Part shown: in pieces, positions 1-64,000 of the stretch
How positions within the stretch are numbered: position 1 is the stretch's first letter
How the letters are laid out: each line of letters opens with the position of its first letter
From: Nocardioides mangrovicus
GTDB lineage: Bacteria > Actinomycetota > Actinomycetes > Propionibacteriales > Nocardioidaceae
Length of the DNA: 64,000 nt
Reading direction: 5' to 3'
NCBI RefSeq assembly: GCF_003674065.1
Contig: NZ_RDBE01000006.1
Coordinates: 597,613-661,612 of the forward strand
Notes under the pieces: model-generated
Database searches by the model: none
Told to the model about the DNA's origin: nothing
Seen by the model: the letters and a program-made list of their open reading frames with translations, nothing else
Made by a program: the position numbers and the translations under genes

Positions 1-477
1 TCAGCCCAACGGCTGCACCAGCTCGACGAAGAACCCGTCCGGGTCGCGCACGAACGCGATCCGCGCGTGGCCCGCGCCGTTTCCGGCCCCCACCTCACCG
101 GGCTCGGCGAGCGGGGTGACCCCTGCCTCGGCGAGCCGGGCGAGTGCGGCATCGAGGTCGACGACGCTCATCGCCAGGTGCATCGTCCCGGGGTCGTGGA
201 ACTCGCCACCCGGCGCTGTGCGCCGCTCGACGTCGCGTACCTGCACCAGCGTGATCGTCGCGCCGGTACCGCCCGAGGTGAGGTTGACGATGCGGATCGC
301 GCCACCGGGCGTCGCCGTGTTGGCCAGCATGGCCGGGTCGTCGATCCAACCCGAGTCGACCACCGTCTCCAGCCCGACGACCTCGCGGTAGAAGGCCAGC
401 GAGCGCTCGACGTCGTCGACGTGGAGCCCGACGTTGGGTATGCCCGTCACGCCCATCATGCCCGTCACGCCCATCAT
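1..477 (-). CDS. VOC (glyoxalase/bleomycin-resistance fold) protein
   Basis: A 158-residue single-domain VOC protein. The likely metal-binding positions are visible: His in GLHVDD near the N terminus, His in TMHLAMSV at mid-length and Glu in FFVELVQPL at the end. This is the usual H/H/E set of glyoxalases, epimerases and extradiol dioxygenases. The start codon at 477 overlaps the stop of the LivHM permease gene (474-476), so it is the last gene of the transporter operon and probably acts on the imported compound or its product. The first 12 codons are a perfect 18-bp duplication (MMGVTG twice), so the true start could be 477, 474 or 459. The reaction cannot be assigned from sequence alone. 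Confidence 0.85.
   Translation of the reverse strand: MMGVTGMMGVTGIPNVGLHVDDVERSLAFYREVVGLETVVDSGWIDDPAMLANTATPGGAIRIVNLTSGGTGATITLVQVRDVERRTAPGGEFHDPGTMHLAMSVVDLDAALARLAEAGVTPLAEPGEVGAGNGAGHARIAFVRDPDGFFVELVQPLG
440..475. repeat. 18-bp perfect tandem duplication at a gene start
   Basis: Two identical 18-bp units (440-457 and 458-475), followed by another ATG triplet, encode MMGVTG twice at the N terminus of the VOC protein. The repeat sits exactly over the stop/start overlap with the upstream permease gene, so copy-number change would alter the N terminus in frame and shift the spacing to the coupled stop codon. Confidence 0.9.
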
Positions 478-2528
478 GCGCGGCTCACCGGCGTCGGCCC
501 GGCGACGTCCTCCACGAACGCCCCGTCCTGACCCGGCACGTCCAGGACGACCGGTCTGTGCCGGCGCGGGATGATCCGGTCCCGCAGGGCGGCGACCCTC
601 GGGCCCGGCCCCCTCTCGCCGGCCATGTTGCTGGCAACGCCGTCCGGGTTCTGGATCGCGGTCAGCGCCAGGGCGATGCCGGCGACGACGGTCTGGTACT
701 GGCCGACGTGCAGGGTCTTGTCGAGGAAGGAGACGAAGAGTCCGTCGGAGGCGAACATGATGCCCGCGACCACCGCGCCCGCGATCCGGCCCACGCCGGC
801 GACGTAGACGAGCGCGAGCAGGCTCAGCGAGGCCTGCGCCGTGAACGTCGAGGACGACACCGAGCTCTGCTCGTAGGCCAGCAGACCACCACCCAGGCCG
901 CTCAGGAACGCCGACAGCGCGAACACGTAGAGCTTCACGGGCGCCACGCGGATGCCGACCGCCGAGGCCGCGCGCTCGTTGGAGCGGACCGCCACCAGCA
1001 TGCGTCCCGTGGCCGAGGTACGCAGCCGGGCGACACAGTAACCGGCCCCGATGACGACGACCAGCAGCATGACGCCGAAGACGACACGAGGGTAGGAGTT
1101 CCCCTTGGCGATGCCGAGATCGAGGCCGAACAGCTCGGGGCTGCCGATCTTGCGGCCGCCGAGGCCCCCGGTGAACTTGACGCTGCTGAAGACCAGCGCA
1201 TCCATCGCCGCCGCCGCGGCCAGGGTCACGACCGCGAGGTTGACACCGCGCACGCGCAGCGCCGGCAGGCCCATCAAGATCCCGAGCGGGACGGCCGAGA
1301 GCGCCGAGATCAACAGTGCCAGGAAGAACGGCATGCCCACGCTGTGGCCGAGGTGGCTGAGGACGAAGGCACCGAACCCCGCAAACGACATCTGCGCCAA
1401 CGACACCTGCCCGACGTACCCGGTGAGCACGACCAGGCCGAGCGCCAGGCACACCGTGACGATCGAGGCCATGAAGGCGGCACGCAGCGACCCGTGCAGC
1501 GCCACCAGCACCACGACGCCGACGGCGAACGCCAGCAGCGCCGTGGCGCCGGGCCGCGTCGGTCGACCCAGCGAGGGATTGCGCAGCGTGCCGGTGGCAC
1601 CGCGAGCACCCAACCGCTTGGCCGCCAGGGACATCGTGACCAAGATGATGAGGAACGGCACACCGTCGGAGAGGCCCTGCTGCGGGAGCCAGGTGAACAC
1701 CGTCTGCAGCTTGACCAGCTCGGACTGCACGATCCCCAGTCCCAGGCCGGCGGCGGTGGTGATCCAGAACGACTCGAACCGTCCGATCAGGACGGCACCG
1801 AGGGCAGGCACCACGAACAGGGTGTAGGAGGTGGGGTCGAGCGAGGAGATCGGTGTGATGAGGACGCCGGACAGGGTGGCCAGCAGGGTGGCCAGGACCC
1901 AGTTGCGGGCAGCGATCCGAGTGGCGGAGAGCCCGATCAGGGCCGCCCCCATCTCGTTCTCGGCACCGGCGCGCGTCGCGAGGCCGAAACGCGTGTAGCG
2001 GAAGGTGACAGTGAGCGCCACGGCGATCGCCACGACGATCCCGGCGATCCAGATCCGGTCACCGGGTATCACCACACCGCTGATCACGAAGGCCTTGCTC
2101 GGCAGCACGGGGGGTGCAGAGGTGGCGGTCGTGCCGAAGTTCAAGACTGCGACGGCCTCGAAGAAGAGCGTCACGCCCACCGAGGCGCAGACCTTGGTCA
2201 GCGGCGCGGCGCGCAGCAGAGGCCGGTAGACCAGGAAGAAGACCACGAGCCCCAGCACCGTGCCGTAGACCAGGGTGATCAGCAGCGCCGGCACGATGGC
2301 CATCCCGGTGCCGAGCGAGATCTCGTGCGGCAGGGCGAACCACGGCAGCTCGAGCTTGCCCGTCAACCGCAGCCGCAAGAAGACGTACGCCCCCCACATC
2401 GCGATCGCGCCCTGGGCGAAGTCGACGACGCCCGTGCTGCGGTACTTGAGCACCATGCCCAGGCCGAGGAGCGAGTACACGGACCCGGCACCCAGGCCCA
2501 GGAGCAGGAACAACACGTACGACGTCAC
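474..2528 (-). CDS. Fused branched-chain amino acid-type ABC permease (LivH-LivM)
   Basis: A 684-residue polytopic membrane protein. Residues about 1-295 match the LivH half (N-terminal LGLGAGSVYSLLGLGMVLKY, then a series of hydrophobic helices). Residues about 325-640 match the LivM half (TGYVGQVSLAQ motif and further helices). In most bacteria these are two separate proteins; here they are fused through a basic linker around 305-325. The protein would form the membrane channel with LivF and LivG and the lipoprotein encoded just upstream. Transporters of this type often carry aromatic acids or other carboxylates rather than amino acids, which fits the surrounding catabolic genes. Its stop overlaps the start of the following VOC gene. 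Confidence 0.93.
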   Translation of the reverse strand: MTSYVLFLLLGLGAGSVYSLLGLGMVLKYRSTGVVDFAQGAIAMWGAYVFLRLRLTGKLELPWFALPHEISLGTGMAIVPALLITLVYGTVLGLVVFFLVYRPLLRAAPLTKVCASVGVTLFFEAVAVLNFGTTATSAPPVLPSKAFVISGVVIPGDRIWIAGIVVAIAVALTVTFRYTRFGLATRAGAENEMGAALIGLSATRIAARNWVLATLLATLSGVLITPISSLDPTSYTLFVVPALGAVLIGRFESFWITTAAGLGLGIVQSELVKLQTVFTWLPQQGLSDGVPFLIILVTMSLAAKRLGARGATGTLRNPSLGRPTRPGATALLAFAVGVVVLVALHGSLRAAFMASIVTVCLALGLVVLTGYVGQVSLAQMSFAGFGAFVLSHLGHSVGMPFFLALLISALSAVPLGILMGLPALRVRGVNLAVVTLAAAAAMDALVFSSVKFTGGLGGRKIGSPELFGLDLGIAKGNSYPRVVFGVMLLVVVIGAGYCVARLRTSATGRMLVAVRSNERAASAVGIRVAPVKLYVFALSAFLSGLGGGLLAYEQSSVSSSTFTAQASLSLLALVYVAGVGRIAGAVVAGIMFASDGLFVSFLDKTLHVGQYQTVVAGIALALTAIQNPDGVASNMAGERGPGPRVAALRDRIIPRRHRPVVLDVPGQDGAFVEDVAGPTPVSRA

Positions 2529-2617
2529 GCGACGCTCACCTTCGACGGTTCAGGAGGAGACGACCGGCGGACGACGGACCGGACGGCGTGCAGCTGCGTC
2601 CGGTCCGTCGCACGGGG

Positions 2618-3904
2618 TCAGCTGGTGGGCTTGTAGTAGCTGCCGGCGGTGAAGAAGTCCTTGGCCGCGACGGCGATGTTGGACCCCTTGACCTCGCGCA
2701 TCTGCTCGTAGGTGTTGCAGACCGCCGTGGCCCCGGCGAGCTGCTTGCCGTCGCAGGTGTAGTCGTGGCCCATGAAGTTCGCCATCGCCGATCCGGTCCT
2801 GAAGGCGGCCAGGATCTTGTCGGTGGTCAGGTCGGCGGGGGCGGACTTGCCCAGCACGGACTGCAGGTTCATGACCGACTGGAACCCGATGGAGGCCAGG
2901 CTGTCCAGAGCGGTGTCGGGCGCGTACTTCTTGAGCACCGTCAGCATGAGGTTGGTCTCATCGGTCCCGGCCGTCGGGTCCAGGGTCGGCGAGGCGAAGA
3001 TGAGGCCGTCTGCGCCGCCGTTGGCGCCCTTGATCGCCTTGGGCGAGGTGCACGGGTCGACGCCCATGAGCTTGCCCTTGTAACCCAGCTGCTTGAGCGA
3101 GCTGAGGATGTTCGGGCACGCGGCCGGCGCGTCGACGTAGATGAGGTCCGGCGAGGCCCCCATGGCCGAGGCGACGGCCGAGGAGACGTCGGATGCGGTG
3201 GGCGAGAGCCCGACCTTCGTGACCGAGGTGATGCCGGCGTTCTTCATGGTGGGGATGATGACCCCCTCACCGGTGGCGGTGCCCTGGGTGTCGGAGGTGT
3301 AGATGACCGCGGCCTTCTTCACCCCGAGCTTCTTGGCCGCGTAGACCGAGGCAGCCGCGTTGTCGGAGGTGGAGACGCTGGAGAAGATGACGGCGTTCTT
3401 GTAGTTCTGCTCCACCGGGGTGAAGGGCACACCCCCGATGTAGGCCAGGTCGAGCCGCTGCCACACCGGGATGGCGCCGGGCGCACCGGTGTCCGCCCCA
3501 CCGAGGATGGCGACGGGCTTCTGGTCGGCGATCTGGTTCGCGCACCGCGCCGAGGTGGCGGGGGTGCCGTCGGTGGCGCAGGTGACCAGCTTGATGGGGT
3601 GTCCACCGATGCCGCCCTTGTAGGCGTTGACGTACTTCACCGCCGCCTGCTCGGCCTGTAGGACCTCGGGGAAGGTGACGGGCCCCGACTGCAGGTTCAA
3701 GACGCCGAAGACGATCGGCGTGCCACTGGCCGCGTTCGCGGCGCCGAGGTCGACCGAGGTGTTGACGCCGGCATTCGTCGACGCCGACGAGGACGATGAG
3801 CCCGAGCTCGACCCCCCGGAACTGCTTCCGCAGGCGGCCGCGGTCATGGCGACCGCCGCCATCCCGGCCGCGAGAGCGACCTTGGGGCCCAGCTTTGCTG
3901 ACAT
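2618..3904 (-). CDS. ABC transporter substrate-binding lipoprotein, Leu/Ile/Val family
   Basis: A 428-residue periplasmic-binding-protein type I (Peripla_BP_6-like) protein. A basic N terminus and hydrophobic segment end in a lipobox (TAAAC near residue 25), followed by a long Ser/Gly linker typical of surface lipoproteins of Gram-positives. Start ATG at 3904 has GGAGA 4-8 bases upstream. It lies between the permease and the LivF ATPase genes and supplies substrate specificity. The ligand is unknown; the flanking oxidoreductases suggest a ring-containing carboxylate. Confidence 0.93.
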   Translation of the reverse strand: MSAKLGPKVALAAGMAAVAMTAAACGSSSGGSSSGSSSSSASTNAGVNTSVDLGAANAASGTPIVFGVLNLQSGPVTFPEVLQAEQAAVKYVNAYKGGIGGHPIKLVTCATDGTPATSARCANQIADQKPVAILGGADTGAPGAIPVWQRLDLAYIGGVPFTPVEQNYKNAVIFSSVSTSDNAAASVYAAKKLGVKKAAVIYTSDTQGTATGEGVIIPTMKNAGITSVTKVGLSPTASDVSSAVASAMGASPDLIYVDAPAACPNILSSLKQLGYKGKLMGVDPCTSPKAIKGANGGADGLIFASPTLDPTAGTDETNLMLTVLKKYAPDTALDSLASIGFQSVMNLQSVLGKSAPADLTTDKILAAFRTGSAMANFMGHDYTCDGKQLAGATAVCNTYEQMREVKGSNIAVAAKDFFTAGSYYKPTS

Positions 3905-3959
3905 GGTTTCTCCTTTGTGATGTCCGACGGTGGACGTCTGGTGGTCGGTCAGTCCGCGA

Positions 3960-4709
3960 TCACGTCGAGGGCGCGGCCCGGACGGCGTCGCCGAGGTAGC
4001 TCGCGGTGAGCAGGTCGGGCTGGTCGCGCAGCTGCGCCGCGGTGCCGCTGAGCACGAGCCGGCCGTGGGCCAGCACGTAGGCGCGCTCGGCGACGTCGAG
4101 GGCGAGGGTCACGTGCTGCTCGACGACCAGCACGCCGGTGCCGAAGCCGACGGCGACACGGCGCAGCACCGGCAGCAGGCGCTCGACCACCACCGGCGCC
4201 AGGCCCAGGCTCATCTCGTCGACGACCAGGAGCTTGGGACGAGTGACCAGGGCCCGACCGACCGCCAGCATCTGCTGCTCGCCGCCCGACAGGAGCCCCG
4301 CCTTGCGGTCCAGGCACTTCGTGAGCTCGGGGAGCAGGTCGAGGACGTCTCGCTCCGAACCCGTCTTGGCCCGCGCCAGCCTGAGGTTCTCGCGGACGGT
4401 GAGCTCGGCGAACAGGGCGCGGTCCTCCGGGACCAGCGACAGACCGCGCCGGGCCAGCCGGTGGGCGGCCACACCGCCGATGCTCTCGCCGTCGAAGCTG
4501 ATCGAGCCGCCGAGTGGCGCCAGCAGGCCCGCGACTGTCATCAACGTGGTGGTCTTGCCGGCGCCGTTGGAGCCCAGCAGCGCGACGACCTCACCGGCGC
4601 GTACCTGCAGGTCCAGTCCGCGCACGACCGGGATGCCGTGATAGCCGGCCTCGAGTCCGGTCACCGTCAGCACGGCCTCGGCCTCGGGCTCGGCCTCAGT
4701 GGCGGGCAT
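3960..4709 (-). CDS. livF: ABC transporter ATP-binding protein, LivF type
   Basis: A 249-residue nucleotide-binding domain protein. Walker A (LLGSNGAGKTT), signature (LSGGEQQMLAVGRAL) and Walker B (LLVVDEMSLGL) are present, and the MSLGLAP sequence after Walker B is characteristic of LivF. I chose ATG at 4709 because GGAGG lies five bases upstream; a GTG two codons earlier (4715) is possible. The start lies inside the end of livG, so the two are translationally coupled. Energises uptake together with LivG. Confidence 0.93.
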   Translation of the reverse strand: MPATEAEPEAEAVLTVTGLEAGYHGIPVVRGLDLQVRAGEVVALLGSNGAGKTTTLMTVAGLLAPLGGSISFDGESIGGVAAHRLARRGLSLVPEDRALFAELTVRENLRLARAKTGSERDVLDLLPELTKCLDRKAGLLSGGEQQMLAVGRALVTRPKLLVVDEMSLGLAPVVVERLLPVLRRVAVGFGTGVLVVEQHVTLALDVAERAYVLAHGRLVLSGTAAQLRDQPDLLTASYLGDAVRAAPST

Positions 4710-5475
4710 CGACACCTCCCAGGTAGGCCGCGATGACGGCCTCGTCGGCGCGGATCTCCTCCGGTGTGCCGCTGGCGATGACCTTGCCGAAGTCGATGAC
4801 GACGATGCGGTCGCACACGCTCAGCACCAGACCCATGTCGTGGTCCACCAGCAGCACGCTGACCCCGTGACCGGGAAGGGAGCGCAGCCGGCGTCCGAAG
4901 GCCAGGCTCTCCTCGGTGTCCAGACCGGCGGCAGGCTCGTCCATCAGCACCAGCCGAGGACGCTGGGCAAGTGCGCGGGCGACGCCGACCAGCTTGCGCT
5001 GGCCGTGCGAGAGCTCCTGGGGGTAGCGATGGGCGACGTCGTCGAGCTCGCACAGCATGCGGGCCCACGCGACGTCGTCGACCCCCTCGGGTCGCGAGGG
5101 CAGCACCAGGTCGCGCAGCATCGTGACCAGCCGGGGACGCTCGGCTGCGACCAGCAGGTTCTCCTCCACCGTGAGGTCGTCGAAGAGCTCGACCGACTGG
5201 AAGGTGCGCACCAGGCCGCGTCGCGCGACGGCGTAGGTGGCGAGCCCGTCGAGCGACCTGCCCTCGAACTCCACGTGGCCGCCGCGCCGGGGCAGGTAGC
5301 CGGTGAGGCCGTCGATGAACGAGGACTTGCCGGCGCCGTTGGGGCCGATCAGCCCCACGACCTCGCCTTCGGCCACGTGCAGCGACACGTCGTCCACGGC
5401 CACGACCCCGCCGTAGGTGACGCGGAGGTCCGTGACCTCGAGCAGCTGTCCCACGCCTGCCGGCCTTCCGGTCAT
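4696..5475 (-). CDS. livG: ABC transporter ATP-binding protein, LivG type
   Basis: First gene of the leftward transporter operon. Walker A (LIGPNGAGKSS), signature (LSHGQRKLVGVARAL) and Walker B (LVLMDEPAAGLD) are present, as is the LivG-type AAGL sequence. ATG at 5475 gives 259 residues, but the operator-like palindrome at 5474-5492 overlaps this codon. GTG at 5454, with GGAAGG nine bases upstream, is therefore an equally good start (252 residues). The frame is open far upstream, but that part lies antisense to the next gene and has no LivG similarity. Confidence 0.92.
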   Translation of the reverse strand: MTGRPAGVGQLLEVTDLRVTYGGVVAVDDVSLHVAEGEVVGLIGPNGAGKSSFIDGLTGYLPRRGGHVEFEGRSLDGLATYAVARRGLVRTFQSVELFDDLTVEENLLVAAERPRLVTMLRDLVLPSRPEGVDDVAWARMLCELDDVAHRYPQELSHGQRKLVGVARALAQRPRLVLMDEPAAGLDTEESLAFGRRLRSLPGHGVSVLLVDHDMGLVLSVCDRIVVIDFGKVIASGTPEEIRADEAVIAAYLGGVDARH

Positions 5476-5492
5476 TCTCACCAGGTGAGAGT
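5474..5492. promoter_or_regulatory. Operator-like palindrome, copy A of four
   Basis: ATTCTC, seven bases, GAGAGT, then TAC. Same architecture as copies at 9791, 11324 and 15650. It lies between divergent livG and the metallo-beta-lactamase-fold gene and touches the first possible livG start codon. I infer it is bound by the IclR regulator encoded at 9881-10717. Confidence 0.6.
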
Positions 5493-5574
5493 TACTTTTG
5501 GAATGACCCGACAGTACGTGACGCGCAGCACATCTGTCCATACTCGGCGCCGCACCCGCCCCGAGTGGCGCGTG

Positions 5575-5580
5575 TACGGT
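5575..5580 (+). promoter_or_regulatory. -10 box of a probable leaderless promoter
   Basis: TACGGT ends seven bases before the GTG at 5588. No ribosome binding site is visible, so transcription probably starts at or next to the start codon. Confidence 0.5.
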
Positions 5581-5587
5581 GCGGCCC

Positions 5588-6220
5588 GTGCAGATCACCC
5601 ACCTCGGCCACGCGTGCCTCCTCCTCGAGACCGGGACGGCCCGGCTGCTCTTCGACCCCGGGACGTTGTCGGCGGGGTTCGAGTCGCTGACCGACCTCGA
5701 TGCCGTGCTCGTCACCCACGAGCACCCCGACCACGTGGACGCCGAGCGGCTGCCCGCGCTCATGGCGGCCAACCCGGGCGCCCGACTGGTGCTCGACGAG
5801 CGCACAGCCAGGCAGGTGAGCGGCATCGAGCGCGCTCTGGTGGCGCACCCGGGTGACACCCTCGAGCTCGGCGGCGAACGCGTCGTGGTGCTGGGCGGAC
5901 CCCATGCGCCGGTGTACGCCGACGTGCCCGACTGCCCGAACCTGGCGTTCCTCGTCGATGACGGCGCCTTCTTGCACCCCGGCGACTCCTTCGAGGTGCC
6001 CGAGGGTGACGTCGAGGTGCTGGCCGCGCCGGTCGACGGTCCGTGGCTCAAGCTCGCAGAGGCCGTCGACTACGTGCGAGCGGTGGGCCCGTCGGTCGCG
6101 ATCGCCATCCACGAGGGCGAGCTGACCGACGTCGACAAGTACGCCGGGATGCTCGGTGCCTTCGTCGGCGAGGGTGTCCGCGTGCTCCGACCGACCCCCG
6201 GTGAGGCGATCCGGATCTAG
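5588..6220 (+). CDS. Metallo-beta-lactamase-fold hydrolase (UlaG-like)
   Basis: A 210-residue cytosolic protein of the MBL fold. The N terminus (QITHLGHACLLLE) and zinc-binding motif THEHPDHVD are typical of the UlaG/YtnP-like group, and further ligands are the His in IHEGELTD and Asp in HPGDSFEV. These enzymes hydrolyse lactones or phosphodiesters; a lactonase role in the neighbouring catabolic pathway is an inference. Start GTG 5588 is preferred over GTG 5579 because it opens the conserved MQITHLGH and has a correctly placed -10 box. Its TAG stop overlaps the stop of the convergent reductase gene. Confidence 0.85.
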   Translation: MQITHLGHACLLLETGTARLLFDPGTLSAGFESLTDLDAVLVTHEHPDHVDAERLPALMAANPGARLVLDERTARQVSGIERALVAHPGDTLELGGERVVVLGGPHAPVYADVPDCPNLAFLVDDGAFLHPGDSFEVPEGDVEVLAAPVDGPWLKLAEAVDYVRAVGPSVAIAIHEGELTDVDKYAGMLGAFVGEGVRVLRPTPGEAIRI

Positions 6221-7164
6221 TGCCGCATCCCGCTCTCGGACGTCGCGGCCCAGCTCGCCTCGAGCCCGTGGACCAGGGCAGTGAGCGCCTCGTGCAGAGG
6301 TGCGCGGACGCCCGCATCGCGAGCTGCCGAGGCCACTCCCCCGGTGAGGACGTCGACCTCCGTGCGGCGGCGGGCCAGCACGTCCTGCAGCATGCTCGGC
6401 TTGTGGGCGTAGGCGTTGACGATCTCGCGCTCGAGCGTGGTCACCGGATCCGGCGGGTCGACGCCGATCGCCTCGCAGACCCTGGTGGTCTCGGCGGCGA
6501 GGGCCTCGACCAGCGCCCGCAGGTCCGGACGCTCGCCGAGCTGGCCGATGCTGAGGCCCGTCAGCGCGGCGATGGGACTGGTGGCCGCGTTGAAGGCGAC
6601 CTTCCCCCACTGCGCGCCCCGCGCGTCGGCCATCGCCTCGGCGGGTAACCCACCCTCGGTCAGCAGGCGCGCCAGCAGCTCGATCTCCTCCGCCCGGGCC
6701 GGTTGCGGCTCGAAGGGGCCCAGCCAGGTCGGCCCCAGCGAGTCCAGCCGGACGACGCCTGGGCCCGCGAGCGCTCCGGCGGGCAGGATGCTTCCCCGGA
6801 TGACGCGCGGCGCGAACTCGGCGACGACCTCCTCGTTGCCGAGTCCGTTCTGCACACTGGCGACGGCACCGTCGGTGAAGACGTGCGCGACGGCCGCCAT
6901 CGCCGTCGCCGTGTGCTCGGCCTTGGTGGCCACGATGCCGAGCGCGCAGGGCGGGATCGCAGCGGCGTCGCTGGTCGCGCGCACGGGAGAGACGAAGTCC
7001 GCCCGGCCCGTCACGCGCAGCCCGCCGTCGTTGATCGCGGCGACGTGGGCCTCGACGATGTCGTAGGCCCAGACCTCGACCTCCTCCGCGCGGCCCAGGT
7101 GAGCGGCGTAGAGACTGCCGATGGCCCCGACACCGACCACGCAGACCCGGACCGGATCGCTCAC
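6217..7164 (-). CDS. 2-dehydropantoate 2-reductase family protein (ApbA/PanE-like)
   Basis: A 315-residue NAD(P)-dependent reductase. The N-terminal Rossmann motif GVGAIGSLYAAHL, the KAEHT and QNGLGNE motifs and the catalytic Lys/Asn region KVAFNAATSPIAALTG are all present, so an active ketopantoate-reductase-type enzyme is expected. Start GTG 7164 overlaps the preceding gene's stop. Located in the SDR/GlcG operon rather than with pantothenate genes, it more likely reduces a 2-keto acid of the local catabolic pathway than serves vitamin B5 synthesis. That assignment is an inference. Confidence 0.88.
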   Translation of the reverse strand: MSDPVRVCVVGVGAIGSLYAAHLGRAEEVEVWAYDIVEAHVAAINDGGLRVTGRADFVSPVRATSDAAAIPPCALGIVATKAEHTATAMAAVAHVFTDGAVASVQNGLGNEEVVAEFAPRVIRGSILPAGALAGPGVVRLDSLGPTWLGPFEPQPARAEEIELLARLLTEGGLPAEAMADARGAQWGKVAFNAATSPIAALTGLSIGQLGERPDLRALVEALAAETTRVCEAIGVDPPDPVTTLEREIVNAYAHKPSMLQDVLARRRTEVDVLTGGVASAARDAGVRAPLHEALTALVHGLEASWAATSESGMRH

Positions 7165-8159
7165 GACAGCGACCTCAGCGCATCCTGCGCGATCTCGGCG
7201 CAGACATGGGGCGGCGGTCCGCCCACGCCCAGGCCGGCGACCACCCGGCCGTCCACGCTCACCGGCAGACCTCCGGGTGAGGCGAGGACGGGCACGGGGA
7301 GCAGCGCCGCCAGCTGAGCGAGGGTCCCCGGCTCCTGGTAGCGACCCGCCAGCACGTGGCTCGGCACCTGCATCAGGGCGGCGGCCGCGGCCACGCCGTC
7401 GGCGAGGAAGGTGGCGGCGGTGGGGGCGCCGTCCATGACGTCCTGCTGGACCGGGTCCCCGCGGTGGTCGACCACGGAGATCGCGACGAGGACGCCGGCC
7501 GCCTGCGCCCGCTCCATGACGGCGTCGGCGAGCGAGACCGCCCAGCGGTGCTCGGGCTGGTCGGCAGCGACGGGCGCCGGGTCGTTGCCGCGACCCGCCG
7601 GCGGGTCGTCGGGGAAGGGCCCGAAGCTGATCTCCCACCGCTTGTGGTCGTCACCGTGCTGACCGACGTAGGGCAATCCCATCGCGTAGTGCACGACGAG
7701 GTCCTCGGGGTTGGCCGGCTTCCCGTCGGCGATCATGTTCTCCTGGGCGATGTCGGTGGGGAAGAACGGGCTGACCGTGGCCCCCGACGCTGCGACACCG
7801 GCCACCACCGCGCCGCTCGGGTCGCGGATCGGCATGCCACCGGCCCCGGGGAACCTGGCCTCGGGTGAGCACTGCTTGAAGCCGTTCGCCACCTGCTCGC
7901 CGACGAAGCCCATGCGCTGCAGGTGCTCGAAGCTCGGGATCTGCTGGGTCGCGGAGATCCAGGCCTTCGACCGGGCCCGGGCCATCCCCCCGGCACCGCC
8001 GCGGTCCATGCGGGACGCCGTCACCAGGGCCCCGCTGGCGCCGACGACGGCGAAGCCACCTCGAAGGCCGAGCTGCTCCCCCTTGTCGATGGCGCGCTCG
8101 ACGATCGACCGGGCCGAGGCCAGGTCGAGGTCGGTCGTCCGACCGCCCGGTACGGCCAC
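7161..8159 (-). CDS. Tandem GlcG/HbpS (DUF336-like) domain protein
   Basis: A 332-residue protein made of two GlcG/HbpS-like domains. The first (about 12-150) has SKAWISATQQIPSF and GGMPIRDPSGAVVAGVAASG. The second (about 195-330) repeats the plan with AVSLADAVMERAQAAGVLVAISVVDH and GGLPVSVDGRVVAGLGVGG. Single-domain relatives bind haem or flavin-like cofactors, or occur beside glycolate and diol catabolic genes. There is no signal peptide, so this version is cytosolic, unlike secreted HbpS. GTG 8159 follows the upstream SDR stop closely. Exact function unknown; the internal duplication suggests a built-in dimer. Confidence 0.75.
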   Translation of the reverse strand: MAVPGGRTTDLDLASARSIVERAIDKGEQLGLRGGFAVVGASGALVTASRMDRGGAGGMARARSKAWISATQQIPSFEHLQRMGFVGEQVANGFKQCSPEARFPGAGGMPIRDPSGAVVAGVAASGATVSPFFPTDIAQENMIADGKPANPEDLVVHYAMGLPYVGQHGDDHKRWEISFGPFPDDPPAGRGNDPAPVAADQPEHRWAVSLADAVMERAQAAGVLVAISVVDHRGDPVQQDVMDGAPTAATFLADGVAAAAALMQVPSHVLAGRYQEPGTLAQLAALLPVPVLASPGGLPVSVDGRVVAGLGVGGPPPHVCAEIAQDALRSLS

Positions 8160-8161
8160 CC

Positions 8162-8959
8162 TCAGGCCCCGACCATGTTGTAGCCGCCGTCGGAGATCAT
8201 GTAGGCGCCCGTGGTGTGGAAGGCGTCGTCGGTGGCGAGGTAGAGCGCAGCGCCGGCGAGCTCGGCCGGGCCCGGGATGCGCCCCATCGGGGTGAGCTTG
8301 CGCAGCTGGTCACCGCGACCGGACTTCCAGTCCTCGCGGCCCAAGGTGGCCTCGGTCTCGATGAAGCCCGGGGCGAACACGTTGACGCGCACGGTGGGCG
8401 CGAGCGCGTGGGCATAGGACTTGGTCAGGCCGAGGATGCCGTACTTGGCGGCCGCGTACTGCGGGGCGCGGGCGCTGCCGCGGACGATGACGGTCGAACC
8501 GATGTTGACGATGGAGCCGTGGCCCTGGTCGACCATCTTGGCGCCGAACTCGTGCGTGCACGCCATCGTGCCCTTGATGTCGACGGCGAGCACATGGTCG
8601 ACGGACTCCTCGGTGATGTCGCGCCACGACATCTGCTCCCGAGCCACGTCGCCGACGTTGTTGATCAAGGCCTCGACGTGACCCATCTGCTCGAAGGAGT
8701 CGTCGGCCATGGCGCGAACGGCCTCCCACGAGGCGATGTCGGCCTGCAGCAGCACCGCGGTGCTGCCGGCCTCCTCGACGCGGCGTGCGGTCTCCTCGGC
8801 ACCGGTCCGGGAGCTGCGGTAGTGGACGCCGACGGCGGCCGCGCCCTCCTGGGCGGCGCGCACGGCGATCTCCGCACCGAACCCGGTGCCGGCGCCGGTC
8901 ACGACGACGTTGCGTCCCTCGAACCTGCGGGGCATCGGGGTGGCGGACAGGTCTGACAT
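8162..8959 (-). CDS. SDR family NAD(P)-dependent oxidoreductase
   Basis: A 265-residue classical short-chain dehydrogenase. TGAGTGFG cofactor motif at residues about 20-27, NNVG (variant NNAG), catalytic Ser in VNIGST and YAAAK active-site pair. ATG 8959 is preceded by AGGAG at good spacing. It is second in a leftward operon starting with another SDR at 9772 and ending with the reductase at 6217. Substrate unknown; likely an alcohol/ketone step of the catabolic route. Confidence 0.9.
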   Translation of the reverse strand: MSDLSATPMPRRFEGRNVVVTGAGTGFGAEIAVRAAQEGAAAVGVHYRSSRTGAEETARRVEEAGSTAVLLQADIASWEAVRAMADDSFEQMGHVEALINNVGDVAREQMSWRDITEESVDHVLAVDIKGTMACTHEFGAKMVDQGHGSIVNIGSTVIVRGSARAPQYAAAKYGILGLTKSYAHALAPTVRVNVFAPGFIETEATLGREDWKSGRGDQLRKLTPMGRIPGPAELAGAALYLATDDAFHTTGAYMISDGGYNMVGA

Positions 8960-9001
8960 GGTCACTCCTTCGTGAGGGTTGCGAGGCCGGCGGGAAGGGT
9001 C

Positions 9002-9772
9002 TCAGACGAGAACGCGCCCGCCGTCGACATAGAGCACCTGGCCGGTGATGAAGCCGGCTCGATCCGAGGACAGGAACGTCACCGCGTCGGCGACCTCCTG
9101 GGGACGGCCGAGACGCTCGGCGGGCACCAGCGACGTGAGCTCGGCGCGGACGCCGTCGACCTCGAGATAGTCCTTGGTCAGGTCGGTCTCGACGTAGCCC
9201 GGAGCGACCGTGTTCACGGTGACACCGTCGGCCGCCCACTCCCGTGCCATCACGCGCACGAGCTGGTTGAGGCCGCCCTTGGTGGCGGCGTACGGCGCGT
9301 GCTTGGCGTGAGCGAGCAGGCCGGAGACCGACGAGACGAACACCATGCGGCCGTAGCCGGCGCGCACCATCAGCCGCCCGACTTCCTGACCCGACCAGTA
9401 GGCCGTGGAGAGGTTGAGGGTGAGGGTGTCGGTCCAGGCGTCATCGTCGAGCTCGAGGACGGGCTTGCGGATGTTCATCCCCACCGCATGGAGGAACACC
9501 TCGGGCGTTCCCAGCTCGGCCACCGCACGGGTGACGGCCTCACGGCACCCGGACGGCGTCGAGAGGTCGGCGGCCAGGGTCCAGATGTCGTGACCCGACA
9601 GCTTGCCGTCGTCCTGGAGCGCTCCGAGGGTGCTCTCGTCGAGATCGACGGCCAGGACCTGGGCGCCCGCGGCCGCCAGCGCGGCCGCACTCGCTCCGCC
9701 CAAGCCACCGGCGCCGAGCACCAGTGCGCGGCGTCCTGTCAGCGACAGCCAATCGGTCGGCATGCTTGGCAC
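9002..9772 (-). CDS. SDR family oxidoreductase
   Basis: A 256-residue short-chain dehydrogenase opening the operon that runs left from the IclR gene. The glycine-rich motif is GAGGLGG (first position of the usual TGxxxGxG is Leu-Gly), the catalytic Ser lies in VSSVSG and Tyr/Lys in YAATK; the C-terminal FITGQVLYVDGG is typical. Start may be GTG 9772 or ATG 9763; GGGAGAG lies just upstream. Operator copy B is 19 bases upstream of the start. Confidence 0.9.
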   Translation of the reverse strand: MPSMPTDWLSLTGRRALVLGAGGLGGASAAALAAAGAQVLAVDLDESTLGALQDDGKLSGHDIWTLAADLSTPSGCREAVTRAVAELGTPEVFLHAVGMNIRKPVLELDDDAWTDTLTLNLSTAYWSGQEVGRLMVRAGYGRMVFVSSVSGLLAHAKHAPYAATKGGLNQLVRVMAREWAADGVTVNTVAPGYVETDLTKDYLEVDGVRAELTSLVPAERLGRPQEVADAVTFLSSDRAGFITGQVLYVDGGRVLV

Positions 9773-9790
9773 GGCTCTCCCGGTTCAGGT

Positions 9791-9809
9791 ATTCTCGTCT
9801 GGTGAAAGT
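9791..9809. promoter_or_regulatory. Operator-like palindrome, copy B of four
   Basis: ATTCTC, seven bases, GAAAGT, followed by GGC. It lies between the divergent SDR and IclR genes, the usual place for an autoregulatory IclR operator. Confidence 0.6.
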
Positions 9810-9880
9810 GGCTTCCGCAAAACAGTAATACCGCTGTCCGACCACTGTCCAGACACACCCCCCGACGCGTGGAGATCCCG

Positions 9881-10717
9881 GTGCCCCCCAAATCCAGGCA
9901 GACCAGCAAGCGCACGACCGCGGTCGCGTCGTCCGACGACCCCGACAAGCCCGAGTACCGGGTCGAGGCGTTGGCCAAGGGACTGCGACTGCTCTCGATG
10001 TTCACCGAGCAGCGACCCACCTGGCGGGTGAGCGACCTCGCCACCGAGTCGACCCTGCCGCTGCCGACGGTCTACCGCGTGGTGATGACGCTGACCTCCG
10101 AGGGCTACCTCGATCGGTTGCCCAACGGTGACTACCGTCCCGGGGTCAAGGTCCTCACGCTCGGCAGCGCGGCGCTGCGCAGCCTCGACCTGGTCGAGAT
10201 CGCGACACCACGGTTGCAGGAGCTCTCCGAGCGCACCGGCGAGACGGTGAACCTCGCGGTGCTGCAGGAGGATCGCGCGCTCTACCTCGTGCGGCTGCGC
10301 AACGCCGACCTGGTCACCGCGAACATCCAGGTCGGGTCGACGCTGCCGGCGGTCTACACCTCCATCGGCAAGCTGCTGCTGGCCTACCTCCCCGAGACCG
10401 AGCTCGGCGAGCGGGTGAGCCCCGCCTCGTTCTCGCTCAACCACGGCCCCAACGCGCAGAGCACGATGAAGGGCCTGCGGGCCGAGCTCAAGCAGCTGCG
10501 CAGGCAGGGGTGGTCGCTGCAGAACGAGGAGGTGGCCTTCGGGCTCCGCTCGGTCGCCGCCCCGGTGCGCATCGGCGAGCGCGTGGTGGCCGGCGCGAAC
10601 GTCGCCGTCCAGGCGCGCGACTGGCCCACCGAGCGGATCGTCGAGGAGCTGCGGCCCCATCTGCTGGAGACCTGCGCTGCGATCTCCGAGCTGCTGACCG
10701 ACGGCGCCGCACGGTGA
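9881..10717 (+). CDS. IclR family transcriptional regulator
   Basis: About 278 residues. An N-terminal winged helix (about residues 20-80: ALAKGLRLLSMF, then STLPLPTVYRVVMTLTSEG as recognition helix) precedes an IclR effector-binding domain (GETVNLAVLQEDRALYLVR, PAVYTSIGKLLLA, EEVAFGLRSVAAPV). I chose GTG 9881 because GGAG sits six bases upstream; GTG 9869 would add four residues. Its stop overlaps the start of the next gene. It lies in the middle of the catabolic cluster, and four matching palindromes flank the cluster's promoters, so it is the likely pathway regulator. The effector is probably the substrate or an intermediate. Confidence 0.93.
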   Translation: MPPKSRQTSKRTTAVASSDDPDKPEYRVEALAKGLRLLSMFTEQRPTWRVSDLATESTLPLPTVYRVVMTLTSEGYLDRLPNGDYRPGVKVLTLGSAALRSLDLVEIATPRLQELSERTGETVNLAVLQEDRALYLVRLRNADLVTANIQVGSTLPAVYTSIGKLLLAYLPETELGERVSPASFSLNHGPNAQSTMKGLRAELKQLRRQGWSLQNEEVAFGLRSVAAPVRIGERVVAGANVAVQARDWPTERIVEELRPHLLETCAAISELLTDGAAR

Positions 10718-11301
10718 GCGCCGCACCACGCGGCACGCGGCTCGCCAAGCTCGATCCCGCCGCTCTGCAGCCGGACGCCGCGGAGCTGTACGCCTCGATC
10801 GCCCGCGGCCCGCGAGCCCAGGGTCCGCAGCTGTTCGCCCTCCTCGACGAGGACGGGGGCCTCGAGGGCCCCTTCAACGCGATGCTGCTCAGCCCGCGAG
10901 TGGGCGCCGCACTGCAGGCGGTCGGGGCCGCAGTCCGCTACGGCACGGCGTTGTCGGACCGGGCCCGGGAGATCGCCATCCTGGTCGTGGCCGCTCGATG
11001 GGACAGCGATTTCGAGCGATACGCGCACGAGGCCGTCGGGCGGGCGGCCGGGCTCTCCGATGAGGCGATCTCGGCCATCCGCGCCGGTGAACCACTGGTG
11101 GTCGAGGACCCCGACGAGGCACTCGTCGCACGGTTGACCACGCGACTCGCCCACGACGGCGACCTCGACGACGCCGAGTACGCCGAAGCCGTCACGGCCC
11201 TCGGTGAGGCCCAGCTCTTCGAGCTCCTGACCCTCGTCGGCTACTACGCGACGCTCGCGCTGCAGCTGCGGGTCTTCCGCGTGGCCGCGCCCGACGTGTA
11301 A
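10714..11301 (+). CDS. Carboxymuconolactone decarboxylase family protein
   Basis: A 195-residue all-helical protein with the CMD-family core (LSDRAREIAILVVAARWDSDFERYAHEAVGRAAGL). The redox CxxC of the AhpD branch is absent (FERYAHE occupies the site), so a lactone/enol-lactone decarboxylase-like or non-redox role is more likely than peroxiredoxin recycling. The GTG start at 10714 overlaps the IclR stop (GTGA), so regulator and enzyme are co-expressed. Substrate unknown. Confidence 0.82.
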   Translation: MSAAPRGTRLAKLDPAALQPDAAELYASIARGPRAQGPQLFALLDEDGGLEGPFNAMLLSPRVGAALQAVGAAVRYGTALSDRAREIAILVVAARWDSDFERYAHEAVGRAAGLSDEAISAIRAGEPLVVEDPDEALVARLTTRLAHDGDLDDAEYAEAVTALGEAQLFELLTLVGYYATLALQLRVFRVAAPDV

Positions 11302-11323
11302 CGTCGACCAGGATCTGTAAGTT

Positions 11324-11342
11324 ACTTTCATGATGTGAGAAT
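11324..11342. promoter_or_regulatory. Operator-like palindrome, copy C of four
   Basis: Read on the minus strand: ATTCTC, seven bases, GAAAGT, then AAC. It lies 15 bases upstream of the ATG of the first fumarylacetoacetase-family gene, so binding would cover the promoter or early transcript. Confidence 0.6.
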
Positions 11343-11356
11343 GGTGGGCTGAGGCC

Positions 11357-12250
11357 ATGAAGCTGGTGACCTTCGACGAGGGACGGGTCGGTCGACTCGA
11401 CGGCGACGACGGCCTCGACACGGTGATCGAGCTCGACTGCGCGAGCACCGTCGAGTTCTTCCAGCGCGACCAGCAGGTCGGCGAGACGGGGCAGCGGCTC
11501 CCGGTCGCGGACGTCCGGCTCCGGGCGCCCATCACGCCGAAGAAGTTCTTCCACACCGCCGGCAACTTCACCGCGCACCACCAGGAGCTCACGGCGGTCG
11601 ACTGGTCCCACCCGGTGCACAAGGGCATCGTCTTCTTCCAGAACGTCGACGCGATCATCGGTCCCGACGACGACATCGTCTACCCGGAGGGACTCACCAA
11701 CGAGCTCGACTACGAGCTCGAGATCGCCGTCGTCCTCGGCCGGGCCGGCAAGTTCTTCAGTCCCGAGGAGGCCGTCGAGCACATCGCGGGCTACACCGTG
11801 TTCAACGACATCACCGCGCGCGACATCCAGCGTCGCGAGATGCAGTCCGGCGTCTTCTCCTTCTCCAAGGCCATCGACACCTTCTGCCCGATCGGGCCCT
11901 ACATCGTGACAGCCGACGAGATCGCCGACCCGCACGACCTGGCGATGGAGCTGAGGGTCAACGGTCAGGTCCGCCAGACCGGCAACACCAAGGAGATGGT
12001 CATCTCCATCCCGCACCTGGTGGCCTACCACTCGCCGCAGGGTTACTCGGCCGGCGACCTGATCAGCACCGGCACCGTCTCCGGTGTCGCGGCCGTGCAG
12101 CCGAACCCGTTCGACTTCTACCTGCAGGCCGGCGACGTGGTCGAGGCGGAGGTGCAGGGCCTGGGCATCCTGCGCAACACCGTCGTGCCGTGGAGCGCGG
12201 CCCACGACACCGAGCCGTACTCCATCGACCTCTACGCCCCGGTCGACTAG
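11357..12250 (+). CDS. Fumarylacetoacetate hydrolase family protein
   Basis: A 297-residue enzyme of the FAH superfamily. Metal ligands are recognisable as the Glu pair in LDYELEIAVVLG and the Asp in VFNDITARD. The conserved SFSKAIDTFCPIGP and GDLISTGTVSG motifs follow. Family members hydrolyse C-C bonds of acylpyruvates, decarboxylate oxaloacetate-like acids or hydrate dienoates in aromatic catabolism. ATG 11357 with GAGG immediately upstream. First of a two-gene unit with a second FAH-family gene sharing its stop codon. Confidence 0.92.
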   Translation: MKLVTFDEGRVGRLDGDDGLDTVIELDCASTVEFFQRDQQVGETGQRLPVADVRLRAPITPKKFFHTAGNFTAHHQELTAVDWSHPVHKGIVFFQNVDAIIGPDDDIVYPEGLTNELDYELEIAVVLGRAGKFFSPEEAVEHIAGYTVFNDITARDIQRREMQSGVFSFSKAIDTFCPIGPYIVTADEIADPHDLAMELRVNGQVRQTGNTKEMVISIPHLVAYHSPQGYSAGDLISTGTVSGVAAVQPNPFDFYLQAGDVVEAEVQGLGILRNTVVPWSAAHDTEPYSIDLYAPVD

Positions 12251-13083
12251 TGCGCTTCGGCACCGTCGACGGCCGCGGGGTGGTCGTCCGCGACGAGACC
12301 TTCCTGGATCTGGCCCGCGCCACCGACGACTCGCTCCCCCACGACCCACTCGCACTGCTCGCTCGCTGGGACGACGTCGTCGCCGCCGAGCCCACCCTCG
12401 ACTGGTCCGTGGCCCGTCGGCTCGCGCCCGGGTCGCTCGGTGCTCCCGTCCCCGCCCCGCGGCAGGTGTTCGCGATCGCGCTCAACTACCGTCCCCACGC
12501 GGCCGAGGCCGGCTGGGACCCGCCCGGCCAGCCGCTCGTCTTCACCAAGTTCCCCAGCTGCGTCGTGGGTCCGGACGTCGACGTCACACTGCCCGAGGGT
12601 CACGTGGACTGGGAGATCGAGGTCGTGGCCGTCGTCGGCCGCGGCGGGTACCGCATCCCTCGTGAGGAGGCGTGGGACGCCCTGGCGGGCATCACGGTCG
12701 GCCAGGACCTCTCCGAGCGGGTGCAGCAGCTCGCCGGGAAGCCGCCGCAGTTCAGCCTGGCCAAGTCGCACCCCGGCTTCGGACCCATCGGTCCCCTGGT
12801 GGTCACGCCCGGCGAGCTGCCCGACCGCGACGCCATCGGCTTCGCCTCGTTCCTCGACGACGAGCCACTGCAGAGCGGCAGCACCGCCGACCTGATCTTC
12901 CCCGTCGACGACCTCGTCGCCCGGCTCTCCGAGGTCTGTCGGCTGCTCCCCGGCGACCTCATCTTCACCGGCACCCCGGAAGGTGTCGGCAACCGCCGCA
13001 CTCCCCCGCGCTTTCTGCAGCCCGGGGAGACCCTGGTCAGCCGTGTCGACGGCGTCGGGGAGATCGTCCAGCGCTTCCGCTGA
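12250..13083 (+). CDS. Fumarylacetoacetate hydrolase family protein
   Basis: A 277-residue FAH-superfamily enzyme starting at GTG 12250, one base into the previous gene's TAG. Motifs: LNYRPHAAEAG, FTKFPS, VDWEIEVVAVVG (Glu ligands), GITVGQDLSERVQQ, SLAKSHPGFGPIGP and the C-terminal GDLIFTGTPEGVG. It is more like the 2-hydroxyhepta-dienoate isomerase/acylpyruvase group than its upstream neighbour. Two diverged FAH enzymes in one transcript suggest successive hydration/decarboxylation or hydrolysis steps on a ring-cleavage product; this is an inference. Confidence 0.92.
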   Translation: MRFGTVDGRGVVVRDETFLDLARATDDSLPHDPLALLARWDDVVAAEPTLDWSVARRLAPGSLGAPVPAPRQVFAIALNYRPHAAEAGWDPPGQPLVFTKFPSCVVGPDVDVTLPEGHVDWEIEVVAVVGRGGYRIPREEAWDALAGITVGQDLSERVQQLAGKPPQFSLAKSHPGFGPIGPLVVTPGELPDRDAIGFASFLDDEPLQSGSTADLIFPVDDLVARLSEVCRLLPGDLIFTGTPEGVGNRRTPPRFLQPGETLVSRVDGVGEIVQRFR

Positions 13084-13092
13084 GCGCCGACC

Positions 13093-13491
13093 TCACCGCT
13101 GCAGGAGCTCCACCAGGTTGCCGAACGGATCGGCGAGGAACACCATCCTCACCCCGGGCTCTGGCGAGGGCTGGGGTGCCATCACCGAGCGTGCGCCGAG
13201 GGAGACCAACCGGTCGTGCTCGGCGTCGAGGTCGTCGACAGAGAGCGCCACGTGACCGTAGCCGTGGCGCAGGGCCGCCTCGGCCGGATCGGCAGGCGCG
13301 TCCCCGCCGGCGCCCTCGCGGCTGAGCAGCTCCAGCCGGTAGCCGTGCTCGGGGTGCAGCAGCATGCGCACGTCCATCGAGATGGGGTCGATCCGCAGCG
13401 CCACCTCCCGCCGCACGCCGAGAGCCTCGCCGTACCAGGCCTCCGCGGCGTCGAGGTCGGCGACGTTGAGGCCCCAGTGGTCGAATCTCAT
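13093..13491 (-). CDS. VOC family protein
   Basis: A 132-residue VOC-fold protein with ligand-type residues His in RFDHWGLNV, His in YGHVALSVDD and Glu in GNLVELLQR. ATG 13491 overlaps the end of the GMC oxidoreductase gene by four bases, so it is the last gene of the leftward GMC operon. Likely an isomerase, lyase or dioxygenase of the pathway; no specific reaction is assignable. Confidence 0.87.
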   Translation of the reverse strand: MRFDHWGLNVADLDAAEAWYGEALGVRREVALRIDPISMDVRMLLHPEHGYRLELLSREGAGGDAPADPAEAALRHGYGHVALSVDDLDAEHDRLVSLGARSVMAPQPSPEPGVRMVFLADPFGNLVELLQR

Positions 13492-15137
13492 GACAGCTCC
13501 TCCACGAGATGTCCGGCGCTGCGCATGGCGAGCGCCTCGATGGTCGGAGTCGGGTTGGTCCCGGTCGACGACGGCCACGTGGCGCCACCGAGCACGTAGA
13601 CGTTGGCGGCGTCGTGCAGGCGCTGCCAGGAGTCCGTGACGTTCGTGGCCGGGTCGTCGCCCATCCGAGCACCGCCGAAGGCGTGCGGGCTGATGTCGAA
13701 GGGGTGGTACGGCGAGCTCCAGGTCTCGCTCGCACCCGCCTCGCGCAACCATGCGTGACCCTGCTCGGCGAGATAGGCGAACGACCTGGCGTCGTTCTCG
13801 AGCAGCGGTTTGGTGATCCGCAGCACCGGGGTGCCGGTCGGGTCCACGTGCGTGGGGTCGAGGTCGAGACGTCCGTCGCGGTGCGGCATCTCGTCGGCCC
13901 AGAAGTGCACGTGGGCCATCGATCGGAAGTCCTCGGCCAACCAGCGCTTGTAGCCCTCTCCCCAGCGCCCGGCCGACGGGGGCGGCTGCCGGGCCATCAG
14001 CATCGTGAGCTTCTCCATCATCGCCAGCAGCGAACCGCCGCCCACGAAGCCGAGATCGGTGTGGTCGACGTGGTCGGCGTTGAACTCCTCGACCGAGACG
14101 GCCTGCGACATCGACCCGGTCCAGGTGTTCATCTCCCGACCCCCGAAGCTCCCGAAGGCGAAGCCGAACGCGTGGGTGGAGAAATGCCGGCCGAGCTGGT
14201 CGGTGGAGTTGCCCAGCCCGCTCGGGTGGTCGCCCCCGGCGGAGAGGTGCAGCAGCCTCACGTTCTCGTAGGTGTACGCCGCGAGCATCACCGCCCGCGC
14301 ACGGACGGTCTCCGTCGTGGTCGACCCGTCGGCCACGATCTCCACACCGGTGGCCGTGCCGTCCGAGCCCGTGAGCACCCGCGTGACCCGCGCGTGCGTA
14401 CGTACCTCGACGCTGCCGCGACTGCCCAGGACGTCCTCGATCCGCAGCACGCCCTTGGCGTCGGCGTAGCAGCCGTTGAAGACGCACTGTCCGCAGTACG
14501 TGCAGGCACCGCGGCCGCCGTAGGGCCGAGACCGGATGGCGGCCGGCGTGGCGAACGGCGTCCAACCCAGACGCGAGGCCGCTGCCGTCATCAGCTCGTT
14601 GTAGCCCGAGCGTCGTAGCGGCGGGTTCGGGTACGGCTGGGTGCGGGGGCCCACGAAGCGTTCGGGCCCGGGCTCGCCGGAGACCCCGTGCACGAGCTCG
14701 AGCTCGTCGTAGAACGGCACCACGTCGTCGAAGGTGACCGGCCAGTCGGCCAGGCTGATCTCGGGGGGCAGCACCTGCTCGCCGTAGCGCTCGAGGAGGT
14801 TGCTGCGCGAGCGGAACTGCCACGGGGGCAGCCGCAGGTGACCATTGCCCGAGTGGATCTTCGTACCGCCGACCGCGTTCATCGTCAGCCCGCCGAAGGG
14901 TGGTCGGACCGCGACGTTGGCGACGTCGCGACGCACGGTCGGCATCTCGGCCGCCGTCTTGCCGCTCGTGAGGGCCCCCCGCCGCTGATTGAGCAGCTGG
15001 TCGGGCAGGAAGTCGGTGGAGGCGTAGGAGCCGCCGGCCTCCAGCGCCAGCACCCGCAGACCACTCTCGGCGAGCCGGCGGGTGGCGATCGTGCCAGCGG
15101 CACCGAGGCCGACGACGACCACGTCGTAGCCGCTCAC
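13488..15137 (-). CDS. GMC family FAD-dependent oxidoreductase (large subunit)
   Basis: A 549-residue flavoprotein. It has the N-terminal dinucleotide-binding motif GLGAAGTIATRRL, a GGTKIHSGNG region, a cysteine-rich CTYCGQCVFNGC insert typical of the gluconate/sugar-dehydrogenase branch, and a C-terminal active-site His in SPHAFGGARMG and Asn in TGTNPTPTI. GTG 15137 overlaps the stop of the upstream small-subunit gene. Relatives oxidise sugar, polyol or glycoside hydroxyls to ketones. There is no export signal, so oxidation takes place in the cytosol after uptake. The electron acceptor is unknown. Confidence 0.9.
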   Translation of the reverse strand: MSGYDVVVVGLGAAGTIATRRLAESGLRVLALEAGGSYASTDFLPDQLLNQRRGALTSGKTAAEMPTVRRDVANVAVRPPFGGLTMNAVGGTKIHSGNGHLRLPPWQFRSRSNLLERYGEQVLPPEISLADWPVTFDDVVPFYDELELVHGVSGEPGPERFVGPRTQPYPNPPLRRSGYNELMTAAASRLGWTPFATPAAIRSRPYGGRGACTYCGQCVFNGCYADAKGVLRIEDVLGSRGSVEVRTHARVTRVLTGSDGTATGVEIVADGSTTTETVRARAVMLAAYTYENVRLLHLSAGGDHPSGLGNSTDQLGRHFSTHAFGFAFGSFGGREMNTWTGSMSQAVSVEEFNADHVDHTDLGFVGGGSLLAMMEKLTMLMARQPPPSAGRWGEGYKRWLAEDFRSMAHVHFWADEMPHRDGRLDLDPTHVDPTGTPVLRITKPLLENDARSFAYLAEQGHAWLREAGASETWSSPYHPFDISPHAFGGARMGDDPATNVTDSWQRLHDAANVYVLGGATWPSSTGTNPTPTIEALAMRSAGHLVEELS

Positions 15138-15589
15138 AGCGAGACGTCCTCGACGGTGAGCCCGCCGAAACCGATCGGCGTCCCGATCTGCTGCTGCTCC
15201 TCGGTGGGCGTCAGGACGACCCCCGGGTAGCCGACGACGCGCCATCCCACCCCGTCGCGGTTGCCACCGTGTCGCGGGTCGCAGAGGAACCCGTCGATGC
15301 TCAGCTGCAGCAGCATCTCGAAGAACGGAGCCGTCTCGACCGCCGCCAGCAGGTGGTCCTGATCCGCCGCCGAGACGTCGACGAAGGACACGCCGTGGGC
15401 CGTCCGAGCCGCGGCGTCGAGCGATCGCAGGCCGGCGACGACGGCGTCCTGCTCGGCGGCGAAGTGACCGCCGAGCTCACCGCGGACGAAGTCGGGCACG
15501 CCCGCCTCGTGCGCCCCGGGCGAGGCGGCGTCACCGGGGATCAGCCGGCCGACGACGGCAGCGAGCAGCTGCTGCGAAGACGTGTCCAT
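15134..15589 (-). CDS. Gluconate 2-dehydrogenase subunit 3-like protein
   Basis: A 151-residue partner of the GMC subunit encoded immediately downstream. Helical N terminus (LLAAVVGRLIPGDAASPGAHEAGVPDFV) and the later DGFLCDPRHGGNRDGVGWRVVGYPG match the gluconate 2-dehydrogenase small-subunit family. ATG 15589 has GGAGGAG upstream. Many relatives begin with a Tat signal; this one does not, consistent with a cytosolic complex. Operator copy D lies about 60 bases upstream. Confidence 0.87.
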   Translation of the reverse strand: MDTSSQQLLAAVVGRLIPGDAASPGAHEAGVPDFVRGELGGHFAAEQDAVVAGLRSLDAAARTAHGVSFVDVSAADQDHLLAAVETAPFFEMLLQLSIDGFLCDPRHGGNRDGVGWRVVGYPGVVLTPTEEQQQIGTPIGFGGLTVEDVSL

Positions 15590-15649
15590 CCGGCTCCTCC
15601 GACCCTCGACAAGTGTGACGGCGCGCACTAACGTAGCAGTTAGATAGTC

Positions 15650-15668
15650 ACTTTCGCAGAGTGAAAGT
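15650..15668. promoter_or_regulatory. Operator-like palindrome, copy D of four (perfect)
   Basis: ACTTTC, seven bases, GAAAGT: a perfect inverted repeat, followed by AAC. It lies between the divergent GMC operon (start 15589) and the monooxygenase operon (start 15698) and could control both. This is the best copy of the shared motif. Confidence 0.65.
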
Positions 15669-15697
15669 AACCGGACCCGTCGCCAGGAGGCTCGCAG

Positions 15698-16924
15698 ATG
15701 GCCAGCTCGTCCCCTTTGAACGTCATCATCGCGGGAGGAGGCCTCAGCGGCCTGGCCCTGGCCCAGGGCCTGCGCAAGGACGGCCACTCGGCGACGGTCT
15801 ACGAGCGCGACCCCGACTTCACGCGCAAGGTCGGCTACATGCTCCACATGAACGCCGACGGCGGCGAGGCCCTGCGGCGCGTGTTGCCCGAGGATCTCTT
15901 CGAGCTGTACCTGGAGACCTCACGCCGGTCCTACGAGCGCAAGCTGTCCACGGTGTGGTCCAAGGACCTTCACGAGATCACCTCGCAGCCCCACGTGGGA
16001 CCGCCGAACCCAGGTCCCCGGGAGCACACCGGCGTGCACCGCCGCACGTTGCGGGCGATCCTGCGGGCCCGCCTCGGCGACGCCTTCCAGCCCGGCAGGC
16101 CGATCGTGTCCTACGAGGAGCTGCCCGACCGCGTGGTCGCCCACTTCGCCGACGGCACCTCGGCCGAGGGCGACCTCCTGGTCGGCGCCGACGGCATCAA
16201 CTCCGCCGTGCGCGCCCAGCGGCTGCCCGACGTCACGCACGTCCCGGGCGGGGTCCAGGGCATCGGGGTCTTCGGACGGACCCCGATCACGCCCCGGTTG
16301 CTCGAGCTGCTGCCCGACGAGCTGCTCCAGGGGGTCAACTTCGCCACCGACGGCCAGGGCCGGGTGCTCATCGGGGCCTACCAGGCCCGGCAGCGCCCGG
16401 ACGAGGCCGCGAGGACCATCGCGCCCGACGTCGAGCTCGAGCCGGTCGACGACTACGTCATGACCAGCGCCTCGGTGTCCCCCGGCACCGTGATCCCGCC
16501 GAACGACCAGTGGACCGAGAGCACCCCCCTGGAGCTGCGCGAGTCGATGCTGCGCTCGGTCGAGGGCTGGCACCCTGGCGTGATCGAGCTCGTCGGCACC
16601 ATGGAGCCGAGCACGATCTTCCAGATCCCGTTCGGGTTCTTGATGCCCGCCGAACCGTGGGCGCCCTCGCGCGTGACCCTCGTCGGCGACGCCGCCCACG
16701 CGATGCTGCCGACGCTCGGGATCGGCGCGAACCTGGCCCTGCTGGACGCCAAGCGCCTCCTGGAGGAGATCAGCGGCGCCGCCGGGGCCGGGACCGACGT
16801 GGTCGAGGCGGTCGGCCGGGCCGAGGCCGGGATGCGCGAGTACGTCTACCCCTTCATGGAGATCACCATGCAGCACGACAAGGCGTTCGGCGGTGGCGGT
16901 CTGGAGCGACCGGAGAGCGCGTGA
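15698..16924 (+). CDS. FAD-dependent monooxygenase (UbiH/PHBH-like)
   Basis: A 408-residue class A flavin monooxygenase. It carries GGGLSG (FAD ADP-binding) near the N terminus, the GDLLVGADGINSAVR motif (FAD/NADPH) near residue 160 and VTLVGDAAHAMLPTLG (ribityl-binding GD motif) near residue 325. ATG 15698 follows AGGAGG. Enzymes of this type hydroxylate aromatic or heteroaromatic rings with NAD(P)H and oxygen. First gene of a three-gene rightward operon downstream of operator D, overlapping the next gene by four bases. Confidence 0.92.
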   Translation: MASSSPLNVIIAGGGLSGLALAQGLRKDGHSATVYERDPDFTRKVGYMLHMNADGGEALRRVLPEDLFELYLETSRRSYERKLSTVWSKDLHEITSQPHVGPPNPGPREHTGVHRRTLRAILRARLGDAFQPGRPIVSYEELPDRVVAHFADGTSAEGDLLVGADGINSAVRAQRLPDVTHVPGGVQGIGVFGRTPITPRLLELLPDELLQGVNFATDGQGRVLIGAYQARQRPDEAARTIAPDVELEPVDDYVMTSASVSPGTVIPPNDQWTESTPLELRESMLRSVEGWHPGVIELVGTMEPSTIFQIPFGFLMPAEPWAPSRVTLVGDAAHAMLPTLGIGANLALLDAKRLLEEISGAAGAGTDVVEAVGRAEAGMREYVYPFMEITMQHDKAFGGGGLERPESA

Positions 16925-18306
16925 GCGTAATCGTCGTCGGCTTCGGTCCGGCGGGGGCCGCGGCGGCTGTCGCGGCCCATGACGCCGGAGCCGACGTCGT
17001 CGTCCTCGAGGCCTCCCCTGCCGGCGGCGGCAACGCGCCGTACAGCGGCGGCTTCCTGTTCGACCTACCGGAGGACCGGATGGTCGACCATCTCCGATCG
17101 CTGTCCTTCGACCGCACACCGCTCGACGTCCTCGAGGCCTACGGTCGTGGCGTCCACGAGCTGCCCACCCGCCTTCCGGAGCTGGGCATCGACCTGACCG
17201 AGTTCACCCCTCCCCCGGGACGCTTCCCAGCCACCTTCCCCTCATGGCCAGGGTTCCCGGGTGGGCGGGACGTCCGTTACACCGTCGCGGCCGGCGGCGA
17301 GGGCCGGCGGGGCGTCCGGCTGTGGCAGGGGCTCGAGGCCGCGGTGCGCTCGCGCGAGATCGAGGTCCGCTGCTCGGCCCGTGTCGACCGTTTGATGATG
17401 TCGGAAGCGGCCGTGACCGGTGTGGTGCTGGCCGACGGCTCCTCGCTGTCCGGGTCGGTGGTCTTGACCTGCGGCGGCTTCGAGGGCGACGCGGCCCTCG
17501 CCGACGCCTATCTGCCGCTGGGACCGACGTACCCGGTCGGGCACGGCTACAACGACGGGGCCGGCCTGCGGATGGCGCAGCAGGCCGGCGCCGCGTTGTG
17601 GCACATGTACGGGTTCTTCGGCTGGTTCTCGGTGCGGGTGCCGGAGTTCGCGGCGCCGTTCGCCGTCGACTTCCTTGCCGCGGGCCACGTGCTCCTCGAC
17701 GCCGAGGGACGCCGCTTCGCCGACGAGACCGGCTTCGAGGTGCACGACCGGCTGCGCGCCCTCACGACGTACCTGCCCCGCAACGCCAATCGACCGGCGC
17801 TGCCCACGTGGGCGGTCTTCGACGAACCGACGCGGCTGGCCGGCCCGCTCAACGGACTCCTGGGCACGCCCAACGACTACACGTGGAGCGCGGACAACGG
17901 CGCCGAGGTCGAGCGGGGTTGGATCCGCACCGGGGCCGGGGTCGTCGAGCTGGCCGCGGCCACCGGGCTCGATGCCGGTGTGCTCGGCTCCTCGCTGGAG
18001 CGCTACAACGAGCACGCCGCCGCCGGCGTCGACCCGGATTTCCACCGGGAGCCCGAGACCCTCGTCCCCCTCGAGCTGGACCGGTTGTACGCCGTGCCCA
18101 CCTGGCCCGGGGTCGCCGGCACCACGGGCGGTCCGCGTCACGACGCCCGGGCCCAGGTGCTGCGCACCGACGGCGCGGTCGTGCCGGGCCTGTACGCCGC
18201 GGGCGCCGTGAGCCTCGTCTGGGGCCATCTCATCGACCACGGCGGCGGTCTCACCGACGCCCTCGTCTTCGGTCGGATCGCCGGCGAGCAGGCCGCTCGT
18301 GGCTGA
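16921..18306 (+). CDS. FAD-dependent reductase/dehydrogenase (fumarate reductase/ketosteroid dehydrogenase-like)
   Basis: A 461-residue flavoprotein with GFGPAGAAAAVAAHDAG at the N terminus, a flavoprotein-type GGNAPYSGGFLF segment, CGGFEGDAALADAYLPLG in the middle and a C-terminal GHLIDHGGGLTDALVFGRIAG closure. The order matches the flavocytochrome c/urocanate reductase/ketosteroid dehydrogenase superfamily, which adds or removes hydrogen across a C=C next to a carbonyl. GTG 16921 overlaps the monooxygenase stop (GTGA). Probably saturates or desaturates a ring intermediate; the direction is not predictable. Confidence 0.85.
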   Translation: MSVIVVGFGPAGAAAAVAAHDAGADVVVLEASPAGGGNAPYSGGFLFDLPEDRMVDHLRSLSFDRTPLDVLEAYGRGVHELPTRLPELGIDLTEFTPPPGRFPATFPSWPGFPGGRDVRYTVAAGGEGRRGVRLWQGLEAAVRSREIEVRCSARVDRLMMSEAAVTGVVLADGSSLSGSVVLTCGGFEGDAALADAYLPLGPTYPVGHGYNDGAGLRMAQQAGAALWHMYGFFGWFSVRVPEFAAPFAVDFLAAGHVLLDAEGRRFADETGFEVHDRLRALTTYLPRNANRPALPTWAVFDEPTRLAGPLNGLLGTPNDYTWSADNGAEVERGWIRTGAGVVELAAATGLDAGVLGSSLERYNEHAAAGVDPDFHREPETLVPLELDRLYAVPTWPGVAGTTGGPRHDARAQVLRTDGAVVPGLYAAGAVSLVWGHLIDHGGGLTDALVFGRIAGEQAARG

Positions 18307-19018
18307 GTCGCGCGTCGCAGTCGTCACCGGCGGAGCGGGCGCGATCGGCGGTGCCATCGTGACGGCCCTGCGCGAGAGCGGGCACCGGGTCGTCGTCCTC
18401 GACCGCCACGGCGTGGACGGCGTGGACGGCATGGACGGCGTGGACGGGGTCGACCTCGCCGACGCCGACGCCGTACGCGCCGCCGCCGACGATGTGCTCG
18501 CCCGGCACGGCCGGGTCGACGTCTTGGTGCACGCCGCCGCCGACCTCTCGCAGGCGGCGTTGGCCGACGTCGGCCTCGACCTGTGGCGCCGCGTGCAGGC
18601 GGTCAACGTCGAGGCACTGCTGCTGCTCGCCCAGACCTTCGCACCCGGCATGGCCGCGGCGGGGTTCGGCCGCATCGTGCCCGTCGTCTCCGACACGGTG
18701 TGGTCGCCGCCGGCCCCGGAGCTGCTCGCCTACGTGACGAGCAAGGCGGCGGTGGTGGGGATGACCCGGTCGCTGGCGCACGCGCTCGGCGGTGACGGGG
18801 TCGCCGTCGTCGCCGTCGCGCCCGGGCTCACGCCCACCCCGGCAGCTCGCGAGGGCATGCCCGCCGAGGCCTTCACCGACGTCGTGCGGCGACAGGCGCT
18901 CGCCCGCGAGCTCGACGTCACCGACGTCGCGGCCTCCGTCGCGTTCCTCGCCGGGCCCGGGGGCGCGGCGCTGACCGGCCAGGTGCTGTGCGTCGACGGC
19001 GGTCTGGTCCTCAGGTAG
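18299..19018 (+). CDS. SDR family oxidoreductase with repeat-expanded loop
   Basis: A 239-residue SDR: TGGAGAIGG cofactor motif, Ser in VVSDTVW, YVTSK active-site pair, and LTGQVLCVDGG at the C terminus. GTG 18299 lies eight bases inside the end of the previous gene. Directly after the second beta strand (VVVLDRHG), where cofactor preference is set, four 9-bp units encode a V/M-D-G repeat that lengthens the loop. Last gene of the monooxygenase operon. Confidence 0.88.
   Translation: MAESRVAVVTGGAGAIGGAIVTALRESGHRVVVLDRHGVDGVDGMDGVDGVDLADADAVRAAADDVLARHGRVDVLVHAAADLSQAALADVGLDLWRRVQAVNVEALLLLAQTFAPGMAAAGFGRIVPVVSDTVWSPPAPELLAYVTSKAAVVGMTRSLAHALGGDGVAVVAVAPGLTPTPAAREGMPAEAFTDVVRRQALARELDVTDVAASVAFLAGPGGAALTGQVLCVDGGLVLR
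18413..18448. repeat. Four copies of a 9-bp repeat inside an SDR gene
   Basis: Near-identical GTGGACGGC units, one with A for the first G and the last ending in G, encode consecutive Val/Met-Asp-Gly triplets after the second beta strand of the SDR fold. The units keep frame, so copy number can vary without breaking the gene. Confidence 0.85.
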
Positions 19019-19025
19019 CGCCGTC

Positions 19026-19490
19026 TCACTCATAAGAGGTCATCGGGTTGCCGAGCACCCCACCGTGGCGCAGCGCCGCTGTCCGGGCCGCCTCGAAGCT
19101 CGGGTAGTCCACGACGACCTCCCAGCGGTAGCCGTCGGGGTCGTCGAGGTAGACCGACACGAACGAGAGCCCGCCGTGACCGTAGACACCCACGACGTCG
19201 GCACCGGTGTCACCCAGGTGCCGGAGCCAGCCGTCGAGATCGCCGTCGGCGCTCAGGGCGTAGTGGAAGAAGTGCTGGTCCTCCTCGCGTCGCACCGCAC
19301 GGCCCTCCGCCAGGTTGACCACGACGCTCCCGACCGCCAGCCACGCCTGGCGGGTGCGCCCGGCGCGGAGGTCGGCATCGTCCACGTCTGTGCGACGCGT
19401 GACCTCGGCACCGAGAACGCGCTCGTACCAGTCGACGGAGAGCTCGAGGTCGCTCACCGGCAGGGCGAGGTGGTGCAGCCTGGTGCTCAC
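19026..19490 (-). CDS. VOC family protein
   Basis: A 154-residue VOC-fold protein. Ligand-type residues are His in LHHLALPVSD, His in HFFHYALSAD and Glu in YRWEVVVDY. GTG 19490 overlaps the BBE flavoprotein stop by four bases; it is the last gene of the leftward SDR-BBE-VOC operon and converges on the SDR gene ending at 19018 with only seven bases between. Role within the catabolic cluster is unassigned. Confidence 0.85.
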   Translation of the reverse strand: MSTRLHHLALPVSDLELSVDWYERVLGAEVTRRTDVDDADLRAGRTRQAWLAVGSVVVNLAEGRAVRREEDQHFFHYALSADGDLDGWLRHLGDTGADVVGVYGHGGLSFVSVYLDDPDGYRWEVVVDYPSFEAARTAALRHGGVLGNPMTSYE

Positions 19491-20779
19491 GCGCGGATGT
19501 TCTGGTTGTCGGCGAAGGTGTTGGCCGGATCCCACTGCTGCTTGAGAGCGACCAGTCGTCGCCAGGTGCGAGCGCTGTACGCCGCGGGCACGTGGTCGGG
19601 CTCGTCGAAGAGGTAGTTCACGTAGAAGGCGTCGTGGGAGAGTCGCTCGACGTCGGCCAGGTACCCCTCGTGCCAGCGACGGCGCGCCTCGCCGTCGTCG
19701 CCCTCCGACCAGGTCACCTGGACCATGTAGTTCCAGGGCTTGTCGCGGTGACTCATCGCGGTGGCCTCCTCCGCGACGCGCTGGATCGCACCTCCGTAGT
19801 AGTGGGTCGACATCATGTCGAGCGGGCCCAGCTCCTCGGCCCTGTCCACGGTCAGGTCGACGGCCGCATCGTCGAAGGCGCGCAGGTAGTACATCCGCGA
19901 ACGTCGGTGCAACCCGGGGGTGAAGACGTCGTTGCCACACGCCAGGTCGACCCACGGCATGCGCCGGACCGAGTCGGCGACGACGGCGCGATGACCTCGC
20001 AGGTCCGCCAGATCCCGCTCGGCCTGCTCGGCGGTGCCGCAGTGGCAGACGATGACATGAACCGCGGGGCGTCCGGCCAGGCGCGCGGGTCCGTTCCAGT
20101 CCGGCGGTGGCACGGCGAGCGAGCCGATCGCTGTCACCTCGTCGGGCTGGGCCACCACCCAGTCGCGGAAGTGGGCGAGCGCCTGCCGGGACTCGTCCGG
20201 GTGGAACCACACCAGCCCGAAGGCGACCTCGGCCAGGGGCATCACCTCGAGCTCTATCGCGACGGTCACGCCGAAGTTCGAGCCGGCGCCGCGCAGTGCC
20301 CAGAACAGGTCCGGCTCGTGGTCGACGTCGGCACGGACCAGCTCGCCGTCGGCGGTGACCAGCTCCACCGCGCGAACGGTGTCCGACGCCCAGCCCAGCT
20401 TCCCCGAGAGCCAGCCGTGGCCACCGCCCAGGGCGTGGCCGGCGACGCCGAGCCGTGGGAACTGCGGCGCCGCCCCGGCGAACCCCGAGGTCGCGAGGAT
20501 CCGGCTGACGTCTCGCCACACCGCGCCGCCGCCGACGCGCACCCGCCGGCTCCCAGGGTCGACGACGACGTCGTCGAGGTCGCGCAGGTCGAGCAGCACG
20601 CTGCCCGGACGAGCGCCAGAGAAGCCGACCCCACCACCGCGGACGGCGACCCGTCGGCCGTGGCGAACTGCGTCGCCAACAGAACGACGCACGTCGTCGG
20701 CGTCCTGCGGACGCACGACCGAGTCGGGCGACCAGCGGATCTCGGGATTGGCGAAACGGGAGCCGAGGTCGTCACTCAT
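19487..20779 (-). CDS. FAD-binding oxidoreductase, BBE (berberine bridge enzyme) family
   Basis: A 430-residue protein with a PCMH-type FAD-binding domain (residues about 15-200, with GGGHGWLSGKLGWASD) and a C-terminal BBE motif (VNYLFDEP to KQQWDPANTFADNQNIR). Family members usually attach FAD covalently to a His in RxGGH and often also to a Cys before the VGxxGH motif. Here those positions are Val51 (RGGGVGFSG) and Phe107 (PQFPRLGVAGH), so FAD, if bound, is non-covalent. ATG 20779 overlaps the SDR stop. Probably oxidises an alcohol or amine in the local pathway. Confidence 0.88.
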   Translation of the reverse strand: MSDDLGSRFANPEIRWSPDSVVRPQDADDVRRSVGDAVRHGRRVAVRGGGVGFSGARPGSVLLDLRDLDDVVVDPGSRRVRVGGGAVWRDVSRILATSGFAGAAPQFPRLGVAGHALGGGHGWLSGKLGWASDTVRAVELVTADGELVRADVDHEPDLFWALRGAGSNFGVTVAIELEVMPLAEVAFGLVWFHPDESRQALAHFRDWVVAQPDEVTAIGSLAVPPPDWNGPARLAGRPAVHVIVCHCGTAEQAERDLADLRGHRAVVADSVRRMPWVDLACGNDVFTPGLHRRSRMYYLRAFDDAAVDLTVDRAEELGPLDMMSTHYYGGAIQRVAEEATAMSHRDKPWNYMVQVTWSEGDDGEARRRWHEGYLADVERLSHDAFYVNYLFDEPDHVPAAYSARTWRRLVALKQQWDPANTFADNQNIRA

Positions 20780-21576
20780 GCGGGCAGCTCCGGGAAGTGG
20801 TAGGGGTCGGCGGTCAGGACACCACCGTCGACGGGGACCGTCACGCCGGTGATCCAACCCGCGTCGTCGCCGAGCAGGAACCCGACCAACCGGGCCACCT
20901 CCTCACCGGTGCCGTACCGGTCCTGCGCCTTCCCCAGCGGTGTTGTCGCGTGAAGCGCGCGTGCCGCCGCCTCTCCTCCTCCGAGGACGCCCTCGAGCGC
21001 CCGCATCATCGGTGTGTCGATCGAGCCCGGAGCGATCGCGTTCACCCGGACACCGAACGGCGCACCCTCGATGGCGGCGGTACGCACCAGCGCCCACGCA
21101 CCGTGCTTGGCCGCGCTGTAGGCCGCGAGCTCGGAGCCGGCCAGCGCCGCCGTCGACGTCGTCACCACGATCGCGCCACCCTTCCCCTGCTCGCGCATCA
21201 GCCGCAGCGAGCCGCGCAGTCCGAGGAACACCCCGCGCAGGTTGACCGCCACGATCGCATCGAAGCGCTCGACCGTCTCCTCCAGCAACGGCGTCGCGCC
21301 GCCGATGCCGGCGTTGAGGAACACCCGGTCGAGGCTGCCGAACTCCTCGACGGCCGCGGCCAGGTAGCGCTCGGTGTCCTCGGGCACGGACACGTCCGCG
21401 CCGATGCCCAGTGCGGGTCCGGAGAGCGAGCGGGCGACGTCCTCGGCCCGTCGGGCGTCCAGGTCGACGACCACGACGCGGGCCCCGTGGGCGGAGAGGT
21501 GTCGAGCGGTGGCGGCACCCATGCCGCTGGCGCCACCGGTGACGAGGACGACAGCGTCGTCGTGCGGAGAGGTCAT
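20776..21576 (-). CDS. SDR family oxidoreductase
   Basis: A 266-residue classical SDR: TGGASGMG, LNAGIGG (variant NNAG), Ser in VVTTSTAAL, YSAAK, then GWITGVTVPVDGG. ATG 21576 starts a leftward three-gene operon (SDR, BBE flavoprotein, VOC). About 150 bases upstream is an ATTCTC half-site resembling the operator motif, but no proper second half. Confidence 0.9.
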   Translation of the reverse strand: MTSPHDDAVVLVTGGASGMGAATARHLSAHGARVVVVDLDARRAEDVARSLSGPALGIGADVSVPEDTERYLAAAVEEFGSLDRVFLNAGIGGATPLLEETVERFDAIVAVNLRGVFLGLRGSLRLMREQGKGGAIVVTTSTAALAGSELAAYSAAKHGAWALVRTAAIEGAPFGVRVNAIAPGSIDTPMMRALEGVLGGGEAAARALHATTPLGKAQDRYGTGEEVARLVGFLLGDDAGWITGVTVPVDGGVLTADPYHFPELPA

Positions 21577-21752
21577 GGGGCAGGCGTCGATTCTGTTCGT
21601 CGGTGGGCAGGGGTCGGCTGCCGGTGACGCGCCGCAGGGGTGGTTGCGTGGCGGACCGGCGGGATCAGCCCGCTCTCTCGAGCGCCCGTGTGGCGCGCAG
21701 CCACTCCATCGGTCCCACGGACCCTATTCTCACCTACGCAATACGGCTTTCG

Positions 21753-22856
21753 CTAGGTGGTCTCGCCAACGGGTGACGCGTAGCCGGGCTTGATGACCCC
21801 GTCGATCAGCGCCAGCCGCTCCTCGAAGGGCAGGAACGCCGACTTCATCGCGTTGATGGTGAACCAGCGCAGGTCGTCCAGGTCGTAGCCGAACGCCTCG
21901 CTGAGCGCCACCATCTCCTTGGTCATGGAGGTGTCGCTCATCAGCCGGTTGTCGGTGTTGACGGTGACGCGGAACCGCAGCTGCGTGAGCAGCCCGAGCG
22001 GGTGCTCGGCGATCGACGCCGCGGCGCCGGTCTGCAGGTTCGAGAACGGCGCCATCTCCAGCGGGATGCGTTTGTCGCGCACGTACTGGGCGAGCCGGCC
22101 CAGCTCGGCGGTGCCGTCGGCGTCGATCGTGATGTCGTCGATGATGCGCACCCCGTGGCCGAGCCGGTCGGCCCCGCACCACTGGATCGCCTGCCAGATC
22201 GACGGCAGCCCGAACGCCTCCCCCGCGTGGATCGTGAAGTGGGCGTTCTCGCGCTGCAGGTACTCGAAGGCGTCGAGGTGCCGGGTGGGCGGGAAGCCGG
22301 CCTCCGCGCCCGCAATGTCGAAACCCGCGACGCCGCGGTCGCGCCAGGCCACGGCCAGCTCGGCGATCTCCATCGAGCGGGCCTGGTGGCGCATCGCCGT
22401 GAGCAGCTGTCGCACCACGATCCGCTGTCCGTTCCCGGCGGCGGCCACCCCCTCCTCGAAGCCCTGCTGCACCGCGGCCACCGCCTCGTCGAGGGTGAGC
22501 CCCTGCTGCAGGTGCTGCTCGGGCGCCCACCGCACCTCGGCGTACACGACGCCGTCGGCGGCTAGATCCTCGACGCACTCGCGCGCGACGCGGGTGAGTG
22601 CGCTCGCGTGCTGCATCACCGCGACGGTGTGGTCGAAGGTCTCCAGGTAGCGCACCAGCGAGCCGGAGTCGGCCGCCTCGCGGAACCAGCGCCCCAGATC
22701 GGCCGGGTCGGCCACCGGCAGCTTGTGGCCGATCTCGGCGGCGAGCTCGGCCACGGTCGCGGGCCGCAGCCCGCCGTCGAGGTGGTCGTGGAGCAGCACC
22801 TTCGGTGCGCGGCGTACGACGTCAGCGTCCAGTGGGTTGCCGGCCATGTCCGCCAT
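21753..22856 (-). CDS. add: Adenosine deaminase
   Basis: A 367-residue amidohydrolase. Zinc ligands appear in [26 protein letters not shown] and the C-terminal [10 protein letters not shown] supply the remaining metal and catalytic residues of adenosine/AMP deaminases. It converts adenosine or deoxyadenosine to inosine forms and fits the salvage operon to its right, from which it is separated by a divergent MaoC gene. The start is ATG 22856 or 22847. The 176 bases to the next leftward gene contain no further gene. Confidence 0.93.
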
Positions 22857-22869
22857 CTTGGCAGGCGAC

Positions 22870-22875
22870 TATCTT
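22870..22875 (+). promoter_or_regulatory. -10 box of a probable leaderless promoter
   Basis: TATCTT ends seven bases before ATG 22883 of the MaoC gene, with no Shine-Dalgarno sequence between. Confidence 0.5.
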
Positions 22876-22882
22876 CAGCCTC

Positions 22883-23335
22883 ATGCGCACCTTCACCACG
22901 TTCGAGGAGCTCGAGTCGGCCATCGGCGAGGACATCGGCACCTCCGAGTGGCTCACCATCGACCAGGACCGCGTCGACCGCTTCGCCGACGCCACCGGCG
23001 ACCACCAGTGGATCCACGTCGACGTCGAGCGCTCGAAGGACGGCCCCTTCGGCGGCACCATCGCCCACGGCTACCTGACCCTCTCTCTCATCCCCTACCT
23101 CGGCTCGTCGGTCTTCGGCCTCGAGACCCCGGGCGCCAAGCTCAACTACGGGGTCAACAAGGTCCGCTTCCCGAACCCGGTACGCGTCGGCTCCAGGGTC
23201 CGCGCGCACGTCAAGGTCACCGGCGTCACCGAGCTGCCCTCGGGCCGCCAGGCCACCTTCGGCTGGACCATCGAGATCGAGGGCGTCGACAAGCCGGCGT
23301 GCGTGGCCGAGACGGTCGTGCTGCTGCTGCCCTGA
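22883..23335 (+). CDS. MaoC family dehydratase (R-specific enoyl-CoA hydratase-like)
   Basis: A 150-residue single hot-dog domain. The hydratase motif is intact: ATGDHQWIHVDVE (catalytic Asp and His), GGTIAHGYLTLSL, and LNYGVNKVRFPNPVRVGS. Such proteins hydrate trans-2-enoyl-CoA to the R-3-hydroxyacyl-CoA in the cytosol. It is a single-gene unit diverging from add, with a stem-loop 25 bases downstream. Confidence 0.92.
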   Translation: MRTFTTFEELESAIGEDIGTSEWLTIDQDRVDRFADATGDHQWIHVDVERSKDGPFGGTIAHGYLTLSLIPYLGSSVFGLETPGAKLNYGVNKVRFPNPVRVGSRVRAHVKVTGVTELPSGRQATFGWTIEIEGVDKPACVAETVVLLLP

Positions 23336-23359
23336 CGGGCTCGTCGAGGTCTGCTCGGG

Positions 23360-23403
23360 ACGTCATACGAGGTGGTCGCTGGAGCAGCCGCTTCGTATGA
23401 CGT
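23360..23403. terminator. Long inverted repeat between convergent genes
   Basis: A perfect 11-bp inverted repeat (ACGTCATACGA and its complement) with a 22-base loop that can itself pair (GCTG/CAGC). It lies between the convergent maoC and deoA genes and overlaps neither, so it is probably a bidirectional terminator. The AT-containing arms are unlike local coding DNA, so a dispersed repeat unit is the alternative. Confidence 0.6.
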
Positions 23404-23413
23404 ACGACCGACC

Positions 23414-24700
23414 TCAGCCGATCCGGTCGATCACCAGGTCCTGCTTGACGACCTCGGCGCCCTCGGCGCCGACCTCCCAGCCACCCTCCAGCGCTTCGAG
23501 CGCACGCTCGAAGCGGGCCGGCTCGTCGGTGTGGAGGGTGAGCAGCGGCTCGCCCTCGGTGACGGCGTCCCCGGGGCGGGCGTGCCACTCGACGCCGGCG
23601 CCGGCCTGCACGGGGTCCTCCTTGCGGGCCCGGCCGGCGCCGAGGCGCCAGGCGGCGGTGCCGACGGCGAGGGCGTCGAGACGGGTCAGGACGCCGGAGG
23701 CGGGGGCGCTGACGACGTAGGTCTCGCGGGCGCTCGGCAGCGGTGCATCGGGGTCGCCGTGCTGGGCGCGGATCATCGCGTTCCAGGCGTCCATCGCCCG
23801 GCCCGAGGCCAGCACGTCGGCGGGGTCGACGTCGTCGCGGCCGGCGCCGGCGAGCATCTCGCGGGCCAGCGCGAGGGTGAGCTCGACGACGTCGGCCGGG
23901 CCGCCGCCGGCGAGCACCTCGACGGACTCGCGGACCTCGAGGGCGTTGCCGGCGGTGAGGCCGAGCGGGGTGCCCATGTCGGTGAGCAGGGCGACGGTGT
24001 GCACGCCGGCGTCCTGGCCGAGGGCGACCATGGTGGAGGCGAGCTCGCTGGCGGAGGCGACGTCCTTCATGAAGGCACCGGAGCCGACCTTGACGTCGAG
24101 CACCAGCACACCGGTGCCCTCGGCGATCTTCTTCGACATGATCGAGGAGGCGATGAGCGGGATGGCCTCGACGGTGCCGGTGACGTCGCGCAGCGCGTAG
24201 AGCTTCTTGTCGGCCGGCGCCAGCCCGGACCCGGCCGCGCAGATCACGGCGCCGACGTCCTCGAGCTGGGCGAGCATCTCCTCGTTCGACAGCGCCGCCT
24301 GCCAGCCGGCGACGGACTCCAGCTTGTCCAGCGTGCCGCCGGTGTGGCCGAGCCCACGTCCCGAGAGCTGCGGCACCGCGACGCCGCAGGCGGCGACCAG
24401 CGGTGCGAGCGGGAGCGTGATCTTGTCGCCCACACCGCCGGTGGAGTGCTTGTCGGCGGTGGGTCGCGAGAGCGAGGAGAAGTCCAGGCGCTCTCCGGAG
24501 GCGATCATCGCGCTCGTCCAGCGGGCGATCTCCTCGCGCGTCATGCCGTTGAGCAGGACGGCCATGGCCAGCGCCGACATCTGCTCGTCGGCGACGTCGC
24601 CGCGGGTGTAGGCGTCGATCACCCAGTCGATCTGGCTGTCGCTGAGCGCGTGACGATCGCGCTTGGCGGCGATCACCTCGACCGCGTCGTGCTGTGCCAC
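23414..24700 (-). CDS. deoA: Thymidine phosphorylase
   Basis: A 428-residue pyrimidine-nucleoside phosphorylase. The phosphate-binding KHSTGGVGDK and family signature SGRGLGHTGGTLDKLE are intact, and length matches the family. It splits thymidine, deoxyuridine or uridine to base and sugar-1-phosphate. GTG 24700 directly abuts the cdd TAA stop; GGGGG lies within the cdd end. Last gene of the nucleoside uptake and salvage operon. Confidence 0.96.
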   Translation of the reverse strand: MAQHDAVEVIAAKRDRHALSDSQIDWVIDAYTRGDVADEQMSALAMAVLLNGMTREEIARWTSAMIASGERLDFSSLSRPTADKHSTGGVGDKITLPLAPLVAACGVAVPQLSGRGLGHTGGTLDKLESVAGWQAALSNEEMLAQLEDVGAVICAAGSGLAPADKKLYALRDVTGTVEAIPLIASSIMSKKIAEGTGVLVLDVKVGSGAFMKDVASASELASTMVALGQDAGVHTVALLTDMGTPLGLTAGNALEVRESVEVLAGGGPADVVELTLALAREMLAGAGRDDVDPADVLASGRAMDAWNAMIRAQHGDPDAPLPSARETYVVSAPASGVLTRLDALAVGTAAWRLGAGRARKEDPVQAGAGVEWHARPGDAVTEGEPLLTLHTDEPARFERALEALEGGWEVGAEGAEVVKQDLVIDRIG

Positions 24701-25081
24701 TTACTCGAACCCCCAGGACTTGGGGAGGACCTGCGCCATCGTCAGGACCCCCTCGTCGGTCATCAGCTCGGTCGCCGGGCTGCCGTGCTCCCACAGCAGC
24801 TGCCGGCAGCGCCCGCACGGCATGATCGGCTCGCCGCTCGCGTTCACGCAGTACACGTGGGTCAGCTTTCCGCCGCCGCCCAGGTGCAGGTTGGACACCA
24901 TCGCGCACTCCGCGCACAGGGTGAGCCCGTAGGAGGCGTTCTCCACGTTGCAGCCGACGACGACGCGGCCGTCGTCGGTCAGCCCGGCGACACCGACGGA
25001 GTAGTCGGAGTACGGCGCGTAGGCGTGGCCCATCGCCTCGACGGCCGCTTCGCGCAACCGCTCCCAGGTCTCACCGGGCAA
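24701..25081 (-). CDS. cdd: Cytidine deaminase
   Basis: A 126-residue tetrameric-type cytidine deaminase. The zinc site is formed by NASYGLTLCAECAM (catalytic Glu after Cys) and PCGRCRQ; PYSDYSVGVAG near the N terminus is conserved. I use TTG 25081 as start because GGAG lies seven bases upstream and the next in-frame ATG (25033) would remove the first helix. The gene begins ten bases before the upstream permease stop, so translation is coupled. Confidence 0.93.
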   Translation of the reverse strand: MPGETWERLREAAVEAMGHAYAPYSDYSVGVAGLTDDGRVVVGCNVENASYGLTLCAECAMVSNLHLGGGGKLTHVYCVNASGEPIMPCGRCRQLLWEHGSPATELMTDEGVLTMAQVLPKSWGFE

Positions 25082-26336
25082 CGTACGGCTCCCCGTCGGC
25101 GGCCGGGGCGCGCACCCGGCCGACCAGGCCGGCCACGGCCAAGATGGTGGCGACGTAGGGCAGCATGGCCAGGAAGTTCGACGGGATGCCCGGCACCGTG
25201 AACGAGAGCAGCGTCTGCAGTGCCGAGGCGAAGCCGAACAGCAGCGACGCGGCGACCGCGCCGCGCGGGCTCCAGCGGCCGAAGATCAGCGCGGCCAGGG
25301 CGATGAAGCCGTTGCCGGAGGTGATGTTCTTGCCGAACGCGCCCACCGAGCCGACCGTGAAGTAGGCGCCGCCGATGCCGGCGATCGCGCCGCCGATGAT
25401 GACGTTGCGGTAGCGCATCGCCAGCACCTTGATACCCACGGTGTCGGCGGCCTTGGGGTGCTCGCCGATCGCGCGGGTGCGCAGCCCCCAGCGGGTGCGG
25501 AAGAGCGCGACGTCGACGGCCACGATGATCACGTAGGTCAGGTAGACCACGATGTTGGCCTGGAACAGCAGCGGCCCGATGAACGGGATGTCGCCGAGCA
25601 CCGGGAGGTCGATCGGCTTGAACACCTTGGGGGTGTTGAGCGCCTGGGTGTTCTGCTGCATGAAGGCGTCGTAGAAGAAGCCGGTGAGCCCCAGCGCGAA
25701 GACGTTGAGCACGACGCCGAGGACGACCTGGTTGACCAGGTACTTGATGGCGAAGACGGCCAGGATGGCGCCGATCAGCGCGCCGAAGACCGCGGCGCCG
25801 ACCAGGCCGAACCAGCTGCCGGCCACCGAGCCGATGAGCGCGGCGCCGAACGCACCGGCCAGCATCTGGCCCTCGATGGCGACGTTGATGACGCCCGACC
25901 GCTCGCACAGCACGCCCGCCATCGCGCCCAGCATGAGCGGCACGGCCAGGCCGATGGAGTTCTGCAACAGGCCGGTCAGGTCGACGCGGGCGCCGTCGCC
26001 GTGGGCCGAGACCCAGGTCAAGAACGCGACGACGAAGAGAAGGAGCGAGCCGCCCAGCACCAGGCCCACCTGCTGGCGCCGGAAGCCGCGCGCGAGCTGG
26101 TAGCCGGCGAGCGCCAGGATCACGACGCCGACGACCACACCGGTGGCCAGGCCGGGCAGCACCAGCTTGTTCAGGTGCGCCTTGGCCGAGCCGTCCAGCT
26201 TCAGGCCGAGGAACCACAGGCTGACGACCCCGAGCAGCACCAGGAACGCACCGACCCCGATCCGGGTGCGGAGGGGCTGGGCGTCGACGACCTGGTGCTC
26301 GACGACGACCTCGGTGGCCTGCTCCGTGGTGGCCAT
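25071..26336 (-). CDS. Nucleoside ABC transporter permease (BMP-dependent, second permease)
   Basis: A 421-residue polytopic protein of the BPD_transp_2 family. Residues about 30-130 add extra hydrophobic helices before the core LMLGAMAGVLCERSGVINVAIEG, a sequence typical of nucleoside importer permeases (NupQ/YufQ type). Later YRNVIIGGAIAGIGGAYFT and GWSPR-like FGRWSPRGA are conserved. ATG 26336 overlaps the stop of the first permease gene. Confidence 0.92.
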   Translation of the reverse strand: MATTEQATEVVVEHQVVDAQPLRTRIGVGAFLVLLGVVSLWFLGLKLDGSAKAHLNKLVLPGLATGVVVGVVILALAGYQLARGFRRQQVGLVLGGSLLLFVVAFLTWVSAHGDGARVDLTGLLQNSIGLAVPLMLGAMAGVLCERSGVINVAIEGQMLAGAFGAALIGSVAGSWFGLVGAAVFGALIGAILAVFAIKYLVNQVVLGVVLNVFALGLTGFFYDAFMQQNTQALNTPKVFKPIDLPVLGDIPFIGPLLFQANIVVYLTYVIIVAVDVALFRTRWGLRTRAIGEHPKAADTVGIKVLAMRYRNVIIGGAIAGIGGAYFTVGSVGAFGKNITSGNGFIALAALIFGRWSPRGAVAASLLFGFASALQTLLSFTVPGIPSNFLAMLPYVATILAVAGLVGRVRAPAADGEPYVAR

Positions 26337-27577
26337 CACCCGTTCCATCCCTTCGCGAGCGCCTGGCCGACGCCGGCACCGCTGGCCTTGATGCGGAAGA
26401 TCGCGCGGACCACCGCCGGCGCGGCGATGAACAGCACGATGAGCGACTGGATCACCTGCACCAGGTCGATCGGGGTGCCGGTGACCGACTGCAGCTGGAC
26501 GCCGCCGGCGTGCAGCGCGCCGAAGAGAAGCCCGGCCCAGACGATGCCGCCGGGCTTGGCGCGTCCCAGCAGCGCGACGGTGATGGCGTCGAAGCCGATG
26601 CCGGCGTCGATGTCCTGGGTGATCTGGGTGTTGGTGCCCACCGCCTGGCAGGCGCCGGCCAGGCCGGCCAGCGCGCCGGCGACGACCATGACGACGATGA
26701 TGCTGCGCCCGACGTCCATCCCGGCGGTACGCGAGGCGAACTGGTTGGCGCCCACCGCCTTGAGCCGGAAGCCGAGCACGCTGCGCTCGAGCAGCCACCA
26801 CACGGCCCAGGCGGCGAGGAGCGCCAGGATCAGGCCGGCGTGCACGCGCATCGTCGAGCCCAGCAGCGGTGGCAGCTGAGCGCTCTTGTCGACCGGGCGC
26901 GAGATGGCCTGGCCGAAGGGCGGCGCCTGGAACCACTTCACCGAGAGCAGGTAGGCCAGGAGGGCCGTGGCGACGTAGTTGAGCATGATCGTGGTGATCA
27001 CCTCGTGCGCGCCGGTGCGGGCCTTGAGCCACCCAACCAGCCCGCCCCACAGCGCGCCGCCCAGGGCCGCGGCCAGCACCGCCACGAGCAGGTGGAGCAC
27101 CGGCGGCAGGTCCCAGGCGAAGCCGACGTAGCCGCCGAAGATCGCCCCCAGGACGATCTGGCCCTGCCCGCCGATGTTGAACAGCCCGGCGCGGAAGGCC
27201 AGCCCCACCGAGAGCCCGCCCAGGATCAGCGGCGTGGCGTTGGTCAGCGTCTCCGAGAGCGGGCCGAGGTAGCCGACCAGCGTGCCGTTGGCCGCCGTCC
27301 GTGGGTTGAAGATCGCGCCCTGGAAGAGCGCCACGTAGCCGTGCCAGGCGGCCTCGGCGCCGTAGGTGAAGGTGTCGAAGGGCCACTGGAAGAAATAACC
27401 GGCGGCCGAGCGGGTGCGCTGGTCGGCCAGGGCGATCAGGACCCCGCCGATGACCAGCGCGACCACGACGGCCAGCGCCGTCACCAGCAGGTCGCTGGAG
27501 CGGGTGGGCCGCTTCAGCCGCGGGCCGGCGGCGGGTGTGGGGTCCGCGGTGGTCGGGTCGGTCTGCGTGGCGCTCAT
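26336..27577 (-). CDS. Nucleoside ABC transporter permease (BMP-dependent, first permease)
   Basis: A 413-residue membrane protein of the NupP/YufP type. After a Pro-rich cytosolic N terminus, the core has LTNATPLILGGLSVGLAFRAGLFNIGGQGQ and GAHEVITTIMLNYVA, the signatures of this permease half. ATG 27577 overlaps the ATPase stop by four bases. Forms the channel with the second permease. Confidence 0.93.
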   Translation of the reverse strand: MSATQTDPTTADPTPAAGPRLKRPTRSSDLLVTALAVVVALVIGGVLIALADQRTRSAAGYFFQWPFDTFTYGAEAAWHGYVALFQGAIFNPRTAANGTLVGYLGPLSETLTNATPLILGGLSVGLAFRAGLFNIGGQGQIVLGAIFGGYVGFAWDLPPVLHLLVAVLAAALGGALWGGLVGWLKARTGAHEVITTIMLNYVATALLAYLLSVKWFQAPPFGQAISRPVDKSAQLPPLLGSTMRVHAGLILALLAAWAVWWLLERSVLGFRLKAVGANQFASRTAGMDVGRSIIVVMVVAGALAGLAGACQAVGTNTQITQDIDAGIGFDAITVALLGRAKPGGIVWAGLLFGALHAGGVQLQSVTGTPIDLVQVIQSLIVLFIAAPAVVRAIFRIKASGAGVGQALAKGWNG

Positions 27578-29094
27578 GCCGGCTTCGCCTCCAGGACCGA
27601 GGCGTCGCCGGCCATCAGCAGGCCGATGGTCTCGGCGTCGGTGCCGCCGGGCACCTCGCCGATGATCCGGCCGCGGTACATCACGCCGATGCGGTCGGCC
27701 AGGCCCAGCACCTCGTCGAGCTCGGTGGAGACCAGCACGACGGCGGCACCGGCGTCGCGCGCGGCGACGATGCGCTGGTGCACGAACTCCATCGAGCCGA
27801 CGTCGAGGCCGCGCGTGGGCTGGGCCACGATGAGCAGCCGCAGCTCGCGCGACATCTCCCGGGCCAAGACGACCTTCTGCTGGTTGCCGCCCGAGAGCGT
27901 CGAGGCCGCGGCGTCCACCCCGGAGGTGCGCACGTCGTACTCGCTGACCCGCTCCTCGGCGAAGCCGTGGATGTAGTCCAGGTCCAGGCTCCAGCCCTTG
28001 CGGTAGGGCTTGTCGTCGTAGAGGTCGAGCACCAGGTTCTCGGCCACGGTGAAGCTGGAGATCAGCCCGTCGTGCAGCCGGTCCTCGGGCACGTAGCCCA
28101 CGCCGGAGTCGAGGATGGCGTCGACGCCGGCCTTGGTGATGTCGGCGCCGTCGAGGTGCACGCTGCCCGACTCGACCGGGGTCAGCCCGACCAGCGCCTC
28201 GGTCAGCTCGGTCTGCCCGTTGCCCTGCACACCGGCCAGCGCATAGATCTCACCGGCGCGCACCTTCAGCGAGACGTCGTCGACCAGCACCTGGCCGGCC
28301 GCGTCGACGACGCGCAGCGTGTCGGTGCGCAGCCGCTCGTCGCCCGGCTTCGCGGTGGCCTTGTCGACCTCCAGCTTCACCGGGCGGCCGACCATGAGCG
28401 AGGCCAGCTCGGCGGCGGTGGAGGTGGGGCTCGCCTCACCGACCACCTTGCCGCGCCGGATGACGGTGATCCGGTCGGCGACGGCGCGCACCTCGCGCAG
28501 CTTGTGGGTGATGAAGACGATCGAGGTGCCGGCCTCCTTCAGCGAGCGCATCACCTCGATGAGCTCGTCGGTCTCCTGCGGGGTGAGCACGGCCGTCGGC
28601 TCGTCGAGGATGAGCACCTGCGCGTCGCGGACCAGCGCCTTGAGGATCTCCACCCGCTGCTGCACGCCGACCGGGAGGTCCTGCACGAGCGCGTCGACCG
28701 GCACCTGCAGGCCGTAGCGCCGCGAGACCTCCTCGACCTCCTTGCGCGCGCGGCGGCGGTCCAGGAAGCCCAGCGGTCTGGTGCGCTCGTGGCCGAGCTC
28801 GATGTTCTCGGCGACGGTGAAGACCGGGATCAGCATGAAGTGCTGGTGCACCATGCCGATGCCGGCGCGCATCGCATCGCCGGGGCCGGCGAAGGTGACC
28901 GGCACGTCGTCGATGAGGATCTCGCCCTCGTCGGGCTGGTAGAGCCCGTAGAGGGTGTTCATCAGCGTGCTCTTGCCGGCCCCGTTCTCGCCCAGCAGGG
29001 CGTGGATCTCACCCGGCTCGACGACCAGGTCGATCGAGTCGTTGGCCGTGAGCGCGCCGAAGCGCTTGGTGATCCCGCGCAGCTCGAGCTTCAC
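27574..29094 (-). CDS. Nucleoside ABC transporter ATPase with two nucleotide-binding domains
   Basis: A 506-residue protein with tandem ATPase domains, as in sugar and nucleoside importers. Domain 1 has Walker A GENGAGKST and DEPTAVLTPQE. Domain 2 has a degenerate Walker A (GVQGNGQTE), a full signature LSGGNQQKVVLARE and a QPTRGLDVGS segment. Only one site is therefore likely to hydrolyse ATP well. ATG 29094 lies 85 bases after the BMP lipoprotein gene, behind a strong stem-loop. Confidence 0.94.
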   Translation of the reverse strand: MKLELRGITKRFGALTANDSIDLVVEPGEIHALLGENGAGKSTLMNTLYGLYQPDEGEILIDDVPVTFAGPGDAMRAGIGMVHQHFMLIPVFTVAENIELGHERTRPLGFLDRRRARKEVEEVSRRYGLQVPVDALVQDLPVGVQQRVEILKALVRDAQVLILDEPTAVLTPQETDELIEVMRSLKEAGTSIVFITHKLREVRAVADRITVIRRGKVVGEASPTSTAAELASLMVGRPVKLEVDKATAKPGDERLRTDTLRVVDAAGQVLVDDVSLKVRAGEIYALAGVQGNGQTELTEALVGLTPVESGSVHLDGADITKAGVDAILDSGVGYVPEDRLHDGLISSFTVAENLVLDLYDDKPYRKGWSLDLDYIHGFAEERVSEYDVRTSGVDAAASTLSGGNQQKVVLAREMSRELRLLIVAQPTRGLDVGSMEFVHQRIVAARDAGAAVVLVSTELDEVLGLADRIGVMYRGRIIGEVPGGTDAETIGLLMAGDASVLEAKPA

Positions 29095-29134
29095 CCGATC
29101 TCCTCCCTGATCGCCTGGTCGCCACAGTAGAAGA

Positions 29135-29166
29135 GCCGGGAGGCACCCTGCTGGGTGCCTCCCGGC
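29135..29166 (-). terminator. Strong intra-operon stem-loop between lipoprotein and ATPase genes
   Basis: A perfect 14-bp stem (GCCGGGAGGCACCC and complement) with a 4-base loop, 13 bases after the BMP lipoprotein stop. No clear run of T follows. It probably acts as a partial terminator or mRNA stabiliser that gives more binding protein than ATPase, a common arrangement in ABC importer operons. Confidence 0.6.
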
Positions 29167-29178
29167 CCGCGGGCTTCG

Positions 29179-30267
29179 TCAGCTGGTGGGCTGGCTCTGC
29201 GAGGTGATCGTGATGCTGCCGTCCTCGATGCCGGAGGCCACCTGCTTGATCTCGCTTTGCAGGTCGCTCGGGATCTTCGACTCCCAGTCGTGGTACGGCG
29301 CCAGGCCGGTGCCGCCGTTCTTGAGCGTGCCGACGTAGTTGCCGCTGGGGAAGGAGCCCTTGGCGGCCGCCTCGGCGTACTCCTGGGTGGACTTGGTCAG
29401 GCCCTTGGTGACGCTGGAGAGGAAGTACTTGCAGTACTGCGACGCGCTCTCGCAGCCGTCGGTGTCGACCCAGATCAGCATCAGCTTGCCGCCCGAGGCC
29501 TCGGCCGCGGCACCCGAGCCCAGACCGGTGCCACCGGCCACCGGGAAGACGACGTCGGCGCCCTGCTGCTCGAAGGCCTGGGTGATGGCCTTGCCCTTGT
29601 TCTGGTCGGTGAAGGACTGGGCGAACGTGCCGGCCTTGGGCTTGGTCTCGTCCCAGCCGAGGACCTTGACCGACTTGTTCTTCTGCTTGTTGTAGTACTG
29701 CACGCCCTCCCAGAAGCCGTCCATGTAGATGGTCACCGGCGGGATGTTGAGACCGCCGTAGGTGGCCACCGTGCCCGTCTTGCTCATGCCGGCGGCGAGG
29801 TAGCCACCGAGGAAGCCGCCCTGCGCGGTGTTGTACTGCAGGCCGTAGACGTTGGAGCCCGAGGACGAGGAGTCGATCTCGGCGTAGTGCTGCTTCGGGT
29901 TGGCCTTGGCCACCTTCTTGACCGCGTCGCTCATCAGACCGCCGACGGCGATGACGGTGTCGCAACCCTTGTTGGTCTCGGTGGTCAGGTTCGGGGTGTA
30001 GTCGTTCTGGGAGTTCGACGACACGTAGGAGGACTTGATGCTCGAGTTCGCCTTGGAGGCCGCCTGCAGGCCGGCCCAGGAGGCCTGGTTGAACGAGTGG
30101 TCGTCGACACCGCCGGTGTCGAGGACCATGCACGCGCTGATGCTCTTGGAGCTGCTGCTGCCGCTCCCACCGCTGTCGCCGCTGGACGCGGGCTTGCCGC
30201 AGCCGGCCGCGGTGGCGGCCAGCGTGAGGACCCCGAGGCCCGCCATGATCTTGGTAGACAGACGCAC
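29179..30267 (-). CDS. BMP family nucleoside-binding lipoprotein
   Basis: A 362-residue substrate-binding lipoprotein (BmpA/PnrA/BmpD family). N-terminal signal with lipobox AAGC, then a Gly/Ser linker. The domain has VLDTGGVDDHSFNQASWAG, a signature of the family, and AQGGFLGGYLAAGM. GTG 30267 has GGAGAGAG upstream. It captures purine or pyrimidine nucleosides for the importer; placement at the head of the cdd-deoA operon supports nucleoside salvage. Confidence 0.93.
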   Translation of the reverse strand: MRLSTKIMAGLGVLTLAATAAGCGKPASSGDSGGSGSSSSKSISACMVLDTGGVDDHSFNQASWAGLQAASKANSSIKSSYVSSNSQNDYTPNLTTETNKGCDTVIAVGGLMSDAVKKVAKANPKQHYAEIDSSSSGSNVYGLQYNTAQGGFLGGYLAAGMSKTGTVATYGGLNIPPVTIYMDGFWEGVQYYNKQKNKSVKVLGWDETKPKAGTFAQSFTDQNKGKAITQAFEQQGADVVFPVAGGTGLGSGAAAEASGGKLMLIWVDTDGCESASQYCKYFLSSVTKGLTKSTQEYAEAAAKGSFPSGNYVGTLKNGGTGLAPYHDWESKIPSDLQSEIKQVASGIEDGSITITSQSQPTS

Positions 30268-30358
30268 GATTCTGCTCTCTCCTCAGCAGTTGCCGACGCC
30301 TCGGTGAGCGTCGGGAGTGGCCCGCACTCTAGACCGAGCAGATGTCGCCGAGCATCAC

Positions 30359-30384
30359 AACAACTGCCGGAGCGGGCAGTTGTT
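30359..30384 (-). terminator. Stem-loop terminator after the M20 gene
   Basis: A perfect 10-bp inverted repeat (AACAACTGCC and complement) with a 6-base loop, located 24 bases downstream of the amidohydrolase stop and before the nucleoside operon. On the leftward transcript it ends in a T-rich stretch. A second small hairpin (30401-30420) covers the amidohydrolase stop codon. Confidence 0.65.
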
Positions 30385-30407
30385 ACCTGTCAGTGATCGA
30401 CCAGACC

Positions 30408-31598
30408 TCAGCTGGTCTGGACCGACCCGCTCGAGACGGCGAGCGCCGTGCGTGCGAGCAGCCGGGCGGCGACCCCCGTCGCCCGCTCGTCGACCGCCAG
30501 GTTGCCCTGGTGCAGGTCGTACGTCGCACCGCCCGGGGTCCGCGTCCCCAGACGGGCCATGGCGCCCGGCACCTGCTCGAGGTACCAGGCGAAGTCCTCG
30601 CCGCCGAGGCTCTGCCGGGTGGACTTCACCTGGTCGGCCCCGAGCAGGTCGGCGGCCACCCGATTCAGCAGCGCGGTCTCGGCGGGCGCGTTGACCACCG
30701 GCGGCACCCCGCGGACGTAGTCGACCTCCGCGGTGACCCCGTACGGGAGCAGCAGCTGGGCCACCAGCTCGCGGATCAGCTCCTCGGCCTCGGCCCAGGC
30801 CACCGCGTCGAGCATGCGCACCGTGCCGGCGGCGCGGCCGACCGACGGGATCACGTTCATCGCCGCACCGGCCTGCACCACGCCCCACACCACGCTGGCG
30901 CCGGCGCGCGGGTCGAACCGTCGTGAGAGCGCGGCCGGCAGCTCGGTGACCAGCTTGCCCAGGGCGAAGGTGAGGTCCTGGGTCAGGTGCGGGCGCGAGG
31001 TGTGGCCGCCGTGTCCCCCGAGCCGGACGCTCAGCGAGTCCGCCGCCCCGGTGATCGGCCCCTCGCGCAGCCCGATCGACCCGACGTCGACACCGGGGTC
31101 GCAGTGCACGCAGAAGATCGCGACGACGTCGTCGAGCACGCCGTCGGCCACCGCCGAGCGGGCGCCGCCGGGCATGACCTCCTCGGCGGGCTGGAAGACC
31201 AGCCGCACGCGGTGCTCGAGCCGGTCGCCGAGCGAGGCCAGCGCCAGCCCGGCGCCGAGCAGGGCGGTCGTGTGGACGTCGTGACCGCAGGCGTGGGCGA
31301 CGTCGGCGACGGTGGAGGCCCAGGGCAGCCCGGTGCGGTCGGGCACGGGCAGGGCGTCGAGGTCCGCGCGCAGCACGACCGTCGGCCCGTCCTCGGGGCC
31401 GACCTCCGCGACCAGCCCGGTGGTGGCGGCCAGCGGGCGGCTGCGGACGCCGGCGTCGGCCAGCCGTTTGGCCACCAGCTCGGTGGTGCGCTCCTCGTGC
31501 CAGGACAGCTCGGGGTGGGCGTGCAGGTCGCGACGGATGTCGACCAGCTCGGGGTCGAGGCGGTCGAGCGCCTCGGAGATCACCACGTCCGGTTCCAC
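30408..31598 (-). CDS. M20 family amidohydrolase (hippurate hydrolase/AbgB-like)
   Basis: A 396-residue metallo-amidohydrolase. Key elements: LHAHPELSWHE at the N terminus, VVLRADLDALPV, HACGHDVHTT and VFQPAEEVMPGG (catalytic Glu), and a dimerisation region in the middle. It removes acyl groups from N-acyl amino acids or related amides. GTG 31598 is preceded by a -10-like TAACCT but no ribosome binding site. The precise substrate cannot be told from sequence. Confidence 0.92.
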   Translation of the reverse strand: MEPDVVISEALDRLDPELVDIRRDLHAHPELSWHEERTTELVAKRLADAGVRSRPLAATTGLVAEVGPEDGPTVVLRADLDALPVPDRTGLPWASTVADVAHACGHDVHTTALLGAGLALASLGDRLEHRVRLVFQPAEEVMPGGARSAVADGVLDDVVAIFCVHCDPGVDVGSIGLREGPITGAADSLSVRLGGHGGHTSRPHLTQDLTFALGKLVTELPAALSRRFDPRAGASVVWGVVQAGAAMNVIPSVGRAAGTVRMLDAVAWAEAEELIRELVAQLLLPYGVTAEVDYVRGVPPVVNAPAETALLNRVAADLLGADQVKSTRQSLGGEDFAWYLEQVPGAMARLGTRTPGGATYDLHQGNLAVDERATGVAARLLARTALAVSSGSVQTS

Positions 31599-31605
31599 TG
31601 ACCGA

Positions 31606-31611
31606 AGGTTA
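31606..31611 (-). promoter_or_regulatory. -10 box of a probable leaderless promoter
   Basis: TAACCT on the minus strand ends seven bases before GTG 31598 of the amidohydrolase. Its TAA is also the stop codon of the upstream membrane-protein gene, so promoter and stop overlap. Confidence 0.45.
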
Positions 31612-32178
31612 CTGGGCGGCTCGGATCGCGTTGAACCGGAACACGAAGTCCGGGGAGGTGACGCCGGTCTTGGCGAACAGGTTGGTGGAGTTGATGCAGG
31701 TGCCGTCGCCGGGCCGGACGAAGGAGCCGGAGAAGCGCACCTGGTCGCCGTCGTGGAGGTCGGCCACCTTCTCGAAGGGCGTGGAGCCGGGACGCAGCTT
31801 CGCCCGGTCGGCGGTGTGGAGCATGACGCCGTCGTCGAGCGCGACGGTGACCTCGCCCTGCTGGGCGTCGGTCGAGACGCCGTGCAGGGTGCCCAGCCAG
31901 TCGTGCACCCGGCGGGAGGGTCCCAGCAGCGCGCAGATGGTGCGGTCGCGGTGCCGACGGGCCGAGACCAGGGTGACCGCGTTGCCGTCGGCCACCCGGT
32001 CCTGCGCGGCGCCGACGGCCACGGTGAACAGCCACTGCGGCAGCGGCGGCCCTGCCGGCTCGCTGGCGTCGGAGCGGCGGACGACGCCGACCAGCGCGAG
32101 GACGAGCACGACGCCGACCACGGGAACCCAGACGCCGGGGCCCACCCGGCGTCGGATCCAGGACGGCACCCAACTCAC
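31609..32178 (-). CDS. Predicted membrane-anchored protein of unknown function
   Basis: A 189-residue protein I do not recognise. A basic N terminus (WIRRRVGPG) leads into one hydrophobic helix (about residues 14-30), then an external domain of about 155 residues with two Cys (TICALL and GTCINS) that could form a disulfide. The C-terminal part (HDGDQVRFSGSF to DFVFRF) looks like a small beta barrel. GTG 32178 is the first usable start; upstream the frame overlaps meaB. It lies 23 bases after meaB and may share its transcript. Confidence 0.65.
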   Translation of the reverse strand: MSWVPSWIRRRVGPGVWVPVVGVVLVLALVGVVRRSDASEPAGPPLPQWLFTVAVGAAQDRVADGNAVTLVSARRHRDRTICALLGPSRRVHDWLGTLHGVSTDAQQGEVTVALDDGVMLHTADRAKLRPGSTPFEKVADLHDGDQVRFSGSFVRPGDGTCINSTNLFAKTGVTSPDFVFRFNAIRAAQ

Positions 32179-32201
32179 CGGGCCAGTGTGGGGCGTGACG
32201 C

Positions 32202-33193
32202 TCAGCCCTCGTCGTAGGCGCGCAGGATCCGGTCGGCCGCGAGCGGCGCGGGCAGCTCGCCGGAGAGCACCTGCGCGCGAACCTCGTCGCGCACGCCGCG
32301 GACGCCCGCAGAACGTCGCAGCCGCTGCTGCAGCTCGTCGCGCACCAGGGCCCAGGTGAACTCCAGCTGCTGCTCGGCGCGCTTGCCGGCCAGGCCCTGG
32401 GCGCCCAGCGACTCGCGGTGGGCGAGCACCTTCGCCCACACCTCGTCGATGCCGGTGCCCTCCAGGGCCGAGCAGGTGAGCACCGGCGGGGTCCAGTCCT
32501 CGCTGCGCGCGACCAGCCGCAGCGCGCTGGACAGGTCGCGCGCCGCCTCGCGGGCCTCGCCGGCCCGGTCGTCCCCACCCTGGGCGTCGGCCTTGTTCAC
32601 GGCGATGACGTCGGCGATCTCGAGGATCCCCTTCTTGATGCCCTGCAGCTGGTCGCCGGTGCGGGCCAGGGTAAGGAAGCAGAAGGTGTCGACCATGCCG
32701 GCCACCGTCACCTCCGACTGCCCGACGCCGACGGTCTCCACCAGCACCACGTCGTAGCCGGCGGCCTCGAGCACGATCATCGCCTGGGTGGTCGCGCGGG
32801 CCACGCCGCCGAGCGTGCCCGCCGAGGGCGAGGGCCGGATGTAGGCCAGCGGGTCGGCGGCGAGCGCGCCCATCCGGGTCTTGTCGCCGAGCACCGAGCC
32901 GCCGGTGCGCACCGAGGAGGGGTCGACGGCGAGCACGCCGACCCGCTGCTCGCGGCCGGTGAGCAGCGTGCCGAGCGCTTCGATGAAGGTGGACTTGCCG
33001 ACGCCCGGCACACCGGAGATGCCGACCCGGACGCACGGGCTGTCGTTGCCGGGCGCCAGCTGGCCGACCAGCTCGCGCGCGGCTTCGCGATGGTCCGCGC
33101 GGCCGCTCTCGACCAGCGTGATCGCCCGCGAGACGCTGGCCCGCTCCCCCGCCCGGACGCCGTCGACGAGGGCGTCGACGTCCACGAGGGGCA

Positions 33194-33194
<1 letters not shown>
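32202..33194 (-). CDS. meaB: Methylmalonyl-CoA mutase-associated GTPase MeaB
   Basis: A 330-residue G3E GTPase. Walker A GVPGVGKST, VDPSSVRTGGSVLGDKTRM, VETVGVGQSE and NKAD are all present. MeaB gates cofactor loading and protects or repairs the adenosylcobalamin-dependent mutase. GTG 33194 shares one base with the mutB stop, so it is translated with the mutase. The C-terminal helical dimerisation region is complete. Confidence 0.95.
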
Positions 33195-35391
<2,197 letters not shown>

Positions 35392-35395
<4 letters not shown>

Positions 35396-36966
35396 GACAG
35401 CTTCTCCCGCACGGTGGTGAGGAACGCGACCGCATCGGTGCCGACGCGGGCGGCGTCGTCGACGCCGAGACTCTGTCCGTTCGGGAGGCCGGGCTTGCCG
35501 GCCACCACGACCCACTGCGCGCCGGCCTCGCGCAGAGCGCCGACGAGCTCGGCGCCCCAGGCGGCGTAGGTCGGGTCCGCTCCGGCGAGCATGACGACCG
35601 CTTGGCCGTCGTAGGCGGCGAGGACGTCCTCGACACCGTCGGTCGGCCCGGCCGACACCACGGTGAGCCCACCCGCGGCGAGCAGGTTCGTCGCGAACCC
35701 GGCGCGCGCGGTGTGGCTGGCGAGCGGACCCATGGTGGCCAAGAAGACGGGCTGCTCGACGGGCCGGTCGCGCAACGCCTCAAAGGCGGCGCCGTAGCCG
35801 GCCGGCTCGCCGGACAGCGCGCCCTCGTCGGCCGACGGGAACTCGCTGAGCCCGGTGATCGGCTGGCTGCGGCGCGCCACGCGTCCGGCCCGCTCGGCGG
35901 CGGTCGCGGCGACGCGGGCGTCGAAAGCGTCGGTGCCGTCCTGCTCGATCCGCGCGAGCTCGGCCCATGCCGCCTCGGCCAGGTCGTGGGTGAGGCGCTC
36001 GACCAGGAACGAGCCGCCGGCGGCGTCGGCCACCACGGCCAGGTGCGACTCCTCGATCAGCAGGTGCGAGACGTTGCGCGCCATCCGCCGGCCCAGCGTC
36101 GAGTTCTCGAAGGGCAGCACGGTGACGGAGTCGGCGCCGCCGACACCCGCGGCGAAGCCGGCGACGGTGGTGCGCAGCAGGTTGACGTGGCGGTCGTAGC
36201 GGCTGGTCATCATCGTGCTGGTGACCGCGTGCTGGCGTTGCGCGACATCGGCGATCGAGGACAGCTCGAGCATCCGAGCCCACAGCACGCGGGCGGCGCG
36301 CAGCTTGGCGATGGTGGCGAACTGGTCGTCGGTGGCGGCGTAGCGGAACTCCAGCAGCGCCGGGTCGCCGACCCGTCGCAGGTAGGCGGCCCCGAGCCAG
36401 CAGCCCCAGGCCAGCTCCTGCGCATCGGAGGCGCCGTCGCGGTGCGCGGCACTGGCATCGGCGACGAAGCCCAGCACGCCCGCGCCGCGGGCACGGTCGG
36501 CCTGCGCCTCATCGGCCTCCTCGGCCGGGTGGCCGAGGTTGGTGTGCGGGTGGAGCTCGCCCATGGCCAGGAGCTCGGTCGCTGCGGAAGGGTCGGCGAG
36601 CACCACCGGGGCGATGTCGAGCAGCACGTCGGCGAGGACGGTCTCGGGCGGACCCTGGAGCCACAGCGAGGTGGCGCCGCCGGTCAGCTCGGCCTGCGCC
36701 TGCTGGCCGTCGCCGGCTCGGGCACGGATGTCCCAGGCACCGGCTCGGGTCGGCCGCACGGGCTGCGGCAGGTCCGCCACCAGGGCGGAGGTGCCGAGCG
36801 GGGTGACGTCGATGCCATCGAGGGTGGTGCGGGCCAGCGTCGACCAGACGTCGTGGTCGGGAGCGTCGTCGGCCAGCCGGTGCGCCTTGCGGAGCACCCC
36901 GGCCGCGGCGGCCTCCCAGGCCTCGACGCCGTGGGACGCAGCGTCGTCGTCCAGCGCGAGGGACAT
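35392..36966 (-). CDS. mutA: Methylmalonyl-CoA mutase, small subunit
   Basis: A 524-residue MutA-type subunit. Core motifs include [47 protein letters not shown] and [26 protein letters not shown]. The C-terminal domain keeps the cobalamin-domain fold but lacks the DxHxxG motif, as expected for the non-catalytic partner. It is shorter than the roughly 600-residue actinobacterial MutA I know, mostly by compact loops. ATG 36966 sits at the correct distance from a -10 box and starts the mutA-mutB-meaB operon. Confidence 0.93.
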
Positions 36967-36973
36967 GCCAGCG

Positions 36974-36979
36974 ACCCTA
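36974..36979 (-). promoter_or_regulatory. -10 box of a probable leaderless promoter
   Basis: TAGGGT on the minus strand ends seven bases before ATG 36966 of mutA; there is no ribosome binding site between. No cobalamin riboswitch fits in the 100 bases before the divergent gene. Confidence 0.5.
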
Positions 36980-37066
36980 GGGTGGTGCCGTGGCATCGGC
37001 CACACGCTGTGAACTATCCAACCCGCGTTCACCTGCTGGTCGGACCCGTCGGACACGGTGGGCTTC

Positions 37067-38119
37067 GTGCGAGCAGCCGTCGTGACCGGGGCGTTCCCTC
37101 CCTCCCAACGCGCGGTGGCCACGAGCGTCAAGCACGTCGTGGACGCCGGGTGGCGCTGCGGCCACGAGCTGCTCGTCGTCGCCCCCGGCACCCCGCTCGG
37201 CCCCGCCAGCTACCGCGGGGTCCGGGTGGCCCGGCCGCGGGCCGCCGACAGCACCGCGATCGCCCGCGAGCTGCGGGCCTTCGAGCCCGACGTGGTCCAC
37301 GTCGCCGACCCGCGGCTGCTCGGTGCCGCCACGATGCGCGCGGCGCGGGCCGTCGGCGTGCCCGTGGTCGCCAGCCAGCACAGCATCGGCAGCGACCGCT
37401 GGGGCGAGTGGTGGAGCACCATCGCCGACTCCGGTGCCGACCTCACGCTGGCCACCTGCCGGGCTGCTCGCGACGCGCTCACCGGCGCCGGTGTGGCGGC
37501 GTCGCTGTGGGCCCCCGGCGTCGACGCCGACGTGTTCACCCCGACGATGCGCGTGCCCGAGCTGGCGCAGCGCTTCTCCCGAGGCGGCGACCTGGTGGTC
37601 TGTCACGTCGGCGACGTCGCCTCGCCCCACGTGCTGCGCCGACTGGCCGACGTCGCCTCCCTGCCCGGCGTCCGGCTGGTGGTGGCGCGCTCGGGCGCCG
37701 CGGCCGACCGGTACCGCTCGGCGCTGCCGCAGGCCAAGGTGCTCGGCGACATGTCCGGCGTCGAGCTGGCCCACGTCGTGGCCTCCTGCGACGTCCTGGT
37801 GCAGCCGCGCAAGAAGGAGCTGGACTGCCACGCCGTCCGACGTGCCCTGGCCGCCGGCGTGCCGGTGGTGGGGATGACCGCGGGCGGGGTGGGCGACGTC
37901 GTCGCCCACGAGGCCAACGGACTGCTCACCGACCCTCGCGAGCGGCACGGTCTGCGGGAGTCGGTGCGCCGGCTGCGCGAGGACCGGGACCTCGTGGCAC
38001 GACTGGCCTCGCGGGCGCGAGACAGCGTCGCGGACCGCTCGTGGCAGGTGGCCGTGACCGAGCTCGCCGAGACCCACTGGAACGCCCTGCGACCCGCCGC
38101 GATCCGCCACTCGGGATAG
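37067..38119 (+). CDS. Glycosyltransferase family 4-like protein
   Basis: A 350-residue GT-B type glycosyltransferase. The N-terminal half has VVTGAFPPSQRAVATSVKHVVDAGWRCGHELLVVAP. The C-terminal half has CHVGDVASPHVL, the acceptor/donor-binding ELDCHAVRRALAAGVPVVGMTAGGVGDVV and NGLLTDP. The best start is GTG 37067, preceded seven bases earlier by CACGGT, a weak -10 match; GTG 37058 would add three residues. Cytosolic, probably acting on a lipid or envelope glycan. Transcribed divergently from mutA. Confidence 0.88.
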   Translation: MRAAVVTGAFPPSQRAVATSVKHVVDAGWRCGHELLVVAPGTPLGPASYRGVRVARPRAADSTAIARELRAFEPDVVHVADPRLLGAATMRAARAVGVPVVASQHSIGSDRWGEWWSTIADSGADLTLATCRAARDALTGAGVAASLWAPGVDADVFTPTMRVPELAQRFSRGGDLVVCHVGDVASPHVLRRLADVASLPGVRLVVARSGAAADRYRSALPQAKVLGDMSGVELAHVVASCDVLVQPRKKELDCHAVRRALAAGVPVVGMTAGGVGDVVAHEANGLLTDPRERHGLRESVRRLREDRDLVARLASRARDSVADRSWQVAVTELAETHWNALRPAAIRHSG

Positions 38120-38130
38120 GTCGCGGGACG

Positions 38131-38136
38131 TACCCT
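38131..38136 (+). promoter_or_regulatory. -10 box of a probable leaderless promoter
   Basis: TACCCT ends seven bases before GTG 38144 of the phosphatase gene. Confidence 0.5.
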
Positions 38137-38143
38137 GGCGGGC

Positions 38144-39295
38144 GTGCGGACCAGCCTGAGGCACTTCGTCGCCGACCCCGTCGGCAGCTGGCGCAGCGGC
38201 AGCCGCGACAGCCAGGCCTACACGCTGTGCCTGCTGCTGGGCGGGGTGGTGGGCTCGTTCATCGTCTCGATGACGAGCTACGACCTGATGCCGCTGACCG
38301 CCTACTTCGTGTGGCTGCTGCTGGGCATGGTGCTGCTGCGGTTCCGGCCGCTGCTGGCGCTGGTCGCCGTGACGGCCGTGGCCGGCCTGACCGCCGCCCT
38401 CTCGCACCCGCCGATCATCGCGGCGCGGGTGAGCGCGCTGGTGGTGATGGCGATGTGCATGGCGGTGATCCTGTTCCAGTCCAGCCGACAGCGCAGCGGA
38501 CTCCCGTCGGCCATCAGCGAGGGCATGCTGGCCGACCTGCGCGACCGGCTGCAGCGCCAGGGCGCGGTGCCGACGCTGCCGACCGGCTGGCAGTCGCAGT
38601 CGGCCATGATCGCCGCGCACGGCGTCGGCTACGGCGGCGACTTCCTGGTGGCACGGCGCTCGGACAGCAGGACCCGGCTGGAGATGATCCTGGTCGACGT
38701 GTGCGGCAAGGGCGTGGGCGCCGCCACCACCGCGCTGCAGTTCGCCGGAGCGCTCGACGGCCTGCTCGGCGCGCTGCCGCCGCAGCAGCTGATGCGCGCG
38801 GCCAACGACTTCTTGCTGCGACAGGACTCCGACGAGGCCTTCGCGACCGCCGTGCACGTTGCCGTGGACCTGGAGACCGGCGCCTACGAGATCATCAGCG
38901 CCGGCCACCCACCGGTGCTGGTGTGGTCCGACCCGGACGAGGTGTGGAACCTCGACGCCACGCGCGGCACCGCGCTCGGCATCGTCGCGGAGCCGCTCCT
39001 GGAGTCGACCACCGGCACCTTGCGCCCCGGCGAGGCGCTGCTCTTCTACACCGACGGCGTGGTCGAGTCCCGCGACGCCGACCTCGACGACGGCATCGCC
39101 TGGCTCCAGACCACCGCCCGCGACGCCATCAGCCGCGGCTTCGACGGCGCCCCCCGCCGCATCATCCGCAAGGTCGCCGCCGGCGACGACGACCGGGCGG
39201 TGCTGATGTTGTGGCGCGAGGGGGTCGGGGTGGCGGTGCCGGTGGCGCCCGGTTTCACCGGCCGGCCGGCGAAACCGGGCGACATAGCGGACTGA
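38144..39295 (+). CDS. Membrane-anchored PP2C-type (SpoIIE) serine/threonine phosphatase
   Basis: A 383-residue protein with four or so hydrophobic helices (about residues 25-115) and a cytosolic SpoIIE/PP2C domain (about 145-370). Metal-binding motifs are YGGDFLVARR, LVDVCGKGVGAA, ISAGHPPVLVW and LLFYTDGVVESRD. Such phosphatases regulate anti-sigma-factor antagonists or related switch proteins. The last 16 residues are encoded by a GC-rich inverted repeat and are probably not conserved. It converges with the CHAT protease gene and might belong to the same regulatory circuit, though nothing directly shows this. Confidence 0.9.
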   Translation: MRTSLRHFVADPVGSWRSGSRDSQAYTLCLLLGGVVGSFIVSMTSYDLMPLTAYFVWLLLGMVLLRFRPLLALVAVTAVAGLTAALSHPPIIAARVSALVVMAMCMAVILFQSSRQRSGLPSAISEGMLADLRDRLQRQGAVPTLPTGWQSQSAMIAAHGVGYGGDFLVARRSDSRTRLEMILVDVCGKGVGAATTALQFAGALDGLLGALPPQQLMRAANDFLLRQDSDEAFATAVHVAVDLETGAYEIISAGHPPVLVWSDPDEVWNLDATRGTALGIVAEPLLESTTGTLRPGEALLFYTDGVVESRDADLDDGIAWLQTTARDAISRGFDGAPRRIIRKVAAGDDDRAVLMLWREGVGVAVPVAPGFTGRPAKPGDIAD

Positions 39296-39321
39296 TCGCC
39301 CGCGAAACCACCGGTTTCGCG
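39247..39321. repeat. Clustered GGTTTC/GAAACC inverted repeats
   Basis: First hairpin: GCCCGGTTTC (39247-39256) with its exact complement at 39271-39280, inside the end of the phosphatase gene. Second hairpin: CGCGAAACC (39301-39309), three bases, complement to 39321, in the intergenic gap. The shared GAAACC core suggests one repeat family. The second hairpin may act as a terminator between the convergent genes. Confidence 0.65.
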
Positions 39322-39344
39322 CGCCCGTCGTCCGTTTCGTCCGG

Positions 39345-41885
39345 CTAGACGCCCAGCGCGACGAAGGCCGCGGCTGTCGCCTGACTCACCGCGTCGCCGG
39401 CACCGGCCCGCCGCGCGTGGTGCATCGCCTCGGCCAGGCCCGAGCCCGCGGCCAGGGCGGCGTGCAGGTCGAGCATCAGCTGCACGGTGGCCTCGTCGTT
39501 CACCTCGGCGACGCTGGCCACCACACCGGCCGTGCCGAGCGAGAGCAGGGCGGCGGTGAGGCCGAGCAGCTCGTCGGCGCCCACCGGGGCCATGACGCCG
39601 GAGTCGCAGGCCGAGAGCACCAGCCGGTGCGGCGGGCGGCGCAGGAGCTCGAGGTCGTGCACGGTGAGCGGGCCGTCGTCGAGGCGGAGCGAGGAGAACA
39701 TCGGGCTGTCGGGGCGGAAGTCGCCGTGCGCGGCCACGTGCGCGAGTCGCGAGCCGTCCAGGGCCGCGAGGGTCGCCTCGACCGTGGCGGTGCCGTCGCG
39801 CAGCACCGTGGTGGCGCCGGGAGCCAGGACGTCCACCTCCGCGCCGCCCGTGCCCAGGCCGGGACCCGCCACCAGCACCGTCCGCTCACCCGAGGGCCGG
39901 CGGGCGGCACGGGCGCGCAGCCACATCGTCGCGCTTGGCACCACGGACACCGGGCGGTCGGCCAGCCCCGGCAGCAGCGTCCACGGCACGGCGTGCAGCC
40001 TGCTGGGCGGTGCGACCACCACCGGCCCGTCGCCCAGCCGGACGCCGGCCAGCAGCGTCTGCTGCAGCCGCTCGGCCGCGGCGGCGATCGTCGCCGGCCT
40101 ACCCCGCGCTGCTTGGCGAAGTGCGAACCGCGCCTGGGCCACCGCCTGCGCCGCGGCCTCCACCGGACCTCCGACGCTGTGCCGCACTCGGCCGCCGCAA
40201 ACGGTCAGGGCGTGCAGGACGCCGTCGACCTCGACCAGCTCGACGAAGGTCCTCTCTCCCACCGCGTCGACGAAGGCGTCGACGTCGAAGCGCACCGACT
40301 GCCGCCGCGTCCCGGCCAGCAGGTGCCGCTGGTGACGCACCGCCTGCTCCCAGGCCTGCCGGGCCCGGGCCACCGCCTGCGGGTCGCCCTCCCCCTGGGC
40401 CTCCTCGAGCCGACGCGCCTGGCTGCGCAGCGCGGCCAGACGCGAGGCGTCGCGGCCGGACGGGCGCACCGGCGGTTCGGCCAGCGCGGTGGCCCGCCAG
40501 CGCTCGGTCCAGGTCAGCAGCCGGCGCGCACCACCGCGACGGACGGCCTCCCGCAGCGCCAGATCGGCCAGGTCGGTGCCGTGCCGGGTGGCGAGCGCCC
40601 GCAGCTCCGAGCTGCCGAGCGTCTGGCGGTGCTCGTCGAGCGCGTCGAGCCCGCGCCCGCAGGCCGAGAGGATCCCACGCGAGTCGCCCGCCAGCTCGCG
40701 GTCGAGCGCCTGCCCGAGCCAGCCGGTCGCGCGCACCAGCGGCGCCGGCCGACGCCGGTAGCGCGCCGCCGCCGTGAGGAGCCGGTGGGCTTCGTCGGGG
40801 TGTCGCTTCGTGGCGAGCCGGCCGGCCAGCAGGAGTGCCAGCGGGGCGTCGTCCGCCTTCAGGTCGACCAGGCGATCGGCCAGCTCGGCGGCCTGGCCGA
40901 TGAGCCGATCGCCGCCGTCACCGCGGATCTGTCGTGCCTGCAGCACGACCAGATCCGCGCGAGCCTGCCACCAGGAGCGCCGCTGCTGCCTGAACAGCCT
41001 GCTCGCGACGCGAGCGCGCCGCAACGCCAACCCGGGGTCACCATCGACGAGCGCCACGGAGGCCGAGATGAAGTGGAGCTCCGCCTGCCTCGTCGGCAGC
41101 GCAGCGGCCTGCAGCGCCTCGTCGACGACCTGTCCGGCCTCGGCGGCCAGACCGGCCGCGAGCAGGGCCTGGCAGCGGTGGTAGGCCAGCTCGGGTTCGA
41201 CGTGGGAGAGCTCGCTGTATCCGCGTGCCGCCCGGTCGTAGAGAGTCAGCGTGCCGGGGATGTCGCCGCGGTTGTAGGCCACGAGCCCCCGGTTGTGCAC
41301 CAGCATCACCGCCTCGAGGTCCTGCCCGACCCGACGGAACAACGACTCCGCGTCCGTCAGGTCGGCGTCCGCACGTCCCAGTGACCCTCGCGCCACATGC
41401 ACCAACGCACGGTTGGTGAGGGTCCGCGCCTCCCACAGCACGTCGTGGTGGGCGCGGCAGCCGGCCAGCGCGCGGCTCAGGTCCTTCAACGCCTCGGCAT
41501 GGCGCCCCAGCGCGGACAGTACGTACGCCCGACGCATGACGATGCGCGCGAGCACGATCCCGTTCGCCATGTCCACCGCGGAATCCAGCTCCCGCAGGCC
41601 CGCCCGGGTACGACCGCCCACGACGAGGGTGGCGCCCAGGGTGGCCCGGACGTCGGCGACCCGGTCGGGCTGGTTCGCCGCACTCGCCGAACTGAGTGCC
41701 GCACGCAGCTCCGGCACGGCCTCGGACCACCGCCCGGCGTCACGCAGGACGATGCCGGCCGCTTGGTACGCATACGAGCGCACGGCCGGATCGGTCGAGG
41801 AGGCGGTCAGCCGTCGTGCTCGTCGCAGCGCGTCCACGGGGCGCGACAACGCCAGCGCCAAGAGCGCATCCGGCTGGGTCGACAC
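39345..41885 (-). CDS. TPR-CHAT domain protein (caspase-like protease)
   Basis: An 846-residue protein. Residues about 1-430 form helical tetratricopeptide-like repeats, with pairs such as SYAYQAAGIVLRDAGRWSEAVPELR and HNRGLVAYNRGDIPGTLTLYDRA. A linker follows. The C-terminal CHAT domain (about 540-846) keeps both catalytic residues: His720 in HVAAHGDF and Cys760 in LSACDSG. CHAT is the bacterial caspase/separase-like protease clan; the TPR part usually senses partners. No signal peptide or membrane helix. GTG 41885 has no ribosome binding site but a -10-like TAGCGT six bases upstream. Diverges from a subtilisin-like protease. Confidence 0.92.
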   Translation of the reverse strand: MSTQPDALLALALSRPVDALRRARRLTASSTDPAVRSYAYQAAGIVLRDAGRWSEAVPELRAALSSASAANQPDRVADVRATLGATLVVGGRTRAGLRELDSAVDMANGIVLARIVMRRAYVLSALGRHAEALKDLSRALAGCRAHHDVLWEARTLTNRALVHVARGSLGRADADLTDAESLFRRVGQDLEAVMLVHNRGLVAYNRGDIPGTLTLYDRAARGYSELSHVEPELAYHRCQALLAAGLAAEAGQVVDEALQAAALPTRQAELHFISASVALVDGDPGLALRRARVASRLFRQQRRSWWQARADLVVLQARQIRGDGGDRLIGQAAELADRLVDLKADDAPLALLLAGRLATKRHPDEAHRLLTAAARYRRRPAPLVRATGWLGQALDRELAGDSRGILSACGRGLDALDEHRQTLGSSELRALATRHGTDLADLALREAVRRGGARRLLTWTERWRATALAEPPVRPSGRDASRLAALRSQARRLEEAQGEGDPQAVARARQAWEQAVRHQRHLLAGTRRQSVRFDVDAFVDAVGERTFVELVEVDGVLHALTVCGGRVRHSVGGPVEAAAQAVAQARFALRQAARGRPATIAAAAERLQQTLLAGVRLGDGPVVVAPPSRLHAVPWTLLPGLADRPVSVVPSATMWLRARAARRPSGERTVLVAGPGLGTGGAEVDVLAPGATTVLRDGTATVEATLAALDGSRLAHVAAHGDFRPDSPMFSSLRLDDGPLTVHDLELLRRPPHRLVLSACDSGVMAPVGADELLGLTAALLSLGTAGVVASVAEVNDEATVQLMLDLHAALAAGSGLAEAMHHARRAGAGDAVSQATAAAFVALGV

Positions 41886-41891
41886 ATCGAT

Positions 41892-41897
41892 ACGCTA
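41892..41897 (-). promoter_or_regulatory. -10 box of a probable leaderless promoter
   Basis: TAGCGT on the minus strand ends six bases before GTG 41885 of the TPR-CHAT gene. The whole divergent region is only 57 bases. Confidence 0.45.
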
Positions 41898-41942
41898 CCG
41901 ACGTCGCGCGGGGGCCGATCACTTCGTGAAGGGGACGTACGG

Positions 41943-43160
41943 ATGGCAGCACGTGAAGGGCGTGGGAAGCGGGGCCAGACGGCCGAGCGCGAGCGCGCAC
42001 GCACTCAGGTGGGGATCATTCGCCGCGCCTTCGGCGACGAGGTCGAGGCACATCGTGGCGACAGCGAGGACGACGCGGACTTCGAGTACCTCTACCGCAC
42101 CGCGCACATCTTGGTGCGCGACGCCGACGTGGCACGGGTCCGCGAGGTGATCGAGGGCGCCGAGGTGTCCGACAGCCTGGTCAACGGCGTCACCCGGCTC
42201 TCACTCCCGGACGATCTCGATGTGGCAGCAGCGCTCGACCGGCTCGATGTCGCGCTCGGCGTGGGAGCGGCCACACCCGATCACGTGCTCTGGGTCGTAC
42301 CGGGAGGCTGCTGCCCCGCCACCGAGCCCGAGGAGACGAAGGCCGCCGACGCCTGGCCCGAGCCGAACCACCGCGAGCTGGACGGCAAGGGCGTGCTGGT
42401 CTCGGTCGTCGACACCGGCTGGCACACGCCGTCGGCCACCGACCCGAGGTCGCCGTGGCTCGCGGGCGTCAGGGGCGATGAGGAGACGATCGACCCGAAC
42501 GCCATCCATCCCTACGCCGGGCACGGCACGTTCATCGCCGGCGTGGTGCGCTGCGAGGCGCCGGCCAGCGACATCTACGTCGAGGGCTACCTGACCCACG
42601 GCGGCGCGATCTTCGAGTCCGAGATGATCAAGCAGCTGGTCGAGGCACTGGCCAAGGGCCCCGACGTCATCAGCTTCTCCGGCGGCACCGTCACCCGCGG
42701 CAACCGCCCGTCGCTGGCGTTCGAGGTGTTCTACGAGAACTTCCTGAGCAAGCTCAAGGGCACGGTGCTGGTCGCCGCCGCCGGCAACGACGACACCCGC
42801 GAGCCGTTCTGGCCCGCCGCGTTCCCGTGGTCGGTCTCGGTCGGCGCGATCGACCGGCACGGCAACAAGGCGGAGTTCTCCAACTACGGCAGCTGGGTGG
42901 ATGTCTACGCCCTCGGCGTCGACGTCGTGAACGCCTTCCCCCACGGCACCTACACGTGCACCGAACCGCCGCACGTCGGCGAGGTGCGCCATTTCGACGG
43001 GCTGTGCCGGTGGAGCGGTACGTCGTTCTCGACGCCGGTCGTCGCGGGCAAGATCGCCGCGCGCATGAGTCGCACCGGGCTCAGCGCCCGGGCCGCGGCC
43101 GACGAGCTGCTGGTGGAGGCGCGCAACAACGCGATCGTGGGCGTCGGCGCGATCCTGTAG
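41943..43160 (+). CDS. S8 (subtilisin-like) serine peptidase, cytosolic
   Basis: A 405-residue subtilase. The catalytic triad is complete: Asp157 (VSVVDTGW), His194 (AGHGTFIAG), Ser361 (WSGTSFSTPVVAG), with oxyanion Asn282 (VAAAGN). About 140 N-terminal residues form a mixed domain (TAHILVRDADVARVREVIEG) that may act as inhibitory or recognition region. No signal peptide, unlike most subtilases, so it probably cleaves an intracellular target. ATG 41943 has GAAGGGG eight bases upstream. It faces the TPR-CHAT gene and converges, five bases apart, with the gene of the sigma-linked small protein. Confidence 0.93.
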   Translation: MAAREGRGKRGQTAERERARTQVGIIRRAFGDEVEAHRGDSEDDADFEYLYRTAHILVRDADVARVREVIEGAEVSDSLVNGVTRLSLPDDLDVAAALDRLDVALGVGAATPDHVLWVVPGGCCPATEPEETKAADAWPEPNHRELDGKGVLVSVVDTGWHTPSATDPRSPWLAGVRGDEETIDPNAIHPYAGHGTFIAGVVRCEAPASDIYVEGYLTHGGAIFESEMIKQLVEALAKGPDVISFSGGTVTRGNRPSLAFEVFYENFLSKLKGTVLVAAAGNDDTREPFWPAAFPWSVSVGAIDRHGNKAEFSNYGSWVDVYALGVDVVNAFPHGTYTCTEPPHVGEVRHFDGLCRWSGTSFSTPVVAGKIAARMSRTGLSARAAADELLVEARNNAIVGVGAIL

Positions 43161-43164
43161 CCGC

Positions 43165-43599
43165 CTAGAAGCTGACCCAGCTGGTACTGAGCCGGTCCTC
43201 GCCGACCTCGACGACGAACCGCACCGCGCCGGTGAGCGTGAACGGAAGCGAGAAGAACCCGGAGTCGTCGACCTCGATCACGAACGGCTCGGCGTCGCGG
43301 CCGACGGCCGTGAGCCGGCACCGGCCGGTGGGGATGACCTGCCCGGTGAGCACGCCGTCGTCGAGCTCGACCTCCAGGCCGAGGTCGCGGGCCTGGAAGC
43401 CGAAGGCTCGTACCGTCTCTGCGCCGCGCACCCGCAGCTCGCCGGTGGCGGCCGAGTCGTGCACCAGGTCCATCAGCTCCTCGTCGATCGTGCGCCAGGT
43501 GAAGGCGGCACGGGCGGCCTCGCGGGCGCGGTCGGTGACGAGCGCCCCGTCGGCCACGGCCTCGCGCAGCTCGGCGATCAGGGCGTCGTCGTCACTCAT
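43165..43599 (-). CDS. Small beta-rich protein encoded with the sigma factor
   Basis: A 144-residue protein of unknown function. The N-terminal third is helical (LIAELREAVADGALVTDRAREAA, then FTWRTIDEELMDLVHDS). The rest is beta-rich (LTGQVIPTGRCRLTAVG, PFVIEVDDSGFFSLPFTL, AVRFVVEVGED) and looks like a small immunoglobulin/transthyretin-like domain. No membrane segment or metal-binding HxxxCxxC, so it is not a classical zinc anti-sigma factor. ATG 43599 overlaps the sigma factor stop by four bases, with GAGGAG upstream. The tight coupling makes it a candidate partner or inhibitor of the sigma factor and a possible protease substrate; that is an inference. Confidence 0.8.
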   Translation of the reverse strand: MSDDDALIAELREAVADGALVTDRAREAARAAFTWRTIDEELMDLVHDSAATGELRVRGAETVRAFGFQARDLGLEVELDDGVLTGQVIPTGRCRLTAVGRDAEPFVIEVDDSGFFSLPFTLTGAVRFVVEVGEDRLSTSWVSF

Positions 43600-44168
43600 C
43601 GGGTCTCCTCGGTCGTCTCGGCGAGCGCGACGAGCGCTGCCGCGTTGCGCAGCTGCTCCAGGGCACGGGCGCGAGTCGGCCCGATGGTGCCGATCGGGAT
43701 GCCGAGCAGCGCACTGACCTCGGCGTACGCGCGGGGTGGGTCCTCGATCAGCAGCAGGAGCAGCCGGCGCCGGTCCTCGGGCAGCTGGTCCAGCGCCTCG
43801 CGCAGCGCCCGGCCCCGCTCGGCGCGCAGCAGCTCGGCGTCGACGTCGGGACCGTCGGCGACGACCTCGGGACCGCTGGACAGGTCGACCGGGACGGCCC
43901 GCCGGTCGCTGTGCCGCACCCGGACCGACTCGCGCCGTGCGGTGGTGGCGAGCCAGCCGGGCAGGGCCGCCGGCTCACGCACGCCGTCGAGGTGCTCGAC
44001 CAGCCGCAACCACACGGTCTGGTTGACGTCGTCGGCCTCGGCACCGCGGAGGCCGACGCGGGCGATGGTGCCGCAGACCAGCGGCAAGAAGCGCTCGACC
44101 AGTGCGTCCCACGCGCTCTCGTCGCCGGCGCGCGCCGCCAGCACCAGCTCTCGGAGACCTCGCTCCAT
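43596..44168 (-). CDS. ECF-type RNA polymerase sigma factor
   Basis: A 190-residue sigma-70 family protein. Region 2 (about residues 15-80) contains LVERFLPLVCGTIARVG, EADDVNQTVWLRLVEHLDG and LPGWLATTARRESVRVRH. Region 4 (about 125-180) has LDQLPEDRRRLLLLLIED and the helix-turn-helix AYAEVSALLGIPIGTIGPTRARALEQLR. There is no region 3, as in ECF factors. ATG 44168 is preceded by GGGAGGGC. It directs polymerase to a small set of promoters, perhaps those of the adjacent protease genes; no recognisable shared promoter could be confirmed. Confidence 0.93.
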   Translation of the reverse strand: MERGLRELVLAARAGDESAWDALVERFLPLVCGTIARVGLRGAEADDVNQTVWLRLVEHLDGVREPAALPGWLATTARRESVRVRHSDRRAVPVDLSSGPEVVADGPDVDAELLRAERGRALREALDQLPEDRRRLLLLLIEDPPRAYAEVSALLGIPIGTIGPTRARALEQLRNAAALVALAETTEETR

Positions 44169-44220
44169 GCCTGCCCTCCCGGTGGACCGGGGCAAGTCCA
44201 CACCGCGGACGGCGCCGGGA

Positions 44221-45306
44221 TCAACCAACCAGAGCATGCACCACTGCCCGACCGTCGCCACGACGCACGACCGCGGCCGTGTGGGAGGCCGCGGGGGCGT
44301 CCAGCAGCCCGTGGCGCAGCGCCACCTTGACCGCGGTGCGCATGGCGGCGACGTCGTGCGCCTGGTGGGCGCGACGGACCACGATCGTGAGCACCAGCGG
44401 GGCCAGCGCGCTGCGCTGGCGCAGCGGCAGGGCCCGGTACGCCGTCGCCCAGCGGGGGCCGTGAACCGGTGCCGGTAGCGCCAGCACCCGCTCGCCGTCG
44501 CGACGGACCGCCCGGCGCAGCCTCGCGGTGGCCAGGAGCGCGTTGAGCACGCCGGTGGAAAAGGCCGCCGCGTGGGCCGGGCCTCCCGTGGCTGGCGGGG
44601 CCTGGGCGTCGACGAGGCCGAGCGCGAAGTCGGCGGGCGCACTCCACGGCAGGTCCAGCAACGGCCAGAGCCACAGCACCTCGGCGACCAGCGCGAGGTC
44701 GTCGGCGTCGAGGGCCAGCGCGAGCGCCGCCTCGGCCTGTGCGACGCGGATCGTGTGGGAGGTCGCGCGGTGCCCGACGTCCGTGGCCATCAGCGCCGCC
44801 CTCGTCAGGGCGTAGAGGTCCTCGGTGGTCGTGGCGAGGGCGTCAACCGGGCGTCCCAGGGGGCTGCGGGCGAGCACCTCCTGGTCGTCGAGACCGGAGT
44901 GGTCACCGGTCCACACCGCGTGGACCCAGGCCTGCGCGAGCTCGAGGCCGCCCGCGACGTGCATGGGCCCGGCGACGGCCTCGTGCAGCCAGCCCAGCGC
45001 CACGGTGCGCGACGTCGTGCCGTCCCCCAGCGACGGCACGACGTCGGCACCGAGCGCCGCCCCCGCGACCTCGACCAGCCGAGCCCGGGCGCCCCCGACG
45101 CCCGGGTCGGCGGCCCATCCCCCGGTGGCGCGCAGCAGGAGTGCGGCCTCCCCCGTCACCGGACCCACCCCAGGCGGCGGGACGATCCCCCGCGATGGCC
45201 GTCCCACCACCTGGGTCACCGCATCGGCGAGCTCGCCGAGCGCACGGACGACCTGCTGCTTCCGCCCCGTCTGCAGCGCTGCCGTCCTGACCCTCGTCTC
45301 CGCCAC
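44221..45306 (-). CDS. Helical protein of unknown function near the sigma/protease locus
   Basis: A 361-residue, almost entirely helical protein with no signal peptide. The central part (TTEDLYALTRAALMATDVGHR, then QAEAALALALDADDLALVAEVLWLWPLLDLPW) reminds me of the DUF6895-type proteins of streptomycetes, but I cannot confirm this. GTG 45306 has GGAGGG seven bases upstream. It is 52 bases upstream of the sigma factor gene on the same strand and may form one transcript with it. Function not assigned. Confidence 0.7.
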   Translation of the reverse strand: MAETRVRTAALQTGRKQQVVRALGELADAVTQVVGRPSRGIVPPPGVGPVTGEAALLLRATGGWAADPGVGGARARLVEVAGAALGADVVPSLGDGTTSRTVALGWLHEAVAGPMHVAGGLELAQAWVHAVWTGDHSGLDDQEVLARSPLGRPVDALATTTEDLYALTRAALMATDVGHRATSHTIRVAQAEAALALALDADDLALVAEVLWLWPLLDLPWSAPADFALGLVDAQAPPATGGPAHAAAFSTGVLNALLATARLRRAVRRDGERVLALPAPVHGPRWATAYRALPLRQRSALAPLVLTIVVRRAHQAHDVAAMRTAVKVALRHGLLDAPAASHTAAVVRRGDGRAVVHALVG

Positions 45307-45408
45307 CGCTGCGCCCTCCCTGACCGGTCGACCGTCACCTGCTGTGGGTGACACTGGAGAGGAGTACGGGGTGGTGGCGGTGATACGTCCGGGGCGATTT
45401 TTCTTGGC

Positions 45409-45440
45409 GGGGGTTTTGCCGGGCACCCGGCAAAACCCCC
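45409..45440. repeat. Near-perfect hairpin with 15-bp stem
   Basis: GGGGGTTTTGCCGGG pairs exactly with its complement across a 2-base CA (effective loop four bases). It lies 61 bases after the GNAT stop and about 100 bases before the start of the 361-residue protein gene. No T-run follows on the leftward transcript, so it is a terminator without U-tract or a dispersed repeat. A CCGAATTCGG palindrome follows at 45441-45450. Confidence 0.65.
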
Positions 45441-45500
45441 CCGAATTCGGCTCCAGAACCGGTCGCCGACACGAGTTTCGGTAGCACAGCGCCCGTTTGG

Positions 45501-46061
45501 TCAGGTTCGGACCGCGACCCCGTGCAGGCACACGTCGTGACGTCGAACGCCGCCGACGGCGTGCTCGTCGCGCAACGGCAGGAACCCGCGCCGCACTCCC
45601 TCGCGCTCCAGGCCGGCGGCCAGCGCCGTCCGGCAGGAGGCGAGGTTCTCGACGCTGTGGTCCAGCTGCACCCGTGCCTGGGCGGGGCCGGGCGGGTCGG
45701 TGGTCAGCCAGGCCACCATCAGGCCGATCGCGGCCGTGGCCACGCCGCGGTGCCGGGAGTCGGGGTGCACCGAGTAGCCGATGTCGGCGATTCGCAGCGG
45801 CGGCGGCACGTCGTGACGCCAGGCGATGTCGCCGAGCAGCCGGTCGTTCTCGTCGACGATCGCGAGCGTGCCCGGCGCCAGCTCGGCGTACGCCGCCTGG
45901 GAGGCGACGACCTGCTCGAGGAGGTCGTCGGGCGAGGCCGGTGGCCTCACGAACGCCGGTGCGCCGAAGGCGATCTGGGCCGGGTCGGTGCGCACCTCGA
46001 ACCAGCGCTGCCGATCGGCGTCGCACAGCGGACGGAGAGTTCGCGCGAGACCTCTGCTCAC
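45501..46061 (-). CDS. GNAT family N-acetyltransferase
   Basis: A 186-residue acyl-CoA-dependent acetyltransferase of the RimJ/RimL-like type. DIAWRHDVPPPLRIADIGYSV leads to the acyl-CoA-binding loop HPDSRHRGVATAAIGLMVAWL, and DHSVENLASCRTALAAGLEREG is the usual motif before the last strand. GTG 46061 overlaps the sdhB stop by four bases, so it is co-translated with the complex II operon. Substrate unknown. Confidence 0.88.
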   Translation of the reverse strand: MSRGLARTLRPLCDADRQRWFEVRTDPAQIAFGAPAFVRPPASPDDLLEQVVASQAAYAELAPGTLAIVDENDRLLGDIAWRHDVPPPLRIADIGYSVHPDSRHRGVATAAIGLMVAWLTTDPPGPAQARVQLDHSVENLASCRTALAAGLEREGVRRGFLPLRDEHAVGGVRRHDVCLHGVAVRT

Positions 46062-46834
46062 ACCTCGGTGCGCCCGTCGTTGTCCTTGTTGCGGATCCCG
46101 ATCTTGTTGCCCAGCCACACCAGCGGGTCGTACTTGCGGTCCACCACGCGCTCCTTCATCGGGATGATCGCGTTGTCGGTGATGTGGATGCCCTCCGGGC
46201 ACACCTCGGTGCAGCACTTGGTGATGTTGCACAGCCCGATGCCGGCCATGCCCTGCACCAGCACCCGCCGGTCGTGGGTGTCGAGCGGGTGCATGTCGAG
46301 CTCGGCGTAGCGCAGGAAGAACCGGGGACCGGCGAACTTCTCCTTGTTGTCCTCGTGGTCGCGGATGACGTGGCAGGTGTCCTGGCACAAGAAGCACTCG
46401 ATGCACTTGCGGAACTCCTGGCCGCGCTCGATGTCGACCTGTGCCATCCGTCGCTTGCCGTCGGCGTCGGGCGGGCCGGGCTCGAAGGCCGGGAGCTGCT
46501 TGGCCTTCTCGTAGTTGTAGGAGACGTCGGTGACCAGGTCGCGGATCACCGGGAACGTCCGCATCGGCGTCACCGTGATCGTCTCGGTCTCGTCGAAGTC
46601 CGAGAGCCGCGTCATGCACATCAACCGCGGCCGGCCGTTCACCTCCGCCGAGCACGAGCCGCACTTGCCCGCCTTGCAGTTCCACCGCACCGCCAGGTCG
46701 CCGACCTGCGTGGCCTGCAGCCGGTGGATGGCGTCGAGCACCACCTCGCCGGTCTCGACGGGCACGGTGTAGTCGCCGAGGTCGCCGCCGTCGGCGTCGC
46801 CGCGCCACACCCGCATCTTCAGGTCGTAGCTCAT
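46058..46834 (-). CDS. sdhB: Succinate dehydrogenase iron-sulfur subunit (Sdh1-like operon)
   Basis: A 258-residue SdhB/FrdB. The [2Fe-2S] ligands are in WNCKAGKCGSCSAEVNG and LMC. [4Fe-4S] and [3Fe-4S] ligands are in CIECFLCQDTC and CNITKCCTEVCP. It carries electrons from the flavoprotein to the membrane anchor. ATG 46834 overlaps the sdhA stop. Third gene of the leftward operon, most similar in layout to the mycobacterial Sdh1 operon. Confidence 0.95.
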   Translation of the reverse strand: MSYDLKMRVWRGDADGGDLGDYTVPVETGEVVLDAIHRLQATQVGDLAVRWNCKAGKCGSCSAEVNGRPRLMCMTRLSDFDETETITVTPMRTFPVIRDLVTDVSYNYEKAKQLPAFEPGPPDADGKRRMAQVDIERGQEFRKCIECFLCQDTCHVIRDHEDNKEKFAGPRFFLRYAELDMHPLDTHDRRVLVQGMAGIGLCNITKCCTEVCPEGIHITDNAIIPMKERVVDRKYDPLVWLGNKIGIRNKDNDGRTEV

Positions 46835-48696
46835 GCGAAGTACTCCTTGAGCTCGTCGGGCATGACCGGGAGCGGCTGTTCCTTGAGGTTCACGCCGGTG
46901 CCGGTGGCGTCGAGGCTGAGCACCAGGTTCTTGGCGCCCCAGGTGGGGTCGGGGCCGGGGAAGTCGTCGCGGGTGTGTCCACCGCGCGACTCCTGCCGCG
47001 CCAGCGCCGCCTTCGCGATGCACTCGGAGACCAGCAGCATGTTGGCCAGGTCGAGCGCCAGGTGCCAGCCGGGGTTGTACTGCCGGTGCCCCTCCACGAT
47101 CAGGTGGCGGGCGCGCTCCTGGTAGGCCTCGATCTCCACCAGCGACTCCTCGAGCTCGGCCGCGGTGCGGATGATGCCGACGAGGTCGTTCATCGTCTGC
47201 TGCAGCTCGGACTGGATGGTGTAAGGGTTCTCCGAGGCCTTCTCGCCGCCCGAGAAGGGCGCGAGCGCCCGCTCCTGCGCGACGGCGACGTCGGCCTCGG
47301 CCACCGTGGGCCGCGAGCGCGCCGTGCCCTCGGCGTACGCCGCCGCGGCCTCACCGGCTCGGCGACCGAAGACCAGCAGGTCCGAGAGCGAGTTGCCGCC
47401 CAGCCGGTTGGAGCCGTGCATGCCGCCGGAGCACTCCCCCACCGCGTAGAGCCCGGTGACGCCGGACTGCTCGGTGTCGGGGTCGACCTCCACCCCGCCC
47501 ATCACGTAGTGGCAGGTGGGGCCGATCTCCATCGGCTCGGCGGTGATGTCGACGTCGGCCAGCTCCTTGAACTGGTGGTACATCGAGGGCAGCCGTCGCT
47601 TGATGAACTCCGGCGAGCGTCGCGAGGCGATGTCGAGGAAGATGCCGCCGTGCGGTGATCCCCGGCCGGCCTTGATCTCGGAGTTGATGGCGCGGGCCAC
47701 CTCGTCGCGCGGCAGCAGCTCGGGCGGGCGCCGGTTGTTGATCTTGTCGTCGTACCAGCGGTCGGCCTCCTCCACCGAGTCGGCGGTCTCGGCCTTGAAG
47801 AACTCCGGGATGTAGTCGAACATGAACCGCTTGCCGTCGGCGTTCTTCAAGATGCCGCCGTCGCCGCGCACCGACTCGGTCACCAGCAGCCCCTTGACCG
47901 AGGGCGGCCACACCATGCCGGTGGGGTGGAACTGCACGAACTCCATGTTCAGCAGCGACGCGCCCGCGCGCAGCGCCAGCGCGTGCCCGTCGCCGGTGTA
48001 CTCCCAGGAGTTCGAGGTGACCTTGAACGACTTGCCGATGCCGCCGGTGGCCAGCACGATCGAGGGCGCCCGGAACACCACGAAGCGGCCCGACTCGCGC
48101 CAGTAGGCGAAGGCCCCGGCGACCCGGTCCTCGGCGGCCCCGGTGTCCTTGAGCAGGTCGGTGACCGTGCACTCCATGAACACGTCGATGCCCAGCGCCA
48201 CGGTGCGCTGCTGCAGGGTGCGGATCATCTCCAGCCCGGTGCGGTCGCCGACGTGGGCCAGCCGGGCGTACTTGTGGCCGCCGAAGTCGCGCTGGGAGAT
48301 CAGCCCGTCCTCGGTGCGGTCGAACAGCGCGCCCCAGGTCTCCAGCTCCAGCACCCGGTCGGGGGCCTCCTGGGCGTGCAGCTGCGCCATGCGCCAGTGG
48401 TTGAGCATCTTCCCGCCGCGCATCGTGTCGCGGAAGTGGACCTCCCAGTTGTCCTCCTTCCACCGGTTGCCCATGGCCGCGGCGATGCCGCCCTCGGCCA
48501 TGACGGTGTGGGCCTTGCCCAGCAGCGACTTGCAGACCACGGCCACCCGGGCGCCCGCCTCGTGGGCGGCGATGGCCGCGCGCAGCCCCGAGCCGCCGGC
48601 TCCGATGACGACGACGTCGTAGTCGTGGCTCTCCAGGCCGCCGGCGGCGTCGCCGGACATCTCGTTGCCGGTCATCGGGTGCCGCTCGGACGTCAC
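46831..48696 (-). CDS. sdhA: Succinate dehydrogenase flavoprotein subunit (Sdh1-like operon)
   Basis: A 621-residue flavoprotein. GAGGSGLRAAIAAHEAG binds FAD; KAHTVMAEGG carries the His that covalently attaches FAD; FVQFHPTGM and NRLGGNSLSDLLVFGRRAG are active-site and cofactor regions. Oxidises succinate to fumarate. GTG 48696 overlaps the anchor gene's stop and is preferred; ATG 48675 is a downstream alternative. Confidence 0.95.
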   Translation of the reverse strand: MTSERHPMTGNEMSGDAAGGLESHDYDVVVIGAGGSGLRAAIAAHEAGARVAVVCKSLLGKAHTVMAEGGIAAAMGNRWKEDNWEVHFRDTMRGGKMLNHWRMAQLHAQEAPDRVLELETWGALFDRTEDGLISQRDFGGHKYARLAHVGDRTGLEMIRTLQQRTVALGIDVFMECTVTDLLKDTGAAEDRVAGAFAYWRESGRFVVFRAPSIVLATGGIGKSFKVTSNSWEYTGDGHALALRAGASLLNMEFVQFHPTGMVWPPSVKGLLVTESVRGDGGILKNADGKRFMFDYIPEFFKAETADSVEEADRWYDDKINNRRPPELLPRDEVARAINSEIKAGRGSPHGGIFLDIASRRSPEFIKRRLPSMYHQFKELADVDITAEPMEIGPTCHYVMGGVEVDPDTEQSGVTGLYAVGECSGGMHGSNRLGGNSLSDLLVFGRRAGEAAAAYAEGTARSRPTVAEADVAVAQERALAPFSGGEKASENPYTIQSELQQTMNDLVGIIRTAAELEESLVEIEAYQERARHLIVEGHRQYNPGWHLALDLANMLLVSECIAKAALARQESRGGHTRDDFPGPDPTWGAKNLVLSLDATGTGVNLKEQPLPVMPDELKEYFA

Positions 48697-49484
48697 AGGA
48701 ACCTCGTCTCGGTGATCGCGCCGGAGGCGAGCAGGAACACGTAGAGGTCGGCGATGGCCACCGAGAACAGCGAGAGCCAGGCGTACCGCGCGTGGTGGTG
48801 GTTGAGCTTCGAGACGAACGTCCACGCCCGGTAGCGGGCGGGGTGCTTGCTGAAGTGCCGCAGCCGGCCGCCCACGACGTGACGGCAGGAGTGGCACGAA
48901 AGCGTGTAGAGCCAGATCAGCACGATGTTGGCCACGAAGATCAGCGAGCCCAGTCCGACGTGCCCGCCGCCGGCCTCGCGGAAGCTGATGACGGTGTCGT
49001 AGGTGAGGATCAGCGCCACCACGACCGCGGCGTACCAGAACCAGCGGTGCACGTTGTTGAGGATCAGCGGCAGCCGGGTCTCACCGGAGTAGGACCGGTG
49101 CGGCTCGGCGACGGCGCACGCGGGCGGGCTGAGCCAGAACGAGCGGTAGTAGGCCTTGCGGTAGTAGTAGCAGGTCATCCGGAAGCCCAGCGGGAAGACC
49201 AAGACGATCAGCGCCGCCGAGAGCGGCCAGCCACCGAAGGGCTGCCCGAAGTCCGAGCTGCCCTTCACACAGTCGCCCAGGCAGGGTGAGTAGAACGGGG
49301 AGAGGTAGGGCGCGGCGTAGTAGTCGGCGCCGGCGAAGGCGCGCCAGGTCGCGTAGACGACGAAGCTGGCGAAGACGACGAACGTGGTGAGCGGGTAGAG
49401 CCACCAGGTGTCGGTGCGCAGCGTCCGCGCGTCGAGCCGTGCCCGCGTCGGCCCGCCCACCCCCGGCGCCGTGCCACTCGCCAT
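48693..49484 (-). CDS. sdhC: Complex II membrane anchor, Sdh1/type F-like, with Cys/His motif
   Basis: A 263-residue polytopic protein with about five hydrophobic helices. It begins the leftward sdh operon from ATG 49484 (GAGAGG upstream). Striking residues are Cys68/Cys72 (SPCLGDC), Cys105 (MTCYYYRKAYY), Cys123 and the Cys197-His198-Ser-Cys200-Arg-His202 motif at the end of a helix. The sequence closely recalls the anchor of mycobacterial Sdh1, for which a membrane-embedded Rieske-type [2Fe-2S] cluster has been described. Classical haem-anchor features are lacking. The iron-sulfur role here is inferred from that recall, not proven. Confidence 0.85.
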   Translation of the reverse strand: MASGTAPGVGGPTRARLDARTLRTDTWWLYPLTTFVVFASFVVYATWRAFAGADYYAAPYLSPFYSPCLGDCVKGSSDFGQPFGGWPLSAALIVLVFPLGFRMTCYYYRKAYYRSFWLSPPACAVAEPHRSYSGETRLPLILNNVHRWFWYAAVVVALILTYDTVISFREAGGGHVGLGSLIFVANIVLIWLYTLSCHSCRHVVGGRLRHFSKHPARYRAWTFVSKLNHHHARYAWLSLFSVAIADLYVFLLASGAITETRFL

Positions 49485-49560
49485 ACCGGGTCCTCTCGTC
49501 AAGAACGTGGCCCGCGTCACACCGTACTCGTCCGGGTGCATCGAGGGTGCGACACGCGGG

Positions 49561-49566
49561 TACGTT
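49561..49566 (+). promoter_or_regulatory. -10 box of a probable leaderless promoter
   Basis: TACGTT ends seven bases before GTG 49574 of the rightward sdhC, within the 90-bp region shared by both sdh operons. Confidence 0.5.
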
Positions 49567-49573
49567 GACCTTC

Positions 49574-50290
49574 GTGGCATCCCAGACCGAGCTCGCCAAG
49601 CCGCTGGTCGAGCAGGTGCGCTCCACCAGGTCGACCATCGCGCTGAAGATCGGCATGGCCGCCAGCGGCCTGATCTTCGTCCTCTTCGTGCTGCTGCACA
49701 TGTACGGCAACCTCAAGGCCTTCGGCGGCGAGCACGCGTTCAACACCTACGCCCACCACCTGCGCACCTTCGGGGAGCCGATGCTCCCCTACGGCGGTCT
49801 GCTGTGGATCGTCCGCGCGGTGCTGATCGTCTCGCTGGTCGTGCACGTCGCGACGGCGGCGACGCTGTGGAAGCGGGCCCGCCGCGCCCGCCGGGTGCGC
49901 TACGCGGTCAAGAAGAACACCGGCGCCACCTGGGCCAGCCTGCTGATGCGCTGGGGCGGCGTCACGCTGCTGCTCTTCATCATCTGGCACCTGCTGAACT
50001 TCACGATCGGCAAGATCAACGTCACCGGCGGCCCCACGGACAACCCCTACCGGCTGCTCGTCGACACCTTCGACACCTGGTGGCTCACGCTCATCTACCT
50101 GGTCGCGATGGCGATGCTCGGCGCCCACCTGCACCACGGCGTGTGGAGCGCCTGCCAGACCCTCGGCCTGACCAGCAACGCCCGGGCGCGACGACGCGCC
50201 AAGGCGTTCGGCCTCGTCCTGGCGCTGGTGATCACCATCGGCTTCTCGCTGGTGCCGATCTTCACCGTCTTCGGCGTCATCTCCTACTGA
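49574..50290 (+). CDS. sdhC: Succinate dehydrogenase cytochrome b subunit (SdhCAB type)
   Basis: A 238-residue single-chain anchor with five hydrophobic helices. Conserved His residues in LLHMYGNLKAFGG, RAVLIVSLVVHVAT, HLLNFTIGK and GAHLHHGVWSACQTLGL are positioned as ligands of two b haems. This is the type B, menaquinone-reactive arrangement of corynebacteria and Bacillus. The first gene of the rightward operon, starting at GTG 49574 next to a leaderless-type promoter. Confidence 0.93.
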   Translation: MASQTELAKPLVEQVRSTRSTIALKIGMAASGLIFVLFVLLHMYGNLKAFGGEHAFNTYAHHLRTFGEPMLPYGGLLWIVRAVLIVSLVVHVATAATLWKRARRARRVRYAVKKNTGATWASLLMRWGGVTLLLFIIWHLLNFTIGKINVTGGPTDNPYRLLVDTFDTWWLTLIYLVAMAMLGAHLHHGVWSACQTLGLTSNARARRRAKAFGLVLALVITIGFSLVPIFTVFGVISY

Positions 50291-50311
50291 ACCTCGTAAG
50301 GCAGCCGTCCT

Positions 50312-52317
<2,006 letters not shown>

Positions 52318-52321
<4 letters not shown>

Positions 52322-53061
52322 ACCTGACCCTGAAGATCTGGCGCCAGCCCGATCCGGTCTCCGAGGGCGCCCTGGCGACCTACCAGGTCGAGGACATCTC
52401 CGAGGACATGTCGTTCCTGGAGATGCTCGACGTCCTCAACGAGCGCCTCAACAGCGAGGGCGAGGAGCCGATCGCCTTCGACTCCGACTGTCGCGAGGGC
52501 ATCTGCGGCATGTGCGGGCTGATGATCAACGGCGACGCCCACGGCCCGCTGCGCACCACGACCTGCCAGCTGCACATGCGCACCTTCAAGGACGGCGAGA
52601 CCATCACCATCGAGCCGTGGCGCTCGACGGCGTTCCCCGTGCTCAAGGACCTGTGCGTCGACCGTCGTGCGTTCGACCGGATCATCCAGCAGGGCGGGTA
52701 CGTCTCGGTGAACACCGGCGCGGCGCCCGACGCCCACGCGATGCCGGTGCCGAAGGCCCAGGCTGACCGCGCCTTCGACACCGCCACCTGCATCGGCTGC
52801 GGTGCCTGTGTGGCCTCGTGCCCGAACGGGTCGGCCTCGCTGTTCCTCGGCGCGAAGATCACCCATCTCGGTGAGCTGCCGCAGGGTCAGGCCGAGCGCG
52901 ACACCCGTGTGGTCAAGATGGTCGCCCAGCACGACCACGAGGGCTTCGGCGGCTGCACCAACATCGGCGAGTGCGCAGCTGCGTGCCCCAAGGAGATCCC
53001 GCTCGACGTCATCTCCCAGCTCAATAAGGACCTGCGCACCGCGGTTCGCCACGGTTACTGA
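52318..53061 (+). CDS. sdhB: Succinate dehydrogenase iron-sulfur subunit (SdhCAB type)
   Basis: A 247-residue SdhB with [2Fe-2S] ligands in [13 protein letters not shown] and TTTC, and [4Fe-4S]/[3Fe-4S] ligands in [14 protein letters not shown] and [18 protein letters not shown] 52318 overlaps the sdhA TGA. It completes the second complex II. Sequence differs strongly from the leftward SdhB, so the two operons are not a recent duplication. Confidence 0.95.
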
Positions 53062-53065
53062 GTCG

Positions 53066-53752
53066 ATGCTCTCTCGGGTCGGCCTCGCCGCGATGGCGGT
53101 GAGCCTGCTGTGGGCTGCGCCGGCGGCCGCGGACTCCTCGCGGCAGCCGCGTCCGGCGGTCTCCTCGACCGCCGTGGCGCCCGGTGCGCCGGTGCGCCTC
53201 TCGGGTCGTCTCGCCGCCGCTGCGCACCGTCTGGTCCGGCTGCAGCGGCACGAGACCGGCACCGCGTGGCACACCGTCGCCCATCGGCGCACCACGGCCG
53301 GCGGGCGCTACCGCTTCACCACGCCGGCACCCACGTCGTCGGGCCTGGCGTCCTACCGCGTCGTGGCCCCGCGCCACGGCAGGCACGGACGGCTGGTCAG
53401 CCGCGTCCGAGAGGTGTCGGTGAGCATCACCGCGGTCTCCGCGCCGAGCGACCTCGCGCCGCCCGTGCCGACCAACCTGAACGCCGAGTCGGTGTTCCCG
53501 AGCGTGTTCTTGGACTGGGTCGACGCCCCCACGCCCGACCTGGCCGGCTACGTCGTGTACCGGTCCGCCTCGGCCTCGGGCCCGTGGCAGCGGCTCAACG
53601 CTGTCCCGACCACGGCGGCCTCCTATACAGACACGAGCGTGCAGCTGCTGAGCACCTACTACTACGCGGTCAGCTCGCTCGACACCGCCGGCCACGAGTC
53701 CGCGCTCTCGGAACCCTTCCGGGTCCTGGTCGTCCCCATCATCGGCCCCTGA
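53066..53752 (+). CDS. Secreted protein with a fibronectin type III-like domain
   Basis: A 228-residue exported protein. The N terminus (LSRVGLAAMAVSLLWAAPAAADS) is a Sec signal with an ADS cleavage region around residue 23. Two beta-rich modules follow: residues about 35-115 (GAPVRLSGRLAAAAHRLVRLQR, then GGRYRFTTPAP) and a fibronectin III-like module at about 130-225 (PTNLNAESVFPSVFLDWVD, DLAGYVVYRSAS, YYYAVSSLDTAGHES). No cell-wall anchor motif. ATG 53066 is four bases after sdhB but functionally unrelated to it. No catalytic residues visible. Confidence 0.82.
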   Translation: MLSRVGLAAMAVSLLWAAPAAADSSRQPRPAVSSTAVAPGAPVRLSGRLAAAAHRLVRLQRHETGTAWHTVAHRRTTAGGRYRFTTPAPTSSGLASYRVVAPRHGRHGRLVSRVREVSVSITAVSAPSDLAPPVPTNLNAESVFPSVFLDWVDAPTPDLAGYVVYRSASASGPWQRLNAVPTTAASYTDTSVQLLSTYYYAVSSLDTAGHESALSEPFRVLVVPIIGP

Positions 53753-53900
53753 TCCGGGCATCTCCCGTCCTTCTGCGCACCGCGCCCGAAAGCGACCTTC
53801 CTCGCAAGCGGCGAGCCTCCGGGCATCTTGCCTCATCCGTTCGGTCGGACCCGCTCGATCGGGCGCCGCACCGCCGCTCGGACGCCCTAGCGTCGCGCCT

Positions 53901-53928
53901 GCCCGCCGGACGCAGCCAGCCGGCGGGC
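53901..53928. terminator. Inverted repeat, possible terminator
   Basis: GCCCGCCGG and its exact complement separated by ten bases, in the 253-base gap between the secreted-protein gene and the RibD-like gene. No T-run follows. Nothing else is recognised in that gap. Confidence 0.45.
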
Positions 53929-54005
53929 GCCGCACCACCTGAGCGATGACTTCTCCACCCGGACCCGGTCAGACTCTTCCGGAGACCCCACCCGGACGGA
54001 GCCCG

Positions 54006-54623
54006 ATGCCGATCGTCACCTGCCACATGTCCATCTCCCTCGACGGCTTCGTCGCGGGACCCGGCCAGTCGCTCGAGCAGGGGCTCGGCCGGCGCGGCGT
54101 CGAGCTGCACCACTGGCACCTGGGCGAGGTCAACGACCCGGTGGACGCCGACTTCGCCGGGCGGATCGTGGCCGACAAGGGCGCCTTCGTGATGGGCCGG
54201 AACATGTACGGCCCCGTGCGCGGCGACTGGGGCGAGGACCAGTGGCGGGGCTGGTGGGGCCCGGAGCCGCCGTACCACGCGCCGGTGTTCGTGCTCACCC
54301 ACCACCCGCACGACCCGATCGAGATGGCGGGCGGCACCACGTTCCACTTCGTCACCGAGGGCTTCGACGCCGCCCTGGCTAGGGCGAAGCAGGCCGCCGG
54401 CGACCGTGACGTCGACATCGCCGGCGGCGCGGGCACGGTGCGCCAGGCGCTGCTGGCCGGAGCCGTCGACGAGCTGACGCTGGACGTCGCCCCGGTGCTG
54501 CTGGGCGAGGGCGAGCGGCTCTTCGAGGGCGTCGGCGACGTGCGCCTGGAGCAGCTAGAGGTGGCGGGCTCGTCACAGGTCACCCACATCAGGTACGGCG
54601 TGCGGGGTCCCGAGCGCGCCTAG
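54006..54623 (+). CDS. Dihydrofolate reductase family protein (RibD C-terminal-like)
   Basis: A 205-residue single-domain reductase. CHMSISLDGFVAGPGQS is the usual N terminus of this family; VMGRNMYGPVRGDWG and GGAGTVRQALLAGAVDELTLDVAPVLLG are the conserved NADPH-binding and C-terminal elements. Probably an NADPH-dependent reductase of unknown substrate. ATG 54006 follows GGAG. Its TAG stop overlaps the promoter of the GntR gene. Confidence 0.9.
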   Translation: MPIVTCHMSISLDGFVAGPGQSLEQGLGRRGVELHHWHLGEVNDPVDADFAGRIVADKGAFVMGRNMYGPVRGDWGEDQWRGWWGPEPPYHAPVFVLTHHPHDPIEMAGGTTFHFVTEGFDAALARAKQAAGDRDVDIAGGAGTVRQALLAGAVDELTLDVAPVLLGEGERLFEGVGDVRLEQLEVAGSSQVTHIRYGVRGPERA

Positions 54624-54626
54624 AGT
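54621..54626 (+). promoter_or_regulatory. -10 box overlapping a stop codon
   Basis: TAGAGT ends six bases before ATG 54633 of the GntR gene. Its TAG is the stop codon of the preceding reductase gene. Confidence 0.45.
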
Positions 54627-54632
54627 GACCCG

Positions 54633-55448
54633 ATGGCCGCTCACGAGGGCAGCGATCCCGTGCTCTCGCGCGCCGTGGACCTCACCGCCGCGAGCGCGCA
54701 GCCGGCCCACGTGCGGATCGCGGCCTGGCTGGAGGCGCTGATCGCCGACGGCGTGGTGGTGCCCGGCGACCGCCTGCCGAGCGAGATCGAGATGGCGGCC
54801 CGCCTGGGCGTGAGCCGGATGACGCTGCGCCAGGCGCTGGCCGGGGTGGCCACGAAGGGTCTGATCGAGCGCCGCCGGGGCCGGTTCGGCGGCAACTTCG
54901 TGAGCCGCCCCCGCTACGACTTCGACCTGACGGGCCTGCCGGGCTTCACCGAGCAGATGCGCCGCGCCCACGTCGAGGCGGGCGCCCGGGTGGTGAGCGC
55001 GCGCACCCGGACGCCGAGCGCGGAGGTCCGGCAGGCGCTACGGCTGCGACGGGGCGCGCGCGTGCACGAGGTGGTGCGGGTGCGCTCGGCCAACGGCCAG
55101 CCGATCGCCCTGGAGGAGACCTTCCTGCCCGCCGCGCTGTTCTCCGGCATCCTCAACGCCGACCTGACCGGGTCGTTGTACGCGGTGATGGAGAGCCGCT
55201 ACCGTCGCCCGCCGGTCTCGGCCGACGAGGTCGTCGAGCCCGTCAACGCCGGGGAGACCCGGGCCGAGCTGCTCGGCGTCGAGCCCACGACGGCGCTGCT
55301 GCTGCTCACCCGCACCGCCTACGACGTCGCCGGCACGCCGGTGGAGTACTCCCACGACGTCTTCCGCCCCGACCGCACCCGGATCACCCTGCACGCCCGC
55401 GTCGACGCGGCACCGGTGGCCCTCGTCCAGCCCACCCGATCCGTCTAG
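54633..55448 (+). CDS. GntR family regulator, HutC/UTRA subfamily
   Basis: A 271-residue regulator. The N-terminal winged helix (residues about 20-85) has GDRLPSEIEMAARLGVSRMTLRQALAGVATKGLIERRRG. The C-terminal UTRA domain (about 100-265) has RLRRGARVHEVVRVR, ALEETFLPAALFSGI and VEYSHDVFRPDRT. It heads the kinase/dimethylglycine-dehydrogenase-like genes and is probably their regulator, responding to a pathway metabolite. Confidence 0.92.
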   Translation: MAAHEGSDPVLSRAVDLTAASAQPAHVRIAAWLEALIADGVVVPGDRLPSEIEMAARLGVSRMTLRQALAGVATKGLIERRRGRFGGNFVSRPRYDFDLTGLPGFTEQMRRAHVEAGARVVSARTRTPSAEVRQALRLRRGARVHEVVRVRSANGQPIALEETFLPAALFSGILNADLTGSLYAVMESRYRRPPVSADEVVEPVNAGETRAELLGVEPTTALLLLTRTAYDVAGTPVEYSHDVFRPDRTRITLHARVDAAPVALVQPTRSV

Positions 55449-55451
55449 ACT
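55446..55451 (+). promoter_or_regulatory. -10 box overlapping a stop codon
   Basis: TAGACT ends six bases before ATG 55458 of the kinase gene. Its TAG is the GntR stop codon, repeating the arrangement at 54621. Confidence 0.45.
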
Positions 55452-55457
55452 TTTGCC

Positions 55458-56378
55458 ATGGCGCCGGCAGCCGAGGAGTCCGCCACCGCGGCCCTGGACC
55501 GCATCGCGCTGCTGGCCGACCCGGCCCGGACCGTCGAGCCGCTCCCCGGCGGGCTGACCAACCTCAACCTGAAGGTGACCACCCAGGCCGGCGTGTACGT
55601 CGCGCGGTTCAGCGACGAGAGCTCAGCGGCCCTGGGCATCGACCGCGACGCCGAGCACGTCAACTCCCTCGCCGCCGAGCGGGCCGGCGTCGGCGCCCCC
55701 GTGCTGGACCACCGGGCCGATCTCGGCGTGCTCGTGATCGGCTTCATCGAGGGACGCACGCTCGGCCCGGCCGACGTCCGGGAGCCGGCGATGGCGCCGC
55801 GGCTGGCGGCCGCGGTGCGGACGCTGCACGAGGGGCCGGCCTTCCGGGGTCGCTTCGACATGGTCGAGCGGCAGGCGGCCTACCTGCGCACCGTCACCGA
55901 GCGCGGCTACCGGCTGCCCGACGGCTACGCCGACCACGCCGCCACCCTCGCCGAGGTGACGGCGGCGCTGGCGGTCCGCGACGAGGGACTGGTGCCCTGC
56001 CACAACGACCTGCTCGCCGAGAACTTCATCGACGACGGCGAGCGCGTGTGGATCATCGACTACGAGTACTCCGGCATGAACGACGCCTGCTTCGAGCTGG
56101 GCAACATCGGCTACGAGTCCGGGCTCGACCCCGACGGGCTCACCGCGCTGGTCGACGCCTACTACGGCCGGCACCGCCGCAGCCGGGTGGCGCGGGCACG
56201 GCTGCTCGGCGCTGTCGGCCAGTACGGCTGGACGCTGTGGGGCGTCATCCAGCACGAGGTGAGCGCGCTGGACTTCGACTTCTGGGCCTGGTCGCTGGAG
56301 CACTACGAGCGGGCGGTGGCGCTGCTCACCAGCGAGGAGCTCCCCCGGCTGCTCGCCGACGCGCAGGTGGCGGACTGA
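55458..56378 (+). CDS. Choline/ethanolamine kinase-like phosphotransferase
   Basis: A 306-residue APH/ChoK-fold kinase. PLPGGLTNLNLKVTTQAGVYVARFS is the nucleotide-binding strand region, LVPCHNDLLAENFID the catalytic loop and VWIIDYEYSGMNDACFELGNIGYE the metal-binding loop, a version characteristic of choline kinases rather than antibiotic kinases. It may phosphorylate choline or a related amino alcohol in the cytosol. The gene overlaps the start of the next gene by one base. Confidence 0.87.
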   Translation: MAPAAEESATAALDRIALLADPARTVEPLPGGLTNLNLKVTTQAGVYVARFSDESSAALGIDRDAEHVNSLAAERAGVGAPVLDHRADLGVLVIGFIEGRTLGPADVREPAMAPRLAAAVRTLHEGPAFRGRFDMVERQAAYLRTVTERGYRLPDGYADHAATLAEVTAALAVRDEGLVPCHNDLLAENFIDDGERVWIIDYEYSGMNDACFELGNIGYESGLDPDGLTALVDAYYGRHRRSRVARARLLGAVGQYGWTLWGVIQHEVSALDFDFWAWSLEHYERAVALLTSEELPRLLADAQVAD

Positions 56379-58807
56379 TGGCCGCGCTCCCCCAGCGGGC
56401 CCGCATCGTCGTCGTGGGCGGCGGCGTCATCGGCACCAGCGTCGCCTACCATCTCACGCAGCTGGGCGAGACCGACGTCGTGCTCCTGGAGCAGGGCCGG
56501 CTCTCCGGCGGCACCACGTGGCACGCCGCGGGGCTGGTCGGCCAGCTGCGCGCCTCGGAGTCGGGCACACGGCTGGTGCAGTACTCCGTGCAGCTCTACG
56601 CCGAGCTCGAGGCGCGGACCGGGCTCTCGGCGGGCTACCGCCAGTGCGGCGGCGTCACGGTCGCGCGCACGCCCGAGCGCATGACCCAGCTGCGGCGCAC
56701 CGCGGCCAGCGCCGACGCCTACGGCCTGGAGTGCGAGCTGCTCACCCCCGACGAGGCGGCCCAGCGCTACCCGGTGATGCGCACCGACGACCTGGTGGGC
56801 GCCATCTGGCTCCCCGGCGACGGGAAGGCCAACCCGACCGACCTGACCACGGCGCTGGCCAAGGGCGCCCGCACCGGCGGGGCCCGCATCCACGAGGGCG
56901 TGCGCGTCACCGGCGTCCGCACCGAGCGCGGCCGGGTGACCGGCGTCGTCACCGACCAGGGCGACGTCGAGTGCGAGGTGGTGGTGAACTGCGCCGGTCA
57001 GTGGGCGGCCGCCGTCGGGGCGATGGCCAACGTCACCGTGCCGCTGCACTCGGCCGAGCACTTCTACGTCGTCACCGAGGCGATCGAGGGCGTCCACCCC
57101 GACCTGCCCGTGCTGCGCGACCCCGACGGCTACACCTACTTCAAGGAGGAGGTCGGCGGCCTGGTCGTGGGCGGCTTCGAGCCGCAGGCCAAGCCCTGGG
57201 TCTCGCCGTACGAGATCCCCTACCCCTTCGAGTTCAGCCTCCTCGGCGAGGACTGGGAGCACTTCTCGATCCTGATGAACAACGCGCTGCTGCGGATCCC
57301 CGCGCTGGAGACCACCGGCATCCGCAAGTTCTACAACGGCCCCGAGAGCTTCACCCCCGACAACCATTTCCTGCTCGGCCCCGCACCCGGGCTCAACGGC
57401 TTCTACGTCGGTGCCGGCTTCAACTCCGTCGGCATCGCCTCGGCCGGCGGCGCCGGCCGCGCGCTGGCCGAGTGGGTGGTCGCCGGCGAGCCGACCAGCG
57501 ACCTGCTGGCGGTCGACCTGCGCCGCTTCGCCCGCTTCAACGCCGACGTGCCCTGGCTGCGGGCGCGCGTCGGCGAGGTGCTCGGACTGCACTACGAGGT
57601 GCCGTGGCCCAACCGCGAGATGACCACCGCGCGGCCGTTCCGCCGCTCCCCCGTGCACCACCTCCACGAGGCCGACCGGGCGGTCTTCGGCAGCCGGATG
57701 GGCTGGGAGCGGGTCAACGTGTTCGCCCCCGAGGGCGAGCAGCCGGTCATCGAGTACGCCTGGGGCAAGCAGAACTGGCTGCCCTGGTCGGCCGCGGAGC
57801 AGACCGCCACCCGCACCGGCGTCTGCGTCTTCGACCAAACGTCGTTCTCCAAGTACCGCGTCAGCGGCCCCGACGCCGTCGCCGCGCTGCAGTGGCTGTG
57901 CACCGCCGACGTCGACGTGCCGGTCGGCCGTGCCGTCTACACCGGCCTGCTCAACGCCCGCGGCACCTACGAGTCCGACCTCACCGTCACCCGCGTCGCC
58001 CCCGAGGAGTTCCTCCTGGTCAGCAGCGCGGCCACCACCGTCCGCGACCTCGACCACCTGCGGCGCCACACCCCGGCCGGGCTCGACGTCCGCTACGACG
58101 ACATCACCACCTCGCTCGCCGTCTTCGGCGTGATGGGTCCGCACGCGCGCGACCTGCTCGCCCGGCTCACCGACGCCGACCTCTCCGACGCGGGCTTCGC
58201 CTTCGGCACCAGCCGCGAGCTCGACCTCGGCCACGCCCGCGTGCGCGCCACCCGGATCACCTACGTCGGCGAGCTCGGCTGGGAGCTGTACGTGCCCGTC
58301 GAGCTGGCCGTCGGGGTCTACCAGGCGTTCACCGCGCACGACGACGTCGTCCGCGGCGGCTACTACGCCATCGAGTCGCTGCGCCTGGAGAAGGGCTACC
58401 GCGCCTTCGGTCGCGAGCTCACCCCGGACTTCTCCCCCGTCGAGGCCGGGCTGCTCTTCGCCTGCAAGCTGCGCACCGACGTCGACTTCCTGGGCCGCGA
58501 GGCCCTGGAGCGGCTGCGGGCCGAGGGCCCGGCTCGGCGGCTGGTGTCCTTCGTCGTCGACGACCCCGAGGCGATGCTGTGGGGCGGCGAGCTGGTGCTG
58601 CTCGATGGCGAGCCGGTCGGCCAGGTCACCTCCGCGGCCTGGGGCGCGACGCTCGGCGCGTGCGTCGGGCTGGCCTACGTGCGCACCCCGGTGGCCGAGG
58701 CCGGCTACACCGTCGACGTGGGCGGCGACGTCCACCCGGTGAGCGTCTCGACCAAGCCGCTCTACGACCCGGCGAGCGAGCGCGTGCGGGGCCCCGCGAA
58801 CGGCTAG
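56378..58807 (+). CDS. Dimethylglycine/sarcosine dehydrogenase-like protein with GcvT domains
   Basis: An 809-residue two-part enzyme. The N-terminal FAD amine-oxidase domain (about 1-380) has VVVGGGVIGTSVAYHL and SGGTTWHAAGL, where His49 is the covalent FAD site of this family. The C-terminal aminomethyltransferase part (about 420-800) has DQTSFSKYRVSG, VFGVMGPHARDLLARL, TYVGELGWELYVP and KGYRAFGRELTPDFSP, which bind folate. It demethylates N-methyl amines such as dimethylglycine or sarcosine and passes the one-carbon unit to tetrahydrofolate. ATG 56378. Confidence 0.93.
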   Translation: MAALPQRARIVVVGGGVIGTSVAYHLTQLGETDVVLLEQGRLSGGTTWHAAGLVGQLRASESGTRLVQYSVQLYAELEARTGLSAGYRQCGGVTVARTPERMTQLRRTAASADAYGLECELLTPDEAAQRYPVMRTDDLVGAIWLPGDGKANPTDLTTALAKGARTGGARIHEGVRVTGVRTERGRVTGVVTDQGDVECEVVVNCAGQWAAAVGAMANVTVPLHSAEHFYVVTEAIEGVHPDLPVLRDPDGYTYFKEEVGGLVVGGFEPQAKPWVSPYEIPYPFEFSLLGEDWEHFSILMNNALLRIPALETTGIRKFYNGPESFTPDNHFLLGPAPGLNGFYVGAGFNSVGIASAGGAGRALAEWVVAGEPTSDLLAVDLRRFARFNADVPWLRARVGEVLGLHYEVPWPNREMTTARPFRRSPVHHLHEADRAVFGSRMGWERVNVFAPEGEQPVIEYAWGKQNWLPWSAAEQTATRTGVCVFDQTSFSKYRVSGPDAVAALQWLCTADVDVPVGRAVYTGLLNARGTYESDLTVTRVAPEEFLLVSSAATTVRDLDHLRRHTPAGLDVRYDDITTSLAVFGVMGPHARDLLARLTDADLSDAGFAFGTSRELDLGHARVRATRITYVGELGWELYVPVELAVGVYQAFTAHDDVVRGGYYAIESLRLEKGYRAFGRELTPDFSPVEAGLLFACKLRTDVDFLGREALERLRAEGPARRLVSFVVDDPEAMLWGGELVLLDGEPVGQVTSAAWGATLGACVGLAYVRTPVAEAGYTVDVGGDVHPVSVSTKPLYDPASERVRGPANG

Positions 58808-58836
58808 GGTCGCCGTACCCGTCCAGGAGGTCGTCC

Positions 58837-59130
58837 GTGAGTGATCTGCGTGTCATCGCCACCATCCCGATCAAGCCCGAGTCCGTCGAGGAGCTGCGGC
58901 CCGCGCTGATCGCGCTCGCCGAGGGCACCCGCGCGGAGGAGGGGTGCCTCTCCTACGAGCTCTTCGAGTCGGCCGCCGCGCCCGGCGTGTTCGTGACGGT
59001 GGAGGAGTGGCGCGGCCAGGACGACCTGGACGCCCACATGCAGACCGAGCACGTCGGGGCCGCCCTGGCCGCGGCGGAGGGACACCTGGCCGGCGACATC
59101 GCCATCCACCCGCTGGTGCCGGTCGGCTGA
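58837..59130 (+). CDS. Antibiotic biosynthesis monooxygenase (ABM) domain protein
   Basis: A 97-residue dimeric alpha/beta-barrel-type protein. VIATIPIKPESVEELRPALIALAEGTRAEEGCLSYELFE and FVTVEEWRGQDDLDAHMQTEHV match YgiN/ABM proteins, which act on quinones or reactive intermediates without cofactor. GTG 58837 has AGGAGG six bases upstream, the strongest ribosome binding site nearby. Probably last in the GntR operon. Confidence 0.9.
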   Translation: MSDLRVIATIPIKPESVEELRPALIALAEGTRAEEGCLSYELFESAAAPGVFVTVEEWRGQDDLDAHMQTEHVGAALAAAEGHLAGDIAIHPLVPVG

Positions 59131-59234
59131 GCATGATTCTTGCCACCGGAAGAGTCTGAGAAAGAATCGGCGAGAACGCTCAGATCCCTTACCTGGTTGG
59201 CGAAAGTGTCGGTCGCCGGTGCTGGAATAGAGCC

Positions 59235-60554
59235 ATGTCCAGCCCGCTACTCACCCTGCTCCAGCGGGTCGACGCGGCCCTGGACGCACACGGGTCGACA
59301 CCGGTGTTCGGGCTCGACGAGGAGGAGCTCGCCGAGGCGATGGTGCTGGCCCACCGCGTCGCGACACGGGTCGCCCACACGGAGCTGCGTCTGGCAGCGC
59401 AGGCGGCCACCGGCGACGTCGACGTCAAGACCGCGTGGGTCCGTGGCACCCAGCAGACCCCACGAGCCACGGCCGCCCGCCTCAGCCTGGCCGCGGCGCT
59501 CGACGCACGCGAGCCGCTGCGCGTGGCCATGGCGGGTGGTGAGGTGTCCGAGGCGCAGGCCCGAGTGGTCGTGGCGGCGCTCGACCGGCTTCCCACCGAC
59601 CTCGGCCCCGACGTACTCGCCGCCGCGCAGACGCACCTGATCGGACTCTGCGCCGACCACCACCCCGACGAGCTGCGCCGGCTGGGCCGTCACCTGCTGC
59701 GCGTGGTCGCACCGGACGTCGCCGAAGCGCTCGAGGCCAAGGCCGTGGACGCCGAGTACCGACGGGCCCTGGAGCGAACCCGGCTGGAGGTTCGCGATCG
59801 CGGCGACGGCTCCGTCGAGGGCCGCTTCCTGCTGCCCGCCGCGCACGGCCACATGCTCACCAAGCTGGTCACCGCCTACGGCTCACCGAAGCATCGCCGC
59901 GCCGTCGAAGGAGCCGGCATCAGTCACCGCGAGTCACCTCAGCGCCAGGGCCGAGCGTTCTGCGAGCTCCTCGAGCGCATGTCGGCCGACCACGTCCCCC
60001 ACAGCGGCGGCGTCACCGCCCGCGTCGTCGTCGACCTCCGCCTCGACGACCTGACCGCGCGGCTCACCGAGCATGGCGTGGCCACCCTCGACGGCATGGT
60101 CGAGCTTCCCGCGTGGGAGGCCCGCCGCATGGCGTGCGAGGCCGGCATCATCCCCGCCGTGCTCGGCTCGAAGTCCGAGACCCTCGACCTCGGCCGGAGC
60201 GCCCGCTTTCACAGCCCGGCCCTGCGGCTGATCATCATGCGTCGCGACAAGACCTGCCGCGCCCAGGGCTGCGACTGGCCCGCCTGGATGGGGCACATCC
60301 ACCACCCGATCCCGTGGATCCGTGGCGGCAGGACCGACCTCTCCGGCATGGCCCTCTGCCCCCACCACCACGCCCGCGCCCACGATCCGACCTACGAGAT
60401 GTCCACCGGCAAGAACGGGAAGGTGATCTTCAGGCGGCGTGAGGAGCGAGGTCGGGTGGACAGGAACCGCGACACTCGCGGCGGTACGCCGCACCCATCG
60501 CAACCGATCCAGATCTCTTTCAATGCGGCGAGCAGCAAGGGCGGGCGTTCTTAG
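59235..60554 (+). CDS. DUF222/HNH endonuclease domain protein (13E12 family)
   Basis: A 439-residue protein of the actinobacterial 13E12/DUF222 family. The N-terminal helical DUF222 region (about 20-290) includes ELRLAAQAATGDVD and EAQARVVVAALDRLP. The C-terminal HNH nuclease motif spans CRAQGCDWP, HIHHPIPWIRGGRTDLSGMALCPHHHARAHD (about 345-385). These genes occur in several copies per actinobacterial genome and are thought to be mobile; function is unsettled. A weak inverted repeat (GATTCTT at 59135, AAGAATC at 59162) lies in the 104-base upstream gap. Confidence 0.9.
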   Translation: MSSPLLTLLQRVDAALDAHGSTPVFGLDEEELAEAMVLAHRVATRVAHTELRLAAQAATGDVDVKTAWVRGTQQTPRATAARLSLAAALDAREPLRVAMAGGEVSEAQARVVVAALDRLPTDLGPDVLAAAQTHLIGLCADHHPDELRRLGRHLLRVVAPDVAEALEAKAVDAEYRRALERTRLEVRDRGDGSVEGRFLLPAAHGHMLTKLVTAYGSPKHRRAVEGAGISHRESPQRQGRAFCELLERMSADHVPHSGGVTARVVVDLRLDDLTARLTEHGVATLDGMVELPAWEARRMACEAGIIPAVLGSKSETLDLGRSARFHSPALRLIIMRRDKTCRAQGCDWPAWMGHIHHPIPWIRGGRTDLSGMALCPHHHARAHDPTYEMSTGKNGKVIFRRREERGRVDRNRDTRGGTPHPSQPIQISFNAASSKGGRS

Positions 60555-60690
60555 CTAGGCGCTCAGCGCGTTGATCCTGTTCCTCAACTTCGCGGACTTT
60601 GCGCTCGATGGCCGAGTGCCATCGGCTGTGTCTATCGACGTAGTCGGGATCGACTAGAGCTCCGCAAGATAGGCAGGTTCCGGGATTCAT
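60520..60690 (-). CDS. Small Cys/His protein, phage-like
   Basis: A 56-residue basic protein with a likely zinc site: CLSCGALVDPDYVDRHSRWH, i.e. CxxC plus two His, then a charged helix. The CxxCG...HxxWH arrangement is common in small actinophage and mobile-element proteins. ATG 60690 gives this version; the frame is open to ATG 60828 (102 residues) but that extension has no conserved look. It overlaps the end of the HNH gene tail to tail. Moderate confidence that it is real. Confidence 0.5.
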   Translation of the reverse strand: MNPGTCLSCGALVDPDYVDRHSRWHSAIERKVREVEEQDQRAERLAKNARPCCSPH

Positions 60691-60903
60691 GATGAGCTTT
60701 CGGCGAGTGCAGTGGCACCGACGACGGTAGGGATCGGCGCCGGCTACCCCAACTTTCGGCCCAGCTCCAGGTGCGGAACCATCGGTCCCCGGCTCAAGGT
60801 TGGACGCAGTTGATGGCTTGGATTTCATGAGCGGGCCTTTTCTCGACCGCCATAGACGCTGGCTCCCGTAGCCTTCCCATGGGTGAACAAGAGGAGATAT
60901 CGG

Positions 60904-62409
60904 ATGCGCCTCAACGTTTTCAAGATTCCGGACGAACAAACTGCCCTTCTCCGATCTCGACTGGACGAGGTCGGTCTTACAGTGACTACAGAGGTGGACC
61001 AAGCTGGATGGTCGGGAAAGTTCCTGTTCTCGGATGATCCGCAACCTGGCGCGATCTCCTGGGTTACGACTTTCGCGGACTACCTGAGTGGAAAGAAGTA
61101 CTACAACAGGTCCTACTTCGCGGTGTTTCTCCTGAATAATGCCAAGACCTGTTACGCAATTAGCTTTGGCAAAGCGCATTTCTACGTGCGGCCATACTGT
61201 GACTACGACTTCGGGATTGAGTTGGCGAAGCGCATCGCCGATGCCGAAGACATTGCCCAGACTGCCGCCAAGCGATTCCAGGGTAAGCAACGCAAGAGCA
61301 TTCGGAGCTTCAGCGGGCACGCTCGTTTGAACGTGCCCCCAGGAGAGTCCGTTGACTTCCTCCAGGCCTCAATCATCCCGGCCTCAGCAACCACCTACGG
61401 CAAGACAGGCAAGTTTGGGACTTCCGCGCTGTTGTCACCGGACATCACCCCGGACGGGATCGGACAGTTCCTGACGACGATCGAGGCAGAGCTAGCCAAG
61501 CCGGAACGCTTCAAACTCCCGCGCACTGTCGTCTTGACAGAAAAGGAAGAGGTCGCCAGATTCGATGAGAAGCTCCTCGACGAATTGACAGCGCCGATCG
61601 GCACCAGTGAACTCACAGCCAACACCTTCGAGTTGTTCGGCGTGGACTTCGTTTTCGGCAGCCTCGGAACCTTCCGCCTCCGTTGCGGCCACTACAAGGC
61701 CGTGGACCTCGAGCAACTCACGATGAAGGACGTCAAGCAGTACATCGCGGATCGCAAGATTCCGCGCGGAAAGCTGCTTCAACTCCGGGTCACCCGCATC
61801 AGCGAGGATGGCCCCGATGTAGTGCAACCGATCAAAGAGGCCGTCGACTTCATCTGCGACGATGACCGCGTCGTCCTGACTGGCGGCAAGTGGTTGAAGT
61901 TCAATCAGGACTACTTGGACTTCCTCAACGAGTCCATCCGCGACATCGCGATTGAAGAGGTGGAGCCGCAGTTCGCCAGGATCACGGTGCGCGAGGGAGA
62001 CTTCAATGCCGAGCTCGTCGAGCACGGGTACCAAGTGGCAGACAAAGACTTCGAAATACTTAAGACGAGCGCCGCGACCCCTGTCGAAGCTTGGGACCTG
62101 TCGAAGGACACCACCGTGTACGCGGTGAAGTTCGGTACCCCGCAGAAGCTCAACTACGTGGTCGACCAAGCGATGAACGTTCTCGAGCTTCTGCACAACA
62201 AAGCAGGCGTGAAGTCCGTACCTGATTTCGAGCGCTACTGCCTTTGGTTGGGATACCGAGCCAAGAATCTGCCGGACCACCTTGCTGACTCCGGGTCGAT
62301 CATCCTTAAGCAAAAGATCGATGCGTGGGCCAGACGTTGTGACGAACTCGGGATTACCCCGGTTGTGAAGCTCAGCCTTGCGGTGAAACCCGAGGCAGGT
62401 GACGCATGA
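60904..62409 (+). CDS. TIGR04141-type sporadically distributed protein (DUF6119)
   Basis: A 501-residue protein without signal peptide or membrane helix. The N terminus LNVFKIPDEQTALLRSRL, the central KTCYAISFGKAHFYVRPYCDYDFGIELAKRIAD and the RKSIRSFSGHARLNVPPGESVDFLQ segment match my memory of the TIGR04141/DUF6119 family, which is patchily spread and often found among defence genes. ATG 60904 has AGAGGAG seven bases upstream; GTG 60883 is possible. Codon use is less GC-rich than the neighbours (many TTG, AAA, GAA, ATT codons), a sign of transfer. Biochemical function unknown. Confidence 0.75.
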   Translation: MRLNVFKIPDEQTALLRSRLDEVGLTVTTEVDQAGWSGKFLFSDDPQPGAISWVTTFADYLSGKKYYNRSYFAVFLLNNAKTCYAISFGKAHFYVRPYCDYDFGIELAKRIADAEDIAQTAAKRFQGKQRKSIRSFSGHARLNVPPGESVDFLQASIIPASATTYGKTGKFGTSALLSPDITPDGIGQFLTTIEAELAKPERFKLPRTVVLTEKEEVARFDEKLLDELTAPIGTSELTANTFELFGVDFVFGSLGTFRLRCGHYKAVDLEQLTMKDVKQYIADRKIPRGKLLQLRVTRISEDGPDVVQPIKEAVDFICDDDRVVLTGGKWLKFNQDYLDFLNESIRDIAIEEVEPQFARITVREGDFNAELVEHGYQVADKDFEILKTSAATPVEAWDLSKDTTVYAVKFGTPQKLNYVVDQAMNVLELLHNKAGVKSVPDFERYCLWLGYRAKNLPDHLADSGSIILKQKIDAWARRCDELGITPVVKLSLAVKPEAGDA

Positions 62410-62679
62410 CGACTTCGCCGGAGCTGGCGGTGCGAGTTCACCGCCCCGTGGATTGATGCGGCCGACGGGTAACGACTTCGTAGGGGACGGCGCCTCATTG
62501 GGCTGATCTTGGCGCCCAGCACGCGGCGGAATGACGCGCCTAAATTGCGCCCTTGGCGACCCGAGCGGATACGCGGAGAAGGCTTGAGCCCCGATGTTTC
62601 CCGCCATGTCCGGCCAATGCCCTGCGAGGCTCTCGATCAGGACCACGGACGGTGCGCGTAGCTCCGCCGGGCCGGACAA
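62410..62679. other. Gene-free gap in the accessory segment
   Basis: A 270-base stretch between two convergent genes. It holds only a 16-codon open frame (62406-62456) directly overlapping the stop of the preceding gene and no convincing terminator, repeat or RNA. It may contain decayed DNA from an insertion. Confidence 0.5.
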
Positions 62680-64000
62680 TCAAGTTGTGGCCGAGGCGCG
62701 GCGCTGTTTGATCCTGTTGTCCTTAGTCGTGAACGTGTGGCTGAATCCACCTGCGACAGGCGCTCGATGGACGAGTGTCGGCTCGTCGAGCAGTACCTCA
62801 TACCTCCCAAGATCGATCACCTGATCGTCGATCGTGACCTCCCAGGGCAGTGAGACCGCAACCGAGTCCTCAACTTCGATCTCGGAGTCGAGGTCGAACG
62901 TAAGTGCCTGCCCTTCTGGGATCGTTGCTGTCAACTCACGACCCTGCAGCATGGCCGCTGCGAAGCGCCACGCCTGAAACTGACCCGGGTCGACCTTCGG
63001 GAAGTCCGGCACGCGAATGACAGTGCCGACGTGGTCCTGGATCACGTTCAGCACCTCGAGGATGCGACGCACAGCCGCCAGTCCGCCCACCTGTTCCTGG
63101 TCCCATCCGAAGTCTGTGTGCTCGTCGACGACGCCTCGGCCCGGGGCGGTATGCCGCGAGCTAATCCGGATCCGGTTCGGCGACTTCAGCTCGGTCAGAA
63201 ACTGGATGCCGGGCACCGCCACCCGGACTGGTAGGCCAGTGATGTCGCCGCTGCGAATGTGGCGCGACTCCGTTTGCTGGGTCAGGTTCCATCGTTCCTC
63301 GAGCTCGAAGATTCCGTTGACCTCGCGGAGCACGACCCGGATTCCGCTGCCGTCGAGCCCTTGGCTTCGCTCGGTGCGGTCCATGTCGACGGACGCGAGG
63401 ACCGTGTCGTCCGGACCGAGAATGTCGAGGTGCATCGCGGGATTGTCACCGAGATCCGTGTTGATCGCTGTCCCGATTTGTACCGTTGCGCTCGTCAGCT
63501 CGCCGCCGAGACCAGCCGGCGCGGTCAGCTCGCCGGTGAACGCATCCTCGGCGTGGACCGGCGCCCCGTACTCGTAGAACTCCTGTATCGCCTTCGCGAG
63601 CTCCGTGCCGGGCTCGGCCTCGAAGCGCCCGTTGATCGTGATTGGCTCTACGTCCGCGGAAGCGACGCACCGGGCGATCACGTCGACAGTGATCCACCTG
63701 CCGCCGTCTCGGGTCCCCTGTGCCGTATGCAGCACAAGGCCGGGTCGATCCGCCGGCGGTGTCGGCAGCGGACCCTCACCGAACCGGAACTCGAACCGGT
63801 AATGCGGGTCGTGGTCGAGCACGCCGAGCGCACGCTGCACCCGTTCGGTCACTTCCTGCGTCGACGTCGCGGTCCCGACGTTGTCGAGACCCATCAGGGT
63901 CAGCACCTCCGCTTGCGCTTCCCGGATCCGGGTCGCGCCGCCTTTGAGGTAGTAATCCACCACGTCCGGGAACTTCGCAGCGAGCTGCTCGACGAACCCG
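62680..64000 (-). CDS. Protein of unknown function, partial at the right edge
   Basis: At least 439 residues; the reading frame is open to the window end, so the N terminus is missing. GTG codons at 63963 and 63960 exist, but the frame continues upstream (FVEQLAAKFPDVVDYYLKGG), so they are probably internal. The visible part is mixed alpha/beta with no catalytic motif I recognise: DHDPHYRFEFRFGEGPLP, LHTAQGTRDGGRWITVDVIARC, FGWDQEQVGGLAAVRRILEVLNVI. Its gene converges with the TIGR04141-type gene across a gap, so the two are not one operon, but both lie in the same lower-GC accessory segment. Confidence 0.75.
   Translation of the reverse strand, partial: GFVEQLAAKFPDVVDYYLKGGATRIREAQAEVLTLMGLDNVGTATSTQEVTERVQRALGVLDHDPHYRFEFRFGEGPLPTPPADRPGLVLHTAQGTRDGGRWITVDVIARCVASADVEPITINGRFEAEPGTELAKAIQEFYEYGAPVHAEDAFTGELTAPAGLGGELTSATVQIGTAINTDLGDNPAMHLDILGPDDTVLASVDMDRTERSQGLDGSGIRVVLREVNGIFELEERWNLTQQTESRHIRSGDITGLPVRVAVPGIQFLTELKSPNRIRISSRHTAPGRGVVDEHTDFGWDQEQVGGLAAVRRILEVLNVIQDHVGTVIRVPDFPKVDPGQFQAWRFAAAMLQGRELTATIPEGQALTFDLDSEIEVEDSVAVSLPWEVTIDDQVIDLGRYEVLLDEPTLVHRAPVAGGFSHTFTTKDNRIKQRRASATT

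Follow-up and report, generated by a model that had tools for sequence, protein, structure and literature searches.

Two protease genes lie beside the gene of an ECF-type σ factor in a window of 64,000 nucleotides (the whole stretch of Nocardioides mangrovicus DNA that was analyzed), raising the question of whether this is a chance neighborhood or a conserved module and, in the latter case, how its parts might act on each other. The coordinates and gene features that the first-pass annotation had given for the four central genes hold, and the locus reads as follows:

39296..46057, strand not given: block missing in the congener G006
39345..41885, minus strand: TPR-CHAT protease, 846 aa, catalytic His720/Cys760
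41943..43160, plus strand: S8 subtilase, 405 aa, triad Asp157/His194/Ser361, without export signal
43165..43599, minus strand: small protein, 144 aa, candidate σ inhibitor or adaptor
43596..44168, minus strand: ECF-type σ factor, 190 aa, regions 2 and 4
44221..~45306, minus strand: DUF6895-like gene (weak match), start codon chosen by us
45362..45387, minus strand: promoter-like site CGTATCA-N15-ACTC before the DUF6895-like gene
45409..45440, strand not given: perfect hairpin directly upstream of the promoter-like site
~45501-46034, minus strand: acetyltransferase-like gene (named by our reading), right end of the block

The start codons of the CHAT and S8 genes diverge across a spacer of 57 bp (41886-41942), and the genes of the σ factor and the small protein overlap by 4 bp. 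The σ factor is matched in regions 2 and 4 and scores above the cut-off of TIGR02937 (sigma70-ECF). Immediately 5′ of its gene and on the same strand lies the DUF6895-like gene, which the first-pass annotation had left out and which is probably the first gene of an operon with the σ factor and the small protein; the hairpin may serve as terminator of the unit before it. The flanking genes scanned include those for methylmalonyl-CoA mutase-like, glycosyltransferase, SpoIIE, and iron-sulfur (SdhB-like) proteins.

Both active sites are intact, as the first-pass annotation had claimed, and are strictly conserved: the CHAT residues His720 and Cys760 as well as Asp157, His194, Ser361, and likewise Asn282 of the subtilase are invariant in 21/21 aligned orthologues. 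The protease (Pfam CHAT, E 2.4e-25; TPR matches below threshold) thus combines a CHAT domain with the His and Cys of a cysteine peptidase, and in a wider set the two columns are invariant in all 63 covered rows. The remaining 14 of 77 rows have gaps at these columns because they are fragments, the best-scoring stretch alone having been taken and some contigs ending there. A cruder word pattern finds the His motif in 70 and the Cys motif in 52 of the 77 CHAT frames, and we trusted the alignment over it. For the subtilase (Pfam S8, E 1.1e-24), a wider set of 75 shows, where covered, Asp in 73/73, His in 74/74, and Ser in 55/55 sequences, with the word patterns for Ser and His found in 75 and 66 of the 75 frames. 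Its N-terminus is without a hydrophobic stretch, in line with the claimed lack of an export signal. In the structure model, a helix (residues 9-33) and a β-α-β-β-α-β domain resembling subtilisin prodomains (49-118) precede the catalytic domain with its Asp-His-Ser triad, and the best PDB match is unprocessed pro-subtilisin (396 columns, TM 0.58). Judged by this modeled prodomain fold, the subtilase has the architecture of a pro-enzyme.

The module recurs across actinobacteria and is not a chance neighborhood, a reading whose probability is practically nil and which the conservation refutes. All four genes occur together in 71 of 104 loci picked by a match to the small protein, in nine gene orders; the σ gene precedes the small-protein gene on the same strand in 98/98 loci that have both; and in the CHAT regions remote from this pair, the S8 gene adjoins the CHAT gene in 16 of 17, the 17th ending at a contig end. 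Co-occurrence of the four families, on which the first-pass annotation had staked its reading, is likewise strong: among 393 class genomes sampled, whose lineages are not independent and for which scoring covered the top few candidates of each, CHAT is present in 101 of 105 with the small protein (101/393 having both) vs 30 of 288 without it. Within a single genus (g28, 38 genomes), the seven genomes lacking a strong small-protein match all lack CHAT, and both positive controls carry it. A scan of genome contigs with CHAT gave one remote match only.

The module appears to consist of two separable halves, which in four genomes (G245, G285, G235, and G174) lie megabases apart on one contig. Distance-matrix tetrads single out σ/small and CHAT/S8 as extra-correlated pairs in 300/300 bootstraps, although the members of these pairs are also mostly neighbors. 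A chain CHAT-S8-small-σ and two coupled pairs were not separated by the tetrad test (t2 > t3 in 33% of bootstraps), and a strict order CHAT, S8, small, σ, taken from partial correlations, failed this check.

The genus itself shows gain or loss of the locus. In G006, the block is missing between the same flanks; there, the SpoIIE-phosphatase and SdhB matches run toward each other, and 70 bp separate their ends. At the right end of the block, the acetyltransferase-like gene has relatives at other places in four other congeners and may lie outside the module. The DUF6895-like gene is found in 1 of 24 genus genomes (its own; 0/23 others) and in none of 216 other loci; being seen in its own genome only, it is ruled out as a general module member.

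The small protein is predicted to be the best candidate for a direct partner of the σ factor. In 20/20 clusters, a paralogue of the σ factor is paired with a small-like match, if a weak one (14-27 bits), and the stretches scanned there held neither CHAT nor S8; the small protein therefore goes with the σ factor, and no fusion of the two was seen in the 104 loci. Its model comprises two helices (residues 3-17 and 23-51), a low-confidence linker (52-59), and an all-β domain (64-138), with no PDB match at E < 0.001 and no recognizable anti-σ fold. Among the five window proteins scanned, none matched an anti-σ family, and the small protein may itself be an anti-σ factor. The domain CarboxypepD_reg, by its name a regulatory domain, is matched by 5 of 21 small-protein orthologues at E 0.1 or better, the window’s own protein (P0003) being without a match. 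On our reading, one of the three supposed enzymes around σ factors of group ECF54 is therefore probably none. This group has subtilase, CHAT, and “carboxypeptidase” genes as neighbors (PMC8999054), and the window shows the same context if “carboxypeptidase” is read as CarboxypepD_reg; the small protein, helices plus a β-sandwich and not a peptidase, is probably what that review calls by this name.

A promoter-like motif, TGTATCA-N15/16-GCTC, precedes many of the σ operons. It ranked first among the dyads of a pooled de novo search, at 22 of 247 upstream regions vs 12 in one shuffled set, and with a matrix trained on 26 of the scored sites, 26/96 σ, 20/74 S8, and 1/77 CHAT upstreams scored above the 99% null, most scanned σ and S8 upstreams being without it. 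The window has a site scoring 13.5 before the DUF6895-like gene and none within 220 bp upstream of the σ gene; another, scoring 14.0 across the CHAT start codon, accounts for the one CHAT upstream that exceeded the null and is probably due to chance. A relaxed pattern, YGTATCAN{14,16}VCTC, fitted to the window site after it had been seen, matches once in the own genome, before this operon. Counts of exact sites are barely or not above those of a reversed-pattern control (own genome, 1 vs 3; g28, 31 vs 26; g53, 42 vs 40), and the case therefore rests on position and recurrence. As recurrent targets, the motif marks its own operon, a regulator gene, a G-rich stretch (four such loci gave no match in Rfam), and a polysaccharide cluster in one genus. 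Of the 26 UDP-sugar dehydrogenase genes in that genus, g28, the motif stands at 24, which at first looked convincing; a further gene scored -11, and the last could not be located. These clusters have their own σ paralogue, and genome G103 keeps the motif in the absence of CHAT. We therefore assign this target to the paralogue at least, and dropped the CHAT-linked σ factor as its controller.

How might these parts work together? Read from the sequence are the four-gene linkage, the intact active sites, the pro-enzyme build (by model), the fixed pairing of the σ factor with the small protein, and the recurrent promoter-like motif before σ operons; we infer that the small protein inhibits the σ factor and is a protease substrate, that CHAT acts before S8, and that this σ factor reads the motif. 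A precedent is Craspase, in which, according to the available part of PMC10028731, an ECF-like σ factor is inhibited by Csx30, which is in turn cleaved by the TPR-CHAT protease Csx29. The analogy, already drawn in the first-pass annotation, is reasonable, and σ release by cutting of the small protein is plausible. Linkage, pairing, pro-enzyme build, and motif lead us to favor a cytosolic signaling module of the ECF54 kind, in which proteolysis of the small protein by CHAT and S8 would free the σ factor to transcribe its own operon, a reading to which we give an even chance. The TPR-CHAT protease would be sensor and initiator and would activate, or work jointly with, the pro-enzyme subtilase; proteolysis, for which the modeled linker 52-59 is a plausible cleavage point, would clear the small protein that otherwise keeps the σ factor inactive; and the freed σ factor would act on its own operon through TGTATCA-N15/16-GCTC promoters and on a few lineage-specific genes. 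More specifically, but also more tentatively, one may imagine a two-step cytosolic cascade of CHAT and then pro-subtilase that destroys a β-sandwich anti-σ factor and so turns the σ factor on, a CRISPR-free counterpart of Craspase with two separable halves (σ/small and CHAT/S8).

The published proposal for ECF54, made from gene context, is control by proteolysis without an anti-σ factor (PMC8999054, section 3.3): the proteases would degrade the σ factor itself and so hold the system in the off state, with the small protein as adaptor or scaffold. It has a tested precedent in ClpXP and AntA of another group, ECF282, which the 2022 review gives as the only tested proteolysis-controlled σ factor of such kind. 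However, we consider it unlikely here, given that the review’s carboxypeptidase is probably no enzyme (the 5/21 orthologues above) and that the small protein stays with the σ factor where the proteases are distant or not found, which fits a dedicated σ regulator. Similarly improbable is the reverse arrow, with the σ factor and small protein sensing and the two proteases as outputs, for instance in self-digestion or a defense response. In many loci (20/74 S8 upstreams), the motif does stand before S8 where this gene opens an S8-σ-small operon, and S8 has weak PADLOC matches; yet the one CHAT upstream that scores (of 77) does so across the window’s own start codon, neither protease gene of the window lies behind the operon site, and S8 inside the σ operon would also fit feedback.

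A phage-sensor role, also suggested at first, found no real support: in PADLOC, S8 was assigned to a generic subtilase model at E 2e-10, with weak matches to IetS models besides (best 3e-4), CHAT matches BovA at E 0.039, the small protein and σ factor have no match, and the motif targets are those listed above. That the locus is a CRISPR-free relative of type III-E Craspase by common descent is highly improbable. The CHAT protease does occur together with an ECF-type σ factor, and its CHAT part alone weakly matches the Csx29 model, but at 20.8 bits, far under the cut-off of 300; the small protein has 144 aa vs 565 residues for Csx30, and the available part of PMC10028731 mentions no S8 partner. 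The claimed absence of CRISPR was borne out as regards arrays nearby, a search of 30-55 kb giving two-copy families only. The likeness is better taken as convergence: both have a TPR-CHAT protease, a σ factor, and an inhibitor, here a candidate one and perhaps the protease substrate, whereas no array was found nearby, CHAT falls far below the Csx29 cut-off, the inhibitor candidate differs greatly in size, and an S8 pro-enzyme is added.

Compared with ECF σ/anti-σ pairs that are freed through regulated proteolysis, such as those of RseA and RsiW (named in the available part of PMC10028731), the σ factor likewise shares an apparently autoregulated operon with its partner and a protease is the suspected trigger, but no membrane anti-σ gene was recognized beside the σ gene in the window, all four parts look cytosolic, and the small protein has another fold. 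The subtilase resembles pro-subtilisin in the order and fold of prodomain and catalytic domain and differs in having no signal peptide and in its linkage to CHAT and the σ factor. The closest known system is ECF54, to which we assign the module by gene context: the same gene families surround an actinobacterial ECF-type σ factor, with proteolysis as proposed control. The arrangement is thus not new; among PMC8999054, PMC8195603, and PMC10028731, it is described in the first alone, which cites Huang 2015 and Casas-Pastor 2021 for it. Our analysis adds to this published context the small protein as fixed σ partner, the pro-enzyme S8, the promoter-like motif, the split modules, and the gain or loss within a genus. 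Together they outline a concrete ECF54 circuit made up of a candidate σ partner, a pro-enzyme, and a promoter sequence, along with a genome that has a single predicted site; should the cascade prove real, caspase-like proteases would control transcription in common actinobacteria with no need for guide RNAs.

All four genes that the first-pass annotation had proposed for this locus are present as described, and their coordinates were confirmed:

39345-41885, minus strand: TPR-CHAT protease (CHAT), domain and active site intact
41943-43160, plus strand: subtilase without export signal (S8), domain and active site intact
43165-43599, minus strand: small protein of 144 residues (small)
43596-44168, minus strand: ECF-type sigma factor (sigma), sigma domains intact

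Upstream of sigma, a co-directional gene with a weak match to DUF6895 (E 2.4e-7) ends 52 bp before the sigma start.

Used as the first probe, the small protein was found in 20 of 118 relatives and 7 of 35 genera; the 20 further genomes listed for the same genus gave no match. Among 393 genomes of the class, a 21-row profile of it then matched 105 (52 of 137 genera), CHAT matched 131 (E 1e-20), and sigma 176 at E 1e-15 or 124 at E 1e-30; absences in these scans are soft, because only the best few candidates per genome were scored. CHAT is present in 101 of the 105 small-positive genomes. In genus g28, perhaps Kribbella by its size and kinship, 31 of 38 genomes carry a strong small match, and the remaining seven all lack CHAT. 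Around the small matches we took 103 loci; the relatives supplied 23, and the class scan supplied 80 out of its 120 matches (83 best matches minus our own genome, one already included and one at a contig edge). With the window's own locus this gives 104. All four genes occur together in 71 of these; 21 hold only sigma and small, five lack S8 alone, four hold other partial sets, several partial loci being short contigs, and three are weak small matches with none of the four. Nine gene orders were seen, with sigma followed by small on the same strand unchanged in 98 of 98 cases, and in CHAT regions taken away from the sigma-small pair, S8 adjoins CHAT in 16 of 17. Contig breaks may account for some of the separations, but in G245, G285, G235 and G174 the two halves lie megabases apart on a single contig. 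We are nearly certain that the four-gene module is real.

Across the 71 complete loci, tetrad analysis singled out sigma-small and CHAT-S8 as the extra-correlated pairs (0.352 versus 0.177 and 0.191), their tetrad being the larger in 300 of 300 bootstraps. This agrees with a module of two halves, one of sigma and one of the proteases; the tetrads do not give an order of action, and adjoining genes share history anyway.

In the predicted S8 structure (pLDDT 88.5), residues 49-118 form a beta-alpha-beta-beta-alpha-beta domain ahead of the protease domain, and unprocessed pro-subtilisins rank highest among its PDB matches (best TM 0.58, rmsd 6.0). By this prodomain-like fold and these matches, S8 is built as a pro-enzyme and, going by its family, presumably stays inactive until cleaved. 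Two cysteines (residues 124 and 339), one within the prodomain linker, are nearly invariant across the S8 family and could possibly form a redox or metal link. The model of the small protein, built from 77 orthologues (pLDDT 84.2, pTM 0.58), has two helices, a linker (52-59) below 50 and a beta domain mostly above 90; the PDB matches of the small protein are weak (best E 0.02), several of them Ig-like. Near-invariant positions fall in helix 2 (D39, A43, L45, D48), in 58-68 and in the beta domain, and helix 2 is the likely sigma contact.

The block 39296..46057 is flanked in the window by SpoIIE-phosphatase and SdhB genes. In the congener G006, matches to these two genes are convergent with ends 70 bp apart, and the block genes are all missing from the 19-kb stretch examined, so that the block was either gained in the window's genome or lost in G006. 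Four further congeners have the SpoIIE gene among different neighbours, the block likewise missing from the stretch around it. As the other genomes listed for the genus also lack it, this distribution favours gain over loss.

Scanning two-box words in 247 pooled upstream regions returned GTATC-N16-GCTC as common to S8 and sigma upstreams (22 sequences versus 12 in one shuffled set). It lies before sigma where sigma leads, and before S8 where S8 leads an S8-sigma-small operon. No site was found within 220 bp upstream of the window's sigma gene, and a whole-window scan gave two places above 13:

41887, minus strand: motif match, score 14.0, spanning the CHAT start codon
45388, minus strand: motif match, score 13.5, before the DUF6895-like gene and behind a strong hairpin

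The latter is the sole genome-wide match to YGTATCAN{14,16}VCTC, a pattern relaxed after seeing the site (three matches in the reversed control). Since totals elsewhere exceed controls little (31 versus 26 and 42 versus 40), the case for the motif rests on its recurrence before the same genes. We consider it quite probable that the module is autoregulated.

In 13 genomes of genus g53, perhaps Streptomyces, the motif precedes the S8 operon in 11 and, by position in 10, a regulator gene of AAA plus LuxR type that is convergent with CHAT (nine cases inspected: L226, L231, L233, L236, L238, L240, L242, L243, L247; Pfam on two). The start codon of the latter lies 34 nt after the start of the site, and its transcript is perhaps leaderless. 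In six genomes (L222, L229, L232, L244, L249, L250) the site stands before a stretch that contains CGGGGGA 3-7 times and in which a gene filter found no gene; a T-run lies ahead of four of the six, and four loci tested against Rfam gave no match. These stretches could possibly be sigma-driven G-rich RNAs.

In g28, 24 of 26 UDP-sugar dehydrogenase genes (PF03721; L258-L283) have the motif in front of them; across these 24 neither box varies, and only the spacer drifts. The surrounding polysaccharide cluster also holds a Wzz-like gene (Pfam) and glycosyltransferase-like genes (read from translations). A polysaccharide target of the CHAT-linked sigma factor can nevertheless not be credited: all 20 clusters scanned (L211, L285-L303) have their own sigma paralogue (197-207 bits) together with a weak small-like match in convergent orientation, with neither CHAT nor S8 found in those stretches, and genome G103 has the paralogue arrangement without CHAT. 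Both observations suggest that the motif is probably read by a wider sigma clade. Two g28 genomes (L186, L189) have a protein of 190-196 residues behind the motif; the one tested had no Pfam match.

Our confidence is weighted mostly on the module being real and autoregulated; whether the small protein is an inhibitor removed by proteolysis we judge evenly balanced. According to a review, the sigma group ECF54 has carboxypeptidase, subtilase and CHAT as conserved neighbours, proteolytic control without an anti-sigma factor is proposed for it, and the model in the review's table is a Geodermatophilus sigma factor (PMC8999054); other caspase-ECF neighbourhoods are also mentioned (PMC8195603). With the ECF54 context already in print, the window's module is of a known kind, to which the present analysis adds a sharper mechanism, and Craspase offers a parallel (PMC10028731).
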